From Thermoanaerobacter kivui (GTDB lineage Bacteria > Bacillota > Thermoanaerobacteria > Thermoanaerobacterales > Thermoanaerobacteraceae), in assembly GCF_000763575.1 (NCBI RefSeq), contig NZ_CP009170.1:1079501-1143500 (forward strand): 64,000 bases of DNA, read 5' to 3'. Under the pieces are notes generated by a model, which did no database searches, was not told the origin of the DNA, and saw nothing but the letters and a program-made list of their open reading frames with translations. Each line of letters starts with the position of its first letter. The first letter of the stretch is position 1. Shown piece after piece: positions 1-64,000 of this stretch. A program made the position numbers and the translations under genes.

Positions 1-59
1 TAAAGTAACCGAAAAAAGCTTATTTTTAGGCACTTTTAAAACTTATTAATGGTAATTAA

Positions 60-299
60 AAGTACATAAAAATTTCAGAAACCAAATCAGAAATAGCAGA
101 ATACAGTTACCAATTTATAAAAAATAAACCTTCTGCTATAAACACTTTCACACTGCCTGGAGAACCGGGATATAAAGATGGCGTTAGCTATTTCTTTGCA
201 AACACTACTAAAATTCCTGAGATAGTAGCAGAGTTTTCAGGAGAGAAAAATTTGCTCTCCCAGGAAAGGACAAATCAAGATAAAAACAAAAAGCTATGA
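60..299 (+). pseudogene. Unassigned ORF remnant without a start codon
   Basis: An open frame with no ATG, GTG or TTG start near its beginning runs to TGA at 297-299. It has a protein-like composition, including LPGEPGYKDGVSYFFANTT in the middle and a lysine-rich end. No ribosome binding site precedes it. I do not recognise the family. It adjoins an IS21-type transposase fragment on the other strand, so I read it as the surviving end of a gene broken by insertion or deletion. It could also be chance. Confidence 0.3.
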
Positions 300-478
300 A
301 GCCAACTCATGGGTAGTATCCTTGTATGGCTCAATTTTTGAACCTCTTTTAGGATGAGTTTTCTTTCATGGATATTGTCTGCTCTGAGATATTTTCTTAC
401 TGTACTTCTGGAATAACCTGTTCCTCGTGCGATTCCACGAATACTTTTACCTTTTGCTTTTATCTTGTATAACATCAT
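275..478 (-). pseudogene. istA: IS21-family transposase (IstA) 5' fragment
   Basis: The first 35 or so residues form a helix-turn-helix with the pattern KGKSIRGIARGTGYSRSTV followed by RKYLR, which is the N-terminal DNA-binding domain of IS21-family IstA transposases. The frame ends after 67 residues, whereas intact IstA is about 400-500 residues with a DDE catalytic core. From about residue 40 the sequence no longer looks like IstA. A good AAGGAG site lies about 10 bases upstream of the ATG, so the original start is preserved. No istB and no clear terminal inverted repeats are visible. This is a dead insertion-sequence remnant. Confidence 0.6.
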
Positions 479-573
479 AATAGACCTACTCCTTAGTATT
501 TATTTACCTCCGATTCTCTGAGATAGTGAATTTAGTAAAATATTAAATTATTTCTCCTTCCCGGAGTTAGTTT

Positions 574-687
574 TTGCAAAAAAGACTTGCGCAGGCTTCT
601 CAGAAAATAGAAAGACCAACTGTTAAAGAACTTGCAGAAGGGAAAAATAAGAAAGTGGAAGTTATAAGAGCAGGCAGTAAGAAATAA
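574..687 (+). pseudogene. Unassigned C-terminal ORF remnant
   Basis: A short lysine-rich frame opens just after a stop at 568-570 and ends at TAA 685-687. Its end reads RPTVKELAEGKNKKVEVIR followed by AGSKK, which resembles a genuine protein C-terminus. The only possible start is a TTG with no ribosome binding site. It may be the tail of the same gene as the remnant at 60-299, with transposon DNA between them. The family is not recognised. Confidence 0.25.
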
Positions 688-721
688 CAAATTTAAAAAT
701 AGTTGTTAAAATAATAAATAT

Positions 722-763
722 AAGTGCAGCAACCTCTGTTATTAGGAAAAAGTTGCTGCACTT
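722..763 (+). terminator. Hairpin, probable rho-independent terminator
   Basis: The arms AAGTGCAGCAAC (722-733) and GTTGCTGCACTT (752-763) pair over 12 bp and are followed by a T-rich stretch. It closes the decayed region before the tRNA gene. Confidence 0.65.
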
Positions 764-921
764 TGCTTTTGTACATCTTGCCAATCTCTCAAGAAAACAG
801 AGACCAGTACGTTTATTTTATCTATTTTTATCTGCTTTTATTTTTTATGTTTGCAAAATGTTTGCAAAGTGATATAAAAACCAAAAGCCGTTAGCAAAGT
901 GGCCAAATCTCTTGATTTTTC

Positions 922-1010
922 TGGTGCCGAAGGCGGGAGTCGAACCCGCACGGGGTGTGAGCCCCACTGGATTTTGAGTCCAGCGCGTCTGCCAGTTCCA
1001 CCACTTCGGC
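922..1010 (-). tRNA. tRNA-Leu (anticodon CAA)
   Basis: On the minus strand the gene starts GCCGAAGTGGTGGAACTGG and ends with an encoded CCA at 924-922. The acceptor stem GCCGAAG pairs with CTTCGGC. The anticodon stem-loop is CTGGA-CTCAAAA-TCCAG, giving anticodon CAA (reads UUG). The T arm has GGTTCGACTCC. The long variable arm is typical of leucine tRNA. Length is 89 nt. The hflX gene lies divergently on the other side, and the DNA beyond the tRNA 3' end is a scar, as expected of a tRNA used as an insertion target. Confidence 0.97.
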
Positions 1011-1027
1011 GAATCATTACATTTGAT

Positions 1028-1056
1028 ATATTACCACATAAAAGAGCAAATTTCAA
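1028..1056 (-). promoter_or_regulatory. Sigma-A promoter of tRNA-Leu
   Basis: Read on the minus strand, TTGAAA (1056-1051) and TAATAT (1033-1028) are separated by 17 bases. The -10 lies 17 bases before the mature tRNA 5' end. Confidence 0.6.
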
Positions 1057-1098
1057 TACCCTTTTTAAAAAGGGTCGATGTAAAATTTCAGCTATAAA

Positions 1099-1127
1099 TT
1101 GCTTTTTTTACGATAATGAAATATTAT
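1099..1127 (+). promoter_or_regulatory. Probable sigma-A promoter of hflX
   Basis: TTGCTT (1099-1104) and TATTAT (1122-1127) are separated by 17 bases, about 35 bases before the hflX start. Confidence 0.45.
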
Positions 1128-1162
1128 TATATTTACAAAGTGTTTGTAAGGCTGGTGATGTT

Positions 1163-2404
1163 ATGGAAGAGTTAAACAGAAATGAAAATGTAGAAAAGGC
1201 GATTTTGGTTGGGATTATTTCAACACCGGAAGATGAGGAAAGCATGGAAGAATTAAAGGAGCTTGCTTTGACTGCTGGTGCAGAAGTAATAGGTGTAATG
1301 ACACAGAAGCGCAACACAATTGATAAAGCTCATTATATTGGCAAAGGCAAGCTTAAGGAATTAAAGTTTTTTGTTGAAAATCAAGGAGCTGACCTTGTGA
1401 TTTTTAATGATGAACTTACAGGTGTACAACTTAAAAATATTGAAGAGGTTTTAAAAGTAAAAGTGATTGACAGGACAAATCTCATTCTTGATATATTTGC
1501 TAAAAGAGCGAGGTCAAGAGAAGGGATACTCCAAGTAGAATTAGCCCAATTGAGATATAGGCTTCCGCGTCTTGTAGGTCTCGGTGAACAGCTTTCAAGG
1601 TTGGGCGGTGGTATAGGAACGAGAGGACCTGGAGAAACGAAGCTGGAAACAGATAGAAGGCATATAAAAAACAGAATAAAAGCGATAGAAAAGAAACTGG
1701 AGGAAATAAAAAAGCACAGGAATTTACAAAGAGAAAGGCGTAGAAAAAATCAAATTCCTGTTGTGGCAATAGTAGGATATACAAATGCGGGTAAATCCAC
1801 ATTACTTAATGCTCTTACAAATGCAGAGGTATATGTTGAAGATAAATTGTTTGCAACCCTTGACCCTACCGCGAGAAGATTTATATTGCCGTCTGGGAGA
1901 GAAGTCATTTTAGTTGATACTGTTGGATTTATCAGAAAATTGCCACACGACTTAGTAGAGGCTTTTAAATCTACATTAGAAGAGGTTAAATATGCTGACC
2001 TATTGCTTCATGTAATTGATGTAACATTAGCAGATATGGAAGAAAAAATAAAAGTTGTAGAAAAAGTGCTTTTAGATTTGGGTGTTATGGGTACTCCTAT
2101 AATAAATGTTTTCAATAAAATTGACCTTTTGGATGTAGTGCCAAAAGGAAATGAAAGAAATATATATATTTCTGCAAAAAATAAAATTGGACTTGATAAG
2201 TTATTGGAAGTAATAGAAGAGGAAATCTTCAAAGATGCAGAAATAGTGAATTTTTTGCTACCTTATGACAAAACTAAAGAATACAATTATTTAAAAGAAA
2301 AAACTAAGGTAGTAGAAGAAAAGTTCAGTGAAAAAGGAATAATAATAAAAGCGGAAGTGCAAAAAGAAATAAAGGAGAGGCTTAAGGATTTTGTCATCGC
2401 CTAA
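1163..2404 (+). CDS. hflX: GTPase HflX
   Basis: HflX is a ribosome-associated GTPase that splits or rescues stalled 70S ribosomes, notably after heat stress. The 413-residue protein has the N-terminal HflX domain, with a glycine-rich segment LGGGIGTRGPGETKLE near residue 155, a coiled-coil linker, then a TRAFAC GTPase domain: P-loop GYTNAGKST near residue 203, DTVGF near 251, and NKID. Length is normal. I chose ATG 1163 because a GGTGAT site precedes it; a longer open frame upstream runs through the tRNA gene on the opposite strand and cannot be coding. The stop overlaps the convergent DUF3189 gene by 11 bases. No hfq or miaA neighbour is present, unlike in proteobacteria. Confidence 0.95.
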   Translation: MEELNRNENVEKAILVGIISTPEDEESMEELKELALTAGAEVIGVMTQKRNTIDKAHYIGKGKLKELKFFVENQGADLVIFNDELTGVQLKNIEEVLKVKVIDRTNLILDIFAKRARSREGILQVELAQLRYRLPRLVGLGEQLSRLGGGIGTRGPGETKLETDRRHIKNRIKAIEKKLEEIKKHRNLQRERRRKNQIPVVAIVGYTNAGKSTLLNALTNAEVYVEDKLFATLDPTARRFILPSGREVILVDTVGFIRKLPHDLVEAFKSTLEEVKYADLLLHVIDVTLADMEEKIKVVEKVLLDLGVMGTPIINVFNKIDLLDVVPKGNERNIYISAKNKIGLDKLLEVIEEEIFKDAEIVNFLLPYDKTKEYNYLKEKTKVVEEKFSEKGIIIKAEVQKEIKERLKDFVIA

Positions 2405-2876
2405 TGGCATTGTATTCTGCTTTTTCTTGTGCTTTTACATTTTTGACTATTTGGACAATTTTTTTATAGGCTTTTTGCGTGCCATAAGTAACTAAAGGCC
2501 TTCCGATAGTGGGGAGTTTTAAAGCTATTGAAGTAAAGCCCCCAATCTTCATAATCCAATTAGTAGCAGCAGAAGTATCAATTAAAAGTAAGCCTTCGTT
2601 TGTGTTAAAAATATGATAATAGAAATCCTTAAGAGCAGGTTCAATCAATTTTTTTGCGTTTTTTACACCCATAGAATATACGTTATTTCCGTATTCATCA
2701 GTGCCAATTGGTACAATATGACCTGGATCGTTCTGACCGTTTAATTTATCAAATAAGGGAATGCTTTCTATCTCTTCTTTCGATGGCACTTTATCCATAG
2801 GAAGTTTCCCCATGTGTATATATGAGGCTATTACAGAAGTATGGGTTCCTCCGTAACAATGATAAATTATATACAT
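2394..2876 (-). CDS. DUF3189 family protein
   Basis: The 160-residue protein starts MYIIYHCYGGTHTS, matching the DUF3189 family found in clostridia and related thermophiles. The function is not established. A small protein with a conserved HCYGGTH near the N-terminus suggests a cysteine/histidine active or metal site, but this is inference. GGAAGGAG lies about 8 bases before the ATG. It is convergent with hflX, and their 3' ends overlap by 11 bases, so transcription of one could interfere with the other. Confidence 0.75.
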   Translation of the reverse strand: MYIIYHCYGGTHTSVIASYIHMGKLPMDKVPSKEEIESIPLFDKLNGQNDPGHIVPIGTDEYGNNVYSMGVKNAKKLIEPALKDFYYHIFNTNEGLLLIDTSAATNWIMKIGGFTSIALKLPTIGRPLVTYGTQKAYKKIVQIVKNVKAQEKAEYNAIRR

Positions 2877-3106
2877 TTACAAACTCTCCTTCCTTAGCCT
2901 GTACATTAAATATTTTTTATGATTTTGAGACTTTTATACTGGTAATTTAATTTTTGCGAGGTAAAAATAAAATTTGATGTATAATTATGGTTTAATGCGG
3001 TAAAATAAAAGTAATAAAATTTAAAATTTAAGAAGGAATTTAAGAGTTTGTAAAGAATATTATATTAAAGAACATAAAAAAATAAAAAATTTTAGGGGGC
3101 TTGAAA
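2877..3106. other. Divergent intergenic region
   Basis: This AT-rich stretch separates DUF3189 (minus) from the Nudix gene (plus). It contains TATAAT near 2981 but no -35 at a convincing distance. No RNA structure or repeat was recognised. Confidence 0.4.
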
Positions 3107-3535
3107 ATGTTAATAAGAGATTGCGCTGGAGGAGTTGTATTCAAAGGAGACAGTGTATTTATCCTCAAAAACGAAAAGGGTGAATGGGTGTTACCCAAAG
3201 GGGTTATTAGAAATAATGAATTGCCTATTGATGTGGCCGTAAGGAGAGTCTGTGCTGAAACAGGCCTTAAATCTGTTGAAGTCCTTTCTACTCCTGGTGA
3301 GACCAGCTATGAATTCTATTCTGTTACCCGTCAACGTCCTGTCTTTAATAAAATCACGTGGTATCTCATGACTACTAATGAAGAAGAATTTAATATAAGT
3401 AAAGAAGATGGTTTTGTTGATGGCGGTTTTTATCCTATAGACAAGGCTTTGGAGATGATAACTTACAGTCAAGATAAATCGCTTGTAAACGTTTCTTACT
3501 TCAAATACAAGACGTTGACAAAAGCACTTGCATAA
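3107..3535 (+). CDS. Nudix-fold protein with a degenerate Nudix box
   Basis: The protein (142 residues) has the Nudix fold pattern: an N-terminal strand RDCAGGVVF, then WVLPKG and a Nudix box reading GVIRNNELPIDVAV-RRVCAETGL. Against the consensus Gx5Ex7REUxEExGU, the RE is RR and the EE is AE, so two of the glutamates that normally hold magnesium are missing. It may therefore be a weak hydrolase, act on an unusual substrate, or only bind a nucleotide. ATG 3107 is preferred over the in-frame TTG 3101 because AGGGGG at 3094-3099 is 7 bases upstream of the ATG. It is followed by its own terminator and looks monocistronic. Confidence 0.8.
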   Translation: MLIRDCAGGVVFKGDSVFILKNEKGEWVLPKGVIRNNELPIDVAVRRVCAETGLKSVEVLSTPGETSYEFYSVTRQRPVFNKITWYLMTTNEEEFNISKEDGFVDGGFYPIDKALEMITYSQDKSLVNVSYFKYKTLTKALA

Positions 3536-3560
3536 AAACATAAAAAAGAAATGATTGTAA

Positions 3561-3586
3561 TAAAGCCGTAAACGGCTTTATTTTTT
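3561..3586 (+). terminator. Rho-independent terminator
   Basis: TAAAGCCG and CGGCTTTA pair (3561-3568, 3573-3580), followed by six T residues. It ends the Nudix transcript. Confidence 0.85.
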
Positions 3587-3653
3587 GGCAGTTAATAGTT
3601 TAAGCTCTTTATTGTTTGTTTATTATTTGGTATAATAACAAAGGGGTGCTAAT

Positions 3654-4301
3654 TTGGCTAAAAGTTATAAAACACTTTATAATTGCGGAGTAGCTGAAGT
3701 TGAAATAAAACGTTCCAGATTTATTGGCCATGCAAAACCCGTTTCTTCGGAAGAAGAAGCGATAAAATTTATTGAGGAAATAAGGGCAAAACACAGAATG
3801 GCTACGCACAATGTGTATGCTTATGTTTTAGGTGAAAATGATGAAGTTCAGCGTTACAGTGATGATGGTGAGCCTTCTGGGACTGCTGGCATTCCTGTTT
3901 TGAATGTGATAAAAAAAGAAGGATTAAAAAATGTAGCAGTGGTAGTTACGAGATATTTTGGAGGAATATTATTGGGAGCAGGAGGTCTTGTAAGGGCTTA
4001 TACCAAAGGGGCAAAGGTGGGAATTGAGGCAGCAGGAATTGTAGAAAAAATATTTGCTAAAAGCGTTGTTCTCACTTTTGATTATACTTTACTTGGTAAA
4101 ATTCAAAATGAATTGCTTAAAAGGGAATATTATATTAAAAATACCAGATATGAAGATAAAGTTATAATGGAGGTTTACATTGAAGAAGACAAGCTTTTAG
4201 AGTTTGAAAATTTTATCAATGATCTGACAAGCAAAAGGTGTAATATAGAGGTTAAAAAAGATGTGTACCTTTTTAAAAAGGACAATAGTTATGTAGAATA
4301 A
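3654..4301 (+). CDS. yigZ: YigZ / IMPACT family protein
   Basis: This 215-residue protein belongs to the YigZ (UPF0029/IMPACT) family, relatives of the eukaryotic translation regulator IMPACT. The bacterial role is not settled. The family signature is seen at KAKHRMATHNVYAYV-like residues 45-60, DDGEPSGTAG near 75, and VVTRYFGGILLGAGGLVRAY near 105. The C-terminal DUF1949 domain occupies about residues 135-200. The start is TTG 3654 with AAGGGGTG 6 bases upstream; a TATAAT at 3631 is a likely -10. Length is typical. Confidence 0.9.
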   Translation: MAKSYKTLYNCGVAEVEIKRSRFIGHAKPVSSEEEAIKFIEEIRAKHRMATHNVYAYVLGENDEVQRYSDDGEPSGTAGIPVLNVIKKEGLKNVAVVVTRYFGGILLGAGGLVRAYTKGAKVGIEAAGIVEKIFAKSVVLTFDYTLLGKIQNELLKREYYIKNTRYEDKVIMEVYIEEDKLLEFENFINDLTSKRCNIEVKKDVYLFKKDNSYVE

Positions 4302-4373
4302 ATAGATTGCCCCCATTATATAAATTAAATAAAGTGGAATGTGGTGGCGTTTGAATATAATGGGGGTGCTACC

Positions 4374-4613
4374 GTGAATTATTATAAAGTTTGGATTTCT
4401 TGTATGGATATGTATAATTCAAAAGAAATAACGATTGTGAGATATTTCAAAGCAAAAGACATTTTGGAAGCTTATGAAAGTGGAAGTAATGACGGAAAAA
4501 CTAAGGGGAAGTATTCGCGTAAAGCAGTACTGCTCGTAAAACCCATTGACGAAAAGGAATACATAATAGGTAAAAGCATGGAAAGGTTTAATAAATATTT
4601 ATATAATTTTTAA
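4374..4613 (+). CDS. Small conserved-type protein of unknown function
   Basis: A 79-residue soluble protein starts at GTG 4374, with GGGGGTG 6 bases before it. It contains a run of tyrosines near the N-terminus (NYYKVWISCMDMYNSKE) and a basic middle. I do not recognise a domain. The ribosome binding site, codon use and position between two genes on the same strand support it being real. A longer frame from 4341 lacks a good site. Confidence 0.55.
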   Translation: MNYYKVWISCMDMYNSKEITIVRYFKAKDILEAYESGSNDGKTKGKYSRKAVLLVKPIDEKEYIIGKSMERFNKYLYNF

Positions 4614-4641
4614 ATTTTAAATAACATAGGAGGTAAAAGTG

Positions 4642-5047
4642 ATGGATTACTCATATATAGATTACGTAAGAAGAAGCTATGAAAAGAAAAACATGGGCTG
4701 TTGTTGGTGCTACTCCCAGACAAAACAAATACGGTTATCAAATTTACCGAAGCCTTAAGCTAAACGGCTATACAGCTTATCCGGTTAATCCCAGGTATAA
4801 AGAAGTTGATGGAGACCCCTGTTATGAATCATTATCTAAACTACCTGTGGTACCTGAGGTAGTAGATATGGTGGTTTCTCCTACTTTGGGAGAGGCGTAT
4901 GTGGAAGAAGCGGCTAAATTGGATGTTGAGTTTGTATGGTTCCAACCAGGAGCTGAAAGTGAGGAACTGGTAGAAAAAGCGAGAAACCTTGGCTTGAAAG
5001 TAGTGTACAATACCTGCATAATGTTAGAAACAGAGAAGAGGAAATAA
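4642..5047 (+). CDS. CoA-binding domain protein with probable N-terminal frameshift
   Basis: The main frame (4679-5047, 122 residues) is a YccU-type CoA-binding Rossmann protein: WAVVGATPRQNKYGYQIYR, YPVNPRY, and the late VYNTCIM segment. The best start, however, is ATG 4642 with AGGAGG 8 bases upstream, and it opens MDYSYIDYVRRS in a different frame. Deleting one A in the AAGAAGAAG run at 4668-4676 would join the two as MDYSYIDYVRRA-MKRKTW. The ATG at 4679 has only weak purines before it. Either the copy carries a real or sequencing frameshift, or the shorter product is made by reinitiation. CoA or a nucleotide as ligand is inferred from the family. Confidence 0.75.
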
Positions 5048-5067
5048 GAGGAGTGCCCCATTTCCTC
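5038..5067 (+). terminator. Terminator overlapping the stop codon
   Basis: GAGGAAAT and ATTTCCTC pair (5038-5045, 5060-5067), followed by TTTTATTATTTT. The upstream arm covers the last codons of the CoA-binding gene. Confidence 0.7.
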
Positions 5068-5084
5068 TTTTATTATTTTCAGGA

Positions 5085-5438
5085 TTATTTTCGGGGCTTT
5101 GAAAAAATTTCGTATATTCCCATACCGAATAAAAAAACTGCAAATATTTTTTTGAGTATAACAGCTTTTGTAATTGCAGCTAAAATAGCTCCGATTGAAC
5201 TTCCTATTATTCCTCCTATTATTATGAGAGTCACAATTTTATATTGTATGTTTTTGCTTTTAATATGATATATTAATGCAATTATTGCAGTAGGAATAAA
5301 AGATAAAAGATTAACACTTTGAGCTATGTGCTGTTCAGTTCCTAGAAAAATTGTCAAAGCGGGGATGAGAATTGTACCTCCTCCAATTCCCATTCCTCCC
5401 ACAATTCCTGCGAATAATCCAATTAAAAATAGTTTCAT
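5085..5438 (-). CDS. TauE/SafE family permease, second half-protein
   Basis: A 117-residue membrane protein starts MKLFLIGLFAGIVGGMGIG, with the GGGTILIPAL motif that marks one repeat of TauE/SafE (sulfite/organosulfonate exporter, DUF81) proteins. It has four hydrophobic segments. Normal family members are about 250 residues with two such repeats, so this is half a transporter. Its start overlaps the stop of the upstream half by ATGA (5435-5438), implying coupled translation and probably a hetero-oligomer. The substrate is unknown; sulfur oxyanions are suggested only by family. Confidence 0.85.
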   Translation of the reverse strand: MKLFLIGLFAGIVGGMGIGGGTILIPALTIFLGTEQHIAQSVNLLSFIPTAIIALIYHIKSKNIQYKIVTLIIIGGIIGSSIGAILAAITKAVILKKIFAVFLFGMGIYEIFSKPRK

Positions 5439-5791
5439 GATACCAGCATCCTAACCGAGGCAACTATCATTATTATTCCAAAAATTTTTCTTAAAATAGG
5501 TATTGAAAGTTTGTTAAGAAAATATGCACCTATAATACCACCTATGGTACTACCTACTGCTACATTTATAGTTAGAGGGATGTCAATTATTTTATTTTGT
5601 AAATATATAAAAGAGCTGACTATTGTAAGAGGGAGTATAATTGAAATTGCTGTCGCATGGGCTTTATGGTCTTCAATTCCAAGTAAAAACACCATTGCAG
5701 GTACTATTAAAGTACCTCCTCCCGCACCTAAAAGCCCGTTTATTATACCCGTGATAAATCCTATGAAGAAGAGTTTGAGTTTGTCAGCCAT
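5435..5791 (-). CDS. TauE/SafE family permease, first half-protein
   Basis: This 118-residue protein has four hydrophobic segments and the motif NGLLGAGGGTLIVPAM of a TauE/SafE repeat. ATG 5791 is chosen because AAAAGGTGAT lies 4 bases upstream; a longer frame to 5860 begins inside the divergent cysK promoter. It forms a two-gene operon with the downstream half-protein. The operon faces away from cysK across about 130 bases. A sulfur-related role next to cysteine synthase is plausible but inferred. Confidence 0.85.
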   Translation of the reverse strand: MADKLKLFFIGFITGIINGLLGAGGGTLIVPAMVFLLGIEDHKAHATAISIILPLTIVSSFIYLQNKIIDIPLTINVAVGSTIGGIIGAYFLNKLSIPILRKIFGIIMIVASVRMLVS

Positions 5792-5860
5792 TTTATCACC
5801 TTTTTCTGATTTTGATATTATTATTTTATCTCTAAAAAGTTTCAGTATTCTAAATTCCAT

Positions 5861-5890
5861 TTGACATAACCTATTTGTGAAGTTTAAAAT
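5861..5890 (+). promoter_or_regulatory. Sigma-A promoter of cysK
   Basis: TTGACA (5861-5866) and TAAAAT (5885-5890) are separated by 18 bases, 35 bases before the cysK start. No T-box or S-box leader fits in the short space. Confidence 0.7.
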
Positions 5891-5924
5891 TTTTTATAGC
5901 AATATATAAACGGAGGTAACTCTT

Positions 5925-6845
5925 ATGATAGCGAATAATGTATTTGAATTGATTGGCAATACGCCGGTAGTGAAGTTAAATAAGATTGTTGATAAAGATT
6001 GGGCAGAAATTTATTTGAAGTTAGAATTTTTTAATCCTGGTAGCAGTGTCAAAGATAGGGTTGCTCTTTCCTTGATAGAGAGAGCTGAAAAGGAAGGAAA
6101 ATTAAAAAAAGGAAGCGTAATTGTAGAACCCACTAGTGGCAATACAGGTATAGGATTGGCGATGGTAGGAGCTGCAAAAGGCTACAAAGTAATCATAGTC
6201 ATGCCAGATACTATGAGTTTGGAAAGAAGAATGCTTTTATCCGCTTATGGAGCGGAAGTAGTTTTGACACCTGGTAAATTGGGCATGGAAGGAGCTATTA
6301 AAAGGGCAGAGGAATTAGTTAAGCAAAATAAAAATTATTTTATGCCGCAACAGTTTGAAAACTTTGCAAACCCTTTAATCCATGAAGAGACCACTGCACA
6401 GGAAATATTAGAAGATTTTAAAGAAGGCCTTGATGCTTTTGTGGCAGGTGTAGGTACTGGAGGCACAATTACCGGTGTAGGAAAAGTCCTCAAAAATAAG
6501 TTTCCCAATGTAAAGATTGTAGCAGTAGAGCCTTATTCAGCAGCGGTGCTTTCTGGCAAAGAACCTGGTCCCCATAAGATTCAGGGCATTGGTGCGGGAT
6601 TTATTCCTAAAGTATTAGATAGAAACGTAATAGATGAGGTTATTGCTGTAAAAGATGAAGATGCTTTTGAAATGACTCGCAGTTTAGCTAAGGAAGAAGG
6701 TATTCTTGCGGGAATTTCTTCAGGAGCTGCTTTATGGGCAGCAATTGAAGTTGCTAAGAGGTTAGGCAAAGGCAAAAAGGTTGTTGCAATAGCTCCTGAC
6801 AGTGGAGAAAGGTATCTCAGCACGCAGGTTTTTAGAAATGACTAA
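5925..6845 (+). CDS. cysK: Cysteine synthase (O-acetylserine sulfhydrylase)
   Basis: The enzyme replaces the acetyl group of O-acetylserine with sulfide to make cysteine, using PLP in the cytosol. The 306-residue sequence has IGNTPVVKL at the N-terminus, the PLP lysine at about position 43 in SSVKDR, the substrate loop TSGNTG near residue 70, the phosphate-binding GTGGTITG near 177, and SGERYLST near the end. Length is standard. GGAGGT lies 7 bases upstream of the ATG. It is probably a single-gene unit, divergent from the split TauE operon. A cystathionine beta-synthase-like side activity cannot be excluded from sequence. Confidence 0.95.
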
Positions 6846-6846
6846 G

Positions 6847-6876
6847 TTTACAACCTTCATTTTGTTGTGCTAAAAT
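6847..6876 (+). promoter_or_regulatory. Sigma-A promoter of yebC
   Basis: TTTACA (6847-6852) and TAAAAT (6871-6876) with an 18-base spacer, 29 bases before the start codon. Confidence 0.55.
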
Positions 6877-6905
6877 AATTTAGACAGAGTAAAGGAGGTT
6901 TTTTT

Positions 6906-7640
6906 ATGTCTGGACATTCAAAATGGGCTAATATAAAGCATAAAAAAGAAAAAATGGATTCACGAAAGGGCAGAATTTTCACAAAACTCACAAAAGATAT
7001 TATAAGAGCAGCCAAAGAAGGCGGTGGCGACCCTAATACTAACAGCAAATTAAGGGATGCAATAGAGAAGGCGAAAGCTCATAATTTGCCTAATGAAAAC
7101 ATCCAGAGAGCTATTAAAAAAGGGACAGGAGAGCTGGGAGGCGCTAATTTAGAGGAAGTAATTTACGAAGGTTATGGTCCTTCTGGTACTGCTATAATTG
7201 TTGAAGCGTTAACTGATAACAAAAACAGAACAGCTGGTGAAATAAGACATATATTTGATAGAAATGGAGGAAGTTTAGGTTCTGCTGGTTGTGTTGCTTG
7301 GATGTTTGACAAAGTAGGCGTAATAGTAGTAGAAAAAGACGATTCTATTGATGAAGATGAACTAGCTATGGTAGCGATAGATGCAGGAGCTCAGGATTTT
7401 TCTGCGGAAGATGACGAGTTTGAAATAATCACCGAGCCTTCTAATTTTCAAGAGGTTAAAGAATCAATTGAAAAGGCTGGTTATAAAATTTCTGAAGCCG
7501 AAATTACTATGCTTCCCAAAAATACTGTCAAACTTGAGCCAGAAGATTACGAAAAATTTGAGCGCTTGATTGATAAATTAGAAGAAAATGATGATGTACA
7601 AAATGTATACCACAATGTTGAGATGGAAGAGGAAGAATAA
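6906..7640 (+). CDS. yebC: YebC/PmpR family protein
   Basis: The 244-residue protein begins [18 protein letters not shown], the hallmark of the YebC/TACO1 family. Members act as translation factors that help ribosomes through difficult stretches, and some are described as DNA-binding regulators. The three-domain layout is complete, ending in an acidic tail (MEEEE). AAAGGAGG lies 8 bases upstream. In many bacteria yebC precedes ruvCAB; here a cheW gene and a bofC-like gene are inserted between them. Confidence 0.93.
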
Positions 7641-7683
7641 AAGAAAGAGATAGAAGATACTACATTTCTTCTATCTCTTTCTT
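7641..7683. terminator. Bidirectional terminator between yebC and cheW
   Basis: A perfect 17-bp stem (7641-7657 with 7667-7683) sits between the convergent genes, with T-rich DNA on the yebC side and A-rich DNA on the other. The distal arm lies inside the cheW coding end. Confidence 0.85.
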
Positions 7684-8106
7684 TTCTTTTTCTGTCAATA
7701 CTTTGTGCAGATCTAAATTAATTATTAATCTGTCTTGAATGTTAATGATTGACCTTATGTACTCTTTCCCGATGCCTTTTATTATGTCTGGTGCTTCTTG
7801 AATAGAACTCTCATCTACATGCAGCACTTCTGTAACTGAGTCTACAATAAATCCTACAGGTTTGTTAGTTACATTTACTACAATGATTCGATTGTTATCA
7901 TTTTTTTCTGATAAAGGCAAATTGAAGCGCTTTTTTAAATCAACAATCGGGATGACAGTTCCTCTTAAATTAGTTATGCCTTCTACAAAAGAAGGTGCAT
8001 CAGGAACTTTAATGATGGTTTGAAGACGGATAATTTCTATGACCTGATTGATATCTACACAAAAGTCCTCATTATTTAGTTTAAAGACTACAATTTGATT
8101 TGTCAC
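7660..8106 (-). CDS. cheW: CheW-like chemotaxis coupling protein
   Basis: CheW links chemoreceptors to the CheA kinase at the membrane. The 148-residue sequence is a single CheW domain: VVFKLNNEDFCVDINQV, then EGITNLRGTVIPIVDL, and IIVVNV-VGFIVDSVTEVL. The start is GTG 8106 behind GGGAGGAG. No cheA, receptor or cheY is nearby, so it is an orphan copy. The C-terminal residues TEKEKKEIEEM are encoded within the stem of the shared terminator. Confidence 0.92.
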   Translation of the reverse strand: MTNQIVVFKLNNEDFCVDINQVIEIIRLQTIIKVPDAPSFVEGITNLRGTVIPIVDLKKRFNLPLSEKNDNNRIIVVNVTNKPVGFIVDSVTEVLHVDESSIQEAPDIIKGIGKEYIRSIINIQDRLIINLDLHKVLTEKEKKEIEEM

Positions 8107-8144
8107 TTTATCATCTCCTCCCTATAGATATTATTCGATATTTT

Positions 8145-8173
8145 TTGACAGAATCCTGCAAGTAGAATAAAAT
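8145..8173 (+). promoter_or_regulatory. Sigma-A promoter of the bofC-like gene
   Basis: TTGACA (8145-8150) and TAAAAT (8168-8173) with a 17-base spacer, 43 bases before the start. Confidence 0.6.
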
Positions 8174-8215
8174 TTTTAAAATTGGGTATAATTACATAAA
8201 ACAGGAGGAGATGTT

Positions 8216-8782
8216 ATGAAAAAGTTGTTTTCCAATAAAATGGTTGCTATATATTTAATAGCCATAGCGATAGGAGTAGGAATTGGTTATCTTTATAACG
8301 TTAAAAACAATGAGCGTCAAAACCAGGATAGAAAAGTAATATATGAAGAAAAAATTCCATATCAACAGGATGTTCTTGCTAAAAAGATGATTCCTCGCAG
8401 CAAACTTATATTTGAAACAAAATATCTAGAAAATGGCGAGGTAGTAAGAGAGGTTCAGACTTTAAATCCTTCTCTATACGGGAAGAGCAGAGAAGAGATT
8501 GCCAAAATATACAGTGATTGGGAAATTAAATCTTTTAATGATGAAGAAATAGTCCTTTATAGAGAAAAAAGAGGATTGCCAGCGGATTACTATATAATTT
8601 CTAGTATAAACGGATATGTAGTCTTATTAAAAAGTGATGGAAATGGAGGAAAAGAAATTGTTGAAAAAACAGATATTCCTTTAGAAAGTTTGACGCCTTT
8701 TGACAGAGAAAGGGTGATGAAAAATATAATAGTAAAAGATAAAGATGAAGCATACCAAATACTTGCAAATTTGAGTTCATAA
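8216..8782 (+). CDS. bofC: BofC-like sporulation protein
   Basis: A 188-residue protein with an N-terminal membrane anchor (residues 10-26, VAIYLIAIAIGVGIGYLY) and a C-terminal domain resembling BofC. In Bacillus, BofC is a forespore protein that restrains the SpoIVB protease and so delays pro-sigma-K processing. The sequence LYGKSREEIAKIYSDWEIK and the repeated strands around YYIISSINGYVVL match the BofC C-terminal pattern from memory. GGAGGAGAT precedes the ATG. A sigK gene lies 45 kb away in the same window. The assignment is family level; the sporulation role here is inferred. Confidence 0.7.
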   Translation: MKKLFSNKMVAIYLIAIAIGVGIGYLYNVKNNERQNQDRKVIYEEKIPYQQDVLAKKMIPRSKLIFETKYLENGEVVREVQTLNPSLYGKSREEIAKIYSDWEIKSFNDEEIVLYREKRGLPADYYIISSINGYVVLLKSDGNGGKEIVEKTDIPLESLTPFDRERVMKNIIVKDKDEAYQILANLSS

Positions 8783-8809
8783 GTTCTCTTAAGCTATTTA
8801 AGAGAACTT
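8781..8809 (+). terminator. Rho-independent terminator
   Basis: AAGTTCTCTTAA and TTAAGAGAACTT form a 12-bp stem (8781-8792, 8798-8809) followed by TTTTC. It separates bofC from ruvC. Confidence 0.85.
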
Positions 8810-8813
8810 TTTC

Positions 8814-8842
8814 TTGTTTATAGCTACCATTGATGCTAAAAT
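8814..8842 (+). promoter_or_regulatory. Promoter of the ruv operon
   Basis: TTGTTT (8814-8819) and TAAAAT (8837-8842) with a 17-base spacer, immediately after the bofC terminator. Confidence 0.5.
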
Positions 8843-8863
8843 AAATAAAGGGAGGGAGATAAA

Positions 8864-9361
8864 ATGAGAGTATTAGGAATAGACCCTGGAATTGCGATAA
8901 TGGGTTATGGTATAATAGATTACAAATCAAATAAGTTTACTGTTATAGATTACGGTGCGATAACTACAAAAGCCGGTATTGACAAAAGCCTGCGTTTATC
9001 CGATATATATAATGGGATTGTTTCACTTATAAAGTCTTATAGTCCTGATGTTGTTGCTATTGAAGAGCTTTTTTACAATAAAAATGCAAAAACTGTTATA
9101 GCTATTGGAGAATCTAGAGGAGTTTCTATTCTGGCAGCTGTAAACTCTGGAATAAAAATTGCTGAATACACTCCTCTTCAAGTAAAACAGGCTGTGGTAG
9201 GTTATGGAAGAGCTGATAAACATCAAGTTCAACAAATGGTCAAGGTTTTATTAAATCTTGAAAAAGTACCAAAACCTGATGATGTGGCTGATGCATTGGC
9301 TGTTGCAATATGTCATTGTCATAGCAGCAATATAAATGAAAAGTTGAGGTCTTTAAGATGA
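8864..9361 (+). CDS. ruvC: Holliday junction endonuclease RuvC
   Basis: RuvC cuts Holliday junctions symmetrically after RuvAB branch migration. The 165-residue protein shows the RNase-H-like acidic residues: [12 protein letters not shown] at the N-terminus, [13 protein letters not shown] near residue 67, and [13 protein letters not shown] near residue 140. GGGAGGGAGAT precedes the ATG. It is the first gene of an operon, overlapping ruvA by ATGA. Confidence 0.97.
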
Positions 9362-9921
9362 TTGAGTATATTAGAGGGATGATAGAAGACATTGGCCAGG
9401 ACCATGTAGTAATTGATTTTATGGGAATAGGCATAAAAGTTTTTGTCCCTTTTTCTACTTTAAAAGTGTTACCTCCTAAAGGCAATATTGTCAAATTATA
9501 TACATATTTACATGTGAAAGAAGAAAGATTCCAGATTTTTGGTTTTAAAACAAAAGAAGAGTTGGACCTCTTTGAAAAGTTATTATTTGTAAATGGAGTA
9601 GGTCCCAAGGGAGCTCTATCTATTCTTTCAGTAATTTCTATTGACAATTTTATAAAAGCGGTAAATGCAGGAGATTATAAAACAATTGTTACAGCCCCGG
9701 GTATAGGCAGAAAAACGGCTGAAAGAATTATATTAGAATTAAAGGACAAGCTTCCAAAAGAAGTCGCTTATGAGGGAGAAAATAATTTTTCAAATGACGT
9801 TTTGGAAGCCCTGCTCACTTTAGGTTATACTAAAAGCGAAGCAATTTACGCTTTGGCGGATGTGGATTGCAGCAATGTGGAAGAAGCCGTAAAACAAGCT
9901 TTAAAAAAATTAATGAAATAG
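9358..9921 (+). CDS. ruvA: Holliday junction helicase subunit RuvA
   Basis: RuvA binds the four-way junction as a tetramer and loads RuvB. The 187-residue protein has the N-terminal OB fold ([20 protein letters not shown]), two helix-hairpin-helix motifs including VNGVGPKGA and [18 protein letters not shown], and the C-terminal RuvB-contacting domain ending [12 protein letters not shown]. The start overlaps ruvC by 4 bases, so translation is probably coupled. Confidence 0.97.
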
Positions 9922-9931
9922 GGTGAAGTAA

Positions 9932-10948
9932 ATGGAGGAGAGAATAGTAACTCAAAGTTTTACACAGGAAGATGCCTCCGAATACAGTTTGCGGCCTAGG
10001 TGGCTTTCAGAGTACATAGGGCAGCAAAAAATAAAAGAAGAATTAAAAATTTACATTGAAGCTGCTAAAATGAGGAAAGAACCTCTTGACCATGTGCTTT
10101 TGTATGGCCCCCCGGGCCTTGGTAAAACTACTTTAGCTAATGTGATTTCTAACGAAATGGGTGTGGGAATACGAATAACGTCGGGGCCTGCAATAGAAAG
10201 GTCAGGAGATTTGGCTGCAATTTTAACTAATTTACAGGAAAATGACATTCTCTTCATTGACGAGATTCATAGACTAAATAGGAGCGTGGAAGAAATCCTT
10301 TATCCTGCGATGGAGGATTTTGAGTTAGATATAGTTATTGGAAAGGGTCCCAGTGCTCGTTCTATACGGCTCAGCCTGCCGCGCTTTACTTTGATAGGAG
10401 CGACTACAAGAGCTGCACTTATGACTTCTCCTTTAAGAGATAGGTTTGGGGTAATAAACAGGTTAGATTATTATTCAGTTAAGGAGTTAAAAGAGATAAT
10501 TAAAAGGTCAGCAAATATTTTAAATATCGGCATTGATGAAGATGCTGCTTTTGAGATTGCTAAAAGGTCAAGAGGGACTCCCAGAATAGCTAATAGGCTG
10601 CTAAAAAGAGTAAGAGATTTTGCTCAAGTAAAAGGCAATGGATACATTGACTATAAAACGGCAAAAGAAGCCCTCGATGTATTAGGCGTTGATGAAATGG
10701 GGTTAGAATACATAGACAGAAAAATTTTGATTTCTATCATAGAAAAGTTCTCTGGAGGGCCTGTAGGGATAGATGCGATTGCGGCTTCAATAGGGGAAGA
10801 TGGAGACACTATAGAAGACGTCTACGAACCCTATCTTTTGCAAATAGGTTTTTTAAACAGGACTCCGAGAGGACGAGTTGTGACAAAATTGGCGTATGAA
10901 TATTTAAAATATCCGTACATGGAACAGGAGAGGATAAAAGATGTTTAG
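9932..10948 (+). CDS. ruvB: Holliday junction helicase ATPase RuvB
   Basis: RuvB is the AAA+ motor of branch migration. In 338 residues it shows Walker [13 protein letters not shown] near residue 57, Walker [11 protein letters not shown] near 108, sensor 1 TLIGATTR near 155, and arginine finger PLRDRFG near 170, followed by a winged helix with [16 protein letters not shown]. It starts 10 bases after ruvA and overlaps the DUF2905 gene by 8 bases. Confidence 0.97.
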
Positions 10949-11153
10949 CAGTTTTGGCAAGATGTTTATGCTGATGGGAGCTATGCTTATTTTAATTGGA
11001 GCGCTTTTTTCCGTAGGTTCAAAATTCGGATTAGGACGTTTACCAGGTGATATAGTTTATCAAAAAGGGAATTTCACATTTTATTTCCCTATTGCCACAA
11101 GCATTATCTTGAGTTTATTTTTAACGTTGATTTTGTGGCTTTTTAGAAGATAA
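10941..11153 (+). CDS. DUF2905 family small membrane protein
   Basis: A 70-residue protein with two membrane segments (residues 7-25 and 48-66) separated by the family signature [19 protein letters not shown]2905 proteins commonly sit just after ruvB; their function is unknown. It overlaps the ruvB end by 8 bases, so it belongs to the operon. Confidence 0.88.
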
Positions 11154-11176
11154 CATAAGAAAAGGGGTTGTATTTT

Positions 11177-12763
11177 GTGAGGTTGAAAAAATTTATAATA
11201 AGGAGTATAATTAGTATCATGATTTTAACTCTGTCACCTTACCCTACCGCGAATGCTGATATTAGCATTCCCAAAATTATAAAAGTAGGGCTTTTTTATG
11301 GACAGACTGCAAAACCCTCTTACCAGCTTTCTTCTTCTGGGGGTTTTAATTTCGCCTATGAAGACAATGCAGGAAATTTGGTTAATATTTTTAGCACTAA
11401 TTCACAAAATATAAAAGTTGTAAAAGATGATAATTTTTATTTAATGGTGGGAAGCTATGATAATTTGTACACTGTGAATGCTGATTATGCTAAAGTGGCA
11501 AGCCAAATTGCCAATGCTTTTATAGGATTTGATGGTAAATATCATATATACATAGGACCGTATTTGACATTGCCGGATTTGGAATCTGCTTATGAGATTT
11601 TTTCAAAAAATTATAGCAATATAGCCAAAGTGTTGCCGGATAAAAATATTTTAATAAGCAATGGTACAAAAAACCTGTTTTTGTTTAATATGAAGGCTGA
11701 TTTATATGTAAGCAAACTTAATTTTGATAGCACACCCCTTGCGATAGAATCAAAGCGTTACAGAGGCATGTTTGAGTTTAGAAGGCAACAGGACAGTGAC
11801 ATGACTGCTATAAATGTTGTGCCATTGGAGGAATATTTATATGGTGTTGTGCCGGGTGAGATGCCGGCATCGTGGAATATAGAAGCTTTAAAAGCACAGG
11901 CAGTTGCAGCACGAACTTATGCAGCTAAAAACATAGGCAGATACGGAAGATATGGATTTGATTTGACAGATGATGATAAAACACAAGTTTACAAAGGATA
12001 TGATGGAGAATATCCTTCTACAAGCAAAGCGGTAGATGAAACAAAAGGTGTGGTCGCTATATATCAAGGAAGTCTTATAGATGCTCTTTATCATTCTCAC
12101 AGCGGAGGGTATACTGAAGACAATAATAATTATTTTTCTGCAGATGTTCCTTATTTAAAAGGTGTGGAAGATAAATATGTTTTTGGCTATAGCAGTGCTA
12201 ATGACAGTTGGACAGTGACTTACACAAAAGACCAGATAAAAAACATGCTCTTAAGTAAAGGGCAGTATATAGGAGATATAGTAGATGTAAAGGTCACTGA
12301 GAAAAGCTGGACTGGAAGGGCGATTACTGTCACCATTTATGGTACAAAAGGGTCTTTTTCATTGAAAAAAGGAGATATACGATCTTTCTTTGGATTGAAA
12401 AGTACTATGATTGATATAAAAGGCGATGGTAGTAGTGAATTTGAAGCCTATGTGACTTCTTCTTACAGTGATTCGCAAAAAGTTTCTTTAAAAGAGATAA
12501 ATATTCAAAATAGTACAGGTATAACGAAGGTTTCTAAAGATACCTTTTATGTTATAGGGGCAAATGGAGTAAAAGAATTGAAAAAGACAGATAAGCCCAG
12601 CGAAGTTTATACTATAAATGGCAGTGGTTATGGACATGGGGTTGGTTTAAGCCAGTATGGGGCAAGAGGATTGGCAGACCACGGGTATAATTACATTTCT
12701 ATTTTAAAATACTATTACAAAGGTATTGAGGTGTATGATACTGTAAACAACAAAAATCTGTAA
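11177..12763 (+). CDS. spoIID: SpoIID/LytB domain protein
   Basis: SpoIID is a lytic transglycosylase that trims septal peptidoglycan during engulfment. The 528-residue protein has a basic N-terminus and one hydrophobic segment (RSIISIMILTLSPYP) acting as signal or anchor, an SPOR-like middle, then the SpoIID domain: VVPLEEYLYGVVPGEMPASW near residue 215, ALKAQAVAARTYA, and the C-terminal GSGYGHGVGLSQYGARG. It is longer than Bacillus SpoIID because of the extra N-terminal region. GTG 11177 is chosen for its 9-base distance from AAAGGGG; the TTG at 11168 is too close. Membership in the ruv-queA operon suggests it is a LytB-type paralogue expressed in vegetative cells, which is inference. Confidence 0.88.
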   Translation: MRLKKFIIRSIISIMILTLSPYPTANADISIPKIIKVGLFYGQTAKPSYQLSSSGGFNFAYEDNAGNLVNIFSTNSQNIKVVKDDNFYLMVGSYDNLYTVNADYAKVASQIANAFIGFDGKYHIYIGPYLTLPDLESAYEIFSKNYSNIAKVLPDKNILISNGTKNLFLFNMKADLYVSKLNFDSTPLAIESKRYRGMFEFRRQQDSDMTAINVVPLEEYLYGVVPGEMPASWNIEALKAQAVAARTYAAKNIGRYGRYGFDLTDDDKTQVYKGYDGEYPSTSKAVDETKGVVAIYQGSLIDALYHSHSGGYTEDNNNYFSADVPYLKGVEDKYVFGYSSANDSWTVTYTKDQIKNMLLSKGQYIGDIVDVKVTEKSWTGRAITVTIYGTKGSFSLKKGDIRSFFGLKSTMIDIKGDGSSEFEAYVTSSYSDSQKVSLKEINIQNSTGITKVSKDTFYVIGANGVKELKKTDKPSEVYTINGSGYGHGVGLSQYGARGLADHGYNYISILKYYYKGIEVYDTVNNKNL

Positions 12764-12779
12764 AAGGATGGCATAAAAA

Positions 12780-13805
12780 ATGAGACGCAGCGATTTTTAC
12801 TTTGAATTACCGGAAGAGTTGATTGCACAGGAACCTTTAGAAGACAGGTCAAGTGCGCGTTTAATGGTTTTAAATAGAAAAACTGGTGAGATTCAACACG
12901 ATATTTTTAAAAATATAACAAAATATTTAAAAGCGGGAGATTGCCTTGTTTTAAATGATACAAAAGTTATTCCTGCGCGTCTTATAGGACGAAGACAAGA
13001 CTCGGGAGGAAAGATAGAATTTGTTCTTTTAAAAAGGATATCCAATAATGAATGGGAAACATTGGTCAAACCTGGAAGGCGAGCTAAAATAGGATCAAAG
13101 TTTGTGTTTGGAAATGGAGAGTTAATAGCAGAAATTTTTGATACTACAGAAGTAGGGGGAAGGATAGTAAGGTTTTATTATGAAGGAGTATTTGAAGAGG
13201 TATTAGATAAATTAGGTGAAATGCCTGTTCCCCCTTATATTAAGAAAAAACTAAAAAATAAAGACAGGTACCAAACTGTGTACGCAAAATACGAAGGTTC
13301 TGCGGCAGCTCCTACTGCAGGGCTCCATTTTACTGAAGAGCTATTAAAACAAATCCGCGATATGGGAGTCAAAACCGTTTTTATAACTCTTCACGTAGGA
13401 TTAGGTACTTTTAGACCAGTCAAGGAGGAAATAATAGAAAACCACAAGATGCATGAAGAATTTTATATCGTCACAAAGGAAGCAGCAGATGAGATAAATG
13501 CTACAAAAGAGAGAGGTGGCAGAGTAATAGCTGTTGGCACAACTTCTACTCGCACTCTTGAAACTGTCGCTGATGAAAATGGCTATATAAAAGAGAAAAG
13601 CGGATGGACTGATATTTTTATATACCCAGGGTATAAATTTAAAGCGATTGACGGTATGATAACAAATTTTCATCTACCTGAATCCACTTTAATTATGATG
13701 GTGTCAGCTTTCGCAGGCAAAGAAAACATAATGAAAGCTTATAAGATAGCTATTGAACATAGATATAGATTTTTTAGCTTTGGAGATGCAATGTTGATAA
13801 TATAG
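12780..13805 (+). CDS. queA: S-adenosylmethionine:tRNA ribosyltransferase-isomerase QueA
   Basis: QueA transfers the ribosyl part of AdoMet to preQ1 in tRNA, giving epoxyqueuosine. The 341-residue sequence starts [19 protein letters not shown] and has [13 protein letters not shown] near residue 60, [10 protein letters not shown] near 177, and [13 protein letters not shown] near 200. AAAGGATG precedes the ATG. Usually tgt follows directly; here about 3 kb of accessory DNA intervenes (13806-16775). Confidence 0.96.
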
Positions 13806-13867
13806 GGAAATTGTTAGCAGTTGATTCGTAATATATTCCCAATCAACACTATTTCTAATAAATAGAA

Positions 13868-13903
13868 AAAAGGAGAACACGTAATTAACTATGTTCTCCT
13901 TTT
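13868..13903 (+). promoter_or_regulatory. Hairpin covering the Hfq-like ribosome binding site
   Basis: AAAAGGAGAACA (13868-13879) pairs perfectly with TGTTCTCCTTTT (13892-13903). It could end the queA transcript, but only four T residues follow. It also hides the AGGAG that would serve the Hfq-like frame, whose possible ATT start at 13884 lies in the loop. Confidence 0.55.
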
Positions 13904-14090
13904 AAAAACAAAAGGAAACAATTCGCCTCTGGATAAATTGAGAGGATGTTTTGACAACTATACAGTTGTACTTGAATTGGAAGATAATAAACAACAGATG
14001 TTAATTTTTAAAAGTGCAATTTCTTCAGTAACTCTTAAAAAGTCTATAATTTTTATACAATCTGATAAAAACGAAAAGAAAGAAAATTAA
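13884..14090 (+). pseudogene. Hfq-like Sm-domain reading frame without a standard start
   Basis: The frame ending at TAA 14090 encodes GCFDNYTVVLELEDNKQQM and then LIFKSAISSV, closely matching the Hfq core (GFDNFTVVLE...KQQLIYKHAIST). Upstream, NYVLLLKTKG fits Hfq strand 1 with a small insertion. There is no ATG, GTG or suitable TTG start before the domain. ATT 13884 lies 8 bases after AGGAG, and an in-frame TAG at 13863-13865 separates a further stretch (from TTG 13821) that could be the Hfq N-terminal helix. The KHA histidine is replaced by serine. It is either a decaying hfq paralogue or a gene using a rare start. A strong terminator follows. Confidence 0.6.
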
Positions 14091-14091
14091 G

Positions 14092-14129
14092 AAAGAGCAC
14101 GGTATTCATTACCCAATACTGTGCTCTTT
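14092..14129 (+). terminator. Strong rho-independent terminator
   Basis: A 15-bp stem with one G-T wobble (14092-14106 with 14115-14129) starts AAAGAGCAC and ends GTGCTCTTTT. It lies directly after the Hfq-like frame, so that frame is, or was, part of a transcribed unit. Confidence 0.88.
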
Positions 14130-14130
14130 T

Positions 14131-14523
14131 ATGTTTGGTTCTATAATAAAAAGAGCACTTCTTCTGAATTCCTGTTATAATATAATTGTTCAAACACTGA
14201 AAAACACTATTATATTATTTGTCGTTAATGTTTTTTTACTCTTATCTATATATGTTATTATATTATTCCGCTTTTTTTGCATAATCATTTCTTCCTTATC
14301 AATCTCTGGGAAGCCAATATTTTCTTTTCTGCTCAGCAGTGTTTTTGAGTATACAAAAGTAGCTCCTGTACTTGTTTTTACCTTCAACTTTATATCTCCA
14401 TATTACTTATTGTCATAACTATGTGATTATACGACTAACCGACTATAGCAGAGCAATAGCAGGGTTGTAAGCTTTTTGACAGAAGAATATCATAGGGATA
14501 ATATTATGACAGGAAAATTTTTA
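14131..14523. other. Gene-poor AT-rich stretch
   Basis: Open frames exist on both strands here (hydrophobic on plus, 65 codons on minus at 14190-14387), but neither has a ribosome binding site or a recognisable domain. I treat the region as decayed or spacer DNA within the accessory segment. Confidence 0.4.
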
Positions 14524-14551
14524 TTGTGTTTTTAAGTAAAAATAGTATAAT
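14524..14551 (+). promoter_or_regulatory. Possible promoter of the PAS-GGDEF gene
   Basis: TTGTGT (14524-14529) and TATAAT (14546-14551) with a 16-base spacer, about 100 bases before the coding start. Confidence 0.4.
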
Positions 14552-14648
14552 AATATTTCGAGAAATAAAAGTCTTGAGTAATTTTCAGAAAACATAGCAA
14601 AGCATTTCATATGCTAAATAGATACTACAGCTAAAGCAGAGCGAGGAT

Positions 14649-16244
14649 TTGTTTCGAAGCATGTTTGAAACTCATAATGTAGTGATGCTACTTATCGAAC
14701 CAGAATCGGAACGCATTATTGATGCTAACAAAGCTGCCTGTCATTTCTACGGTTATTCCAAAGAAACTATGCTGCAGATGGACATAGAAGCTGTTGTTGG
14801 GGTTTCTACTATAGATGGTGGTCAGAAGTGTTCGGAAGCTTTAAAGAAGGGCTGTAATCCCTGCATTTGCTTCCAACGATTGGCTAACGGAGAAGAGCGG
14901 TTGGCAGAGGTATATTCACCTACTATAGATTATCAGGGAAAGACACTGTTGTATTTAATTATCTTTGACATTACCAAACGATGGAAAGCTGAAAAAGAAC
15001 TTAAATTTTACAAACACCTTTTTGAAAACTCACTGAACGAAATTTATATAGTTCACCCACAAACATTAAAATTCATTGCGGTAAACCGTGGAGCAAGGGA
15101 AAATTTGGGATATACTGAAGAAGAGCTTAAAGAAATGACGCCTGTTGACTTAAAACCGGAGTTTACCTTGAAAAGCTTTAAAGAACTTCTTGAGCCGCTT
15201 TCTAATGAAGAACAGAAGCAAATTATTTTTGATACAATGCACTGCAGAAAAGATGGTTCTTTATATCCGGTAGAAATTCACTTAGAACCTGTAGAATTTG
15301 GTAAAGAAAAAGTATATGCAGCACTTGTGATTGATATAACAGAGCGTAGAAAAATGGAAAAAGAACTGCAGGAAAGGAATGAGATTTTAAACGCAATAAT
15401 GGAGTCTGCAGGAGATACTATAATCATAATTGACGATAAAGGGAACGTAACTTTTTGGAATCCTGCGGCGGAACGTATACTTGGATATTCGAGAGAAGAA
15501 ATGATTGGAAAGGATTTGCATGCATTTGTAATACAAGATAAACGACTGTACGAAGCATATAGAGAGGCATTTAAAAAATTCTGTTTAAGTGGTAAGGGAA
15601 ATTTTATAGGTAAAACAATTGAGATGAAAACAAGACATAAAAACGGACATGAAATTGATGTAGAACTTTCACTTTCTGCTGTTAGAATCAAAGATTCATG
15701 GCATGCAATAGGGATTATTCGCGATGTAAGTGAGCGCAAAAAATTTGAGGAATTGCTTTATCGCCAGTCTATTACTGATCCCCTTACAAATATTTATAAC
15801 CGGCGTTTTTTCATGCAGATGCTGGAGCGGGAAATAGAGCGAACAAAGCGAAATAGAAAGCCGTTTTCCCTTATTATGTTTGACTTAGATCATTTCAAAA
15901 AGGTAAATGACCATTTCGGCCATGCTGCGGGGGATATGGTTCTTAAAAAAGTTGCCGATACAGTAAAAGGAAGGATACGCAAGACAGATTGTTTTGTACG
16001 GTGGGGAGGAGAAGAATTTATAATCCTATTGCCGGAAACTTCTCTAAGTGATGCGGTTGACCTGGCGGAAGAGATTAGGAAGCACATTAGTATGATGAGC
16101 CTACCTGAAGTGGGACATGTGACTGCAAGCTTTGGTGTGACGGAATATAGAGATACTGATACTATTGATACAGTTCTTCTTCGTGTAGACAACATGCTGT
16201 ATGAAGCAAAAGGTGCGGGAAGAAATTGTGTAAAGAGCAAGTAA
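14649..16244 (+). CDS. PAS-PAS-PAS-GGDEF diguanylate cyclase, N-terminus probably clipped
   Basis: The 531-residue protein has three PAS domains (about residues 1-115, 117-235 and 238-360), each ending in an ITKR/ITERRK/VSERKK linker, then a GGDEF domain. The GGDEF domain has DPLTNIYNRRFF, FDLDHFKKVNDHFGH, an RKTD inhibitory-site motif, and catalytic RWGGEEF, so c-di-GMP synthesis is expected. The frame continues upstream of the TTG start back to 14622, encoding ILQLKQSEDLFRSMFE, the usual helix leading into a PAS domain, and then meets a TAG. The original protein therefore probably had more N-terminal sequence. TTG 14649 has a poor site (GAGG 2 bases away); ATG 14661 is an alternative. Confidence 0.85.
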   Translation: MFRSMFETHNVVMLLIEPESERIIDANKAACHFYGYSKETMLQMDIEAVVGVSTIDGGQKCSEALKKGCNPCICFQRLANGEERLAEVYSPTIDYQGKTLLYLIIFDITKRWKAEKELKFYKHLFENSLNEIYIVHPQTLKFIAVNRGARENLGYTEEELKEMTPVDLKPEFTLKSFKELLEPLSNEEQKQIIFDTMHCRKDGSLYPVEIHLEPVEFGKEKVYAALVIDITERRKMEKELQERNEILNAIMESAGDTIIIIDDKGNVTFWNPAAERILGYSREEMIGKDLHAFVIQDKRLYEAYREAFKKFCLSGKGNFIGKTIEMKTRHKNGHEIDVELSLSAVRIKDSWHAIGIIRDVSERKKFEELLYRQSITDPLTNIYNRRFFMQMLEREIERTKRNRKPFSLIMFDLDHFKKVNDHFGHAAGDMVLKKVADTVKGRIRKTDCFVRWGGEEFIILLPETSLSDAVDLAEEIRKHISMMSLPEVGHVTASFGVTEYRDTDTIDTVLLRVDNMLYEAKGAGRNCVKSK

Positions 16245-17902
<1,658 letters not shown>

Positions 17903-17903
<1 letters not shown>

Positions 17904-18202
17904 TGAATCCACAGACGACTTATGTAATTGTTGAAATGCTTATCTTTATTGCAATCTTTTACTTTCTCTTGATACTTCCACAGCAGAGACGCCAAAAGAA
18001 AGAGAGAGAAATGTTGGATTCTCTAAAACCTGGCGATGAAATCATTACAAAAAGCGGGTTTTATGGTAAAATTCTAAACATAAAAGATGATGTGATAACA
18101 TTAGAAATGGGTGCAGACAAAGTAAGGCTTAAGATTGCAAAGTGGGCAGTAGGTGGAGTTATAAGTTCAGCCAGTGACAAAAGCGATAAAGAACAAAAAT
18201 GA
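17903..18202 (+). CDS. yajC: Preprotein translocase subunit YajC
   Basis: YajC associates with SecDF at the membrane. The 99-residue protein has one N-terminal transmembrane helix (about residues 8-24), then LPQQRRQKKEREMLDSLKPGDEI, which is the family signature. GGAGGAG precedes ATG 17903, which overlaps the tgt stop. secDF lies 2.7 kb downstream beyond the SCIFF genes. Confidence 0.94.
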
Positions 18203-18219
18203 TGCGGCATTTCCGCATC
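18201..18219 (+). terminator. Rho-independent terminator
   Basis: GATGCGG and CCGCATC pair around CATTT, followed by TTTTATTTTTT. It closes the tgt-yajC transcript. Confidence 0.85.
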
Positions 18220-18292
18220 TTTTATTTTTTATGGTACTATGTAAAAATTAAAAAGCATACATATTACTAAGAAACCTATGGGAGGTGGAACT

Positions 18293-18685
18293 TTGAAAGG
18301 AAAATTTCAATTGCATAACGATAAAAATATAAATGTTCAAGGCATTTTAATTGGAGTTTTGGTAGCATACATAATCACTTTAAGCTTTTTTATAGTTTAT
18401 GCGCTCCTTTTAACATTTACGGCTTTGTCTGAATTAACTTTACCTACTCTCACTATGCTGATAACCATAATAGGAATTGTGTTATCTGGTGCTTTATCTG
18501 CAAGACATACTACCAGCAAAGGTTGGCTAAATGGCGGTATAGCTGGTATTTTATATGTTACCATTATGTTAGTTTTAGGAGCATTTTTTGTCGAAGAATT
18601 AGGACCTGCCTCTTCTTGGACTGTAAAATACGTATGGGGTGCTGTTTTAGGGGCTTTGGGAGGAATGATAGGCATCAATTTATAG
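18293..18685 (+). CDS. TIGR04086 family membrane protein
   Basis: A 130-residue protein with four hydrophobic segments (about residues 17-45, 50-70, 78-100 and 108-128) and glycine-rich ends resembles the TIGR04086 (DUF3792) family. It is frequently found next to yajC and SCIFF genes; no function is known. TTG 18293 follows GGGAGGTGG by 5 bases; an in-frame ATG at 18278 would overlap that site. Confidence 0.8.
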   Translation: MKGKFQLHNDKNINVQGILIGVLVAYIITLSFFIVYALLLTFTALSELTLPTLTMLITIIGIVLSGALSARHTTSKGWLNGGIAGILYVTIMLVLGAFFVEELGPASSWTVKYVWGAVLGALGGMIGINL

Positions 18686-18686
18686 C

Positions 18687-18715
18687 TTTAATTATATCTT
18701 TTTATGTGCTATAAT
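18687..18715 (+). promoter_or_regulatory. Probable promoter of scfA
   Basis: TTTAAT (18687-18692) and TATAAT (18710-18715) with a 17-base spacer, 25 bases before the peptide start. Confidence 0.5.
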
Positions 18716-18740
18716 AATTCAGGAAGAGGAGGGAAGTAGG

Positions 18741-18878
18741 ATGAAACACATTATCACACTTAACAAAGCGACATTGAAAAACAGCTTGAAAAAGCCTGGT
18801 TGCGGAGAATGCCAAGCATCCTGTCAGTCTGCATGTAAAACATCTTGCACTGTAGCAAACCAAGAGTGTCAGTATTAA
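18741..18878 (+). CDS. scfA: SCIFF ranthipeptide precursor (six cysteines in forty-five)
   Basis: A 45-residue peptide begins MKHIITLNKATLKNS and contains exactly six cysteines in its C-terminal half (PGCGECQASCQSACKTSC, then QECQY). This matches the SCIFF precursor family, near-universal in Clostridia. The maturase ScfB installs thioether links from cysteine sulfur to an acceptor residue. GGAGGGAAGTAGG lies upstream of the ATG. The role of the mature peptide is not settled; signalling has been suggested. The maturase gene follows after a hairpin. Confidence 0.95.
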   Translation: MKHIITLNKATLKNSLKKPGCGECQASCQSACKTSCTVANQECQY

Positions 18879-18888
18879 ATACATACCC

Positions 18889-18918
18889 AAATGGCAGTAA
18901 AATATTTTACTGCCATTT
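18889..18918 (+). terminator. Hairpin between scfA and scfB
   Basis: A perfect 14-bp stem AAATGGCAGTAAAA / TTTTACTGCCATTT (18889-18902, 18905-18918) with a 2-base loop. Only a short T stretch follows, so it may act as a partial terminator or an RNA-stability element that lowers enzyme relative to peptide. Confidence 0.65.
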
Positions 18919-18942
18919 AAACTTGTAGTGGAGGTTGTGAAA

Positions 18943-20328
18943 TTGTCAGAGTTAATGCATAAATTTAAAAGATTAGGAATGGATATTGTAGTAGATCCAG
19001 TTAGCGGATCTATACATGTGGTAGACGATATAACCTATGATATTTTGGACTTTTATGAAACTCATTCAAAAGAAGAAATTGTAAATATCCTTCAACATAA
19101 ATACAAAAAAGAAGATATAATTGAAGCTATAGAGGAAATTGACGAGTTAAAAGAAAATGGCCTGTTATTTTCTGAAGACATATACAAGGATATTGCTGTA
19201 TCAAGAAACGATTCTGTAATAAAAGCGATGTGCCTTAATGTCGCCCATGATTGTAATTTAAGGTGCAAGTATTGTTTTGCATCGACAGGAGATTTTAAAG
19301 GTGGCCGCAAATTGATGGATTTTGGAACGGGTAAAAAGGCAATTGATTTTTTAATAAAAAGCTCTGGTAAAAGACGAACAATTGAAGTTGACTTTTTTGG
19401 AGGAGAACCGCTTTTAAATTTTGAAGTAGTCAAGCAATTAGTAGAGTATGGAAAGGAAAAAGCAAGAGAAAATAAAAAAGTAATTAAATTTACAATAACA
19501 ACTAATGCGGTTTTGTTAGATGATGAAAAAATAAAGTATTTTAATGAAAATTTTTCTAACGTAGTATTAAGCTTGGATGGGAGAAAAGAAGTAAATGACA
19601 ACATGAGAGTTCGAGTGGACGGCAGCGGGACTTATGACACAATAGTTCCCAAAATAAAAAAATTTGTTGAGTCAAGAGGGAAGAAAGAATACTATGTAAG
19701 AGGGACTTTTACAGCAAAGAATTTAGATTTTGCCAATGATGTATTGCATATAGCAGACCTTGGCGTTTATGAAATATCAGTTGAACCAGTAGTTGAAAAA
19801 GAGGATACTTATTATACTTTAAAAGAAGAGCACTTGGAAACAATATTAGAAGAATATGACAGATTAGCTGAGGAATATATAAAAAGACAGGAGGAAGGAA
19901 GGCCTTTTTCTTTTTATCATTTTAAGGTGGATTTAGAAGGAGGACCATGCATTAAAAAAAGGCTTCAAGGTTGTGGTGCCGGTTTTGAATACGTGGTAGT
20001 GACTCCTGATGGAGATATTTACCCTTGTCATCAATTCGTTGGAATTGAAGAGTTTAAGTTGGGAAACCTTGATGAAGGCATCACAAATAAAGAATTGCAA
20101 CAAAAGTTTATGGAAAGCGATATTTACAAAAGAGAAAAGTGTACAAAATGTTGGGCGAGATTTTATTGCAGTGGAGGTTGCTTTGCAAATAACTACAATA
20201 TAAATGGTGACATTAATAAGCCTTATGAGTTATCTTGTGAAATGCAAAAAAGGCGTTTTGAAAATGCGATTGCCATAAAAGCATATCAAATGCTAAAGGG
20301 TGATGGTGATGATTATAAAGGAATATAA
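18943..20328 (+). CDS. scfB: SCIFF peptide maturase (radical SAM, SPASM)
   Basis: A radical SAM enzyme that forms thioether cross-links in the SCIFF peptide. The 461-residue protein has an N-terminal peptide-recognition region, the CX3CX2C cluster motif CNLRCKYC near residue 107, the DFFGGEPLLN motif near 155, and a C-terminal SPASM region with about seven cysteines (CGAGFEY, YPCHQF, CTKCWARFYCSGGC). TTG 18943 is 7 bases after GGAGGT. It ends inside the start region of the carbonic anhydrase gene, so the two are co-transcribed. Confidence 0.95.
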   Translation: MSELMHKFKRLGMDIVVDPVSGSIHVVDDITYDILDFYETHSKEEIVNILQHKYKKEDIIEAIEEIDELKENGLLFSEDIYKDIAVSRNDSVIKAMCLNVAHDCNLRCKYCFASTGDFKGGRKLMDFGTGKKAIDFLIKSSGKRRTIEVDFFGGEPLLNFEVVKQLVEYGKEKARENKKVIKFTITTNAVLLDDEKIKYFNENFSNVVLSLDGRKEVNDNMRVRVDGSGTYDTIVPKIKKFVESRGKKEYYVRGTFTAKNLDFANDVLHIADLGVYEISVEPVVEKEDTYYTLKEEHLETILEEYDRLAEEYIKRQEEGRPFSFYHFKVDLEGGPCIKKRLQGCGAGFEYVVVTPDGDIYPCHQFVGIEEFKLGNLDEGITNKELQQKFMESDIYKREKCTKCWARFYCSGGCFANNYNINGDINKPYELSCEMQKRRFENAIAIKAYQMLKGDGDDYKGI

Positions 20329-20866
20329 AGGTATGAAACCCAAAATAGATGATGAGGCGTATATAGCGGAAACAGCAGAGGTTATTGGAGATGTAGAAAT
20401 AAAAAAAGATGCAAATATATGGTATGGGGCTGTGCTAAGAGGAGATATAGATAAAATAGTTGTTGGAGAAGGAACTAATATACAAGATAATTGCGTTGTA
20501 CATGTTACAGAGGGACATCCCTGTTATATAGGAAATTACTGTACAATAGGACATGGGGCGATAGTCCATGCTTGCAAGATAGGAAATAATGTGCTAATAG
20601 GTATGGGGGCGATTATCTTAGATGATGCAGATATAGGAGATAATTGTATAATTGGAGCTGGTTCATTGGTAACAGGAAGTAAAAAGATTCCTGAGGGCAG
20701 TCTTGCTTTTGGGAGTCCTGCAAAAGTTATAAGGAAACTTACTCAAAAGGAAATTGAAAATATTCATCGTTCCTATGAACATTATGTAGAATTAGCAAAA
20801 CTACATTTTTCTAACTTTGGGCAATTGACCGTTTACAATAAAAGTAATATAATAGAAAATAGTTAA
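20309..20866 (+). CDS. Gamma carbonic anhydrase family protein
   Basis: The 185-residue protein is a left-handed beta-helix trimer of the gamma carbonic anhydrase type. Hexapeptide repeats span residues 10-150, and the probable zinc histidines are in VVHVTEG, TIGHGAIVHAC. ATG 20309 is 8 bases from AAAGGG; earlier in-frame starts overlap that site. Some family members are active CO2 hydratases, others have lost activity; this cannot be told here. It overlaps scfB by 20 bases. Confidence 0.88.
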   Translation: MIIKEYKGMKPKIDDEAYIAETAEVIGDVEIKKDANIWYGAVLRGDIDKIVVGEGTNIQDNCVVHVTEGHPCYIGNYCTIGHGAIVHACKIGNNVLIGMGAIILDDADIGDNCIIGAGSLVTGSKKIPEGSLAFGSPAKVIRKLTQKEIENIHRSYEHYVELAKLHFSNFGQLTVYNKSNIIENS

Positions 20867-20885
20867 ACTACGAAGGAGGATTTGA

Positions 20886-22121
20886 ATGAGAAGTAGAGGG
20901 TTTATCAAATTTTTTTCTGTAATTGTTATTGCAGCAGTAGTTGCATATGTGGCGTTTTTTGGAATAAATGCAGGTAATTACTCCATAAGTCCTGTACAAA
21001 AGCACATAAGATTAGGGTTAGATTTAAGAGGAGGCGTTTATGTATTAGAAGAAGCACAAGGTAATGTTACACAAGATGCGATAAATAAAGCTATTGCAGT
21101 CATAAGGAACAGGGTAGATGCTCTTGGTGTGACACAGCCTGTAATAAGTCAACAGGGGTCAAATAGAATTCGTGTAGAATTACCTGGCATGAATGACCCT
21201 GATAGGGCAATAGAGGTAATAGGTAAAACTGCTCAATTAAAATTTGTAGGTCCTGACGGTAAAGTGATATTGACAGGCGCTAATGTAAAAGACTCTAAAG
21301 CAGTATACGCTCAGACTCAAACAGGTGTGCAGCAACCAGAAGTTACGTTAGTACTTGATGCAGAGGGTACAAAGAAATTTGCAGAAGCAACACAAAAATT
21401 TTTAGGACAACCTATTGCGATACTTTTAGATGATAAGGTAATTTCTGCTCCTAAAGTAAATGACGTAATAACTACTGGAAATGCAGTCATTACAGGCTTG
21501 AAGGATTTTCAAGAAGCATCTGAATTAGCCACTCTTATAAGGGCAGGTTCTTTACCTGTCACATTGAAACCTATAGCCTACAGTTCTGTAGGTGCAACGT
21601 TAGGTCCGAGTGCTTTGAATGCTAGCTTAAAAGCTGGTATATACGGTACTTTACTGGTTATGTTGTTTATGATAGCTTTTTATAGATTACCTGGTTTTGT
21701 AGCAGACTTAGCCTTATTAATATATATATTAATAAACTTCATCGTTTATGCGTTATTTAATATAACATTAGATTTGCCAGGTATTGCAGGTTTCTTATTG
21801 TCAATAGGCATGGCTGTCGATACTAATATTTTAATTTTTGAAAGATTTAAAGAGGAATTGTGGGCAGGTAAAAGCATAAGACCTGCTTTAGATGCCGGCT
21901 TCGCGAAAGCTTTTAGGGCAGTATTTGATGCTAATATAACCACTATAATTGGAGCTATTATCCTTTTCTACTTGGGTTCAGGAAATGTTAAAGGATTTGC
22001 TTTAACACTTCTAATAGGTGTGACATCCAGCTTATTCACAGCTATAACTGTAACGAGATTTTTGTTGCATGCGCTTCTTGATATGGACTTGACAAAGAAT
22101 ATAAAACTTTATGGAGCATAG
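20886..22121 (+). CDS. secD: Protein translocase subunit SecD
   Basis: SecD, an RND-type membrane protein, uses the ion gradient to help pull secreted proteins out of SecYEG. The 411-residue short form is usual in Firmicutes. It shows RLGLDLRGGVYVL at residue 42, VIRNRVDALGVTQP near 78, the conserved GLDFQEA-like ITGLKDFQEA, and the DTNILIFERFKEE motif near 305 in the membrane region. Six transmembrane segments are predicted by eye. GAAGGAGG precedes the ATG. secF follows 12 bases later. Confidence 0.96.
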   Translation: MRSRGFIKFFSVIVIAAVVAYVAFFGINAGNYSISPVQKHIRLGLDLRGGVYVLEEAQGNVTQDAINKAIAVIRNRVDALGVTQPVISQQGSNRIRVELPGMNDPDRAIEVIGKTAQLKFVGPDGKVILTGANVKDSKAVYAQTQTGVQQPEVTLVLDAEGTKKFAEATQKFLGQPIAILLDDKVISAPKVNDVITTGNAVITGLKDFQEASELATLIRAGSLPVTLKPIAYSSVGATLGPSALNASLKAGIYGTLLVMLFMIAFYRLPGFVADLALLIYILINFIVYALFNITLDLPGIAGFLLSIGMAVDTNILIFERFKEELWAGKSIRPALDAGFAKAFRAVFDANITTIIGAIILFYLGSGNVKGFALTLLIGVTSSLFTAITVTRFLLHALLDMDLTKNIKLYGA

Positions 22122-22133
22122 GAGGGGAATTGA

Positions 22134-23045
22134 GTGAACCAACATAGATTTCATATAGATGTCATTGGCAAAACGAAAATTTGGTTTGCGATATCAGGGA
22201 TTATGATTTTAATTGGCGTAATAGCTATGCTTGTAAATGGATTTAATTGGGGAATAGATTTTACTGGCGGAACAATAATGGAGTTTAAAATTGGCAAATC
22301 TTTTGATACGAAGGATATAATTAAAATTTTAAACGAATATAAAGTTAAAGACTATCAAATTCAAAAAATAGGGGCAAAAGGTGATCATGTTTCAATAAAA
22401 ACAAGTCCTATTTCCAATGAAACGCGGCTTTCAATAATAAAAGATATCGAAAAAAAGTACAACTTAACAGAAAATGACTTAATAATGTCACAGCAAGTTG
22501 GGCCTTCTTTAGGGGCAGAGATAAAATTCGGGATGGTATTGGCACTGGTAGTAGCTTCTCTAGTAATGCTTACTTATTTAGGCTTTAGATTTAATTTTGA
22601 AATGAGCTTGGCAGCGGTTGTTGGTTTACTTCATAATGTAATAATATTAATTTCTATATATGCTCTCTTTAAAATAACAGTTGACTCTCCTTTTATAGCA
22701 GCGGTTTTAACGGTATTTAGTTATTCTCTTCACGATACTATTGTAATTTTTGACAGAATAAGAGATAATTTAAAAAGTATGAGAAGATCTGATTATGCAG
22801 AAATTGCGAATGTGAGTATAAACCAGACTCTTACACGGTCGATAAACGTAGTTTTGACAGTATTGATCATGCTTGTCTTAATGTATTTCTTAGGGCCGAA
22901 AGCATTAAAAGATTTTGCATTGCCTTTACTTATTGGTATAACTTGGGGAGCGTATTCTTCAATATTTATTTCTACTCCTTTATGGGTATTGATTAAAAAT
23001 AGAGAAAAGAGAAGAAAAACCTCTAATAAACCTGCAAAAGCTTAA
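22134..23045 (+). CDS. secF: Protein translocase subunit SecF
   Basis: The partner of SecD. In 303 residues it has the N-terminal GIDFTGGTIMEF periplasmic motif, VGPSLGAEI near 128, and SLHDTIVIFDRIRDN near 210. The start is GTG 22134 behind GGAGGGGAA. Six membrane segments. The C-terminus is basic (REKRRKTS). Confidence 0.96.
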   Translation: MNQHRFHIDVIGKTKIWFAISGIMILIGVIAMLVNGFNWGIDFTGGTIMEFKIGKSFDTKDIIKILNEYKVKDYQIQKIGAKGDHVSIKTSPISNETRLSIIKDIEKKYNLTENDLIMSQQVGPSLGAEIKFGMVLALVVASLVMLTYLGFRFNFEMSLAAVVGLLHNVIILISIYALFKITVDSPFIAAVLTVFSYSLHDTIVIFDRIRDNLKSMRRSDYAEIANVSINQTLTRSINVVLTVLIMLVLMYFLGPKALKDFALPLLIGITWGAYSSIFISTPLWVLIKNREKRRKTSNKPAKA

Positions 23046-23059
23046 GTTTAAATAATATA

Positions 23060-23112
23060 AAAAATATAGTGGCATAATATCTTTGCACAAGGTAGAATGC
23101 TACTATATTTTT
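23060..23112 (+). terminator. Terminator after secF
   Basis: A 15-bp stem with one G-U pair (23060-23074 with 23098-23112) and a 23-base loop ends in TTTTTAT. It ends the secDF unit. Confidence 0.65.
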
Positions 23113-23126
23113 ATTGAGGTGAAGAG

Positions 23127-24794
23127 ATGAACTTGTCTTTTATTTTTCGAAATAAAAATATCGCAAAAAGATATCGAGAAATATTAAGGATTTTGACTAA
23201 AAATGGATTTGGTTTTATTTCTGATATTTTGGTAAAAGGAGGCTATATTCCTTTCCACATCTTAAAAGGTCACGATTACATCGGAATTGGGGAAAGGGTT
23301 AGAAAAACTTTAGAGGAATTAGGTCCTACTTTTATAAAGATGGGTCAGCTTTTAAGTACAAGAGCTGACCTAATTCCTCATGATATTTTATTGGAACTTT
23401 CTAAGCTTCAAGATGAAGTAGTTCCAGAAAATTTTGAAGCAATTAAAAATATAATAGAATGCGAATTAAAAAGGAAAATATCGGATCTTTTTATGTATTT
23501 TGATGTTAACCCTATTGCCTCTGCTTCTATTGGACAAGTTTATCGAGCAACAACTAAAGAAGGAAAAGATGTGGTTGTCAAAGTTCAAAGGACAGACGTT
23601 TCATACAAGATTAATGCAGACATAATAATTTTAAAAAACATTGCTAAAATTTTAAATGACCGCATAATGGATTCGCCAGTAGACTTTGTTGAAATAATTG
23701 ATGAACTGTCTGAATCTCTTCTCAACGAATTGGACTATACGCAAGAAGGAAATAATGCAGACCGCTTCAGAGAAAATTTCAAAAATGAAGATTACATTTA
23801 CATACCTAAAGTTTACTGGGAATACACTACAAAGCGAATTCTTACAATGGAATACGTAGAAGGCATAAGTGTCAAAAATAAAGAATTGCTGATTCAAAAA
23901 GGCTTTGATTTAAAAAAGATTGCAAGAAATGGCGCATGGTCTATATTTTTACAAGTTTATGAGTTTGGCTTTTTCCATGGGGATCCTCATCCGGGGAACA
24001 TCTTAATTACAAATGATGGTAAAATCTCTTACATCGATTTTGGTATAGTCGGTTATCTTGACAAATCAACAAGAGAAATGATAATTGACCTTTTTAAGGC
24101 TTTTGCAGAAAATGACACTGAAGAAGTGATAGGAGTTTTGTCGGATATAGGCGCTATAAGGCCAGAGACTAATTTGAGAAGTCTTAAATCTGACTTAAAC
24201 CACATCATCAATTATTTTTACAATACTCCGCTTAAAAATATAAATATGAACGATTCTATGAGAAGGATAATGTCAACAGTTTACAAGCATAGGCTAATTT
24301 TGCCTTCAGAATTTACCTTGCTTCTCAGATCTTTGGCAACAATTGAGGGAGTAGGAACGAGCTTAGATCCCGATTTTAGCATTTCTAATGTAGCAAAAGA
24401 TTTTGTAAAACAAGTATATTTGAGAAACATCAGCGTAACAAAAATATTAAAAGAAAATTCAAAAGACCTACATAAAGCGATAGTAGTATTGAGAAAACTT
24501 CCTTATAAAATTCAGAATATAATGACAAAACTCATAAAAGATGACATAAAAGTGAGAATAAATATCGATGAAAGCGAAAGCATGAGATACGACTTGAATA
24601 TAATGATAAATAAAGTGATTGTAAGTATTATAGCTTCTGCTTTAATTGTAGGGTCTTCGTTAGTTTTGACTTCTCAAGGAGGATATAAAATTTTCGGCTA
24701 TAATGCCATTGGTTTTTTTGGATATGTAATTGCTTCACTTTTATGTATGTGGGTATTTTATCGCATTTTCATAATCGAGAGGAGAAAAAAGTAG
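23127..24794 (+). CDS. AarF/UbiB (ABC1) family kinase-like protein
   Basis: A 555-residue atypical kinase with GPTFIKMGQLLSTRADLIP (the KxGQ motif) near residue 70, a nucleotide-binding SIGQVYRA near 135, VVKVQR near 150, and GFFHGDPHPGNIL followed by YIDFG near 285. Two hydrophobic helices close the C-terminus. In other bacteria UbiB assists ubiquinone synthesis and lipid handling. An anaerobic clostridial relative would not be expected to make ubiquinone, so the substrate here is unknown; isoprenoid or lipid homeostasis is a guess. GAGGTGAAGAG precedes the ATG. Confidence 0.9.
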   Translation: MNLSFIFRNKNIAKRYREILRILTKNGFGFISDILVKGGYIPFHILKGHDYIGIGERVRKTLEELGPTFIKMGQLLSTRADLIPHDILLELSKLQDEVVPENFEAIKNIIECELKRKISDLFMYFDVNPIASASIGQVYRATTKEGKDVVVKVQRTDVSYKINADIIILKNIAKILNDRIMDSPVDFVEIIDELSESLLNELDYTQEGNNADRFRENFKNEDYIYIPKVYWEYTTKRILTMEYVEGISVKNKELLIQKGFDLKKIARNGAWSIFLQVYEFGFFHGDPHPGNILITNDGKISYIDFGIVGYLDKSTREMIIDLFKAFAENDTEEVIGVLSDIGAIRPETNLRSLKSDLNHIINYFYNTPLKNINMNDSMRRIMSTVYKHRLILPSEFTLLLRSLATIEGVGTSLDPDFSISNVAKDFVKQVYLRNISVTKILKENSKDLHKAIVVLRKLPYKIQNIMTKLIKDDIKVRINIDESESMRYDLNIMINKVIVSIIASALIVGSSLVLTSQGGYKIFGYNAIGFFGYVIASLLCMWVFYRIFIIERRKK

Positions 24795-24814
24795 AAGGAT
24801 TTGCGGGTGATTTG

Positions 24815-27250
24815 ATGCCAAAAATATATAGATGGGTTTTTAAAAACGAAAAAGACCCACAGACTACCGATAAAATTCAGCAACTATATGGTCTGCCAAG
24901 AGTAGTTGCTGAAATACTTTCTTCAAAAGTTGGAGCAGAAGAAGTTAATGCTTTTTTAAACCCCACTTTAAAAGATTTGCATTCACCTTTTTTATTAAAA
25001 GGAATAAAAGAGGCAAAAGAATTGATACAAAAACACGTCTATTTACACAATCGAATCACAATTTATGGAGATTATGATGTGGATGGAATTACCGCTACTT
25101 CTGTATTGTACATGACTTTAAAAAAATTAGGTGCAAATGTTGATTATTATATACCAGAGCGATTGACAGAAGGTTATGGAATAAATGAAGAGGCGATAGA
25201 TAAAATTGCTTCCCAGGGTTCTAAATTAATAGTTACTGTAGATTGTGGCATAACTTCTGTTGAGGAAGTAAAAAGAGCAAAAACTCTGGGAATGGATGTA
25301 ATAATTACTGACCATCACAGTGTGCCCAAAAAAATACCTGAAGCAAATGTGGTAATAAATCCCCATTTGCCTGATATTAAATATCCTTTTTGTGACCTTG
25401 CAGGGGTAGGAGTTGCTTTCAAACTTTGCGAAGCTCTTATTGGGAAAGAAGCCTATGAGTTTTTGGATATCGTTGCGATTGGTACGATCGCTGATATTGT
25501 ACCTTTAATAGGAGAGAATAGAGTAATTGTGAAAGAAGGGTTAAAAGTTTTAAATAAGACGAACAACATGGGTCTAAAAGCTCTTATAAAAGTTTCTGGA
25601 ATAGAAAACATGCTAATTGATGAGTATCACGTGGGATTTATTTTAGCTCCAAGGTTTAATGCTGCAGGAAGACTGAAAAGTGCAGAAGCAGGTGTGAGAT
25701 TATTAATAAGTGAGAATGAAAAAGAGGCACAAGAGATAGCAGAGTATTTAAATAATGAAAATGCGACAAGGCAACAGATAGAAAGTCGAATACTTCAGGA
25801 AGCAATTAAAAAAGTAGAGGAAAGCATTGATTTAAAAAACGAAAAAGTAATTGTCCTGTGGGATGAAAATTGGCATCCTGGCGTTATAGGAATTGTTGCT
25901 TCAAGAATTACAGAAAGGTATTTTAGGCCTTCAATTCTCATAAGTTTGAATGAAGGGGGAGGAAAAGGTTCAGCGCGAAGTATAGAAGGATTTAATTTGT
26001 ATAATGCATTAGATTATTGTAAAGATTATTTAATAAAGTATGGCGGCCATGAAATGGCTGCAGGTATAATTATTGACAAAAATAATATAGAGGCTTTTAA
26101 AAGAGAAATAAATAAATATGCAGACAATATTCTTACTGAAATTGATTTAATTCCTGTAATAAAAATAGATGCCAGTGTAAAAAATGACAAAATAGACATT
26201 GAGACGGCTAAAAAAATTCAAATGTTTAAACCTTTTGGAAATAGTAACCCGCGTCCCACTTTTTTGCTGGACAATCTGACGGTTAGCAAAGTATTTAGTT
26301 TAGATGGAGACAAGCACATAAAAATCATAGCTCAAAAAAACAAAAATTTTTATGAGCTTATGCTTTTCGATGCAAAAGAGGAAAAAGATAAAATAAAAGT
26401 TGGAAGTGTAATTGATGTAGTCGGAAGCATTGAACTTAACAGCTGGAATGGTATAGAATCAGTAGTAATAAACGTAAAGGACATAAAGACAAAACCGCCC
26501 TTACTCTTTTATTACAAGAGCTTGGGCGAGATGTTGACAGAATATAGGATTAAAGAAAATGACAAATATACAAAATCAGCTGTTATAATTGACAGGCGAG
26601 GAATACGCAACAAATGCGAATACGTCCTTAAACTTTTTAAAGAAAACAGTAAAACGGTTGTTTTAGTTAACACTGTAGTACAGATGAAGTCTTTAATTAG
26701 ATACCTGAAAAGAGAGAGATTTGTGGATTTTTCTTTGTGCAGTAGATATTGTGAAAAAGACAAGGCTATAATATTTCTTCCCAATTACTTAAAATCTTTA
26801 AATTATTACGACAACATAGTTTTCTACGATATACCTTTTAAAAAAGAGATATTTTATAACATTGTTTCCATGTGCGAAGGGAAGAAAATACATTTAATAT
26901 TCGGACCTGATGACATTTACTATAATTTAAAATCTTTTGAAGAAATTTTTCCTGAAAGAAAGGATTTTGTCAAACTCTATAGATTTATAGAAGAGGGAAA
27001 CACTATCTTATTCAAGGATTATATGTACCATCAACTAGATTTAAATCCTGTTAAATCTCTCTTTTGTATAAATGCGATGAAAGAAATAGGATTGATAAAT
27101 GTCAAAGAAAGTGATAATATTTTTATGTTAAGTAAAAATTCTGTTTCTAAAAAGGTAAATATTGAACAAACTCGAGTAATGCGACAAATACTTTTGACTA
27201 AAAAAGAGTTTATTGAATTTGCCAAGTTTATTGTCAGCCAGAAATTTTAA
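24815..27250 (+). CDS. recJ: Single-stranded-DNA exonuclease RecJ
   Basis: RecJ degrades single-stranded DNA 5' to 3' in repair. The protein is about 811 residues. It has the DHH phosphoesterase motifs IYGDYDVDGITATS near residue 85, VDCGIT near 145, TDHHSVP near 165, a DHHA1 domain with GGHEMAAG near 410, an OB fold near 470-560, and the extra C-terminal region seen in Firmicute RecJ. ATG 24815 follows GGGTGAT closely; earlier in-frame positions lie inside the upstream kinase gene. It is 20 bases after that gene. Confidence 0.95.
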   Translation: MPKIYRWVFKNEKDPQTTDKIQQLYGLPRVVAEILSSKVGAEEVNAFLNPTLKDLHSPFLLKGIKEAKELIQKHVYLHNRITIYGDYDVDGITATSVLYMTLKKLGANVDYYIPERLTEGYGINEEAIDKIASQGSKLIVTVDCGITSVEEVKRAKTLGMDVIITDHHSVPKKIPEANVVINPHLPDIKYPFCDLAGVGVAFKLCEALIGKEAYEFLDIVAIGTIADIVPLIGENRVIVKEGLKVLNKTNNMGLKALIKVSGIENMLIDEYHVGFILAPRFNAAGRLKSAEAGVRLLISENEKEAQEIAEYLNNENATRQQIESRILQEAIKKVEESIDLKNEKVIVLWDENWHPGVIGIVASRITERYFRPSILISLNEGGGKGSARSIEGFNLYNALDYCKDYLIKYGGHEMAAGIIIDKNNIEAFKREINKYADNILTEIDLIPVIKIDASVKNDKIDIETAKKIQMFKPFGNSNPRPTFLLDNLTVSKVFSLDGDKHIKIIAQKNKNFYELMLFDAKEEKDKIKVGSVIDVVGSIELNSWNGIESVVINVKDIKTKPPLLFYYKSLGEMLTEYRIKENDKYTKSAVIIDRRGIRNKCEYVLKLFKENSKTVVLVNTVVQMKSLIRYLKRERFVDFSLCSRYCEKDKAIIFLPNYLKSLNYYDNIVFYDIPFKKEIFYNIVSMCEGKKIHLIFGPDDIYYNLKSFEEIFPERKDFVKLYRFIEEGNTILFKDYMYHQLDLNPVKSLFCINAMKEIGLINVKESDNIFMLSKNSVSKKVNIEQTRVMRQILLTKKEFIEFAKFIVSQKF

Positions 27251-27263
27251 GGAGGTTTTTGCA

Positions 27264-27785
27264 ATGACACTGGAAGAAATTAAAATGATGATTAGGGAAA
27301 TACCTGATTTTCCAAGAAAAGGGATAAAATTCAAGGACATTACACCAGTTTTAAAGGATGCTAAAGTTTTTAACTATTCCATAGAAATGTTGGCTAAAGC
27401 GTTAGAAGGAAGAAAGTTTGACCTTATAGCTGCACCGGAGGCAAGGGGATTTTTGTTCGGTGCCCCACTGGCCTACAGATTAGGAGTAGGATTTGTTCCT
27501 GTGAGAAAACCGGGAAAACTTCCTGCAGAAACATTAAGCTATAAGTACGAATTAGAATACGGAACTGATTCACTCGAAATACACAAAGATGCTGTTTTAG
27601 AAGGGCAAAGGGTTGTAATTGTAGATGATTTATTAGCTACAGGTGGGACAATTTATGCTTCTGCAAAACTTGTTGAGAGTTTGGGCGGAATAGTAGATTC
27701 TATAATTTTCCTGACAGAATTAACTTTCTTGGATGGTAGAAAAAAACTTGACGGATATGATATAATTTCATTAATAAAGTTTTAA
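27264..27785 (+). CDS. apt: Adenine phosphoribosyltransferase
   Basis: Apt salvages adenine to AMP using PRPP. The 173-residue protein has IPDFPRKGIKFKDITPVL, PEARGFLFGAPLAYRLG, and the PRPP loop VVIVDDLLATGGT near residue 117. GGAGGT precedes ATG 27264. The recJ-apt-relA order is common in Firmicutes. Confidence 0.96.
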   Translation: MTLEEIKMMIREIPDFPRKGIKFKDITPVLKDAKVFNYSIEMLAKALEGRKFDLIAAPEARGFLFGAPLAYRLGVGFVPVRKPGKLPAETLSYKYELEYGTDSLEIHKDAVLEGQRVVIVDDLLATGGTIYASAKLVESLGGIVDSIIFLTELTFLDGRKKLDGYDIISLIKF

Positions 27786-27830
27786 TTTATTAAGTGGCTT
27801 AAAGCCACTTTAATTATAAGGTGTGAGAAT

Positions 27831-29990
27831 ATGGTGGAGAAAATAGTACAGAGAATAAAAAAATATATGGGGAAAGATGTAAACTTAGATTTGATATATA
27901 AAGCTTATGACTTTGCCGTGAATGCACACAACGGCCAGACGAGAAATTCTGGTGAACCTTATATAGTGCATCCGGCAGAAGTTGCTTATATTCTGGCTGA
28001 TTTGGAACTTGACCTTACCACTATCGCTGCAGGGCTTTTGCACGATGTGATAGAGGATACGGTTGTGACTTATGAACAAATATTGGAAAATTTTGGGCAA
28101 GAAATTGCTGACTTAGTAGATGGTGTGACAAAGCTTGGCAAAATAGAGTATAAAACGAAAGTGGAACAACAGGCTGAAAACATGAGAAAGATGCTCATAG
28201 CAATGGCAAAAGATATAAGAGTAATACTTATAAAACTGGCTGACAGGCTCCACAACATGAGGACACTTAAATATTTGCCTCCTGACAAACAAAAAGAAAA
28301 AGCAGAAGAAACTTTGGAAATTTATGCTCCTATTGCACATCGTTTAGGAATATCAAAAATAAAGTGGGAATTAGAAGATTTGTGTTTAAGGTATTTGCAC
28401 CCAGATGAGTATTATGACCTTGTAGAAAAAGTTGCTGCAAAAAGAAAAGAAAGAGAAGAGTTTATACAAAATATCATAAGCACTATTAAAAGCAAATTGA
28501 AAGAAATTGGAATACAGGCAGAGGTAGACGGACGGCCTAAGCATTTTTACAGTATATATAAAAAGATGAAGACACAGAATAAAACATTTGAACAGATTTA
28601 CGATTTGATGGCAGTAAGGATAATCGTAAATACCATAAAAGATTGTTACGGAGCCTTAGGAATTGTTCACACCTTATGGAAACCGATTCCCGGAAGATTT
28701 AAAGATTATATTGCAATGCCAAAACCAAATATGTACCAATCGCTTCATACTACAGTTATAGGTCCTAATGGTGAGCCTTTTGAAATACAAATAAGGACGT
28801 GGGAAATGCATAAAACTGCAGAATACGGTATTGCAGCTCATTGGAAGTACAAAGAGGGAAAGACAACAGAAGATGAATTTGACGCAAAACTTTCCTGGCT
28901 GCGTCAGCTTTTGGAGTGGCAGAAAGAATTAAAAGATGCCAAAGAGTTTATGGAAACTCTAAAGATTGACCTTTTTACAGACGAGGTTTTTGTCTTTACT
29001 CCTAAGGGGGATGTCATAAATCTGCCAGCGGGATCTACTCCTATTGACTTTGCGTACAGCATACACACCGAAATTGGTCATCGTTTAAATGGCGCCAAGG
29101 TAAACGGCAAAATAGTGCCTATAAATTATCAATTAAAAAATGGGGACATTGTAGAGATACTGACTACTCCCAATAAAGACAGAGGCCCTAGCCGAGACTG
29201 GCTTCAAATTGTTAAAAGCTCTCAAGCCAGAAACAAAATCAGGCAGTGGTTTAAAAAGGAAAAAAGAGAAGAAAACATTGCACGTGGAGAAGAGATGCTG
29301 GAAAGAGAGCTAAGGCGTCATGGCATTCAGCCTGCCATGATAAGAAGTGAAGTATGGGAAGAAGTCCTTAAAAAGTTAAATATCCACACAATGGATGACT
29401 TATACGCGACAATTGGATATGGTGGTTTGACTTTAAATCAGGTTATACCGAGGATTAAAGAAGAAATCAAAAAGTCCCAAAAAGAAGTGAGTTTAAAAGC
29501 TGTTGCACCTGATAAAACCGGTAAGAAAAAAGACAAAGTTGGTGGAATGGGCATCATTGTAAAAGGAGTAGACAATGTGATGGTGAGATTTGCAAAATGT
29601 TGCTCACCTGTCCCAGGCGATGAAATAATAGGTTATGTGACTAAAGGGCGTGGTATTTCTATACACAGAAAGGATTGTCCTAATATCAAAGATTATGTCT
29701 TTGATAGGAATAAAATCGTGGAAGTTGAATGGGAACAAGGTAAGAATATTGCATATCAAGCTGATATACAAATTATGGCTAGTGACAGATTTGGACTGCT
29801 AACAGAGGTTACCGGTGTTCTCGCGGATGTAAAAATTGCTGTAAAAGCTGTTAATGCAAGGACTACCAGAGACAATATTGCAATTATAAATCTAACATTG
29901 GAAATCACATCGAAAGAACAATTGGAAAAGATTATGAATAAATTAAAGGCTTTAGAAGGGGTAATGGATGTCTACAGATTAAGTGCGTAA
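27831..29990 (+). CDS. relA: Bifunctional (p)ppGpp synthetase/hydrolase RelA/SpoT
   Basis: Makes and degrades the alarmone (p)ppGpp. The 719-residue protein has an HD hydrolase domain ([36 protein letters not shown]), a synthetase domain ([20 protein letters not shown] near residue 305), TGS ([24 protein letters not shown]), a zinc-finger-like [19 protein letters not shown], and a C-terminal ACT domain. Both catalytic domains look intact. It is followed closely by dtd. Confidence 0.96.
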
Positions 29991-30004
29991 TAGAGGTGAT
30001 TTTG

Positions 30005-30454
30005 TTGAGAGCTGTTGTTCAAAGGGTGACTCGCGGAGAAGTAAGTGTAGATGGCCAAGTGATAAGTTCAATAGGGAAGGGATTTGTTGTTTTAGTAGGT
30101 ATTTCTGTTGATGATACAGAAGAAGACGTAGGCTATATGGCGGATAAAATAGTAAATTTGCGTGTTTTTGAAGATGAAAAGGGAAAAATGAATTTATCTC
30201 TTTTGGATGTAGGAGGGGAAATACTCCTCGTTTCTCAATTTACTTTGTTTGGAGATGTGAGAAAAGGAAGAAGGCCTAATTTTATGATGGCTCAAAACCC
30301 AGAGGAGGCTTTAAAGTTTTTTAATTTATTGGTTCAGGAGATTGAAAAGCGCGGTGTAAGTGTCAAAACAGGTAAATTCCAAGCAATGATGAAAGTTTTA
30401 ATTGAAAACGACGGACCTGTGACCATACTTATTGATTCTAAAAAAATATTTTAG
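30005..30454 (+). CDS. dtd: D-aminoacyl-tRNA deacylase
   Basis: Dtd removes D-amino acids and glycine mischarged on tRNA. The 149 residues begin [13 protein letters not shown] and contain the two active-site motifs SQFTLFGD near 78 and ENDGPVTI near 136. TTG 30005 gives the family's normal N-terminus, with GAGGTGAT upstream. The relA-dtd-metallohydrolase order is a standard Firmicute arrangement. Confidence 0.95.
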
Positions 30455-30464
30455 GAGTGAGTTT

Positions 30465-31097
30465 ATGAAAATACAAAAATATGTTGTAGGACTTTATGGA
30501 GTTAACTGCTATATTGTTTTTGATGAAGAAAGCGGTGAAGCAATCGTTATAGACCCGGGAGAAAATGCATCTGAAATATACAAGTATATTGAGTCCAACA
30601 ATTTGAAAGTAAAATATATTTTGCTCACCCATGGCCACTTTGACCACATTGGAGGGGTAGAAGAGTTAAGAAAGCTAACCCAAGCAAAAATTGCCATTTC
30701 TAAAGAAGACTCTCCCATGCTTTTAAATGAGAATTTAAATTTATCTGAGATGGTCTATAAAAAAATTCTATGCAGTCCAGCAGATATTTTATTAAATGAT
30801 GGTGATACTTTATCTTTTGGAAAATACAGAGTAGAAGTCATACACACCCCAGGGCACACAAAGGGCGGAGTGTGTTTTAAAATAGGCAATGTCTGTTTTA
30901 CAGGAGATACACTTTTTAAAGGCTCTATAGGAAGATACGATTTTCCAGGAGGAGATTTTGCTACTTTGATGGACTCTATAAAAAATAAGCTTTTAGTTTT
31001 GGGAGACGATGTCTTGATATACCCCGGTCATGGCGATTCTTCAACTATTGGTAATGAAAAGAGACTTAATATGTTTTTAAGGGATTTGATGGAGTGA
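30465..31097 (+). CDS. Metallo-beta-lactamase fold hydrolase (glyoxalase II-like)
   Basis: The 210-residue protein has the dinuclear metal motif LLTHGHFDHIGG near residue 55, HTPGHTKGG near 130, GDTLFKGSIGR near 150, and a final histidine in YPGHGDSST. It belongs to the YqgX/GloB-like group. The physiological thioester or other substrate is unknown. ATG 30465 is supported by AGGAGTGA. It ends the relA-dtd run. Confidence 0.9.
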   Translation: MKIQKYVVGLYGVNCYIVFDEESGEAIVIDPGENASEIYKYIESNNLKVKYILLTHGHFDHIGGVEELRKLTQAKIAISKEDSPMLLNENLNLSEMVYKKILCSPADILLNDGDTLSFGKYRVEVIHTPGHTKGGVCFKIGNVCFTGDTLFKGSIGRYDFPGGDFATLMDSIKNKLLVLGDDVLIYPGHGDSSTIGNEKRLNMFLRDLME

Positions 31098-31119
31098 AAA
31101 AGCAAGAAGACCTTCAAAA

Positions 31120-31371
31120 TTATAGTTCTTCTTTAATTTTTTGCAATATGCTTTTTAATGTTTCTATTTCTTGGGGAGAGAGTTTTTCAAAAATTGGCTG
31201 TAAAACTTTCATTCTAAAGTCTACTAAATGTTTATATATATCTTCTCCTTTTTTTGTTAAAGGAATTTGTATTTTTTTTCTATCTTCTAAATCAAAGTTC
31301 GAAATTGTTTTGTCAATAGTTGGGGGAATATTAGAAAAATATAAAAAAAGACATTGTAGAACAATGCCCAA
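31120..31371 (-). pseudogene. MarR-family regulator C-terminal remnant
   Basis: The frame encodes FDLEDRKKIQIPLTKKGED followed by a helical tail, which is the wing and dimerisation helix of a MarR-type regulator. The N-terminal DNA-binding helices are missing: the segment before the wing (FLYFSNIPPTIDK) is not MarR-like. No ribosome binding site is visible. It is the truncated 3' end of a regulator gene lying opposite to and just upstream of the hisS leader. Confidence 0.65.
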
Positions 31372-31402
31372 TTAGCAATAAAAATGTAAAAGATAATTGT
31401 GA

Positions 31403-31432
31403 TTGACAGTTAACAATGATATAATGTATAAT
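31403..31432 (+). promoter_or_regulatory. Sigma-A promoter of hisS-aspS
   Basis: TTGACA (31403-31408) and TATAAT (31427-31432) with an 18-base spacer, just before the T-box leader. Another TATAAT at 31420 is too close to the -35. Confidence 0.75.
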
Positions 31433-31439
31433 ATCAAAT

Positions 31440-31676
31440 AAAATGGAGGATAAAATGCGATGACTAGGAGAGTAGCAATAGCAGGTATACAGGGAGAAGA
31501 TACCGCGATTGAGAGTATCTTTATACTTCATGCTATTGTGAAAGACACCTGTGAGCAGACCAGTCGATAATGTAGGCTGTGTCCGTGAACCTGCGTTAAG
31601 GGAATGAGTCCAAATCAGGGTGGCACCACGGGATTTAACCTCTCGTCCCTGCAATCATTGCAGACGAGGGGTTTTT
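31440..31676 (+). promoter_or_regulatory. T-box leader, histidine-specific
   Basis: The leader has the conserved T-box sequence CAGGGTGGCACCACGGG (31616-31632), which pairs with the uncharged tRNA acceptor end. A terminator hairpin follows (31639-31671) and then TTTTT. In Stem I, GTGAAAGACACCTGTGAGC around 31538-31556 looks like the specifier region, with CAC (histidine) at 31546-31548. When histidyl-tRNA is uncharged, the terminator should be prevented. It would control hisS and probably aspS. Confidence 0.9.
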
Positions 31677-31719
31677 AAATGTATATAGTTTTTGTAAAAA
31701 TGTAAAAGGAGATGGTGAA

Positions 31720-32976
31720 ATGCTAACAAAGGCGCCGAGAGGGACAAAGGACGTTCTTCCTTCCGAATCTTATAAATGGCAATATATAGAAGGGTTTATA
31801 AGGGAGATATGTGATGTCTACGATTTTAAAGAGATAAGAACCCCCGGTTTTGAACATACAGAGTTGTTTTTAAGAGGAGTAGGAGAGTCAACTGACATTG
31901 TGAGAAAAGAGATGTACACTTTTACTGATAAGGGCGGAAGAAGTATTACCTTAAAACCAGAAGGTACTTCTCCTGCTGTAAGAGCTTTTATAGAACATAA
32001 TTTGTATGCTGAGACACAGCCTACCAAATTGTATTATATAACTCCTGTTTACAGATATGAAAGGCCCCAATCTGGAAGGCTCAGAGAGCATCACCAATTT
32101 GGTGTCGAGATGTTTGGCGCTAAAAGCGCTTCTGCGGATGCAGAAGTGATAAGTGTTGCTATGACACTCTTAAAAAAATTGGGACTTAATAATTTGGAAC
32201 TTAGAATAAACAGCGTTGGATGTCCTGTTTGTAGGAAAAATTACAATAAGGTATTAAAGGAATTTTTAAAAGAAAATTTGGAATATCTCTGCGATGATTG
32301 CAAAGTGAGGTATGAGATAAATTCTTTGAGGGTATTAGATTGTAAAGTAGAAAGTTGCCAGAGGATAACCAAAGATGCGCCTCTTATTACGGATTATTTG
32401 TGTGATGACTGCAAAAACCACTTTGAGGAATTGCAAAAGTATCTAGATGTAATGGGATATAATTATATAGTTGACCCGAGAATTGTAAGAGGACTTGACT
32501 ATTATACCAAAACAGCTTTTGAAATAATTTCAAAAGACATTGGAGCTCAAGGGACTGTATGTGGTGGAGGCAGATATGATGGCCTTATAGAGGAATGCGG
32601 CGGCCCTTCTATGCCTGGAGTAGGTTTTGGAATGGGATTGGAAAGACTTTTACTTACGTTAGAACAAAACGGGATTGAGATTCCAAAACCTGAAGGTGTT
32701 GATTTGTTTATAGCCTATATAGGGGAAGAAGCAAAATGGTACACTTTTGCTCTTGCAAATAAATTGCGTTTTAACGGCTTAAAAGTTGAAAGGGATAATA
32801 TGGACAGAAGCTTAAAAGCTCAAATGAAATATGCAAATAAACTTAATGCTAAATTTGCTATTGTAATAGGAGAAGAAGAGATGAAGGAAAATAAAGTAAA
32901 ATTAAAAAACATGAGAGACGGAAGCGAAGTAGAAATAAAAATTGATGAGATAGAACAAAGGATAAAAAATATATAA
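31720..32976 (+). CDS. hisS: Histidyl-tRNA synthetase
   Basis: A class II synthetase of 418 residues: APRGTKDVLPSE at the N-terminus, motif 2 YRYERPQSGRLREHHQFG near residue 110, the histidine-specific RGLDYYTKTAFEI near 258, motif 3 GFGMGLERLLL near 303, and a C-terminal anticodon-binding domain. AAGGAGATGG precedes the ATG. It is first in the T-box-controlled operon with aspS 15 bases downstream. Confidence 0.97.
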   Translation: MLTKAPRGTKDVLPSESYKWQYIEGFIREICDVYDFKEIRTPGFEHTELFLRGVGESTDIVRKEMYTFTDKGGRSITLKPEGTSPAVRAFIEHNLYAETQPTKLYYITPVYRYERPQSGRLREHHQFGVEMFGAKSASADAEVISVAMTLLKKLGLNNLELRINSVGCPVCRKNYNKVLKEFLKENLEYLCDDCKVRYEINSLRVLDCKVESCQRITKDAPLITDYLCDDCKNHFEELQKYLDVMGYNYIVDPRIVRGLDYYTKTAFEIISKDIGAQGTVCGGGRYDGLIEECGGPSMPGVGFGMGLERLLLTLEQNGIEIPKPEGVDLFIAYIGEEAKWYTFALANKLRFNGLKVERDNMDRSLKAQMKYANKLNAKFAIVIGEEEMKENKVKLKNMRDGSEVEIKIDEIEQRIKNI

Positions 32977-32991
32977 AACGGAGGGAGTTAA

Positions 32992-34770
32992 ATGGGAGAA
33001 CAATTAAAAGGACTTAAAAGAACGCACATGTGTGGAGAATTGACAGTTGAGGATGTAGATAAATCTGTCGTAGTTATGGGTTGGGTGCAAAGGAGAAGAG
33101 ACCACGGAGGTCTTGTGTTTATAGATTTAAGAGATAGAACAGGCATTGTGCAAGTGGTTTTTAGCAATGAAGTTTCCTCTGAAGCCTTTGAAAAAGTGCA
33201 AAGTGTGAGAAGTGAGTACGTCCTTGCAATAGAAGGAAAGGTTGTAAAGAGAGCTCCAGAAAATGTAAATCCAAAAATTTCTACAGGAGAAATTGAAATA
33301 TATGCTAATACTTTAAAGATTTTGAGTAAATCTGATACACCACCTTTCCCAATAGAAGATAGAAGCAATGTATCGGAAGCTATAAGGCTAAAATACCGAT
33401 ATTTGGATTTGAGAAGGCCTTCAATGCAGAAAAATTTAATGACTCGCTTTCAAATAACAAAAGTTGTTCGGGACTTTTTAAACAGAAACGGTTTTATAGA
33501 GATCGAAACACCTCTTTTAATTAAAAGTACGCCAGAAGGAGCGAGGGATTATCTCGTTCCCAGCAGAATTTATCCTGGCAAATTTTATGCACTGCCGCAA
33601 TCTCCGCAGTTGTTTAAACAGTTGCTTATGATTTCAGGTTTTGACAAATACTATCAGATAGCTAAATGTTTGAGGGACGAAGATTTAAGAGCCGATAGGC
33701 AGCCTGAGTTTACACAAATAGACATAGAGATGTCCTTTGTAGAAGTGGAGGATGTTTTGGAAATTAACGAAAGAATGATTGCTGAAATATTTAAAGAGAC
33801 CTTAAACATTGAAGTTCCACTTCCATTTAAGAGATTATCTTATCAAGAAGCTCTAGAAAGATATGGAACTGACAAGCCAGACTTGAGGTTTGGGATGGAA
33901 CTTAGAGATTTATCCGACATAGTATTTCAATCTGAATTTAATGTGTTTAAGACTGCTCTAAAGAATAATGGCTCTGTGAGAGGGATAAATGCAAAAGGTG
34001 CAGCTTCAATGCCAAGAAGGCAGCTGGATGAATTGGTGGAGTTTGTAAAAGCCTATGGAGCTAAAGGACTTTTATGGATACAAGTTTTTGAAGATGAGGT
34101 AAAGTCTCCTGCTGCTAAATTTTTGAGCGAAGAAGAAATGAAAGGAATACTTGGAAGGCTTGATGCAAAGGCTGGAGACTTAATATTGATTGTGGCGGAC
34201 AAAAATGAAATTGTTTTTGATGCTTTAGCTCACCTGCGATTAGAACTTGGCAAGCGTCTCAATTTGATAGACGAAAGCAAATATGAATTTTTGTGGGTAG
34301 TGGATTTTCCTCTACTGGAGTACGATGAAGAAGAGAAAAGATATGTTGCAAAACATCATCCCTTTACGGCTCCCAAGGATGAGGATATAGGCCTTCTTGA
34401 AAAAGAGCCTTTAAAAGTCAGGGCGAAGGCTTATGACATAGTTTTAAATGGTGTGGAAATTGGCGGGGGTAGTATAAGAATACACGATACCGAACTGCAA
34501 AAGAGGATGTTTAAAGTGTTAGGTTTCAGCGAAGAAAAAGCATGGGAGAGATTTGGATTTTTAATGGAGGCTTTTAAATACGGTGCCCCTCCTCATGGTG
34601 GAATAGCCTATGGGTTGGACAGACTTGCAATGCTCATAACAGGAAGTGATACCATAAGAGATGTAATTGCTTTTCCAAAGACTCAAAATGCTGTATGTTT
34701 GATGACAGATGCGCCTTCAGAAGTGTCTGAAGACCAGCTAAAAGAATTGCATATAAAGATAGACCTATAA
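32992..34770 (+). CDS. aspS: Aspartyl-tRNA synthetase
   Basis: A bacterial-type AspRS of 592 residues with an N-terminal OB fold (MGWVQRRRDHGGLVFIDLRDR), class II motif 2 CLRDEDLRADRQPEFTQID near residue 218, the bacterial GAD insertion around 290-420, VEIGGGSIRIHD near 485 and motif 3 GIAYGLDRLAML near 535. GGAGGGAG precedes the ATG. Confidence 0.97.
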   Translation: MGEQLKGLKRTHMCGELTVEDVDKSVVVMGWVQRRRDHGGLVFIDLRDRTGIVQVVFSNEVSSEAFEKVQSVRSEYVLAIEGKVVKRAPENVNPKISTGEIEIYANTLKILSKSDTPPFPIEDRSNVSEAIRLKYRYLDLRRPSMQKNLMTRFQITKVVRDFLNRNGFIEIETPLLIKSTPEGARDYLVPSRIYPGKFYALPQSPQLFKQLLMISGFDKYYQIAKCLRDEDLRADRQPEFTQIDIEMSFVEVEDVLEINERMIAEIFKETLNIEVPLPFKRLSYQEALERYGTDKPDLRFGMELRDLSDIVFQSEFNVFKTALKNNGSVRGINAKGAASMPRRQLDELVEFVKAYGAKGLLWIQVFEDEVKSPAAKFLSEEEMKGILGRLDAKAGDLILIVADKNEIVFDALAHLRLELGKRLNLIDESKYEFLWVVDFPLLEYDEEEKRYVAKHHPFTAPKDEDIGLLEKEPLKVRAKAYDIVLNGVEIGGGSIRIHDTELQKRMFKVLGFSEEKAWERFGFLMEAFKYGAPPHGGIAYGLDRLAMLITGSDTIRDVIAFPKTQNAVCLMTDAPSEVSEDQLKELHIKIDL

Positions 34771-34781
34771 ACGTTTACCAG

Positions 34782-34810
34782 TTGAAAAACAGAGGCTTTT
34801 GTGATATTAT
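34782..34810 (+). promoter_or_regulatory. Promoter of 6S RNA
   Basis: TTGAAA (34782-34787) and TATTAT (34805-34810) with a 17-base spacer, placing the transcript start near 34817. Confidence 0.55.
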
Positions 34811-34816
34811 TTTAAT

Positions 34817-35018
34817 AGAAAAGTGAATAAAATTTAAGACCCTGTGGTGTGCGTGAAAATCGGTGAAAGTTTTGAGCCAACACCAATAATAAGGGAGCCT
34901 GGGCTTTGGCAGTGGAATATAAGCCGTCTTTGAACGGACATATGAAGCTGCCAAGAGGGCACCCACGTTGTGAGGCCGGGTTCAAAACAACCGTAGGCAC
35001 GGCACTATGGGGTTTTTT
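34817..35018 (+). ncRNA. ssrS: 6S RNA
   Basis: The roughly 200-base GC-rich segment has complementary ends (ACCCTGTGGTGTGC near 34838 with GGCACTATGGGGT near 35003) and internal arms such as GGCAGTGGAATATAAGCC and GGCTTTGGCAG / CTGCCAAG, the long-hairpin shape of 6S RNA that binds the sigma-A polymerase. It ends in a T run (GGGGTTTTTTTA). Location is diagnostic: in Bacillus subtilis, 6S-1 (bsrA) lies between aspS and yrvM (tcdA), the same neighbours as here. Exact ends are estimated. Confidence 0.85.
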
Positions 35019-35034
35019 TATGGAGGAGTATTAA

Positions 35035-35745
35035 ATGCATAGTTTTTCGAGGACACAACTTTTAATTGGAAAAGAAGGACTTTTAAAATTAAAAAATAGC
35101 ACTGTTGCTGTCTTTGGAATAGGTGGAGTGGGCTCTTTTGCTGTTGAGGCTTTAGTAAGAGCAGGAGTTGGTAAATTGGTTTTAATAGATGGCGATAACG
35201 TATGTGTTACAAATATAAACAGGCAAATACACGCTACCACTCATACAATAGGTAAACCTAAAGTTGATGTAATGAAAGAGAGGATATTAGAGATAAATCC
35301 AGAAGCACAAGTTTTGACTTTTAAAGAGTTTTATCCTGGTGAAAATAGTGATAAACTGTTATCAAAAGAATATGATTATGTAATTGATGCAATTGACAGA
35401 GTGTCTTCAAAAGTGGATTTAATAGTAAAATGTAATTTATTAAGTATACCTATAATCAGCAGCATGGGGGCTGGAAATAAATTAGACCCTACAAAATTTG
35501 AAGTGGCAGATATTTATCAAACAAGTGTATGTCCTTTGGCAAAGGTGATGAGGAGAGAACTGAAAAAGAGGGGTATTAAATCTTTAAAAGTGGTATATTC
35601 TAAAGAAGAACCAATAAAAAATTTTTATGAAAGTGAAGAAAATGAAATCTCATCAAAACCAGTACCCGGCAGTATTTCCTTTGTGCCTTCTGTTGCTGGG
35701 CTAATACTTGCTGCAGAAGTAGTGAAAGATTTATTAAAAAAATAA
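35035..35745 (+). CDS. tcdA: tRNA threonylcarbamoyladenosine dehydratase TcdA
   Basis: A ThiF/E1-like ATP-dependent enzyme that converts t6A at tRNA position 37 to the cyclic form. The 236 residues contain the nucleotide-binding AVFGIGGVGSFAVEAL, the DNVCVTNINRQIHA motif near 60, DAIDRVSSKV near 120, and a late GSISFVPSVAGLILA. GGAGGAG precedes the ATG. Confidence 0.92.
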   Translation: MHSFSRTQLLIGKEGLLKLKNSTVAVFGIGGVGSFAVEALVRAGVGKLVLIDGDNVCVTNINRQIHATTHTIGKPKVDVMKERILEINPEAQVLTFKEFYPGENSDKLLSKEYDYVIDAIDRVSSKVDLIVKCNLLSIPIISSMGAGNKLDPTKFEVADIYQTSVCPLAKVMRRELKKRGIKSLKVVYSKEEPIKNFYESEENEISSKPVPGSISFVPSVAGLILAAEVVKDLLKK

Positions 35746-35755
35746 TAAAAGACTA

Positions 35756-35784
35756 TTGACAGACCTGCTAAAAAATTTTATACT
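35756..35784 (+). promoter_or_regulatory. Sigma-A promoter of the csoR-type gene
   Basis: TTGACA (35756-35761) and TATACT (35779-35784) with a 17-base spacer. It is a near-consensus promoter with an operator-like repeat directly downstream. Confidence 0.75.
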
Positions 35785-35792
35785 ATTTACTA

Positions 35793-35818
35793 GATACCCC
35801 AGTGGGGCTGGGAGGTAT
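35793..35818 (+). promoter_or_regulatory. Probable CsoR/CstR operator
   Basis: ATACCCC-AGT-GGGG forms the C-tract/G-tract inverted repeat typical of CsoR-family operators, and an outer GGTAT at 35814-35818 completes an ATACC...GGTAT pattern. It lies between the -10 and the start codon and would allow autorepression. It overlaps the ribosome binding site GGGAGG. Confidence 0.65.
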
Positions 35819-35821
35819 AGT

Positions 35822-36088
35822 ATGTATCAAGAGAGTAAAGAAGATTTGTTGAGAAGGCTTAAAAAAATCGAAGGACAAGTAAAAGGCATACAAAAAATGA
35901 TTGAAAAAGATGCATACTGTGTTGATGTATTGGTGCAAGTGGCTGCTGTAAGGTCTGCTATAAACAGCGTGGGGAAAATTCTTCTCAAAAGTTACACTAT
36001 TGAGTGTGTGAAAGGTGCAATGTGCACTGAGAAACAGGATGACATGATAGATGAATTGGTGAACACTTTTATAAAATTTATGAAATAG
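35822..36088 (+). CDS. CsoR-family repressor lacking the ligand histidine (CstR-like)
   Basis: The 88-residue all-helical repressor has LLRRLKKIEGQVKGIQKMIE at the N-terminus and cysteines at 33 (AYCVDVLVQ) and 62 (IECVKG). CsoR binds Cu(I) with Cys-His-Cys; the histidine four residues before the second cysteine is Tyr58 here. Persulfide sensors of the CstR type have this two-cysteine, no-histidine layout. Cys68 is an extra cysteine. ATG 35822 follows GGGAGGT. The next gene is thioredoxin. Persulfide sensing is inference; a metal sensor with another ligand is possible. Confidence 0.85.
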   Translation: MYQESKEDLLRRLKKIEGQVKGIQKMIEKDAYCVDVLVQVAAVRSAINSVGKILLKSYTIECVKGAMCTEKQDDMIDELVNTFIKFMK

Positions 36089-36190
36089 TTGTAAGAGTTA
36101 GATTTTGCGAGCAATTTGTTTTATAATAAATGTATAAAGCAATTGCTTTTTATAAAAATAAAAATGAAATAAAAGTATAGGAGTGGTTTT

Positions 36191-36517
36191 ATGGCAGAAT
36201 TAGTTATTACACTTGAAAATTTTGAAGAAGAAGTTGTAAATTCAGATGTACCAGTCTTGATAGACTTCTGGGCTGAATGGTGTATGCCTTGTAGGATGGT
36301 GTCTCCAATAATTGACGAATTAGCAAAAGAGTATGAAGGTAAAATCAAAGTTGGAAAAATTAATGTAGACGACGAAAATGAACTGGCAATGAAATTCAGA
36401 ATAATGAGCATACCAACGATAGGACTTTTTAAAAACGGCAAGATGGTAGACAAGATAATAGGTGCAAGACCGAAAGCAGATTTCGTAAAATTCATAGAAA
36501 GACATCTGCAAAATTAA
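36191..36517 (+). CDS. trxA: Thioredoxin with CMPC active site
   Basis: A 108-residue thioredoxin: FWAEWCMPCRMVSPIIDELA near residue 25-45, the cis-proline in MSIPTIGLF near 76, and a terminal helix. The active site reads WCMPC instead of the usual WCGPC, which should alter redox potential or partner choice. AGGAGTGG precedes the ATG. A TATAAT at 36122 suggests its own promoter. It is followed by a terminator. Confidence 0.93.
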   Translation: MAELVITLENFEEEVVNSDVPVLIDFWAEWCMPCRMVSPIIDELAKEYEGKIKVGKINVDDENELAMKFRIMSIPTIGLFKNGKMVDKIIGARPKADFVKFIERHLQN

Positions 36518-36518
36518 A

Positions 36519-36541
36519 AAATCCTGCGCAATGCAGGATTT
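36519..36541 (+). terminator. Terminator after thioredoxin
   Basis: AAATCCTGC and GCAGGATTT pair around GCAAT, followed by TTT. Confidence 0.85.
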
Positions 36542-36631
36542 TTTAATTTTGGCGTCTGAATAAATATAAGAAGAATTGTTTAATTTTCCTAAAAATTAAG
36601 AAAATCGTAACATAATGAGGCATACTCTCGC

Positions 36632-36674
36632 AAAACAAAGAAAACCCTATGTTTAATAGGGTTTTCTTTGTTTT
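36632..36674. terminator. Orphan 19-bp hairpin
   Basis: A perfect 19-bp stem (36632-36650 with 36656-36674) around GTTTA ends in TTTTTT on the plus strand and is A-rich on the other side. It lies 90 bases beyond the thioredoxin terminator with no gene between, so it may close an unseen small RNA or be left from a deleted gene. Confidence 0.6.
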
Positions 36675-36752
36675 TTAAAGGGTGGGAAGGCTTTTATTTA
36701 GCATAAGTAAATGTATACAAAATAGATAGAAAAAATTTTTCGAGGTGATAGA

Positions 36753-36991
36753 ATGGAAAATATTAGAGTACTAATATGGGGCTTGGCGCGATGGGAAGCG
36801 GCATCGCAAAGATGGTGCTTTCTAAAAAGAGAATGGAAATAGTTGGAGCTATTGATACTGACCCTAACAAAGTGGGAAAAGATTTAAATGAAATTTTAGG
36901 GACGAATTTTAAACCTGTAGCTTGTGGTGTGTTATCGGAAAAATACCCTGGTGAAGCCTTAAAGTTAATTAAAAATAGCTTTGGCATTTAG
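36753..36991 (+). pseudogene. ord: 2,4-diaminopentanoate dehydrogenase remnant
   Basis: From the GAGGTGATAG-preceded ATG 36753 the frame starts MENIRVLIWGL, then loses phase at about 36785; another frame continues GLGAMGSGIAKMVLSKKRM and EIVGAIDTDPNKVGKDL. This is the N-terminal nucleotide-binding part of Ord, the ornithine-fermentation dehydrogenase, which is about 340 residues when intact. Only about 75 codons remain, with a stop at 36991. The adjacent ornithine racemase gene is broken too. Both point to loss of the pathway. Confidence 0.7.
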
Positions 36992-37007
36992 AAATGGGGG
37001 AGATTAA

Positions 37008-37993
37008 GTGTATCCCTTGTTGAGAATAAACTTAGAAAAACTTCGAGAAAACACACAAACTATCGTTAATCTGTGTGAAAAGAGAAAAATAAAAGTGGTA
37101 GGGGTGACAAAAGTTTTTTGTGCTATTCCACAAGTAGCAGAAGTGATGGTAAAAGGTGGAGTGGATATTTTAGGGGATTCACGAATCAAAAATTTAAAAA
37201 AATTGCAACACATCCCGGTACCTAAAATGCTTTTGCGCATCCCTATGAAAAGTGAAGTAGAAGAAGTCATAAAATATGCAGATATAAGCCTAAACTCTGA
37301 AGTAGATACAATAAAAAGCCTGTCAGAAGAAGTTGTAAAACAGGGGAAAATTCATGACATAATATTAATGGTAGACCTTAAAAAGGTGTTGGCACTAATT
37401 TGACCTGCTATGGGTCAGTTATACCTACGCCGGATATCTTAGAAGACCTTGTGGAAATAAAAAATTCTATCAATAAAAAGTTTAACTTAAACTTAGACGT
37501 AGTTTCAGGGGGGAATTTTAGTAGTTTGTACTTGGTTCAAAACGGTCTCATACCGCGAGGGATAAATCAATTGAGAATAGGCGAGGCGATTGTTTTAGGG
37601 AGAGAAACAGCCTTTGGAGATAGAATTCCTCATACCCATGATGATGTATTTACGTTGGAAGCCCAAATAGTGGAATTAAAACAAAAACCGTCTCTTCCAA
37701 AAGGTATATTAGGAATGGACGCTTTTAGGGAAAGACAAGTTTATGTAGACAGAGGAATCATGAAAAGAGCCATTCTTGCTATAGGTCGGCAAGATGTAAA
37801 TATAAACGACCTTATCTCGATAGACAATAAAATTGAATTAATAGGCTCCAGCAGCGACCATTTGATTGTAAATGTCACAAATTGTACTTACCCATACAAA
37901 GTGGGAGATGTAATAAAGTTTAAACTTAGGTATGGTGGCATTTTATCTTGTTCTACATCTGAATATGTAGAGAAAGTCATTGATGAGGCATAA
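37008..37993 (+). pseudogene. orr: Ornithine/alanine racemase-family pseudogene
   Basis: The first part (37008-37403) is the start of a PLP-dependent racemase of the ornithine racemase group (VVGVTKVFCAIPQVAEVMV with the PLP lysine, then HDIILMVDL). It runs out of frame into a TGA at 37401-37403. The second part (to 37993) continues in another frame with GVGTNLTCYGSVIPTP, then VVSGGNFSSLYLVQNG and RIGEAIVLGRE. Relative to the family, about 25-30 codons between VDL and GVGTNL are missing. So it carries an internal deletion with frameshift. Confidence 0.8.
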
Positions 37994-38114
37994 AAAAATT
38001 TTATGCCTTACTTTTTTATTGAGAAAAAAGATGATGGATTGATATAATGATTTAGGGGGTATTTTAAACATTTATGCCTTCATGTAACAGACTAATACAA
38101 AAAAGAATTTGCAG

Positions 38115-38143
38115 TTGACAATTACTTTTTTAAGTGGTATTCT
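38115..38143 (+). promoter_or_regulatory. Sigma-A promoter of iscR
   Basis: TTGACA (38115-38120) and TATTCT (38138-38143) with a 17-base spacer, 47 bases before the iscR start. Confidence 0.65.
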
Positions 38144-38150
38144 TTTTATT

Positions 38151-38175
38151 GAAATCCGAGCTGAATAGTAGGAAT
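38151..38175 (+). promoter_or_regulatory. Possible IscR operator
   Basis: AAATCCGAGCTGAATAGTAG and the following GAATT lie just after the -10 and form an imperfect inverted repeat resembling Rrf2/IscR sites in clostridia. This would allow autoregulation. The match is by eye. Confidence 0.4.
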
Positions 38176-38190
38176 TAGGGGTGGATAATC

Positions 38191-38640
38191 GTGAAACTTT
38201 CCACGAAGGGTAGATACGGGATACAGGCGATGTTTGAATTAGCACTTTATTATGGAGAAGGACCCATCTCTTTAAAGACGATCGCAGAAAATGAAGGGCT
38301 TTCTGAACATTACCTTGAACAGCTCATTGCAATACTTAGGAAGGCTGAACTTGTAAAAAGTGTTAGAGGAGCACAAGGAGGATACATGTTGGCGGCTCCT
38401 CCTGATAAGATAACTGTTGGAGATGTGATAAGGACATTGGAAGGTTCACTGGCTCCAGCAGATTGCGTTGTGGAAGATACGCCTTTTGAGTGCAGTAGAG
38501 CAGGAGGTTGTCCTACAAAGTTAGTGATGGAAAGGATAAGAGACAGCATAAATAAAGTTATTGACTCTATTACGTTACAAGATATGGTAGATGATTACAG
38601 ACGATTAAATCAAAAAAGTTCTTTTATGTATTACATTTAA
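38191..38640 (+). CDS. iscR: Rrf2-family regulator, IscR-like
   Basis: The 149-residue winged-helix protein begins MKLSTKGRYGIQAMFELALYY and has three cysteines (DCVVEDTPFECSRAGGC) spaced for an Fe-S cluster, as in IscR. The start is GTG 38191 with GGGGTGG upstream. It probably senses Fe-S status. Usually iscS and iscU follow before mnmA; here mnmA follows directly after 46 bases. Confidence 0.9.
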   Translation: MKLSTKGRYGIQAMFELALYYGEGPISLKTIAENEGLSEHYLEQLIAILRKAELVKSVRGAQGGYMLAAPPDKITVGDVIRTLEGSLAPADCVVEDTPFECSRAGGCPTKLVMERIRDSINKVIDSITLQDMVDDYRRLNQKSSFMYYI

Positions 38641-38686
38641 GGGAATAATAATTTTAGGACTTTTAAAGGAGGATTTTATATATAAT

Positions 38687-39781
38687 ATGGAGATAAACAA
38701 TAGAGTAGCAATTGGAATGAGTGGAGGAGTAGATAGCTCTGTTGCAGCATACCTCTTAAAAAAGCAAGGATTTGATGTTATAGGTCTTACAATGAGAGTA
38801 TGGGTAGACCACGAAGCTAAAGCTTTTGATAGCGATAAGAGTTGTTATTCTTTAAAAGCTACACAAGATGCAAAAAAAGTTGCAGAGATATTGGGAATAC
38901 CTCATTACACAGTTGATTTGAGTAAAATCTTTTATGATAAAATAGTAAATTATTTTGTCAATGAATATTTAAAAGGAAGGACTCCTAATCCTTGTGTATT
39001 GTGTAATAGGCAAATAAAATTTGGAGAGCTTTTAGAGAAAGCATTTGAGTTGGGAGCTTATTACATTGCTACAGGCCATTATGTCAGAAAAGAGTATGAT
39101 GAAAAAACAAAAAGATATTTATTAAAAAAAGGTATAGATTCTTCTAAGGATCAAAGCTATGTCTTATATCGTTTGACACAGAAGCAGTTAGAACATGCTC
39201 TTTTTCCTTTAGGAAATTACAAAAAAGAAGAAATAAGAGCTTTGGCAGAGGAGTTAAAACTACCTGTTGCTAAAAAGCCAGAGAGTCAAGAAATCTGTTT
39301 TATACCAGATAATGATTACAGCGGATTTATAAAACGACAAGTTGAGAACGGAGTAAAACCTGGAGAATTTAGAGATATTAATGGCAATTTTTTAGGATAT
39401 CATAAAGGTATAATACATTATACTATAGGCCAGAGAAGAGGTCTAGGTTTGTCTTCTGATAGGCCTTTATACGTTGTGGATATAGATGTTAAAAATAACG
39501 TTGTCATTGTAGGGCATCAAGAGGATATATGGGGAGAGGAACTCATATCTTATAACAATAATTTTATTTCAATTGAAAAACTTGAAGGAGAAATGAAGGT
39601 AACAGCAAAAATACGCTATACAGCTAAAGAAGAGGAGGCTATCATAAAACCTCACGAAGGAAATAGGGTACTAGTGAAATTTTTAAAACCTCAAAGAGCC
39701 ATAACTCCTGGTCAATCAGTTGTTTTTTATGATAAAGATGTAGTAGTAGGAGGAGGAATAATTAAAAAAAAGCTGAGATAA
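38687..39781 (+). CDS. mnmA: tRNA 2-thiouridylase MnmA
   Basis: MnmA thiolates U34 of tRNAs for Lys, Glu and Gln. The 364 residues contain the PP-loop GMSGGVDSSVAAYLL, catalytic cysteines in TPNPCVLCNRQIKFG near 102 and ESQEICFIPD near 203, and TIGQRRGLGLS near 247. GGAGG precedes the ATG. Its sulfur donor, a cysteine desulfurase, is not encoded beside it. Confidence 0.96.
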   Translation: MEINNRVAIGMSGGVDSSVAAYLLKKQGFDVIGLTMRVWVDHEAKAFDSDKSCYSLKATQDAKKVAEILGIPHYTVDLSKIFYDKIVNYFVNEYLKGRTPNPCVLCNRQIKFGELLEKAFELGAYYIATGHYVRKEYDEKTKRYLLKKGIDSSKDQSYVLYRLTQKQLEHALFPLGNYKKEEIRALAEELKLPVAKKPESQEICFIPDNDYSGFIKRQVENGVKPGEFRDINGNFLGYHKGIIHYTIGQRRGLGLSSDRPLYVVDIDVKNNVVIVGHQEDIWGEELISYNNNFISIEKLEGEMKVTAKIRYTAKEEEAIIKPHEGNRVLVKFLKPQRAITPGQSVVFYDKDVVVGGGIIKKKLR

Positions 39782-39782
39782 G

Positions 39783-39809
39783 TGCACACAAAAAAAGTGT
39801 GCATTTTTT
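39783..39809 (+). terminator. Terminator after mnmA
   Basis: TGCACAC and GTGTGCA pair around AAAAAAA, followed by TTTTTT. Confidence 0.8.
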
Positions 39810-39870
39810 CTTTTAAAAAAGGGAAATCTATAAAAAGCCATAGATTTTATTTAGTTAAAGGAGGGCAGTT

Positions 39871-40032
39871 ATGAGTAGAGATAAATATATAAAAGGATTT
39901 TTAGCAGGAATGCTAGCTACGGCATATATAATTCCTAAAATAGACATGAAAAAATATAGGCGTTATAAAGACATGGTAGAAAAGAATATGTCAAAAATGT
40001 GGCGCATTATAAATAAAGTAAAAGTCAGATAG
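39871..40032 (+). CDS. Small protein with one hydrophobic segment
   Basis: A 53-residue protein, MSRDKYIKGFLAGMLATAYI..., with one short hydrophobic stretch (residues 9-22) and a strongly basic C-terminus. AAAGGAGGGCAGTT before ATG 39871 is an excellent ribosome binding site. It resembles small YtxH-like membrane proteins in layout but I cannot assign it. It sits between mnmA and the AI-2E-type transporter and is probably co-transcribed with the latter, 17 bases downstream. Confidence 0.65.
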   Translation: MSRDKYIKGFLAGMLATAYIIPKIDMKKYRRYKDMVEKNMSKMWRIINKVKVR

Positions 40033-40049
40033 ATTTTGTAGGTGATAAA

Positions 40050-41075
40050 ATGCAAAGCAGAAAAATATATGTGTTTTTTTCAATTGTTGTTTTGATAGTT
40101 GCATTTTATTTTTTTATAAAAAATTGGGTGAGTATTAAAGAGATACTTTCCCCTTTTTTTGTTTCTGCTTTGATTGCATATTTGTTAAATCCCTTTGTAA
40201 AATTTTTCACTTCAAAGGGTTTTTCTGTTTCATTTTCTATTTTTGTAGTGTTTTTAATAGTGACATTAGGAATATTATTTTTTTCTTTTTTCATAGTTCC
40301 ATTGTTGGTAAGTGAGTTCATTGCCCTTTTAAAGATGATACCTTTTTATGCGGAAGAGATACAAACGTTTTTAATGCAGCTAAAATTTAATTATTTATCC
40401 TATCTTCCACCTCAATTTGAAAGAGTTTTAGATAAAAATTTGGGGAGTTTAAACACTGCTTTTGCTTCTCAGATAGATTCTGCTTTCAAATCAGCTATGA
40501 CATTATTAAAAGATTTAGTGGATATAATAGTTATACCAATTGTAACTTTTTATCTTCTAAAAGATAAGGATGTTTTTAAAAAAGAGATAGAAAGGTTAGT
40601 GCCACAAAAATATTCTTTTAAATTTTTTAACATATTAAGGAAAATAGATAAAATTTTAAGCAAATACATACGGGCACAAATTTACATTTCCATCTTTGTA
40701 GCTATTTTTACCATGATAGGGCTTTCCTTGATTAAAGTCAAATATGCCTTTTTAATAGGTTTATTAGCTGGTATATTAAATATAATTCCTTACGTAGGAC
40801 CTATATTATCAGTTATTCCTGCAGTTTTAATAGGTTTATTGGATTCTTTAACTAAAGGTTTTTGGGCATTAATTATATGTCTTGTTGTTCAGCAGATAGA
40901 AAATGCTTTTATCACTCCTAAGGTAATGAGTGATAGCGTTGGCCTTCATCCTGTTACCGTAATTTTTTCATTAATTGCAGGAGAAGAACTTTTTGGTATT
41001 TGGGGACTTTTGCTATCTGTGCCTATCGTGGCGATGATTAAAGCCATCATAATCGAGATTTTTATTGAGAAATAA
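40050..41075 (+). CDS. AI-2E family transporter
   Basis: A 341-residue integral membrane protein with about eight hydrophobic segments and the family motifs LIAYLLNPFV near residue 43, PIVTFYLLKDK near 167, GLLAGILNIIPYVGPILSVIPA near 240, and QQIENAFITPKVM near 280. Family members (YdiK/TqsA type) include exporters of autoinducer-2 and sodium-proton antiporters, so substrate is unknown. GTAGGTGATAAA precedes the ATG. Confidence 0.9.
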   Translation: MQSRKIYVFFSIVVLIVAFYFFIKNWVSIKEILSPFFVSALIAYLLNPFVKFFTSKGFSVSFSIFVVFLIVTLGILFFSFFIVPLLVSEFIALLKMIPFYAEEIQTFLMQLKFNYLSYLPPQFERVLDKNLGSLNTAFASQIDSAFKSAMTLLKDLVDIIVIPIVTFYLLKDKDVFKKEIERLVPQKYSFKFFNILRKIDKILSKYIRAQIYISIFVAIFTMIGLSLIKVKYAFLIGLLAGILNIIPYVGPILSVIPAVLIGLLDSLTKGFWALIICLVVQQIENAFITPKVMSDSVGLHPVTVIFSLIAGEELFGIWGLLLSVPIVAMIKAIIIEIFIEK

Positions 41076-41083
41076 ACCAGTTA

Positions 41084-41112
41084 TTGACTTGTTTCATTCA
41101 ATCTTGTATAAT
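41084..41112 (+). promoter_or_regulatory. Sigma-A promoter of alaS
   Basis: TTGACT (41084-41089) and TATAAT (41107-41112) with a 17-base spacer. The transcript would start near 41119. Confidence 0.75.
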
Positions 41113-41126
41113 ATATTCAAAAAAGT

Positions 41127-41165
41127 GCGGGTAAAAGCCCGTCCCCCTATTTGGGACGGTTTTTA
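41127..41165 (+). promoter_or_regulatory. alaS leader with alternative hairpins (attenuator-like)
   Basis: A terminator hairpin CCGTCCC / GGGACGG (41139-41145, 41153-41159) followed by TTTTTATT lies between the promoter and alaS. A small upstream hairpin CGGG / CCCG (41128-41131, 41138-41141) shares the bases 41139-41141 with the terminator arm, so the two cannot form together. No T-box sequence is present. The leader is only about 70 bases long. The controlling signal is unknown. Confidence 0.6.
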
Positions 41166-41188
41166 TTGTATCAAAGAGGAGGATTTTT

Positions 41189-43834
41189 ATGGAAAAACTC
41201 GGGATGAATGAGATTAGAGAAAAATTTCTCAGTTTTTTTGAAAGCAAAGGGCATTTGAGATTGCCAAGTTTTTCTCTAATTCCTAAAAATGATAAAAGTC
41301 TATTGCTTATTAATTCTGGAATGGCGCCTTTAAAACCTTATTTTACAGGGAAAGAAACTCCTCCTAGTAAAAGAATCACTACTTGTCAAAGGTGTATAAG
41401 GACTCCTGATATCGAAAGAGTAGGGAAAACGGCGCGCCACGGTACTTTTTTTGAGATGTTAGGCAACTTTTCTTTTGGGGATTATTTCAAAAAAGAAGCT
41501 ATTCCTTGGGCTTGGGAATTTGTGACGGAAGTTTTAAAATTGCCAATTGAAAGATTGTGGGTGTCAATATACGAACAGGACGATGAGGCTTTTGAAATTT
41601 GGAATAAGGTAGTAGGACTTCCTACAGAGAGAATTGTGAGGATGGGAAAAGAAGATAATTTCTGGGAAATTGGTACAGGGCCTTGTGGACCTTGCTCAGA
41701 AATTTACTTTGACAGAGGAGAGGAAAAGGGATGCGGCAAGCCTACTTGCGGAGTTGGCTGTGACTGCGATCGTTTTATTGAGTTTTGGAATTTAGTTTTT
41801 ACACAGTTTAATAAAGACGAGCAAGGGAATTACCATCCTCTACCTCATCCCAATATTGATACTGGCATGGGACTTGAGAGGATAGCAACTATAATGCAGG
41901 AAGTAGATAGTATATTTGATGTGGATGTAATAAGAGGTATCATTGAGTTTGTGTCAGAAATTGCAGGAGTAGAGTATGGCAAAGATGCAGAGAAGAACGT
42001 ATCTTTGAGAGTGATAACAGACCACATACGCGGAATAACTTTTATGGTATCAGATGGTATTCTTTCTTCCAATGAAGGAAGAGGATATGTATTGAGGAGG
42101 CTTTTAAGAAGAGCAGCGAGACACGGAAAATTGTTGGGGATAAATGATACCTTTTTGCATAAAGTGGTAGACTCAGTTGTAGAACATTATGGAGAGGCTT
42201 ATCCTGAGATAATTGATAGAAAGGATTATATAAAGAGAATTGTCAAATTGGAAGAAGAAAGGTTCAAAGAAACAATAGATCAAGGTCTTGCAATTTTAGA
42301 GGATTATATAAATGAACTTAAAGCCCAGGGTAAGACTGTTTTAGAAGGCTCCAAGGCTTTTAAGTTGTACGATACTTATGGGTTCCCACTGGATTTGACA
42401 AAGGAGATTTTGCAGGAATCCGGAATAACTGTTGACGAAGAAGGGTATTCAAAAGAATTAGAAGAGCAAAGAATAAGAGCGAGAAGCAGCAGAAAAGAAG
42501 ATAACAGTCTGTGGGAACAGGACATATATTCTACTTTGGGGGATATTAAAACAAAATTCATAGGATATGACAATTATGAGAGCACTTCAAAAGTTGTGGC
42601 AATTGTGAAAGATGACCAGATTGTGGATGAAGCGGAAGTGGGAGATGAAGTAAGCGTTATATTAGATGTGACACCTTTTTATGCTGAGAGTGGTGGCCAA
42701 ATAGGAGACAAAGGAGTCATAGAAAGCGAAAATGTTTTGGTAAGAGTAAAAGATTGCAAAAAAGTAGGTGACAAGTTTATACACATTGTAAACATTGAAG
42801 GAGGTATAATTTCAGTAGGAGATGAAGTAAAAGCTCGTATTGATGTGACAAGTCGTATGAATGCTGCAAGAAATCACACTGCTACTCACCTTCTCCATAA
42901 AGCTTTAAGGGAGATATTAGGGGACCATGTGCATCAGGCTGGCTCTCTTGTAGCAGATGACCGGTTAAGGTTTGACTTTTCTCATTATCAAGCAGTTACA
43001 AAAGAAGAGCTGAAAGCTATAGAACAAAGAGTTAATGAAAAGATATACGAAAATCTTGAAGTGGAGATTGAAGAGAAGCCATATGATGATGCTATAAAAG
43101 AGGGTGCAATTGCGTTATTTTCTGAAAAGTATGGCGATAAGGTAAGAGTTGTAAAGATAGATGATTATAGTAAGGAGCTTTGCGGTGGAACCCATGTTAG
43201 AAATACCAGCCAAATTGGGCTGTTTAAGATTGTCTCTGAAAGTGCAGTAGGCGCAGGTTTAAGGCGAATTGAAGCTGTGACGGGACTTCAGGCAATAAAA
43301 TATTTAGAAGATAAAGAGGAAATATTGAAAAAGGTTTCGGATCTGTTAAAGGTACCTGAAAAAGAGTTGGTTTCTAAGGTGGAGAATTTGCAACAGATAG
43401 TAAAAGCAAAAGACAAGGAAATTGAGCAATTGAAAATAAAAATGGGTGTTACTCTGTCAAATAACCTTGTTAAATCGGCTGTTTCACTAGATGGTGTCAA
43501 ATTAGTAGTATCAAAGATTGAAGATTATGACAGCGATGGGCTAAAGGCTATAGGAGATATTTTGAAAGATAAATTAAAGACTGCAGCGATAGTTTTGGCA
43601 TCTCCAGCGGAGGATAAAATAATTTTTGTCGGTATGGCTACTAAAGATGCAGTTCAAAAAGGTATTCACATGGGGAATGTGATTAAAGAGGTGTGTAAGG
43701 CAGCAGAAGGAAATGGCGGTGGAAGACCTGAGATGGCACAGGGAACAGGTAAAAACTTATACAAAATTAACGAGGCATTAAACAAAGCATTAGACATTGT
43801 AAAAGAGCAGTTAAAAAGTTGGCAAAAAACTTGA
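41189..43834 (+). CDS. alaS: Alanyl-tRNA synthetase
   Basis: The 881-residue synthetase has the class II core ([38 protein letters not shown]), the editing domain with zinc residues [11 protein letters not shown] near 563 and CGGTHVRNT near 662, and a C-terminal DHHA1/C-Ala region. An internal [15 protein letters not shown] cysteine cluster near 190 is seen. AGAGGAGGA precedes the ATG. It starts the alaS-ireB-ruvX group. Confidence 0.97.
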
Positions 43835-43901
43835 CTATGGTAATAGAGATAGGATATTATAGAGATAGGGTGTAGTTAAATGTATCTAGAGGTGATATAT
43901 A

Positions 43902-44153
43902 ATGGTAGATAAAAATGGTGAGACTCTCAGGTATCATATTGAAAACGAAAGTAAAACCGCCAGAGAGATATTGATGGCAGTATATGAGGCTCTTTCTGAA
44001 AAAGGATACAATCCCATAAATCAAATAGTGGGTTATATATTGTCTGGTGACCCTACTTATATAACAAGCCATAAAAATGCGAGAAACCTGATAAGGAAAA
44101 TTGAAAGAGATGAACTGGTGGAAGAACTTTTGAAAGAATATTTATCTAAGTAA
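43902..44153 (+). CDS. ireB: IreB family regulatory phosphoprotein
   Basis: The 83-residue protein (DUF965) has the conserved [22 protein letters not shown] motif and an N-terminal threonine region. In Enterococcus, IreB is phosphorylated by the PASTA kinase IreK and affects cephalosporin tolerance. GAGGTGATAT precedes the ATG. The alaS-ireB-ruvX order is conserved in Firmicutes. Confidence 0.93.
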
Positions 44154-44184
44154 AAAATTGCCTCACCTTTGGTGAGGCAATTTT
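44154..44184 (+). terminator. Terminator between ireB and ruvX
   Basis: A perfect 14-bp stem AAAATTGCCTCACC / GGTGAGGCAATTTT around TTT. The 3' arm ends in TTTT, with little beyond it. Confidence 0.75.
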
Positions 44185-44201
44185 AGAATGGGGAGATTTT
44201 T

Positions 44202-44621
44202 TTGAGGGTAATGGCATTAGACGTTGGTGATAAAACTATTGGAGTAGCTATAAGTGATCCATTAGGTACGATTGCACAAGGTTTGACAACTATTAAAAGA
44301 AATAGTAACCAAAAAGATCTTGAACGAATAAAAGAAATAGTAAATCAATATAAAGTGGAAATAATAATTGTAGGCTTGCCTAAAAATATGGATGGAAGCA
44401 TAGGACCACAGGGACAAAAAGTCCTAAAATTTGCTGATTTTTTAAAAGAAAATTTTGAAATACCAGTAATGCTGTGGGACGAAAGGCTTACTACTGTAGA
44501 GGCAGAAAGGGTTTTAATAGAAAAAGCTAATGTGAGTAGAAAAAAAAGAAAAAAAGTAATTGACAAATTAGCAGCTGTTCTTATACTGCAGGGATATTTG
44601 GATTCTAAAAAAATTGAATAA
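44202..44621 (+). CDS. ruvX: Holliday junction resolvase-like RuvX/YqgF
   Basis: The 139-residue RNase-H-fold protein has [19 protein letters not shown] at the N-terminus, [15 protein letters not shown] near 65, and [12 protein letters not shown] near 95, with a late [13 protein letters not shown]. The family is linked to 16S rRNA 5' maturation and perhaps junction cleavage. The start is TTG 44202 behind GGGGAGAT. Confidence 0.93.
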
Positions 44622-44637
44622 TTTTTTTGTTAACAAC

Positions 44638-44666
44638 TTGACAGCTAATTTGGTATGTTATACAAT
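44638..44666 (+). promoter_or_regulatory. Promoter of the DUF1292 gene
   Basis: TTGACA (44638-44643) and TACAAT (44661-44666) with a 17-base spacer, 36 bases before the start. Confidence 0.65.
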
Positions 44667-44701
44667 TACATTATCTTGGAGTAGAATTGAGGTGAGATAG
44701 T

Positions 44702-44983
44702 ATGGAACCAGAAATCATTCAGTTAATTGACGAACACGGCCATGAAGTAGACTTCGAACTTGTAGCATCATTTGACCTTGACGATACGAGGTATGCTGTT
44801 GTGGTGCCTGTGGATGGAGATGGAGAAGATGCCTATATCTTGAGAGTGGAACAAGATGAAGACGGCAATGACATCTTTGTAGGAATTGAGGACGAAGATG
44901 AGTTCAATGATGCTGTCGAAGCATACAATGAGCTGATGGAAGAGTATGAAGAGTACTATGATGATTTTGATGAAGAAAAATAA
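44702..44983 (+). CDS. DUF1292 domain protein
   Basis: A 93-residue, very acidic protein with IIQLIDEHGHEVDFELVASF and YAVVVPVDG-DAYILRVEQD, as in the DUF1292 (YrzB-like) family found after ruvX in Firmicutes. The tail YEEYYDDFDEEK is strongly acidic. Its function is unknown. GAGGTGAGATAGT precedes the ATG. Confidence 0.9.
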   Translation: MEPEIIQLIDEHGHEVDFELVASFDLDDTRYAVVVPVDGDGEDAYILRVEQDEDGNDIFVGIEDEDEFNDAVEAYNELMEEYEEYYDDFDEEK

Positions 44984-45001
44984 ATTTGAATTTTGAAATT
45001 G

Positions 45002-45078
45002 ATTAAGATATACCTTTTAGGTATATCTTAATTTATTAAACATATATTTCCTTGGAAATATATGTTTAATAAATTAAG
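45002..45078. repeat. Two overlapping palindromes, one with 25-bp arms
   Basis: Palindrome A pairs 45002-45015 with 45019-45032 (14 bp). Palindrome B pairs 45027-45051 with 45054-45078 (25 bp, perfect, 2-base loop). They share 45027-45032 (CTTAAT), so A and B compete. No T run follows B, so it is not an ordinary terminator. The sequence is nearly all A/T apart from the centres. It lies between DUF1292 and fur. Confidence 0.8.
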
Positions 45079-45152
45079 ATGCTTTTCAATTGAATGTCAT
45101 TTTTTTAGTTGAAAAAAAAGCGTTCTTTCTTTGAAATTGGATTTAAAAATGA

Positions 45153-45181
45153 TTGACAATTGAGAATGAATGTCATAAACT
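45153..45181 (+). promoter_or_regulatory. fur promoter with embedded Fur-type box
   Basis: TTGACA (45153-45158) and TAAACT (45176-45181) are 17 bases apart. The spacer carries an imperfect inverted repeat, TGACAATTGAGAATGAATG followed by TCA, resembling a Fur/PerR-family operator; this suggests autoregulation. Confidence 0.5.
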
Positions 45182-45214
45182 GATATTAAGTCAAGATTAT
45201 CTGGTGGTGGTTTA

Positions 45215-45655
45215 ATGAATGAAATAGAAGAATTTAAAGAGAGATTAAAGAAAAAAGGTTACAAACTTACGACTCAAAGGCGAGTCATATTGGATGTTAT
45301 TATGGAAAATAGAGAAAAACACCTTTCTTCTGAAGAGATATACGACCTTGTAAAAGGGAAATATCCTGAAATAGGATTAGCTACAGTTTATCGCACTCTC
45401 CAGCTTTTTGAAGGATTAGGGATTATTTATAAGTTGAATTTTGACGATGGCAGAAGTAGGTATGAGCTTTATCACGATGAAAATCACCAGCATCATCATT
45501 TAATTTGTTTGAAATGCGGAACTGTAATAGAGATGGAAGGAGATCTCTTGGAAAATTTAGAAGAGGCTATAGAACAGACAAAAGACTTTGAGATAGTAGA
45601 CCACAATGTGAAGTTTTTTGGATATTGTAGTAAATGCAGATCCAAGCACAACTGA
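45215..45655 (+). CDS. fur: Fur-family metalloregulator
   Basis: The 146-residue repressor has a winged helix (TTQRRVILDVIMENREKHLSSEEIY, GLATVYRTLQLFEGLGII), metal histidines in YELYHDENHQHHHLICLKCG, and CXXC pairs (CLKCG, CSKCRS) for structural zinc. A glutamate occurs where Fur has its metal ligand and PerR has aspartate (GDLLENLEEA), favouring Fur over PerR by eye. The start ATG 45215 has a GGTGGTGG site. Confidence 0.85.
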   Translation: MNEIEEFKERLKKKGYKLTTQRRVILDVIMENREKHLSSEEIYDLVKGKYPEIGLATVYRTLQLFEGLGIIYKLNFDDGRSRYELYHDENHQHHHLICLKCGTVIEMEGDLLENLEEAIEQTKDFEIVDHNVKFFGYCSKCRSKHN

Positions 45656-45681
45656 GCCTGTTTATAACGGGCTTAAATTTT
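45655..45681 (+). terminator. Terminator after fur
   Basis: AGCCTGTT and AACGGGCT pair (one G-U) around TAT, followed by TAAATTTTT. It starts at the final base of the stop codon. Confidence 0.7.
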
Positions 45682-45720
45682 TGACTAAAAATTATTAAGA
45701 AATAATTTACATTAGTAGGG

Positions 45721-45749
45721 TTGAAGTATGTTTTTAAATAAAGTATAAT
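45721..45749 (+). promoter_or_regulatory. Promoter of rnj
   Basis: TTGAAG (45721-45726) and TATAAT (45744-45749) with a 17-base spacer. About 90 bases of leader precede the start codon. Confidence 0.6.
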
Positions 45750-45844
45750 TTATATTAACTGGTGTAAGGTACGGGTAAGTTTTTTTAAGCCTTTGGGGGA
45801 AAATAAAATTAAACTAAAATATTATAATGAAAGGAGATAAGTAT

Positions 45845-47509
45845 TTGGCAAACAAGGCAAAACTCAAAATAATACCATTGGGCGGTTTAAATGAGATCGG
45901 CAAAAACATGACTGTTTTTGAGTTCGGGAATGACATTATAGTGGTTGATTGCGGTCTCGCTTTTCCTGATGATGAGATGTTGGGAATAGACCTCGTCATT
46001 CCTGACATTACTTATTTGTTGAAAAATCGTGAAAAAGTGAGGGCTATTGTTCTCACTCATGGTCATGAAGACCACATTGGAGCTTTACCTTATGTTCTAA
46101 AACAGCTTAATGTTCCGGTGTACGGCACTCGCTTAACATTAGGTTTGGTAGAATATAAGTTGAAGGAGCACGGCATTTTAAAAGATAGTAAATTGATAAC
46201 GGAAAGACCCAGGGAGATTGTGGAAATTGGCCAATTTAAAGTAGAGTTCATAAGGACTTCTCACAGCATAGCAGATTCGGCTGCTCTTGCAATCCACACT
46301 CCTGTCGGAACAGTGTTTCACTCAGGGGATTTTAAAATAGACTTTACTCCTATAGGAGGAGAAATTGCAGACTTACACCGTTTTGCACAGTTAGGGGAAA
46401 AAGGAGTACTTGTAATGCTGTGTGACAGCACGAACATTGAACGACCCGGTTATACCATGTCAGAAAGGACGGTTGGAGAAACTTTTGACAATCTTTTTAG
46501 AAAAGCAGAACAGCGCATTATAGTTGCGACCTTTGCTTCCAATATTCACAGAGTACAGCAAATTATAGACTCTGCCTACAAATATGGAAGAAGGGTTGCT
46601 ATTTCTGGCAGAAGTATGTTAAATGTGGTCAATGTAGCAGTAGAATTAGGGTATTTGCTTATCCCTGATGGGCTTTTAGTAGATATTGATGAAGCTAATA
46701 AACTGCCCCATGACAGAGTTGTTATCATAACCACCGGAAGCCAAGGAGAACCTATGTCTGCTCTTACAAGAATGGCTTCTTCTGAGCATAAAAAAGTAGA
46801 GATTGTACCGGGAGATACAGTGATAATTTCTGCTTCTGCTATTCCGGGAAATGAAAAACTTATTTCTCGCGTCATCAACCAATTATTTAAAAAAGGTGCC
46901 AATGTAATTTATGAAGCATTGGCAGATATTCATGTATCGGGTCACGCTTGTCAAGAAGAGATTAAGCTACTTCATACATTAATAAAACCTAAATTTTTCA
47001 TTCCTGTTCATGGAGAATACAGACATTTAGTTCAGCATGCTAAGCTTGCAGAGACTTTAGGAATGCCTCCCCAAAATATCTTTGTAGTAGATAATGGGAC
47101 GGTATTAGAGTTTACGAAAAATTCTGGCAGAGTTGCAGGTACAGTCACAGCGGGTAAAGTATTAGTAGATGGTCTTGGGGTAGGAGATGTAGGAAATATC
47201 GTCTTAAGAGACAGAAAACATTTGGCACAAGATGGATTATTAGTAGTAGTAGTTACCATATCCAAAGAAACTGGCAGTCTCATTGCAGGCCCCGACATAA
47301 TTTCAAGGGGATTTGTATATGTGAGAGAATCTGAAGATTTAATGGAGGAATCCAAAAATATCGTTAGAGAAGTGCTGGCAAAGTGCGAAAAAGAAGAGAT
47401 TAATGAATGGTCTGCTATAAAATCAATGATAAAAGACAATTTAAGCAGTTTTCTGTATGAAAAGACCAAGCGGAATCCCATGATATTGCCAATTATAATG
47501 GAGATTTAA
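45845..47509 (+). CDS. rnj: Ribonuclease J
   Basis: RNase J combines endonuclease and 5'-3' exonuclease activity in RNA turnover. The 554-residue protein has IPLGGLNEIGKNM at the start, the metal motif LTHGHEDHIGALPYVL near 75, SHSIADSAA near 140, GDFKIDFTP near 164, SGHACQEE near 368 and PVHGEYRHL near 390. TTG 45845 is preferred because AAAGGAGAT lies upstream; the ATG at 45827 would include that site. It heads rnj-ylbF-queT. Confidence 0.95.
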   Translation: MANKAKLKIIPLGGLNEIGKNMTVFEFGNDIIVVDCGLAFPDDEMLGIDLVIPDITYLLKNREKVRAIVLTHGHEDHIGALPYVLKQLNVPVYGTRLTLGLVEYKLKEHGILKDSKLITERPREIVEIGQFKVEFIRTSHSIADSAALAIHTPVGTVFHSGDFKIDFTPIGGEIADLHRFAQLGEKGVLVMLCDSTNIERPGYTMSERTVGETFDNLFRKAEQRIIVATFASNIHRVQQIIDSAYKYGRRVAISGRSMLNVVNVAVELGYLLIPDGLLVDIDEANKLPHDRVVIITTGSQGEPMSALTRMASSEHKKVEIVPGDTVIISASAIPGNEKLISRVINQLFKKGANVIYEALADIHVSGHACQEEIKLLHTLIKPKFFIPVHGEYRHLVQHAKLAETLGMPPQNIFVVDNGTVLEFTKNSGRVAGTVTAGKVLVDGLGVGDVGNIVLRDRKHLAQDGLLVVVVTISKETGSLIAGPDIISRGFVYVRESEDLMEESKNIVREVLAKCEKEEINEWSAIKSMIKDNLSSFLYEKTKRNPMILPIIMEI

Positions 47510-47526
47510 ATGGGAGGAAGTGTTAT

Positions 47527-47856
47527 ATGAACGTTTATGACAAAGCATATGAACTTGCCAATGCCATAAAGCAATTGCCAGAGTACAAGGCTTTTAAAGA
47601 GGCGTATAAAAAGATAAATGAAAATGAGCAAAACAAAAAGATGTTAGAAGACTTCAGAAAGAAACAACTGGAGATACAGGCTAAAGAACTGACAGGAGAA
47701 AAAGTAGACCCTAAAGAAAAAGAGGTATTACAAAAGTTGTGGGATATATTAAACCTCAATCCAGAGATAAGTTCATACCTCTCTTTGGAGTACAATATTG
47801 CAAAGATAATGGATGATATAGTTAAAATAATCATGGAACCGATGGAGATGAAATAG
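47527..47856 (+). CDS. ylbF: YlbF/YmcA family regulator
   Basis: A 109-residue helical protein with YDKAYELANAIKQLPEYKAF and FRKKQLEIQAKELTGEK, as in YlbF/YmcA proteins. In Bacillus these join YaaT as the Y-complex, which assists RNase Y and affects competence and sporulation. Its position straight after RNase J fits an RNA-turnover role. GGGAGGAAG precedes the ATG. Confidence 0.88.
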   Translation: MNVYDKAYELANAIKQLPEYKAFKEAYKKINENEQNKKMLEDFRKKQLEIQAKELTGEKVDPKEKEVLQKLWDILNLNPEISSYLSLEYNIAKIMDDIVKIIMEPMEMK

Positions 47857-47857
47857 A

Positions 47858-48328
47858 ATGAAGAAATTGGATGCAAAATACATCGTAAAAGCTGGAGTGA
47901 TTGCAGCAGTTTATTTTGTTGTCACTGTTGCTTTAGGTAGTGTCTCTTACGGACCTATTCAATTTCGATTATCTGAATCCTTAGTGGTATTACCTATGAT
48001 AGAACCGGCAGCGGTGTGGGGAGTTTTTATAGGATGCTTGTTAGCGAATATAGGAAGTCCTTTTGGATTAATTGATATTTTAGGTGGAAGTTTAGTGACG
48101 TTATTAGCTGCGTACCTTACATCAAAGACCAAAACTTTTTATAAAGGTATATTGCCCCCTATAATATTAAATGCGCTCGTTGTATCTATATGGGTAAGCT
48201 ACTTTACTAAGATGCCTTACTACCTTGTTGCTTTATATATAGCTTTGAGTGAGGCAATCGTCACAGGCATATTTGGCTATGTAGTGTTCATAGCTTACAA
48301 AAGGCTAAAAGATAAATATTCTCTGTAA
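47858..48328 (+). CDS. queT: QueT family queuosine-precursor transporter
   Basis: A 156-residue ECF-type S component with five or six hydrophobic segments and the QueT pattern SVSYGPIQFRLSESLVVLP. It is thought to import a queuosine precursor such as preQ1 or queuine. It starts 2 bases after ylbF, with GATGGAGATG as ribosome binding site. There is no room for a preQ1 riboswitch. queA and tgt in the same window use the imported base. Confidence 0.92.
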   Translation: MKKLDAKYIVKAGVIAAVYFVVTVALGSVSYGPIQFRLSESLVVLPMIEPAAVWGVFIGCLLANIGSPFGLIDILGGSLVTLLAAYLTSKTKTFYKGILPPIILNALVVSIWVSYFTKMPYYLVALYIALSEAIVTGIFGYVVFIAYKRLKDKYSL

Positions 48329-48364
48329 AAACAGGTAAGCATTAGGCTTACTTGTTTTTATTTT
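48325..48364 (+). terminator. Terminator after queT
   Basis: AAAACAGGTAAGC and GCTTACTTGTTTT pair with one G-U, followed by TATTTTTG. Confidence 0.75.
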
Positions 48365-48410
48365 TGTTTAATTATATAATTTATGTATAGCTATAAAGGG
48401 AGAGAAATCC

Positions 48411-49454
48411 ATGAATAATGTCGAATACAAAAGAAAAAGTAAATTAGTACCTTTAACGATTGCTGTAATTTTTTTGATTTTCTCTGCTTTTGTCTATTAT
48501 CAAAGCCTTTTTCAACCAGTGACAGCAAATACTGATGCACCTCAAAAGGTCATAAATATCCCAAAAGGATATTCGACTGTAAAGATAGGCAAAATTTTGA
48601 AGGAAAACAATTTGATAAAAAACGAATGGTTTTTTGTGTTAAGAGTTAAAGCGTTAAACGCTGATGGTAAATTACAGGCAGGTAAATACCTCTTAAGTTC
48701 TAACATGACTACAGACCAAATAATTAAAAAAATAGCTGCAGGTAAGGTACAAAACGATACAATAAAAGTGACGATTCCAGAGGGATTTACTGTTAAAGAC
48801 ATAGCTGAAAAGTTATCACAATTGGGCTTAGTAAATAAAAATAAGTTTCTAGAAGTTGCACAAAATGATACTTTTAACTACGATTTTTTAAAAGACATAC
48901 CGAAAGACAGACCCAGTAGATTAGAAGGATACATTTTTCCTGATACTTATCAAATACCTGTAGATGCTAGTGAAAAAGAAATAATAAATAGCATGCTTAA
49001 AAGGTTTGAAGAAGTTTATAATACTACTATAAAGGATAATGCGAAAAATGTAGGAATGTCTCCTGACCAAATTGTCATAATAGCTTCTATGATAGAAAAA
49101 GAGGCTGTTGTTGACAAAGATAGACCTTTGATTGCAGGGGTAATATACAATCGTTTAAAGAAGCATATGAAACTTCAAATAGATGCTACTGTTCAGTATG
49201 CGTTGGGAAAACACAAAGACAAGCTTTTGTATAAGGATTTGGAGGTAGATTCGCCCTATAATACCTATCAACATTATGGCCTACCTATAGGTCCTATTTG
49301 CAATCCGGGGTTTAAATCTATTGAAGCGGCTCTTTTTCCCGCAAAACATGATTTTTATTATTATGTAGCAAAAGAAGGCGGGTCCCACATTTTTACAAAA
49401 ACCTATGAAGAGCATTTAAAAGCGCAAAAGGCTATTTTAACAAATAGTAAATAA
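48411..49454 (+). CDS. mltG: Endolytic murein transglycosylase MltG
   Basis: MltG cuts nascent glycan strands at the membrane. The 347-residue protein has an N-terminal membrane anchor (residues 14-30), a LysM-like part (IPKGYSTVKIGKILKEN, IPEGFTVKDIAEKL), then the catalytic region with ASMIEKEAVVDKDRPLIAGV near 225 carrying the catalytic glutamate, and YNTYQHYGLPIGPICNPG near 285. GGGAGAG precedes the ATG. mltG-trmR-trhP order is common in Firmicutes. Confidence 0.94.
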   Translation: MNNVEYKRKSKLVPLTIAVIFLIFSAFVYYQSLFQPVTANTDAPQKVINIPKGYSTVKIGKILKENNLIKNEWFFVLRVKALNADGKLQAGKYLLSSNMTTDQIIKKIAAGKVQNDTIKVTIPEGFTVKDIAEKLSQLGLVNKNKFLEVAQNDTFNYDFLKDIPKDRPSRLEGYIFPDTYQIPVDASEKEIINSMLKRFEEVYNTTIKDNAKNVGMSPDQIVIIASMIEKEAVVDKDRPLIAGVIYNRLKKHMKLQIDATVQYALGKHKDKLLYKDLEVDSPYNTYQHYGLPIGPICNPGFKSIEAALFPAKHDFYYYVAKEGGSHIFTKTYEEHLKAQKAILTNSK

Positions 49455-49474
49455 TTTTGTGAAAGGGTTGAGTT

Positions 49475-50119
49475 ATGGAAATAACCTCAAGAGATATTAA
49501 ATTTATAAGAGAGATGACACCTAAGTTTGAATATCCATTAAATGAGATAGAAAAGTATGCTCGCAAGAATTATATTCCCATTGCGAAACCAGAAGTGGCT
49601 GCGTTTTTAAACTTTATAGTGAAAGTCAAAAAACCACAAAATATACTGGAAATAGGCACTGCTGTAGGTTATTCTACTATAATAATGGCGAAGGCTTATT
49701 CCAAAACTCATATAGTTACAATTGAAAGAGATATTAATTTAGCTGAAATGGCGAAAGAAAATTTTAAAAAAGCGGGTATAGAGGATAAAATTGAGATTAT
49801 CTGTGGAGAAGCACAAGAGGTTTTACCTAATTTGAGCAAAAAGTACGATTTAATTTTTGTGGATGCTGCAAAAGGGCACTATAGAGAATTTTACGAGGAA
49901 AGTAAAAGGCTTTTAAGTAAAGGTGGTATATTCGTTTGGGATAATGTATTGTACAAAGGCTATGTAGTAGGAGAAAAGAATGTTAAACACAAAAGAAGAA
50001 CCATTGTCTATAGGATGAGAGATTTTATAGATGTTTTGTACAAGGATAAAACGCTCTTTACTGTGATTTTGCCATTGGGGGATGGTTTGGCTGTAAGTGT
50101 TAAGGAGGAGGAAAGATGA
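49475..50119 (+). CDS. trmR: tRNA 5-hydroxyuridine methyltransferase TrmR
   Basis: An AdoMet-dependent O-methyltransferase of 214 residues. NILEIGTAVGYSTIIMA near residue 55 binds AdoMet, and YDLIFVDAAKGHYREFYE near 128 and WDNVLYKGYV near 153 are family motifs. YrrM (TrmR) of Bacillus methylates 5-hydroxyuridine at position 34. The following U32 gene, which makes the hydroxyuridine, supports this function. It overlaps trhP by ATGA (50116-50119). Confidence 0.9.
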   Translation: MEITSRDIKFIREMTPKFEYPLNEIEKYARKNYIPIAKPEVAAFLNFIVKVKKPQNILEIGTAVGYSTIIMAKAYSKTHIVTIERDINLAEMAKENFKKAGIEDKIEIICGEAQEVLPNLSKKYDLIFVDAAKGHYREFYEESKRLLSKGGIFVWDNVLYKGYVVGEKNVKHKRRTIVYRMRDFIDVLYKDKTLFTVILPLGDGLAVSVKEEER

Positions 50120-51333
50120 TAGAACTTTTGGCACCTGTTGGAGATTTGGAAAGGTTGAAAATTGCGATAAACTATGGAGCAGATGCTGTATACTTTGGAG
50201 GAAGACATTACAGTTTAAGGTCATCCGTCGGTTTAACTCTTGACGAAATAAAAGAAGCAGTAAAATATGTCAAAAAACACGGGAAAAAAGCTTATATCAC
50301 CATAAATATATTCCCTCACAATGAGGATTTAGAGGGATTGCCTGAATATATAGAGGCTGTAAAAGATATTGGAATAGACGCTATTATTTTATCTGACCCG
50401 GGAATTTTTTCTATTGTAAAAGAAGTAGCGCCTAATATAGATATTCACATCAGCACTCAAGCAAATAATGTAAATTATAAGAGTGCTTTGTTTTGGCATA
50501 ATTTAGGGGCAAAGAGAATTATATTGGCGAGAGAGCTTTCTTTGAAAGAAATAAAAGAAATAAGGGAAAAAACGCCAAAAACTTTGGAATTAGAAGCTTT
50601 TGTTCACGGTGCCATGTGCATTTCTTATTCGGGGAGGTGTCTTTTAAGCAATTATTTGACTGGCCGCGATTCTAATAAAGGAGAGTGTGCGCAACCCTGC
50701 CGATGGAAATATTATCTTGTAGAAGAAAAAAGGCCAGGAGAGTATATGCCCATTTTCGAAGATGAAAGGGGCACATATATTATGAATTCTAAAGACCTAT
50801 GCATGATAGAGTACATTCCAGAACTTGTTGAGGCTGGAGTTACAAGTTTTAAAATTGAGGGAAGAAACAAAAGTGCCTACTATGTTGCTGTAGTGACACG
50901 GGCTTACAGAAAGGCGATTGACGATTACCTTGAAAAAGGAAAAGATTATGTTTTTGACAAAAAACTTCTTGAAGAGGTTTCTAAAGCAAGTCACAGAGGA
51001 TTTACCACAGGGTTTTATTTTGGCAAACCAGGTCCTGATGCTCAAAATTATGAGTCTTCAAAATATATACGGACTCATGATTTTGTAGGAATTGTTAAAG
51101 ATTATGACCCAAATACAGGAATTGCTGTTGTAGAGCAAAGAAATAGGATGTTTGTGGGAGATAAAATTGAGATTATGGGTCCTAAAGTAGAGTTTGAGCA
51201 GCAAATTGAAAAAATGTGGGATGAAGAAGGAAATGAGATTGAAGTAGCTCCCCATCCTCAAATGATAGTGAAAATTCCTGTAAAGTATCCTGTAGAAGAA
51301 TTTTTTATACTGCGTCGAGAAATTAAAAATTAG
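50116..51333 (+). CDS. trhP: U32-family tRNA hydroxylation protein TrhP
   Basis: This 405-residue U32 'peptidase' family protein starts MIELLAPVGDLERLKIAI and has the signature ELEAFVHGAMCISYSGRCLLSNY near 155-177 plus further cysteines in GECAQPCRWKYY. The cysteines may hold an Fe-S cluster. TrhP/YrrO uses prephenate to support 5-hydroxyuridine formation at tRNA position 34. The length matches YrrO (TrhP2) better than the shorter YrrN, which is absent. Translationally coupled to trmR. Confidence 0.9.
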   Translation: MIELLAPVGDLERLKIAINYGADAVYFGGRHYSLRSSVGLTLDEIKEAVKYVKKHGKKAYITINIFPHNEDLEGLPEYIEAVKDIGIDAIILSDPGIFSIVKEVAPNIDIHISTQANNVNYKSALFWHNLGAKRIILARELSLKEIKEIREKTPKTLELEAFVHGAMCISYSGRCLLSNYLTGRDSNKGECAQPCRWKYYLVEEKRPGEYMPIFEDERGTYIMNSKDLCMIEYIPELVEAGVTSFKIEGRNKSAYYVAVVTRAYRKAIDDYLEKGKDYVFDKKLLEEVSKASHRGFTTGFYFGKPGPDAQNYESSKYIRTHDFVGIVKDYDPNTGIAVVEQRNRMFVGDKIEIMGPKVEFEQQIEKMWDEEGNEIEVAPHPQMIVKIPVKYPVEEFFILRREIKN

Positions 51334-51336
51334 GTT

Positions 51337-51385
51337 AAAACTTGCTCCTTTTGGGAATACTTTTTCCTGAAAGGAGCAAAGTTTT
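51337..51385 (+). promoter_or_regulatory. Hairpin holding the PBP ribosome binding site
   Basis: AAAACTT-GCTCCTTT (51337-51351) pairs with AAAGGAGC-A-AAGTTTT (51370-51385) with one bulge. The 3' arm contains AAAGGAG, the ribosome binding site of the next gene, whose ATG follows immediately. It may end the trmR-trhP transcript, but it also should hide the site from ribosomes on read-through RNA. Confidence 0.65.
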
Positions 51386-52993
51386 ATGGAAAATAGAAAT
51401 TATAGGATTGTTTTTTTGAGGGTAGTTTTGTCAATTTTAACGTTAACATTGATTTTTAGGCTTTTTTACATTCAGGTAATCAAAGGAGATTTTTATTCTC
51501 AAAAAGCAGTGGAACAAAAAATTAGAAGCTTTAAAATTTTGGAGAGAAGAGGAGAAATATACGACAGGAATATGACTCCTTTTACTGATAGAGAATATAA
51601 AGAATATATATTTGCGATACCTAAAATGTTAACTGACAAAGAAAAAGCCGCTAAGGTTATAAGTGAAATTGCCGCAGTAAACTGTGAGGATGTGTTAAAA
51701 TCCTTAAAAAGTGCAAAAGATTATGTGAAATATGAAGTTAAATTTAACTCAAACAACAAATTACCTATAGGCATTTTTAAGTTAGCTTTGCCTCAAAGGT
51801 ATTCGCAAAATTCTTTAGCAAGACATGTAATAGGGTATGTAGGAGAGAAAAAGATGGGTTTAGAAGATACTTTTAATGAAATTTTAAATAGCAAAAGGGA
51901 AGATAGCATTGCAGTGTTTACTGATGGGAATAATACTGATTATATAAAAGGGTTAGGAGTAAGGTTAAAAACTTCTGGAAAAGAAGTTTTGGGGGTAAAA
52001 ACTACTCTTGATTATCACATACAAAAGGCAGTAGAAGATGCTCTTGACAAGAATATGGTAGATGGAGCAGCAGTGGTATTAGATATAAAAACAGGTGATA
52101 TACTTGCAATGGCAAGTAGGCCTAATTTTGACCAAAATAATATTCAAGCTTATTTAAATAGCTCTAACGAAGAATTTATAAACAAAGCTGTCTCAATGTA
52201 TCCACCTGGCTCTATTTTTAAAATTGTAATAGCTGCTGCAGCGTTAGAATATAATAAAGTGAATTTACAGGATACTTTTTATTGCAGTGGTAGTTATGAT
52301 ATAAATGGAATAGTATTTCACGATTACAAAGGAGAAAGTCATGGAGTAATAAACATGGTAAAAGGTTTTGCAGTTTCCTGCAATACTACTTTTATAAAGA
52401 TTGGGCAAATAACAGGGGCCAAAAATATTTTGGAGATGGCGAGAAAATTTGGAATAGAAAGTGATGATGGTCTGCCAATACCTGAGCAAATAGGGAGATT
52501 GCCTAAATTGTCTGATACTTATGGAGCAGGTATTGGGAATTTGTCAATAGGGCAAGGAGATGTGCTGATGACGCCTCTTCAAGCAGCTGATATCGCAGCG
52601 ACAATAGCTAATAACGGTGTTAGGAATGTTCCACGTTTAGTGACTGCAATAGTTGATGAAGAAGGGAAAGAAATTGAAAAATTGTCTCAGAAAAAGTCTT
52701 ACAGGGTGATAAGCGAAAAAACAGCCAAAATTTTAAAAGGAATGATGAGAGAAGTGGTTATTGACCAAGAAGGAACAGGAAAAAGGGCTGAGACTACCTA
52801 TGGCAGTGCTGGTAAAACAGGTTCTGCTGAAGTTAGCAAGGAGCTAAATATATATCATGCTTGGTTTACAGGTTTTGTTCCTTTTGATAAGCCTAAATAT
52901 GCAATTTCGATTTTTGTAAAAAATGGAGATACTGGAGGAACTAAAGCTGCCCCTCTTTTTAAAGAAATAGCGGAGGAAATAATGAAATATTGA
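51386..52993 (+). CDS. Class B penicillin-binding protein (transpeptidase)
   Basis: A 535-residue peptidoglycan transpeptidase: membrane anchor at residues 9-28, a dimerisation domain with ILERRGEIYDRNMTPF, then the transpeptidase domain with YPPGSIFKI (nucleophile serine, SxxK) near residue 275, SCN near 331 and GKTGSAE near 478. It is shorter than FtsI/SpoVD and lacks PASTA domains, so it may be a PBP2/SpoVD-like sporulation or elongation enzyme. It precedes sigK, which makes a role in spore cortex plausible but unproven. Confidence 0.9.
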   Translation: MENRNYRIVFLRVVLSILTLTLIFRLFYIQVIKGDFYSQKAVEQKIRSFKILERRGEIYDRNMTPFTDREYKEYIFAIPKMLTDKEKAAKVISEIAAVNCEDVLKSLKSAKDYVKYEVKFNSNNKLPIGIFKLALPQRYSQNSLARHVIGYVGEKKMGLEDTFNEILNSKREDSIAVFTDGNNTDYIKGLGVRLKTSGKEVLGVKTTLDYHIQKAVEDALDKNMVDGAAVVLDIKTGDILAMASRPNFDQNNIQAYLNSSNEEFINKAVSMYPPGSIFKIVIAAAALEYNKVNLQDTFYCSGSYDINGIVFHDYKGESHGVINMVKGFAVSCNTTFIKIGQITGAKNILEMARKFGIESDDGLPIPEQIGRLPKLSDTYGAGIGNLSIGQGDVLMTPLQAADIAATIANNGVRNVPRLVTAIVDEEGKEIEKLSQKKSYRVISEKTAKILKGMMREVVIDQEGTGKRAETTYGSAGKTGSAEVSKELNIYHAWFTGFVPFDKPKYAISIFVKNGDTGGTKAAPLFKEIAEEIMKY

Positions 52994-53002
52994 TGTACGT
53001 GC

Positions 53003-53029
53003 ACCATTTTGTATAAACCTCATATAATA
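53003..53029 (+). promoter_or_regulatory. Sigma-K (sigma-E)-type promoter of sigK
   Basis: AC at 53003-53004 and CATATAATA at 53021-53029 are 16 bases apart, fitting the Bacillus sigma-K consensus AC-16/17-CATAnnnTA. The -10 also resembles the sigma-E CATACAAT. Mother-cell expression with autoregulation is implied. Confidence 0.6.
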
Positions 53030-53061
53030 GATGTGTAATGTTGAAAAAAGGGGTGGCGGCA

Positions 53062-53757
53062 ATGTGGGAAGTTGTTGTTGCAATTTTGGCTTCAATTGTA
53101 AAGGAAATCTTAAATCTTGGTTACTTGACAAACACCAACTCTTTTCCCAATCCACTTACTCCAGAAGAAGAAAAGAAATATTTAGAAGCTTATAAAAACG
53201 GTGATGAGGAAGCGAGGAATATTTTAATAGAAAGAAACTTAAGGTTGGTAGCTCATGTTGTTAAAAAGTACAGTGGCACAGGTAAAGATATAGATGATTT
53301 AATATCTATTGGGACAATAGGGCTTATAAAAGCAATTTCCACCTTTGATTCTTCTAAAGGAACACATCTTGCCACATATGCAGCCAGATGTATAGAAAAC
53401 GAAATACTTATGTCTATACGAACGGAAAAAAAGATGAAAGGAGAGGTTTTTTTACAGGATCCTATTGGAGTAGATAAAGAAGGCAATGAGATATCTTTGA
53501 TGGATGTACTTGGCACAGAGGAAGATGAAATATCAGAGCAAGTGGAGAAAAAACTTCAAATTAAAAAGTTGTACAGTAAAATGAACAGCGTTTTAAAAAA
53601 TAGAGAACGGTTAATTATAGAAATGAGGTATGGTCTGTACAATGGGAAAGTGAGGACTCAAAGAGAAATAGCAAAGATGCTTGGTATATCTCGTTCCTAT
53701 GTCTCAAGGATTGAAAAGAAGGCTTTAAATAAGCTTTTTAAAGAGCTTTCCATGTAA
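53062..53757 (+). CDS. sigK: Sporulation sigma factor SigK (pro-sigma-K), uninterrupted
   Basis: The 231-residue protein matches pro-sigma-K: a hydrophobic N-terminal pro-sequence (residues 1-20, VVVAILASIVKEIL), FPNPLTPEEEKKYLEAYKNG, region 2 RNLRLVAHVVKKYSG and DDLISIGTIGLIKAISTF, YAARCIENEILM, and region 4 TQREIAKMLGISRSYVSRIEK. It is complete, so no skin element rearrangement is needed. ATG 53062 lies 8 bases after AAAAGGGGTGG. The pro-sequence would be removed by SpoIVFB if present; BofC-like at 8216 fits the same checkpoint. Confidence 0.94.
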   Translation: MWEVVVAILASIVKEILNLGYLTNTNSFPNPLTPEEEKKYLEAYKNGDEEARNILIERNLRLVAHVVKKYSGTGKDIDDLISIGTIGLIKAISTFDSSKGTHLATYAARCIENEILMSIRTEKKMKGEVFLQDPIGVDKEGNEISLMDVLGTEEDEISEQVEKKLQIKKLYSKMNSVLKNRERLIIEMRYGLYNGKVRTQREIAKMLGISRSYVSRIEKKALNKLFKELSM

Positions 53758-53768
53758 AACTGTTTGTA

Positions 53769-53798
53769 TTGACAGTTTATTTTTTTTTATTATATAAT
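53769..53798 (+). promoter_or_regulatory. Promoter of yqeG-aroE
   Basis: TTGACA (53769-53774) and TATAAT (53793-53798) with an 18-base spacer. Confidence 0.7.
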
Positions 53799-53820
53799 TT
53801 TAACAAAATGAGGTGAACAT

Positions 53821-54327
53821 ATGTATGAAAAGTTGATTCCTGATATGATAGTGGAAAGCGTATATGAAATAGATTTGAATATGCTAAAGAAAAGAGGCAT
53901 AAATAATCTTGTTATTGATATAGACAATACTTTAGTGCCGTACAAATGCAAGCTTCCTGATAAAAAAACAATAGAATGGTTTGAAAGGCTTAAGCAAAAT
54001 GGCTTTAAAATTTGTCTTATTTCAAACAACACTGAAAGGCGAGTAAACGAATTTAGAGAAAAAATTGGCGTACCGGGTATAGCCTGGGCTATCAAACCAA
54101 GAAAAGGAGCCTTTAAAAAAGCTCTTAAGATTTTAAACGCAAAACCCAATGAAACTGCTTTAATAGGAGATCAGATATTTACTGATATTTTGGGAGGGAA
54201 AAGAGCAGGTTTATACACCATTTTGGTAAAGCCTTTGTCTAAAGAGGAATTTGGCTGGACGAGGCTTATGAGAAGAGCAGAAAGACATTTTCTTAAAAGG
54301 ATTGAGGAATATGGAGATCAATTCTAA
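53821..54327 (+). CDS. yqeG: YqeG family HAD phosphatase
   Basis: A 168-residue HAD-superfamily phosphatase with VIDIDNTLVPYKCKLPD near residue 34 (catalytic DxD), ICLISNNT near 67, KPRKGAF near 97 and IGDQIFTDILGGKRAGL near 118. The physiological substrate is unknown. GAGGTGAACAT precedes the ATG. It overlaps aroE by 17 bases. Confidence 0.93.
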   Translation: MYEKLIPDMIVESVYEIDLNMLKKRGINNLVIDIDNTLVPYKCKLPDKKTIEWFERLKQNGFKICLISNNTERRVNEFREKIGVPGIAWAIKPRKGAFKKALKILNAKPNETALIGDQIFTDILGGKRAGLYTILVKPLSKEEFGWTRLMRRAERHFLKRIEEYGDQF

Positions 54328-55165
54328 GACAAAAATATATGGTCTTATAGGACATCCTGTAGAACATAGTTTGTCTCCTTTAATACATAATTTTGCTTTT
54401 AGGTCCTTGGATTTAAACTGCATTTACACGGTTTTTGATGTTTTGACAGATAATCTTGAAGATGCGGTAAAGGGTGTAAAAGTTCTTAATATAAAAGGAT
54501 TTAATGTAACTGTTCCACACAAAGAGCGGATAATGAAATATTTAGATGTCATTTCAGAAGAAGCTTTAAAAATCGGGGCAGTCAACACTGTGGTTAATGA
54601 AGAAGGAATACTAAAAGGTTATAACACTGATGCAAAAGGTTTTATAGATTCTTTAATAGAGGCGAAAGAGACGATTAGTGGGCGAAAAGCCGTTATTTTA
54701 GGAGCAGGCGGGGCTTCTAAAGCGGTGTGTGTATCCCTTGCATTAAACGGCATAAATTCAATGGTAATTGCTAATAGAAATGTAGATAAGGCTAAAGATT
54801 TGGCAGAGTACATTAAAAAAGAATTTAAGATTGATTGTAATTATTGCAGTATCAATGAGGTGGAGGAAATGTCAGAAATAGATATGCTTGTTAATGCTAC
54901 AAGTGTAGGCATGTATCCCAATGTTGAGGATTCACCAGTCAGTGAAAAGGTAGTTTCAAAGGCTAAATTTGTTTACGACCTTATATATAATCCCTTTGAA
55001 ACTGCTTTTTTGAAATACGCCAAAAGAAATGGAATAAAATATTCGAATGGGTTTTCTATGTTAATAAATCAGGCTAATCATTCTTTTAAGCTGTGGACGG
55101 GAAATTTTTTTGAAAAAGATTTAGTATACATGCATTTAAAAGAAGGAATTACGCATAATTTGTAG
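54311..55165 (+). CDS. aroE: Shikimate dehydrogenase
   Basis: AroE reduces 3-dehydroshikimate with NADPH in aromatic amino acid synthesis. The 284 residues have YGLIGHPVEHSLSPLIHN, NVTVPHKERIMKYLD with the catalytic lysine near 70, AVNTVVNEEG, the nucleotide loop VILGAGGASKAV near 130, and GFSMLINQANHSFKLWTG near 250. ATG 54311 is chosen; the upstream TTG 54302 lies within the likely ribosome binding site. Other aro genes are not nearby. Confidence 0.95.
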   Translation: MEINSKTKIYGLIGHPVEHSLSPLIHNFAFRSLDLNCIYTVFDVLTDNLEDAVKGVKVLNIKGFNVTVPHKERIMKYLDVISEEALKIGAVNTVVNEEGILKGYNTDAKGFIDSLIEAKETISGRKAVILGAGGASKAVCVSLALNGINSMVIANRNVDKAKDLAEYIKKEFKIDCNYCSINEVEEMSEIDMLVNATSVGMYPNVEDSPVSEKVVSKAKFVYDLIYNPFETAFLKYAKRNGIKYSNGFSMLINQANHSFKLWTGNFFEKDLVYMHLKEGITHNL

Positions 55166-55268
55166 AATATTTTATAAAGAAGTAGATGAAGTGGGGCTAT
55201 ATATGGGCACTTTACGCCTCATGGATACAGTGGTGCAACCGGCTTTATTGTTTTTGGGAGGTATATTT
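55166..55268 (+). other. pilB upstream region
   Basis: About 100 bases, more GC-rich than its surroundings around 55189-55245, with short complementary pieces (GCACT and AGTGGTGC). An open frame through it could add residues to PilB, but GGGAGGT at 55256-55262 supports ATG 55269. I looked for a c-di-GMP-I riboswitch and did not find its conserved core. Confidence 0.35.
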
Positions 55269-56945
55269 ATGGCTAAAAAAAAGCTGGGTGAGCTTTTGGT
55301 TGAAGTGGGTCTCATCACTGAAGAACAGTTAAAACATGCCATGGAAATACAAAGCAAGACAGGAGAAAAGTTAGGAAAAGTTCTCATAAAACAAGGTTAT
55401 GTTACAGAAGAGCAAATACTGGAAGCCCTTGAATTTCAGTTAGGTATCCCTCATGTGGATTTGCAAAAATATTACATTGACCCAGATGTGGCGAAATTAA
55501 TTCCTGAAGCTGTCGCCAAAAGGTACATTATCATCCCGATTAAAAAAGATGAAGATGGTATATTAGTGGCAATGGCAGACCCTCTAAATATTTTTGCCAT
55601 TGACGATGTGAAAATTATTACAAAGCAAAACGTAAAGCCTTTGATTGCTTCTGAAAGCAGCATTTTAAAAGCTATAGATAGGATTTATGGAAGAGAACAG
55701 GCAGAGAAAGCAGTTCAAGATTTTAAAAAGGAATTTCAAAGTGAAACGGCAAGTGAGCTGCCAAACGAAATTCTTGAAGAGGTGCAAAATGCTCCCGCTG
55801 TAAGGCTTGTGAATTCTATAATTGAGCAAGCTATAAAAAGCAGGGCTTCTGATATTCACATTGAACCTACAGAAAAGGACCTACGCATTCGATTTAGGAT
55901 AGATGGGCAATTGACAGAAGCTATGAGGACTATAAAAAGTACCCACGGTCCGGTGGTAACAAGAGTAAAAATTATGGCAAACATGAATATTGCAGAGAGA
56001 AGACTTCCACAGGATGGAAGATTTGAATTTGTGTCAGGGGGAAGAAACATAGATGTAAGGGTTTCTTCTTTGCCTACAGTTTTCGGCGAAAAATTGGTGT
56101 TAAGGCTTTTGGATAAGGAAAATTTCATCATGACAAAAGAACAGCTGGGTTTTGAAGAAGAGGACTTGATGTTGTTTGATAAATTGATAAAAAGACCTAA
56201 TGGCATTGTGCTTTTGACTGGTCCAACAGGTAGTGGGAAAACTACGACTTTGTATGCTATGTTAAAAGAGCTTAACAAGCCTAATATCAATATAATAACT
56301 GTTGAAGACCCTGTTGAGTATTCAATAGAAGGAATAAATCAAGTGCAAGTCAATGAAAAGGCGGGTCTTACTTTTGCCACTGCTTTGAGGTCTATTTTGA
56401 GGCAGGACCCCGATGTCATAATGATTGGAGAAATCAGGGACACAGAGACTGCAGAAATAGCCATTCGCTCTGCTATAACAGGGCACCTGGTTCTGTCAAC
56501 TTTGCACACAAATGACGCGGCAGGAGCTATAACAAGGCTTATAGACATGGGGATAGAGCCGTATCTTGTGTCTTCGGCTGTGGTGGGAGTTATAGCTCAA
56601 AGATTAGCAAGAAGAATATGTGACAATTGTAAAACTTCCTATAAAGCTTCTGATAGAGAAAAACAACTTGTTGGCATTGAAGAAGACAAAGACTTTACCC
56701 TATATAAAGGAAGAGGTTGTGCTGTTTGCAATAAAACGGGATATAGGGGAAGAATTCCTATATATGAAATAATGACAGTTACTTCTGATATAAAGGAGCT
56801 CATAAACAAAAAGGCTTCTTCAGATGTGATTGGCATACAAGCAGTAAAAAATGGAATGAAAACTTTAAGGGAAAGTGCCAAAAGACTTGTCTTAGAAGGC
56901 AAAACTACAATTGATGAAATGCTAAGACTAACGTACGAGGACTGA
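55269..56945 (+). CDS. pilB: Type IV pilus extension ATPase PilB
   Basis: The hexameric ATPase that drives pilus assembly. In 558 residues: an N-terminal region with two tandem motifs, KLGELLVEVGLITEEQLKHA and KLGKVLIKQGYVTEEQILEA, resembling the c-di-GMP-binding MshEN domain; then Walker A LTGPTGSGKTTTLYA near 317, Asp box VEDPVEYSIEG, Walker B RSILRQDPDVIMIGEIRD near 380, His box HLVLSTLHTNDA, and a CDNC...CAVC zinc motif typical of GspE/PilB. ATG 55269 follows GGGAGGT. First gene of the pilus cluster. Confidence 0.93.
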   Translation: MAKKKLGELLVEVGLITEEQLKHAMEIQSKTGEKLGKVLIKQGYVTEEQILEALEFQLGIPHVDLQKYYIDPDVAKLIPEAVAKRYIIIPIKKDEDGILVAMADPLNIFAIDDVKIITKQNVKPLIASESSILKAIDRIYGREQAEKAVQDFKKEFQSETASELPNEILEEVQNAPAVRLVNSIIEQAIKSRASDIHIEPTEKDLRIRFRIDGQLTEAMRTIKSTHGPVVTRVKIMANMNIAERRLPQDGRFEFVSGGRNIDVRVSSLPTVFGEKLVLRLLDKENFIMTKEQLGFEEEDLMLFDKLIKRPNGIVLLTGPTGSGKTTTLYAMLKELNKPNINIITVEDPVEYSIEGINQVQVNEKAGLTFATALRSILRQDPDVIMIGEIRDTETAEIAIRSAITGHLVLSTLHTNDAAGAITRLIDMGIEPYLVSSAVVGVIAQRLARRICDNCKTSYKASDREKQLVGIEEDKDFTLYKGRGCAVCNKTGYRGRIPIYEIMTVTSDIKELINKKASSDVIGIQAVKNGMKTLRESAKRLVLEGKTTIDEMLRLTYED

Positions 56946-58000
56946 TGCCTATGAACACAAAAGAACTTTTAAAGCTTGTAGTAGAGAGAAAAGCTTCAGA
57001 TTTGCACATAACTGTTGGAGTACCTCCAGTGCTTAGAATTAATGGTTATTTAGAAAAATTAGAGGGAGAACCTTTTACTTCTCAACAGACAGAAGAGATA
57101 GTAAAAGACTTGCTTACAAGTGAACAATTACATAGGTTAGAGCAAAATGGCGATATAGACTTATCCTACTCTGTGACAGGGCTTGGAAGATTTAGAATAA
57201 ATGTTTACAAGCAAAGAGGAAGTTATAGCCTTGCGATAAGGTCGGTAGCGTTGAGAATTCCTTCTATAGAAGAGCTGGGACTTCCTCCAATAGTTAAAGA
57301 CCTAGCCATGAAGGCGAGAGGGCTTATATTGGTAACAGGACCTACTGGCAGTGGTAAATCTACTACATTGGCTTCTATGGTAGACCTTATAAATTCTAAA
57401 AGGACTTGTCACATTTTGACTCTTGAAGACCCTATAGAATATTTACATAAACACAACAAAAGCATAGTAAATCAAAGAGAGATTGGGCATGATGCGGCAT
57501 CTTACGCTTCAGCTTTGAGGGCTGCTTTGAGGGAAGACCCCGATGTGATATTAGTTGGAGAGATGAGAGACTTAGAGACGATTCAGATTGCTATAACTGC
57601 TGCTGAGACGGGTCATCTTGTTTTGTCGACTCTTCACACAATAGGAGCTGTAAAGACGATCGATAGGATTATTGATGTTTTTCCTCCCCATCAACAGCAG
57701 CAGATAAAAATACAACTTTCCAACGTGCTTGAGGGGATTATTTCTCAACAGCTCATACCAAAAAAAGACAATAGCGGTAGAGTAGTTGCAACAGAAATTA
57801 TGATTGCCACTCCTGCGATAAGAAATCTCATAAGAGAAGGAAAAACTTTCCAGATACAATCTGCTGTACAAACAGGTAGCAAGTTTGGAATGATGACAAT
57901 GGATATGTCTATTTTACATCTGTTAAAAAGAGGAGTTATTTCTTTGGAGGATGCATTGACCTATTGTGTGGACCAAGAGAATTTTTCTCGCATGATATAG
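56945..58000 (+). CDS. pilT: Type IV pilus retraction ATPase PilT
   Basis: The 351-residue PilT powers pilus retraction and DNA uptake. It shows ASDLHITVGVPPVLRINGYL at the start, Walker A VTGPTGSGKSTTLASM near 135, the Asp box LEDPIEYLH, Walker B LREDPDVILVGEMRDLETI near 200, and the PilT-specific AIRNLIREGKTFQIQSAVQTG near 285. The stop of pilB overlaps the start (TGATG); ATG 56951 is a second possible start. Confidence 0.94.
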   Translation: MPMNTKELLKLVVERKASDLHITVGVPPVLRINGYLEKLEGEPFTSQQTEEIVKDLLTSEQLHRLEQNGDIDLSYSVTGLGRFRINVYKQRGSYSLAIRSVALRIPSIEELGLPPIVKDLAMKARGLILVTGPTGSGKSTTLASMVDLINSKRTCHILTLEDPIEYLHKHNKSIVNQREIGHDAASYASALRAALREDPDVILVGEMRDLETIQIAITAAETGHLVLSTLHTIGAVKTIDRIIDVFPPHQQQQIKIQLSNVLEGIISQQLIPKKDNSGRVVATEIMIATPAIRNLIREGKTFQIQSAVQTGSKFGMMTMDMSILHLLKRGVISLEDALTYCVDQENFSRMI

Positions 58001-58010
58001 AGGTGATTAT

Positions 58011-59222
58011 ATGCCGTTGTATGCATATAGGGCAAGGGATATGGGAGGAAATCTCGTTACAGGGACTTTGGAAGTTGATTCAAAGGCTCAGTGCATTGAT
58101 GTTTTAAAGCAAAAAAATTATTATATAATTGACATCAAAGAAGAAGTTGTAAAACAGGACATATTGGATTTTGCTTCTTTTAAAAAGGTTAAAATAAAAG
58201 ATATTGCTGTTTTTTGCAGGCAGTTTGCAACTTTAATAAATGCAGGTATACCTATTGTAACTTCTTTAGCCACTATGAAGGAACAGGTGGAAAACAAAAG
58301 GTTAAAAAAAGCTTTAAGTGAAGTGTATGAAGAAGTTCAAAAAGGAAGAACTTTGTCTGATGCGATGAAAAAACATGAGGATGTTTTCCCTATGCTTTTG
58401 TACAATATGATAGAAGTGGGGGAAGTAAGCGGTACTCTTGACAAAGTAATGAATGAAATGGCAGACCACTTTGAAAAGGAAAATGAATTAGATCAAAAAG
58501 TAAAGTCTGCTTTGACATATCCTGTCATCGTTTCTATAGTAGCTGTATTAGTTGTTATTTTTCTTTTGACAAATGTTCTTCCCGTTTTTGTAAGTATGTT
58601 TAAAAATGCTGGAGTTGAGTTACCTCTTCCTACACGCATACTTCTTGCTGTAAGCAGTTCTATATCTCAATATTGGTATTTGTACATAGGTGGGATTGTA
58701 TTATTTTCCTTTTCTCTTTCGAGGTTTTTAAGGACAAAAGAGGGAGGGCGAATTTATGACACAATGCTTATAAACATGCCAATTTTTGGGCCATTAAACA
58801 GAAAAGTTTTGATATCAAGGTTTACAAGGACTTTAGGTACCTTAATAAGTGCAGGTATACCTCTTATTAAAGCGATGGAAGTGGTTGAAAGGGTTGTGGG
58901 GAATACTGTAGTTGCAGAAGGGTTAAGGGCAGCACAGGAAGATGTAAAAAAAGGCATACCTCTTTCTGAGCCACTAAAAAGAATTGGTATTTTTCCGCCG
59001 ATGGTCATCCAGATGATCAGCGTTGGAGAAAGTTCGGGCTCTCTGGACAGCATATTAAATAAGACTGCGGATTTTTATGACGGAGAAGTGGACACAGCTG
59101 TATCACAGATGACAACTTTATTAGAACCGTTGATAATTGTAATGTTAGCGACAGTGGTGGGATTTATAGTTGTCTCAATTATTATGCCACTCTTTGAATT
59201 GTACAATTTCATAGGACAATGA
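58011..59222 (+). CDS. pilC: Type IV pilus inner-membrane platform PilC
   Basis: A 403-residue type II secretion F-type protein with two repeats, each carrying a cytoplasmic helix bundle (FCRQFATLINAGIPIVTSLATM near 65 and FTRTLGTLISAGIPLIKAMEVV near 270), and three membrane helices (about 170-195, 215-235, 375-398). It anchors PilB and PilT. GAGGTGATTAT precedes the ATG. Confidence 0.94.
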   Translation: MPLYAYRARDMGGNLVTGTLEVDSKAQCIDVLKQKNYYIIDIKEEVVKQDILDFASFKKVKIKDIAVFCRQFATLINAGIPIVTSLATMKEQVENKRLKKALSEVYEEVQKGRTLSDAMKKHEDVFPMLLYNMIEVGEVSGTLDKVMNEMADHFEKENELDQKVKSALTYPVIVSIVAVLVVIFLLTNVLPVFVSMFKNAGVELPLPTRILLAVSSSISQYWYLYIGGIVLFSFSLSRFLRTKEGGRIYDTMLINMPIFGPLNRKVLISRFTRTLGTLISAGIPLIKAMEVVERVVGNTVVAEGLRAAQEDVKKGIPLSEPLKRIGIFPPMVIQMISVGESSGSLDSILNKTADFYDGEVDTAVSQMTTLLEPLIIVMLATVVGFIVVSIIMPLFELYNFIGQ

Positions 59223-59245
59223 GATGGGAAAGGGGGTGAAAAAGG

Positions 59246-59623
59246 ATGGAATGGTTTGTAAAGGCACTCAATAAGGATGAAAGAGGTTTTACACTGATTG
59301 AATTGATTGTTGTTATTGCAATTTTAGGGATACTGGCAGCAATTGCTGTGCCAAGAGTGACAACTTCATTGTCAAAAGCGAAAGAGAATGCTGATATAGC
59401 AAATGCTCAAATTATAGGTCAAGCAGCTGAAAGGTATATGATAGAAAAGGGAGTTGACACAGTTTCTGGTGGTTTAGATGAATTAGTAAAGACAGGTTAT
59501 TTAAATAAAATTCCTAAAACATCGTCTGGTGGAGAGTTTACACTTGAGACATCTAATGGAAAAGCCACTGTAAAAATTGGCGATAAAGAGTATTATCCTA
59601 CTTATCCTACTCAATCTCAATAA
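59246..59623 (+). CDS. pilA: Type IV major pilin-like protein
   Basis: A 125-residue prepilin. The leader ends DERG before FTLIELIVVIAILGILAA, with glutamate at mature position 5, the class III signal for prepilin peptidase. The C-terminal part is short and soluble with GGEFTLETSNG. Its position before the peptidase gene and its stronger likeness to major pilins suggest the main subunit. GGGGGTG precedes the ATG; a hairpin follows. Confidence 0.92.
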   Translation: MEWFVKALNKDERGFTLIELIVVIAILGILAAIAVPRVTTSLSKAKENADIANAQIIGQAAERYMIEKGVDTVSGGLDELVKTGYLNKIPKTSSGGEFTLETSNGKATVKIGDKEYYPTYPTQSQ

Positions 59624-59656
59624 ATACTTATTTAATAAACTAAAAAACTTTGAGTC

Positions 59657-59674
59657 GGGCACATTTTTGTGCCC
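59657..59674 (+). terminator. Hairpin after the pilin gene
   Basis: GGGCAC and GTGCCC pair around ATTTTT; the T run begins only 10 bases later. It may be a partial terminator keeping pilin RNA above that of the downstream genes. Confidence 0.5.
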
Positions 59675-59701
59675 TCCTTAATATTTTTTTAGGAGGTCAT
59701 T

Positions 59702-60460
59702 ATGGAGATACTACTTTACATACTGATATTTTTATTCGGCACAATTATAGGAAGTTTTGTAAATGTGGTGATACATAGAATACCTAGAAAAGAATCAATA
59801 GTCTATCCTCCTTCTCACTGTCCTAAATGTGGGCATGAATTAAAAACTATTGATTTAATACCCATATTGAGTTATATTTTACTTAAAGGAAGATGTAGGT
59901 ATTGTGGAGAAAAAATTTCAGTAAGGTATCCTATTGTAGAAGTATTGGCTGGAATTGTGTTTTTGATAATTTATTATAAATTTGGTTTAGATTTTAAGGC
60001 TTTTTCTTACATGTTTCTGTCTTCTATTTTGATAGCTGTAAGTTTTATTGATATAGAACACAAAATTATACCAAATAAAATTATTTTAGTCGGTTTTATA
60101 GGTGGAATATTTTTTAGAATTTTGATGTCCAATTATGGCTTTATGGATTACATAATAGGATTAATTTTAGGTGGAGGTATTCTCCTTCTCATCTCCTTAA
60201 TTTCAGGAGGAGAGATGGGAGGAGGAGACATAAAACTTATGGCCTTAATTGGATTTTTTATAGGGTGGAAGCTTACAATTTTAGTACTTTTTCTTTCTGT
60301 AATCATTGGAGCATTGGGTGGCATTATATTAGTAGCTTTGAAAATTAAAGGAAGAAAAGATTACATACCTTTTGCACCCTACATTTCCATTGCATGGCTC
60401 ATCTCGATTTTGTATGGCTATGAGATGTTAAATTATTATATAAAATTTATAAGAGGCTAA
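59702..60460 (+). CDS. pilD: Prepilin peptidase PilD
   Basis: Membrane aspartyl protease that removes pilin leaders and methylates the new N-terminus. The 252 residues have a cysteine tetrad CPKCGH...CRYCGE near 40-75, the methylase region, aspartates in SFIDIEHKIIPN near 116 and MGGGDIKLMALIG near 177, and about seven hydrophobic segments. AGGAGGTCATT precedes the ATG. Confidence 0.95.
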   Translation: MEILLYILIFLFGTIIGSFVNVVIHRIPRKESIVYPPSHCPKCGHELKTIDLIPILSYILLKGRCRYCGEKISVRYPIVEVLAGIVFLIIYYKFGLDFKAFSYMFLSSILIAVSFIDIEHKIIPNKIILVGFIGGIFFRILMSNYGFMDYIIGLILGGGILLLISLISGGEMGGGDIKLMALIGFFIGWKLTILVLFLSVIIGALGGIILVALKIKGRKDYIPFAPYISIAWLISILYGYEMLNYYIKFIRG

Positions 60461-60464
60461 GCTT

Positions 60465-60923
60465 ATGAAAAAGGAAGAAGGATTAACTTTAATAGAGCTT
60501 ATAACAGTTTTGGCTATCTTGTCCATTATAGTTCTTATAGTTATTCCTTCGACTGACTTTTTTGATACGACAAGGTCAAATATAAGGCTTACTCTTATTG
60601 CTCATGAGGTTGTAAATGACTTAAGGTACATACAGCAAAAAAGTATTTTTGAGGGAGAAATATTGCTCTTTGAAAGCGATGACACTAAGACGAGGTATTA
60701 CATAAAGAGAAAAGATGACAATGAAAATATTAAGATAAAAAATTTACCTGAGGGAATTAAAATAAGTAAAAAAGATGGCGGAAAAGTAGAAATATACTTT
60801 AATCAGATGGGAACTCCTATTGGAGCTTGTACAATAACTTTAAAAAATGATAAAGGAAGCGAAATTTACATAAGTGTGGCAGTGGTAACAGGGCGCATTA
60901 TGATAAGTGGGAAGAACTATTAG
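60465..60923 (+). CDS. Minor pilin (GspH/FimT-like)
   Basis: A 152-residue pseudopilin. The leader MKKEEG precedes LTLIELITVLAILSIIVL; the soluble domain has VEIYFNQMGTPIGACTITL near 105, the GspH-type C-terminal pattern, ending in VVTGRIMISG. It is 4 bases after pilD. Confidence 0.85.
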   Translation: MKKEEGLTLIELITVLAILSIIVLIVIPSTDFFDTTRSNIRLTLIAHEVVNDLRYIQQKSIFEGEILLFESDDTKTRYYIKRKDDNENIKIKNLPEGIKISKKDGGKVEIYFNQMGTPIGACTITLKNDKGSEIYISVAVVTGRIMISGKNY

Positions 60924-60933
60924 GAGTGATTTT

Positions 60934-61605
60934 ATGAAGATTTTAAAAGATAATAGAGGCATGACTTTAATAGAGGTTCTTGTCTCAATAGCTATGTTTG
61001 CAGTAGTGGCAATACCTCTTTTAGGCATTTTTAGTCAATCTGTTATTACTTCTGCTGATTCTAAGATAAAGACAAAAGAAGCCACTATTGCGCAGACAAT
61101 TGCAGAAAACATAAAAGCGGGAAATGTTTCAAACCTTGATGAAATAATAACTAAGTATAAAGAAGAAGGTTTTATAGCCTATGTCGAACAGCAAACTTCT
61201 ACAGGAGAGCTCTCTCAATATCAGGTTAAAGTAGAAAAAATTGGTTCAAATACTCCTATGTACACCCTTTATGTTATTGCGCCTAAAACAGAGATGACTT
61301 CTTCTGCTCCAGGAGTAATGCCTTCTGAGGAAGACCAAAGTGGAGGCGGAAGCAGTAGTAATGATGTAATAAAGCATGTAGTGAACCTGATAACAATAGT
61401 GATAATTGCTACCTGGACTGCTTTATTTTTAGGTTTTGTGGTAGTTACATTGGGTTGGAATGAGATTACTAAGGCCAAAATTTTGACTATAGCAGATACT
61501 ATTGTTAACATGATAAAGAACGGAATTACTAGTTTAAAAGCAATTGGGACAAAAGCTTCAGAAATTGCCGGCGTTAAGGTTCCATGGTGGTTAAAATGGT
61601 GGTAA
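60934..61605 (+). CDS. Minor pilin with unusual second hydrophobic region
   Basis: A 223-residue pseudopilin. The leader ends NRG before MTLIEVLVSIAMFAVVAIP. Unlike a normal minor pilin, a second long hydrophobic helix (HVVNLITIVIIATWTALF and on, about residues 149-178) follows a Gly/Ser-rich linker, and the tail ends in VPWWLKWW. The second helix suggests a second membrane crossing. ATG 60934 follows GGAGTGATT; upstream in-frame TTG/GTG lie in the previous gene. Confidence 0.82.
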   Translation: MKILKDNRGMTLIEVLVSIAMFAVVAIPLLGIFSQSVITSADSKIKTKEATIAQTIAENIKAGNVSNLDEIITKYKEEGFIAYVEQQTSTGELSQYQVKVEKIGSNTPMYTLYVIAPKTEMTSSAPGVMPSEEDQSGGGSSSNDVIKHVVNLITIVIIATWTALFLGFVVVTLGWNEITKAKILTIADTIVNMIKNGITSLKAIGTKASEIAGVKVPWWLKWW

Positions 61606-62108
61606 GAAAAGAAGAGGGTATTACCCTCATTGAACTTATTGTGACATTGGCAATATTGGGGATTGTGATAGGGGTTTATTCATCTTTATATTATTCGGGG
61701 TACAAGTCATTTTCAAGTACACAAAATAGCGTAGACGTGGAACAAAATGTTAGGTTTGCTATGAATTATATTGTATCTTTATTAGAAAAAGGGCCTTCTG
61801 AAGTCGAAATTATTGATAATGGCTGTGGTCTATCGATAAAAAAAGTATTAACAGATAGAGGGTATCGTGATTATACAATAACGCTAGAAAATCTTATTCT
61901 TTATACCCATATCAAAGAATCTGACACGGACAGTAGAGGTAGTAAGCTTCAATTAGCTGTCAATATTTATGATTTTAAGGTGACTAAAAAACCTAACAGC
62001 AACATGATAAATATCCAAATAATTGGACAAAGCGATGATAAGGGGTCAAACAGGTTTTCTCTTTCTACAGATGTTTTTTTAAGGAAGAGTGGTATAAATG
62101 TTCAATGA
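61584..62108 (+). CDS. Minor pilin (PilW-like)
   Basis: A 174-residue pseudopilin with leader ending EEG before ITLIELIVTLAILGIVIGVY. The following helix continues SVDVEQNVRFAMNYIVSLL, typical of PilW/GspJ. The start could be ATG 61584 or ATG 61596; both lie inside the end of the previous gene, so translation is coupled. Confidence 0.82.
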   Translation: MVVKMVVRKEEGITLIELIVTLAILGIVIGVYSSLYYSGYKSFSSTQNSVDVEQNVRFAMNYIVSLLEKGPSEVEIIDNGCGLSIKKVLTDRGYRDYTITLENLILYTHIKESDTDSRGSKLQLAVNIYDFKVTKKPNSNMINIQIIGQSDDKGSNRFSLSTDVFLRKSGINVQ

Positions 62109-62757
62109 CAGAGGTTCTGCCTTAATTTTTACTTTAATGGTAATTTTGATTCTCACAGTTTTAGCTGTAGCGATTTTAGAAGTAACTATTACCAATTACA
62201 AAATTTCTCATGCTTATGCAAATTCTATATCAGCCACTTATGCAGCAGAAGCTGGCCTTGAACGAGTAAAAAATGAATTTACTATAGCTTTATCAGATGC
62301 TTATCAGGGGAAAGGTAAAGGAAAAGGGAAAGGTGAATTTTGGATAAATGTAGTTGAAAATAAAAATACAACTAAAATTCAGTATAAACAAAATGCAAAA
62401 AATTTATTAAGTGAGTCATTTGGACTTGACATTCCATTAGGGGAGTGGATTTCACTGGGTGATGCAGGACAAGAGTATAAAATTGACAGTATAGAAATAG
62501 ATCCTCCTTCAAGTGAAGCTTTTGAAAATGAAGGAGAGCAAGTTTTGACCTATAAAGTACGTGCATGGACGGAAGGTAGGATGAACAAAATCGTACGTTA
62601 CGGTTATGCGGAGATTACATTTAATATTAATGTAAATATTACGAAGATGGGTGATGATAAGAGTGCCAATTCTAAGGTGATTCTTAGTGGTAATACATCA
62701 CAGTCTCCACCTATAGTAGATAAATGGACAATTGATTCAATTCCACAAACACAATAA
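62098..62757 (+). CDS. Minor pilin-like protein (PilX N-terminal type)
   Basis: A 219-residue protein with leader FNDRG before SALIFTLMVILILTVLAVA, lacking the glutamate-5 of true pilins but with the PilX-type AYANSISATYAAEAGLERVKN after the helix. A low-complexity GKGKGKGKGE tract occurs near residue 72, from a purine repeat at 62308-62336. It overlaps the preceding gene by 11 bases. Confidence 0.82.
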   Translation: MFNDRGSALIFTLMVILILTVLAVAILEVTITNYKISHAYANSISATYAAEAGLERVKNEFTIALSDAYQGKGKGKGKGEFWINVVENKNTTKIQYKQNAKNLLSESFGLDIPLGEWISLGDAGQEYKIDSIEIDPPSSEAFENEGEQVLTYKVRAWTEGRMNKIVRYGYAEITFNINVNITKMGDDKSANSKVILSGNTSQSPPIVDKWTIDSIPQTQ

Positions 62758-62775
62758 AAATAAGGAGAGGATTTT

Positions 62776-63036
62776 ATGCATCTTAAAAATTACATGGAAG
62801 ATGCTGTTGACCAAATGATGGATGAGGTTTTGAAAGATTTAGACGTTTGTAAATGCGACAGATGTAGAATGGACATAAAAGCTTTAGCACTTAACAATTT
62901 ACCTCCAAAATATGTTGTATCAGAAGAAGGAGAACTATATGTAAAGACAAATGAGTTAGTCAGGCAATTTGAGGTAGACATAATAAAAGCTATAACAATG
63001 GCTGCTATTAAAGTGAATAACAATAAGCGCCATTAG
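62776..63036 (+). CDS. comFB: ComFB family protein
   Basis: An 86-residue protein with NYMEDAVDQMMDEVLKDL, a cysteine cluster DVCKCDRCRMDIKALALNNLP, and PKYVVSEEGELYVK, matching ComFB. Some ComFB proteins in cyanobacteria bind cyclic dinucleotides. Its place inside the pilus operon, and a PilB with MshEN-like motifs, suggest regulation of pili or DNA uptake. TAAGGAGAGG precedes the ATG. Confidence 0.88.
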   Translation: MHLKNYMEDAVDQMMDEVLKDLDVCKCDRCRMDIKALALNNLPPKYVVSEEGELYVKTNELVRQFEVDIIKAITMAAIKVNNNKRH

Positions 63037-63046
63037 GAGGTAAAAA

Positions 63047-64000
63047 ATGCTTGGAATTGAAATAGGAAATTTTAATACAAAATTAGTGGTAGGGGACAAA
63101 AAGAATAAATTTTTTGGCAAAAAGCTGATGGTAAAGACTCCTTCCAATGTAGTAATAAATGGCAAAATAATAGATGTAAACACCTTATCAGAAGTAATTA
63201 GAGAAACTTTAAAAAAGAATGACATCAAAGAAAAAAAGGTTTGTTTTGCTATCTCCAGTCCCAGTAACATAATAAGAGACTTGAAATTTCCACAGATGAA
63301 GGAGGAAGAAGTAAAGAATGCTTTATCTTATGAAATAGAGCAATACATCCCTGACCCTGAAAATTATGTTGTGGATTATAAGTATTTGGGAAATGCTTTA
63401 GAGGATGATAAAAGCATTAGGGTTATGATTGCAGCATCTCCAAAAGAAATTACAGAAAAATACGTTAAATTAGCTGATATCTTAAAGCTGAGATTAGAAG
63501 CCATTGATATTTACAGCAATTGCATTTATAAAGCTTACAAAAGAACTAATTTGGACGCTGGAATAGTTGCAATTGTAGATATAGGCTCTAACCTTACGGA
63601 TGTGACTATAATTGACAACGGAATTTACATTTTTAGCAGGACTATGGAGTTTGGAGGAAATGAAATTACACAAACTATTGCAAATGCCTTTAATGTGGAC
63701 TTTGAGATGGCAGAAGAATATAAAAGGACAAAAAATTTGATTGGGGAAGAAAGCTATAAAGAGGCGGAAGAGAATATCGTTTTGTTTTTATCAGACATGT
63801 TTCAACAGATAGGGAGAATATTTGATTTTTATTATGCCACTTATCACAAAAGTATACAAAAGATTCTAATGATTGGCGGCACTTCAAGGCTTTTAGGGCT
63901 TAAAGAGTACGTGGAAAGCCATTTTAGAATCCCTGTTTTAGTCCCAGAGGAAGAGGACTATATATATTTTTTGCCTGCTTATGGATGCCTTTTAAGGGGT
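63047..64000 (+). CDS. pilM: Type IV pilus assembly protein PilM (runs off the window)
   Basis: The open frame begins at ATG 63047 behind AGGAGG and continues for 318 codons to the window end. MLGIEIGNFNTKLVVG is an actin-like nucleotide-binding start; later come IVDIGSNLTDVTIIDNG near residue 175 and LMIGGTSRLLGL near 272, as in PilM (FtsA-like). PilM sits in the cytosol and joins PilN. The 3' end is outside the window; pilN, pilO and others probably follow. Confidence 0.92.
   Translation, partial: MLGIEIGNFNTKLVVGDKKNKFFGKKLMVKTPSNVVINGKIIDVNTLSEVIRETLKKNDIKEKKVCFAISSPSNIIRDLKFPQMKEEEVKNALSYEIEQYIPDPENYVVDYKYLGNALEDDKSIRVMIAASPKEITEKYVKLADILKLRLEAIDIYSNCIYKAYKRTNLDAGIVAIVDIGSNLTDVTIIDNGIYIFSRTMEFGGNEITQTIANAFNVDFEMAEEYKRTKNLIGEESYKEAEENIVLFLSDMFQQIGRIFDFYYATYHKSIQKILMIGGTSRLLGLKEYVESHFRIPVLVPEEEDYIYFLPAYGCLLRG

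Follow-up and report, generated by a model that had tools for sequence, protein, structure and literature searches.

We analyzed a window of 64,000 nucleotides (G+C content, 34.5%) from Thermoanaerobacter kivui, the genome of which (G000) is a single contig of 2,397,824 bases. The genome paper of this species gives 2.397 Mbp and a G+C content of 35.06% in its text and 2,397,289 bp in its Table 1 (PMC4320612). The abstract of that paper gives 2.9 Mbp, in contrast to the 2.397 Mbp of the text. The comparison set comprised ten Thermoanaerobacter genomes, namely, G000 and nine others of the genus. Further named relatives were sought by scanning genome contigs, which yielded 7 loci, mostly paralogues. 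The one additional fur orthologue tried, L072, was dropped because the script found no DUF1292 neighbor for it, and L071 was not used.

The DUF1292-fur intergenic region

The genes on the + strand are arranged in the order of an alaS-like ORF (assigned by eye), IreB, RuvX, DUF1292, palindromes A and B, and fur. The features of the region are as follows.

44702 to 44983, + strand: DUF1292 gene, an ORF of 93 amino acids (PF06949, E 6e-18), upstream of the palindromes
45002 to 45032, + strand: palindrome A, 14-bp arms (45002-45015 and 45019-45032) with a 3-base loop, the predicted terminator hairpin of DUF1292
45025 to 45080, no strand assigned: palindrome B, 27-bp perfect arms (45025-45051 and 45054-45080) with the loop TT, lineage-specific and single copy
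45086 to 45100, + strand: TCAATTGAATGTCAT, which partly repeats the fur-promoter element and lies immediately past B, with a putative function
45153 to 45181, + strand: fur promoter, TTGACA-17-TAAACT, conserved in 10/10 genus genomes
45215 to 45655, + strand: fur-family gene, 146 amino acids (PF01475, E 1.1e-39), downstream of the palindromes

The fur promoter is located 70-120 bases past A in all ten genomes of the genus. Its spacer contains a 7-1-7 sequence, TGAGAATGAATGTCA (45161-45175), which we take to resemble a Fur box, and the same position reads TGAAAATGAATATCA in the nine relatives. This putative Fur box suggests autoregulation of fur. The motif CAATTGA within the 45086-45100 element is also kept in 10/10 genomes. 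A search of 44500-45700 against Rfam families (E up to 1) returned sub-threshold matches only, mostly to microRNA families (the best scored 29.6 bits, the cut-off being 100). Such matches arise with any perfect hairpin and were rejected.

The first-pass annotation described two overlapping palindromes between DUF1292 and fur. Both exist, but the figures given for them needed correction: the arms of B measure 27 bp rather than 25 bp, B ends at 45080 rather than 45078, and its overlap with A is 8 bases rather than 6. That B lacks a T tract was borne out, the next bases being GCTTTTCAATTG. Since the 5' arm of B contains the end of A, the 3' arm of B ends in the start of A, and its last bases, ATTAAGAT, repeat the opening 8 bases of A.

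Within the window, no perfect inverted repeat exceeds B in length, and the runner-up has arms of 19 bp. Two 19-bp perfect hairpins were noted at 36509-36551 and 36632-36674, approximately 80 bases apart. When the window was simulated 30 times with a second-order Markov model, the longest perfect arm was 9-13 bp (loop up to 12). Arms of 27 bp are expected approximately 1e-8 times per 2.4-Mb genome, or approximately 1e-6 times with the local base composition. The length and perfection of B are far beyond chance.

Palindrome A and the end of the DUF1292 transcript

A begins 19 nt past the stop codon of DUF1292, and a hairpin occupies this position in 10/10 genus genomes. A hairpin was also present at this position in the nine loci of the same family that were read, often followed by TTTTTT. 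Among loci of the same order, the stem GTATACC/GGTATAC is kept in two, and two others carry an unrelated GTACTC/GAGTAC stem and a T tract. In a set of 14 hand-chosen sequences, changes on both sides were observed in 6 of the 12 pairs of the A stem, and 98.2% of cells were paired versus 85.3% after shuffling and 29-50% for shifted structures. The T tract after A is poor in T. kivui (TTAATTTATT) and weak across the genus, but most other family members have a clear one (up to TTTTTT or more). A was not listed by a simple terminator scan of the window. Since the hairpin is kept in the genus and the family, with compensatory changes and a T tract in relatives, A is the predicted intrinsic terminator of the DUF1292 transcript, which is a known kind of element. 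An E. coli study states that most inverted repeats near gene ends belong to intrinsic terminators (PMC6060812).

The predicted fold energy was -27.3 kcal/mol for B alone (z -9.95) and -16.8 kcal/mol for A alone. When A and B were folded together, the predicted structure contained nearly full B together with an A core of 6-8 bp. A and B had been described as competing structures, and this held in part: the arms share 8 nt, and the full 14-bp A is incompatible with complete B. However, the fold keeps the core of A, and A is transcribed first. The shared bases may be read as a terminator/antiterminator switch for read-through from DUF1292 into fur, because both arms cannot be complete at once. 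However, A emerges earlier than B, which therefore comes too late to block it, and the predicted fold holds B and the A core together. Furthermore, fur is served by a conserved promoter of its own, which lies 72 bp downstream of B, and neither B nor the alternative fold is conserved, both being absent in 9/9 relatives. Given this order of transcription and the separate fur promoter, we consider an attenuator-like switch to be very unlikely.

Distribution and origin of palindrome B

B was absent at the orthologous site in the nine other genomes of the genus, a distribution that fits the recent origin proposed for it in the first-pass annotation. Between ATCTTAATTT of A and the conserved CAATTGA, the spacer measures 52 nt in T. 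kivui, 48 nt in seven relatives, 42 nt in one, and 15 nt in one. Since its length is nearly unchanged, B fills an existing spacer and is not a 56-base insertion. The spacer between terminator A and the fur promoter is otherwise unconserved in sequence. By this comparison, B sits in unconserved sequence between a predicted transcription stop and a predicted start, both of which are conserved.

A second copy of B was not found in the T. kivui genome, in which the best non-self match was 35.6 bits over 24 bases. The weak matches across the genus (best, 38.3 bits) were AT-rich sequences without a palindrome in the 14 stretches examined, five of which were assessed by an inverted-repeat search and the rest by eye and by folding. 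The viral contigs yielded no exact matches to one arm of B. As an intergenic inverted repeat that is long and perfect, B might recall a mobile or dispersed palindromic element of the MITE or REP type. However, above background its own genome gave self matches only, the 14 genus stretches lack the palindrome, the viral contigs hold no exact match to the arm, and there is none of the length gain expected of an insertion. We find a mobile origin, as raised earlier, hardly credible. In the dispersal check on this genome and the genus, the degenerate, dispersed terminator family that would have spoken against the first-pass annotation was not seen; however, A by itself is a typical intrinsic terminator. 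Taken together, the absence of B in relatives, its single copy, and the replacement of the spacer make B hard to reconcile with a mobile element or with a conserved switch or RNA.

Palindromes are error-prone in sequencing, and a single genome represents the species here; we therefore considered whether B is an artefact of sequencing or assembly. However, B has a clean two-base loop and sensible flanks and lies in a single-contig genome, which makes an artefact extremely unlikely. Bacteria generally tolerate palindromes of the length of B (56 bp), and selection, which the first-pass annotation had listed among its explanations, thus does not follow from stability alone.

B may alternatively be a selected RNA hairpin, acting as a backup when transcription reads through a weak A, in 3'-end protection, or in RNase III-type processing of the DUF1292 transcript. 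The very stable predicted RNA fold of B is consistent with such a role, as are the poor T tract of A in T. kivui, its omission by the terminator scan, and the presence of a long AT-rich hairpin after ftsH as well. However, a T tract is missing after B, and 9/9 genus relatives do without a B-like element, even though the T tract of their A is little better. Moreover, B occurs in one genome only and hence offers no pairs for covariation. On balance, we regard a selected hairpin as unlikely.

We consider it probable that B arose by a quasipalindrome-type template-switch mutation in the unconserved spacer, with A as the terminator of DUF1292, and that B has no evolved function. In a template switch spanning no more than a few tens of bases, the replicating strand would have copied a stretch including the 3' arm of terminator A back as its reverse complement. 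The strand would then have gone back to its normal template, leaving the perfect inverted repeat B. We infer this mechanism from two features of the sequence, among other grounds. The 27 consecutive pairs in one lineage point to a one-step template switch, and are not easily reached by point mutation. In addition, copying that continued back into A would leave the opening 8 bases of A at the end of the 3' arm of B, where they are indeed present. Template switching has been described as creating new long perfect stems in other genomes (PMC8794818), and quasipalindromes of E. coli as being converted to more perfect repeats (PMC7202029).

The arms of B were compared with the spacers of eight relatives, G003 being left out because its spacer is too short. 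The left arm gave p values of 0.33-0.92 against shuffles, and the right arm gave 0.25-0.54 in seven of the eight and 0.02 in G007. Neither arm was thus more similar to these spacers than shuffles were, and a separate comparison agreed. The hairpin scores of these eight spacers were ordinary (p 0.46-0.84), and no ancestral quasipalindrome was evident. However, the T. kivui spacer directly downstream of B was also hardly alignable (p 0-0.43). Since this neighboring spacer is almost equally unalignable, the mismatch of the B arms is uninformative and not contrary to a template switch. An attempt to name the ancestral (donor) arm of B failed, as the spacer has diverged too far from those of the relatives.

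Long perfect hairpins in the genus

A sample of 464 kb of the T. kivui genome (the window and 20 stretches of 20 kb) contained 10 perfect hairpins with arms of at least 17 bp (loop up to 10). B (27 bp) was the longest, followed by the hairpin after ftsH (24 bp). Samples of 400 kb contained 5 such hairpins in G009 (longest, 27 bp) and 8 in G001 (longest, 20 bp). Since the samples of all three genomes hold them, long intergenic perfect hairpins are part of this genus. A 27-bp perfect palindrome with zero loop is located in G009 at L126:4607-4660. Its 54 bases are identical in G008, G006, and G001, and changed versions occur in G007, G000, and G004. The region of this palindrome was aligned in 7/10 genus genomes, and the remaining three were matched at one flank only. 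B is less extreme in the context of the genus, and is set apart by the absence of orthologues.

The hairpin after ftsH (L095:18983-19034; G000:C1:2038983-2039034) is present in 10/10 genus genomes, with perfect arms of 24 bp in T. kivui versus 13-17 bp in the other nine. Its 3' flank in T. kivui, GTATTTTA, is exactly complementary to the 5' flank, TAAAATAC, whereas G001, G002, G005, and G007, which share the sequence type, have a T run and then A in place of GTATTTTA. The extension of this stem likely fits a quasipalindrome-type correction in which the T tract was partly turned into stem. The lengthening of a stem in the same genome supports a template-switch origin of B. A broader proposal is that short-range template switching repeatedly turns terminator regions into long perfect hairpins in this lineage, with B and ftsH as cases, and thereby reshapes 3' ends faster than point mutation; this appears improbable to us. 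If template switching at terminators is shown genus-wide, it would provide natural examples of the birth and lengthening of bacterial 3'-end hairpins.

B itself probably has no evolved function. On read-through, it would form a very stable hairpin, which may contribute to RNA 3'-end formation or stability as a side effect. The present results carry a caution: even a striking perfect palindrome of 27 bp can have arisen by mutation in a single lineage beside a conserved terminator. The best explanation of B is a known mutational mechanism, i.e., ordinary biology.

A resembles intrinsic (Rho-independent) terminators as a stem-loop just past a stop codon, with a T-rich tail in relatives and a structure conserved across the family. 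B differs from them in its longer stem, its two-base loop, the lack of a T tract, and the lack of conservation. B shares with REP/BIME or MITE palindromes its nature as an intergenic palindrome, but differs in being single copy, without a family, and without an insertion footprint. B is like template-switch mutations in that it is a perfect inverted repeat in a single lineage, adjoins an existing hairpin, and entailed little change in length; it differs in that the donor arm and the ancestral quasipalindrome were not reconstructed from the diverged spacers.
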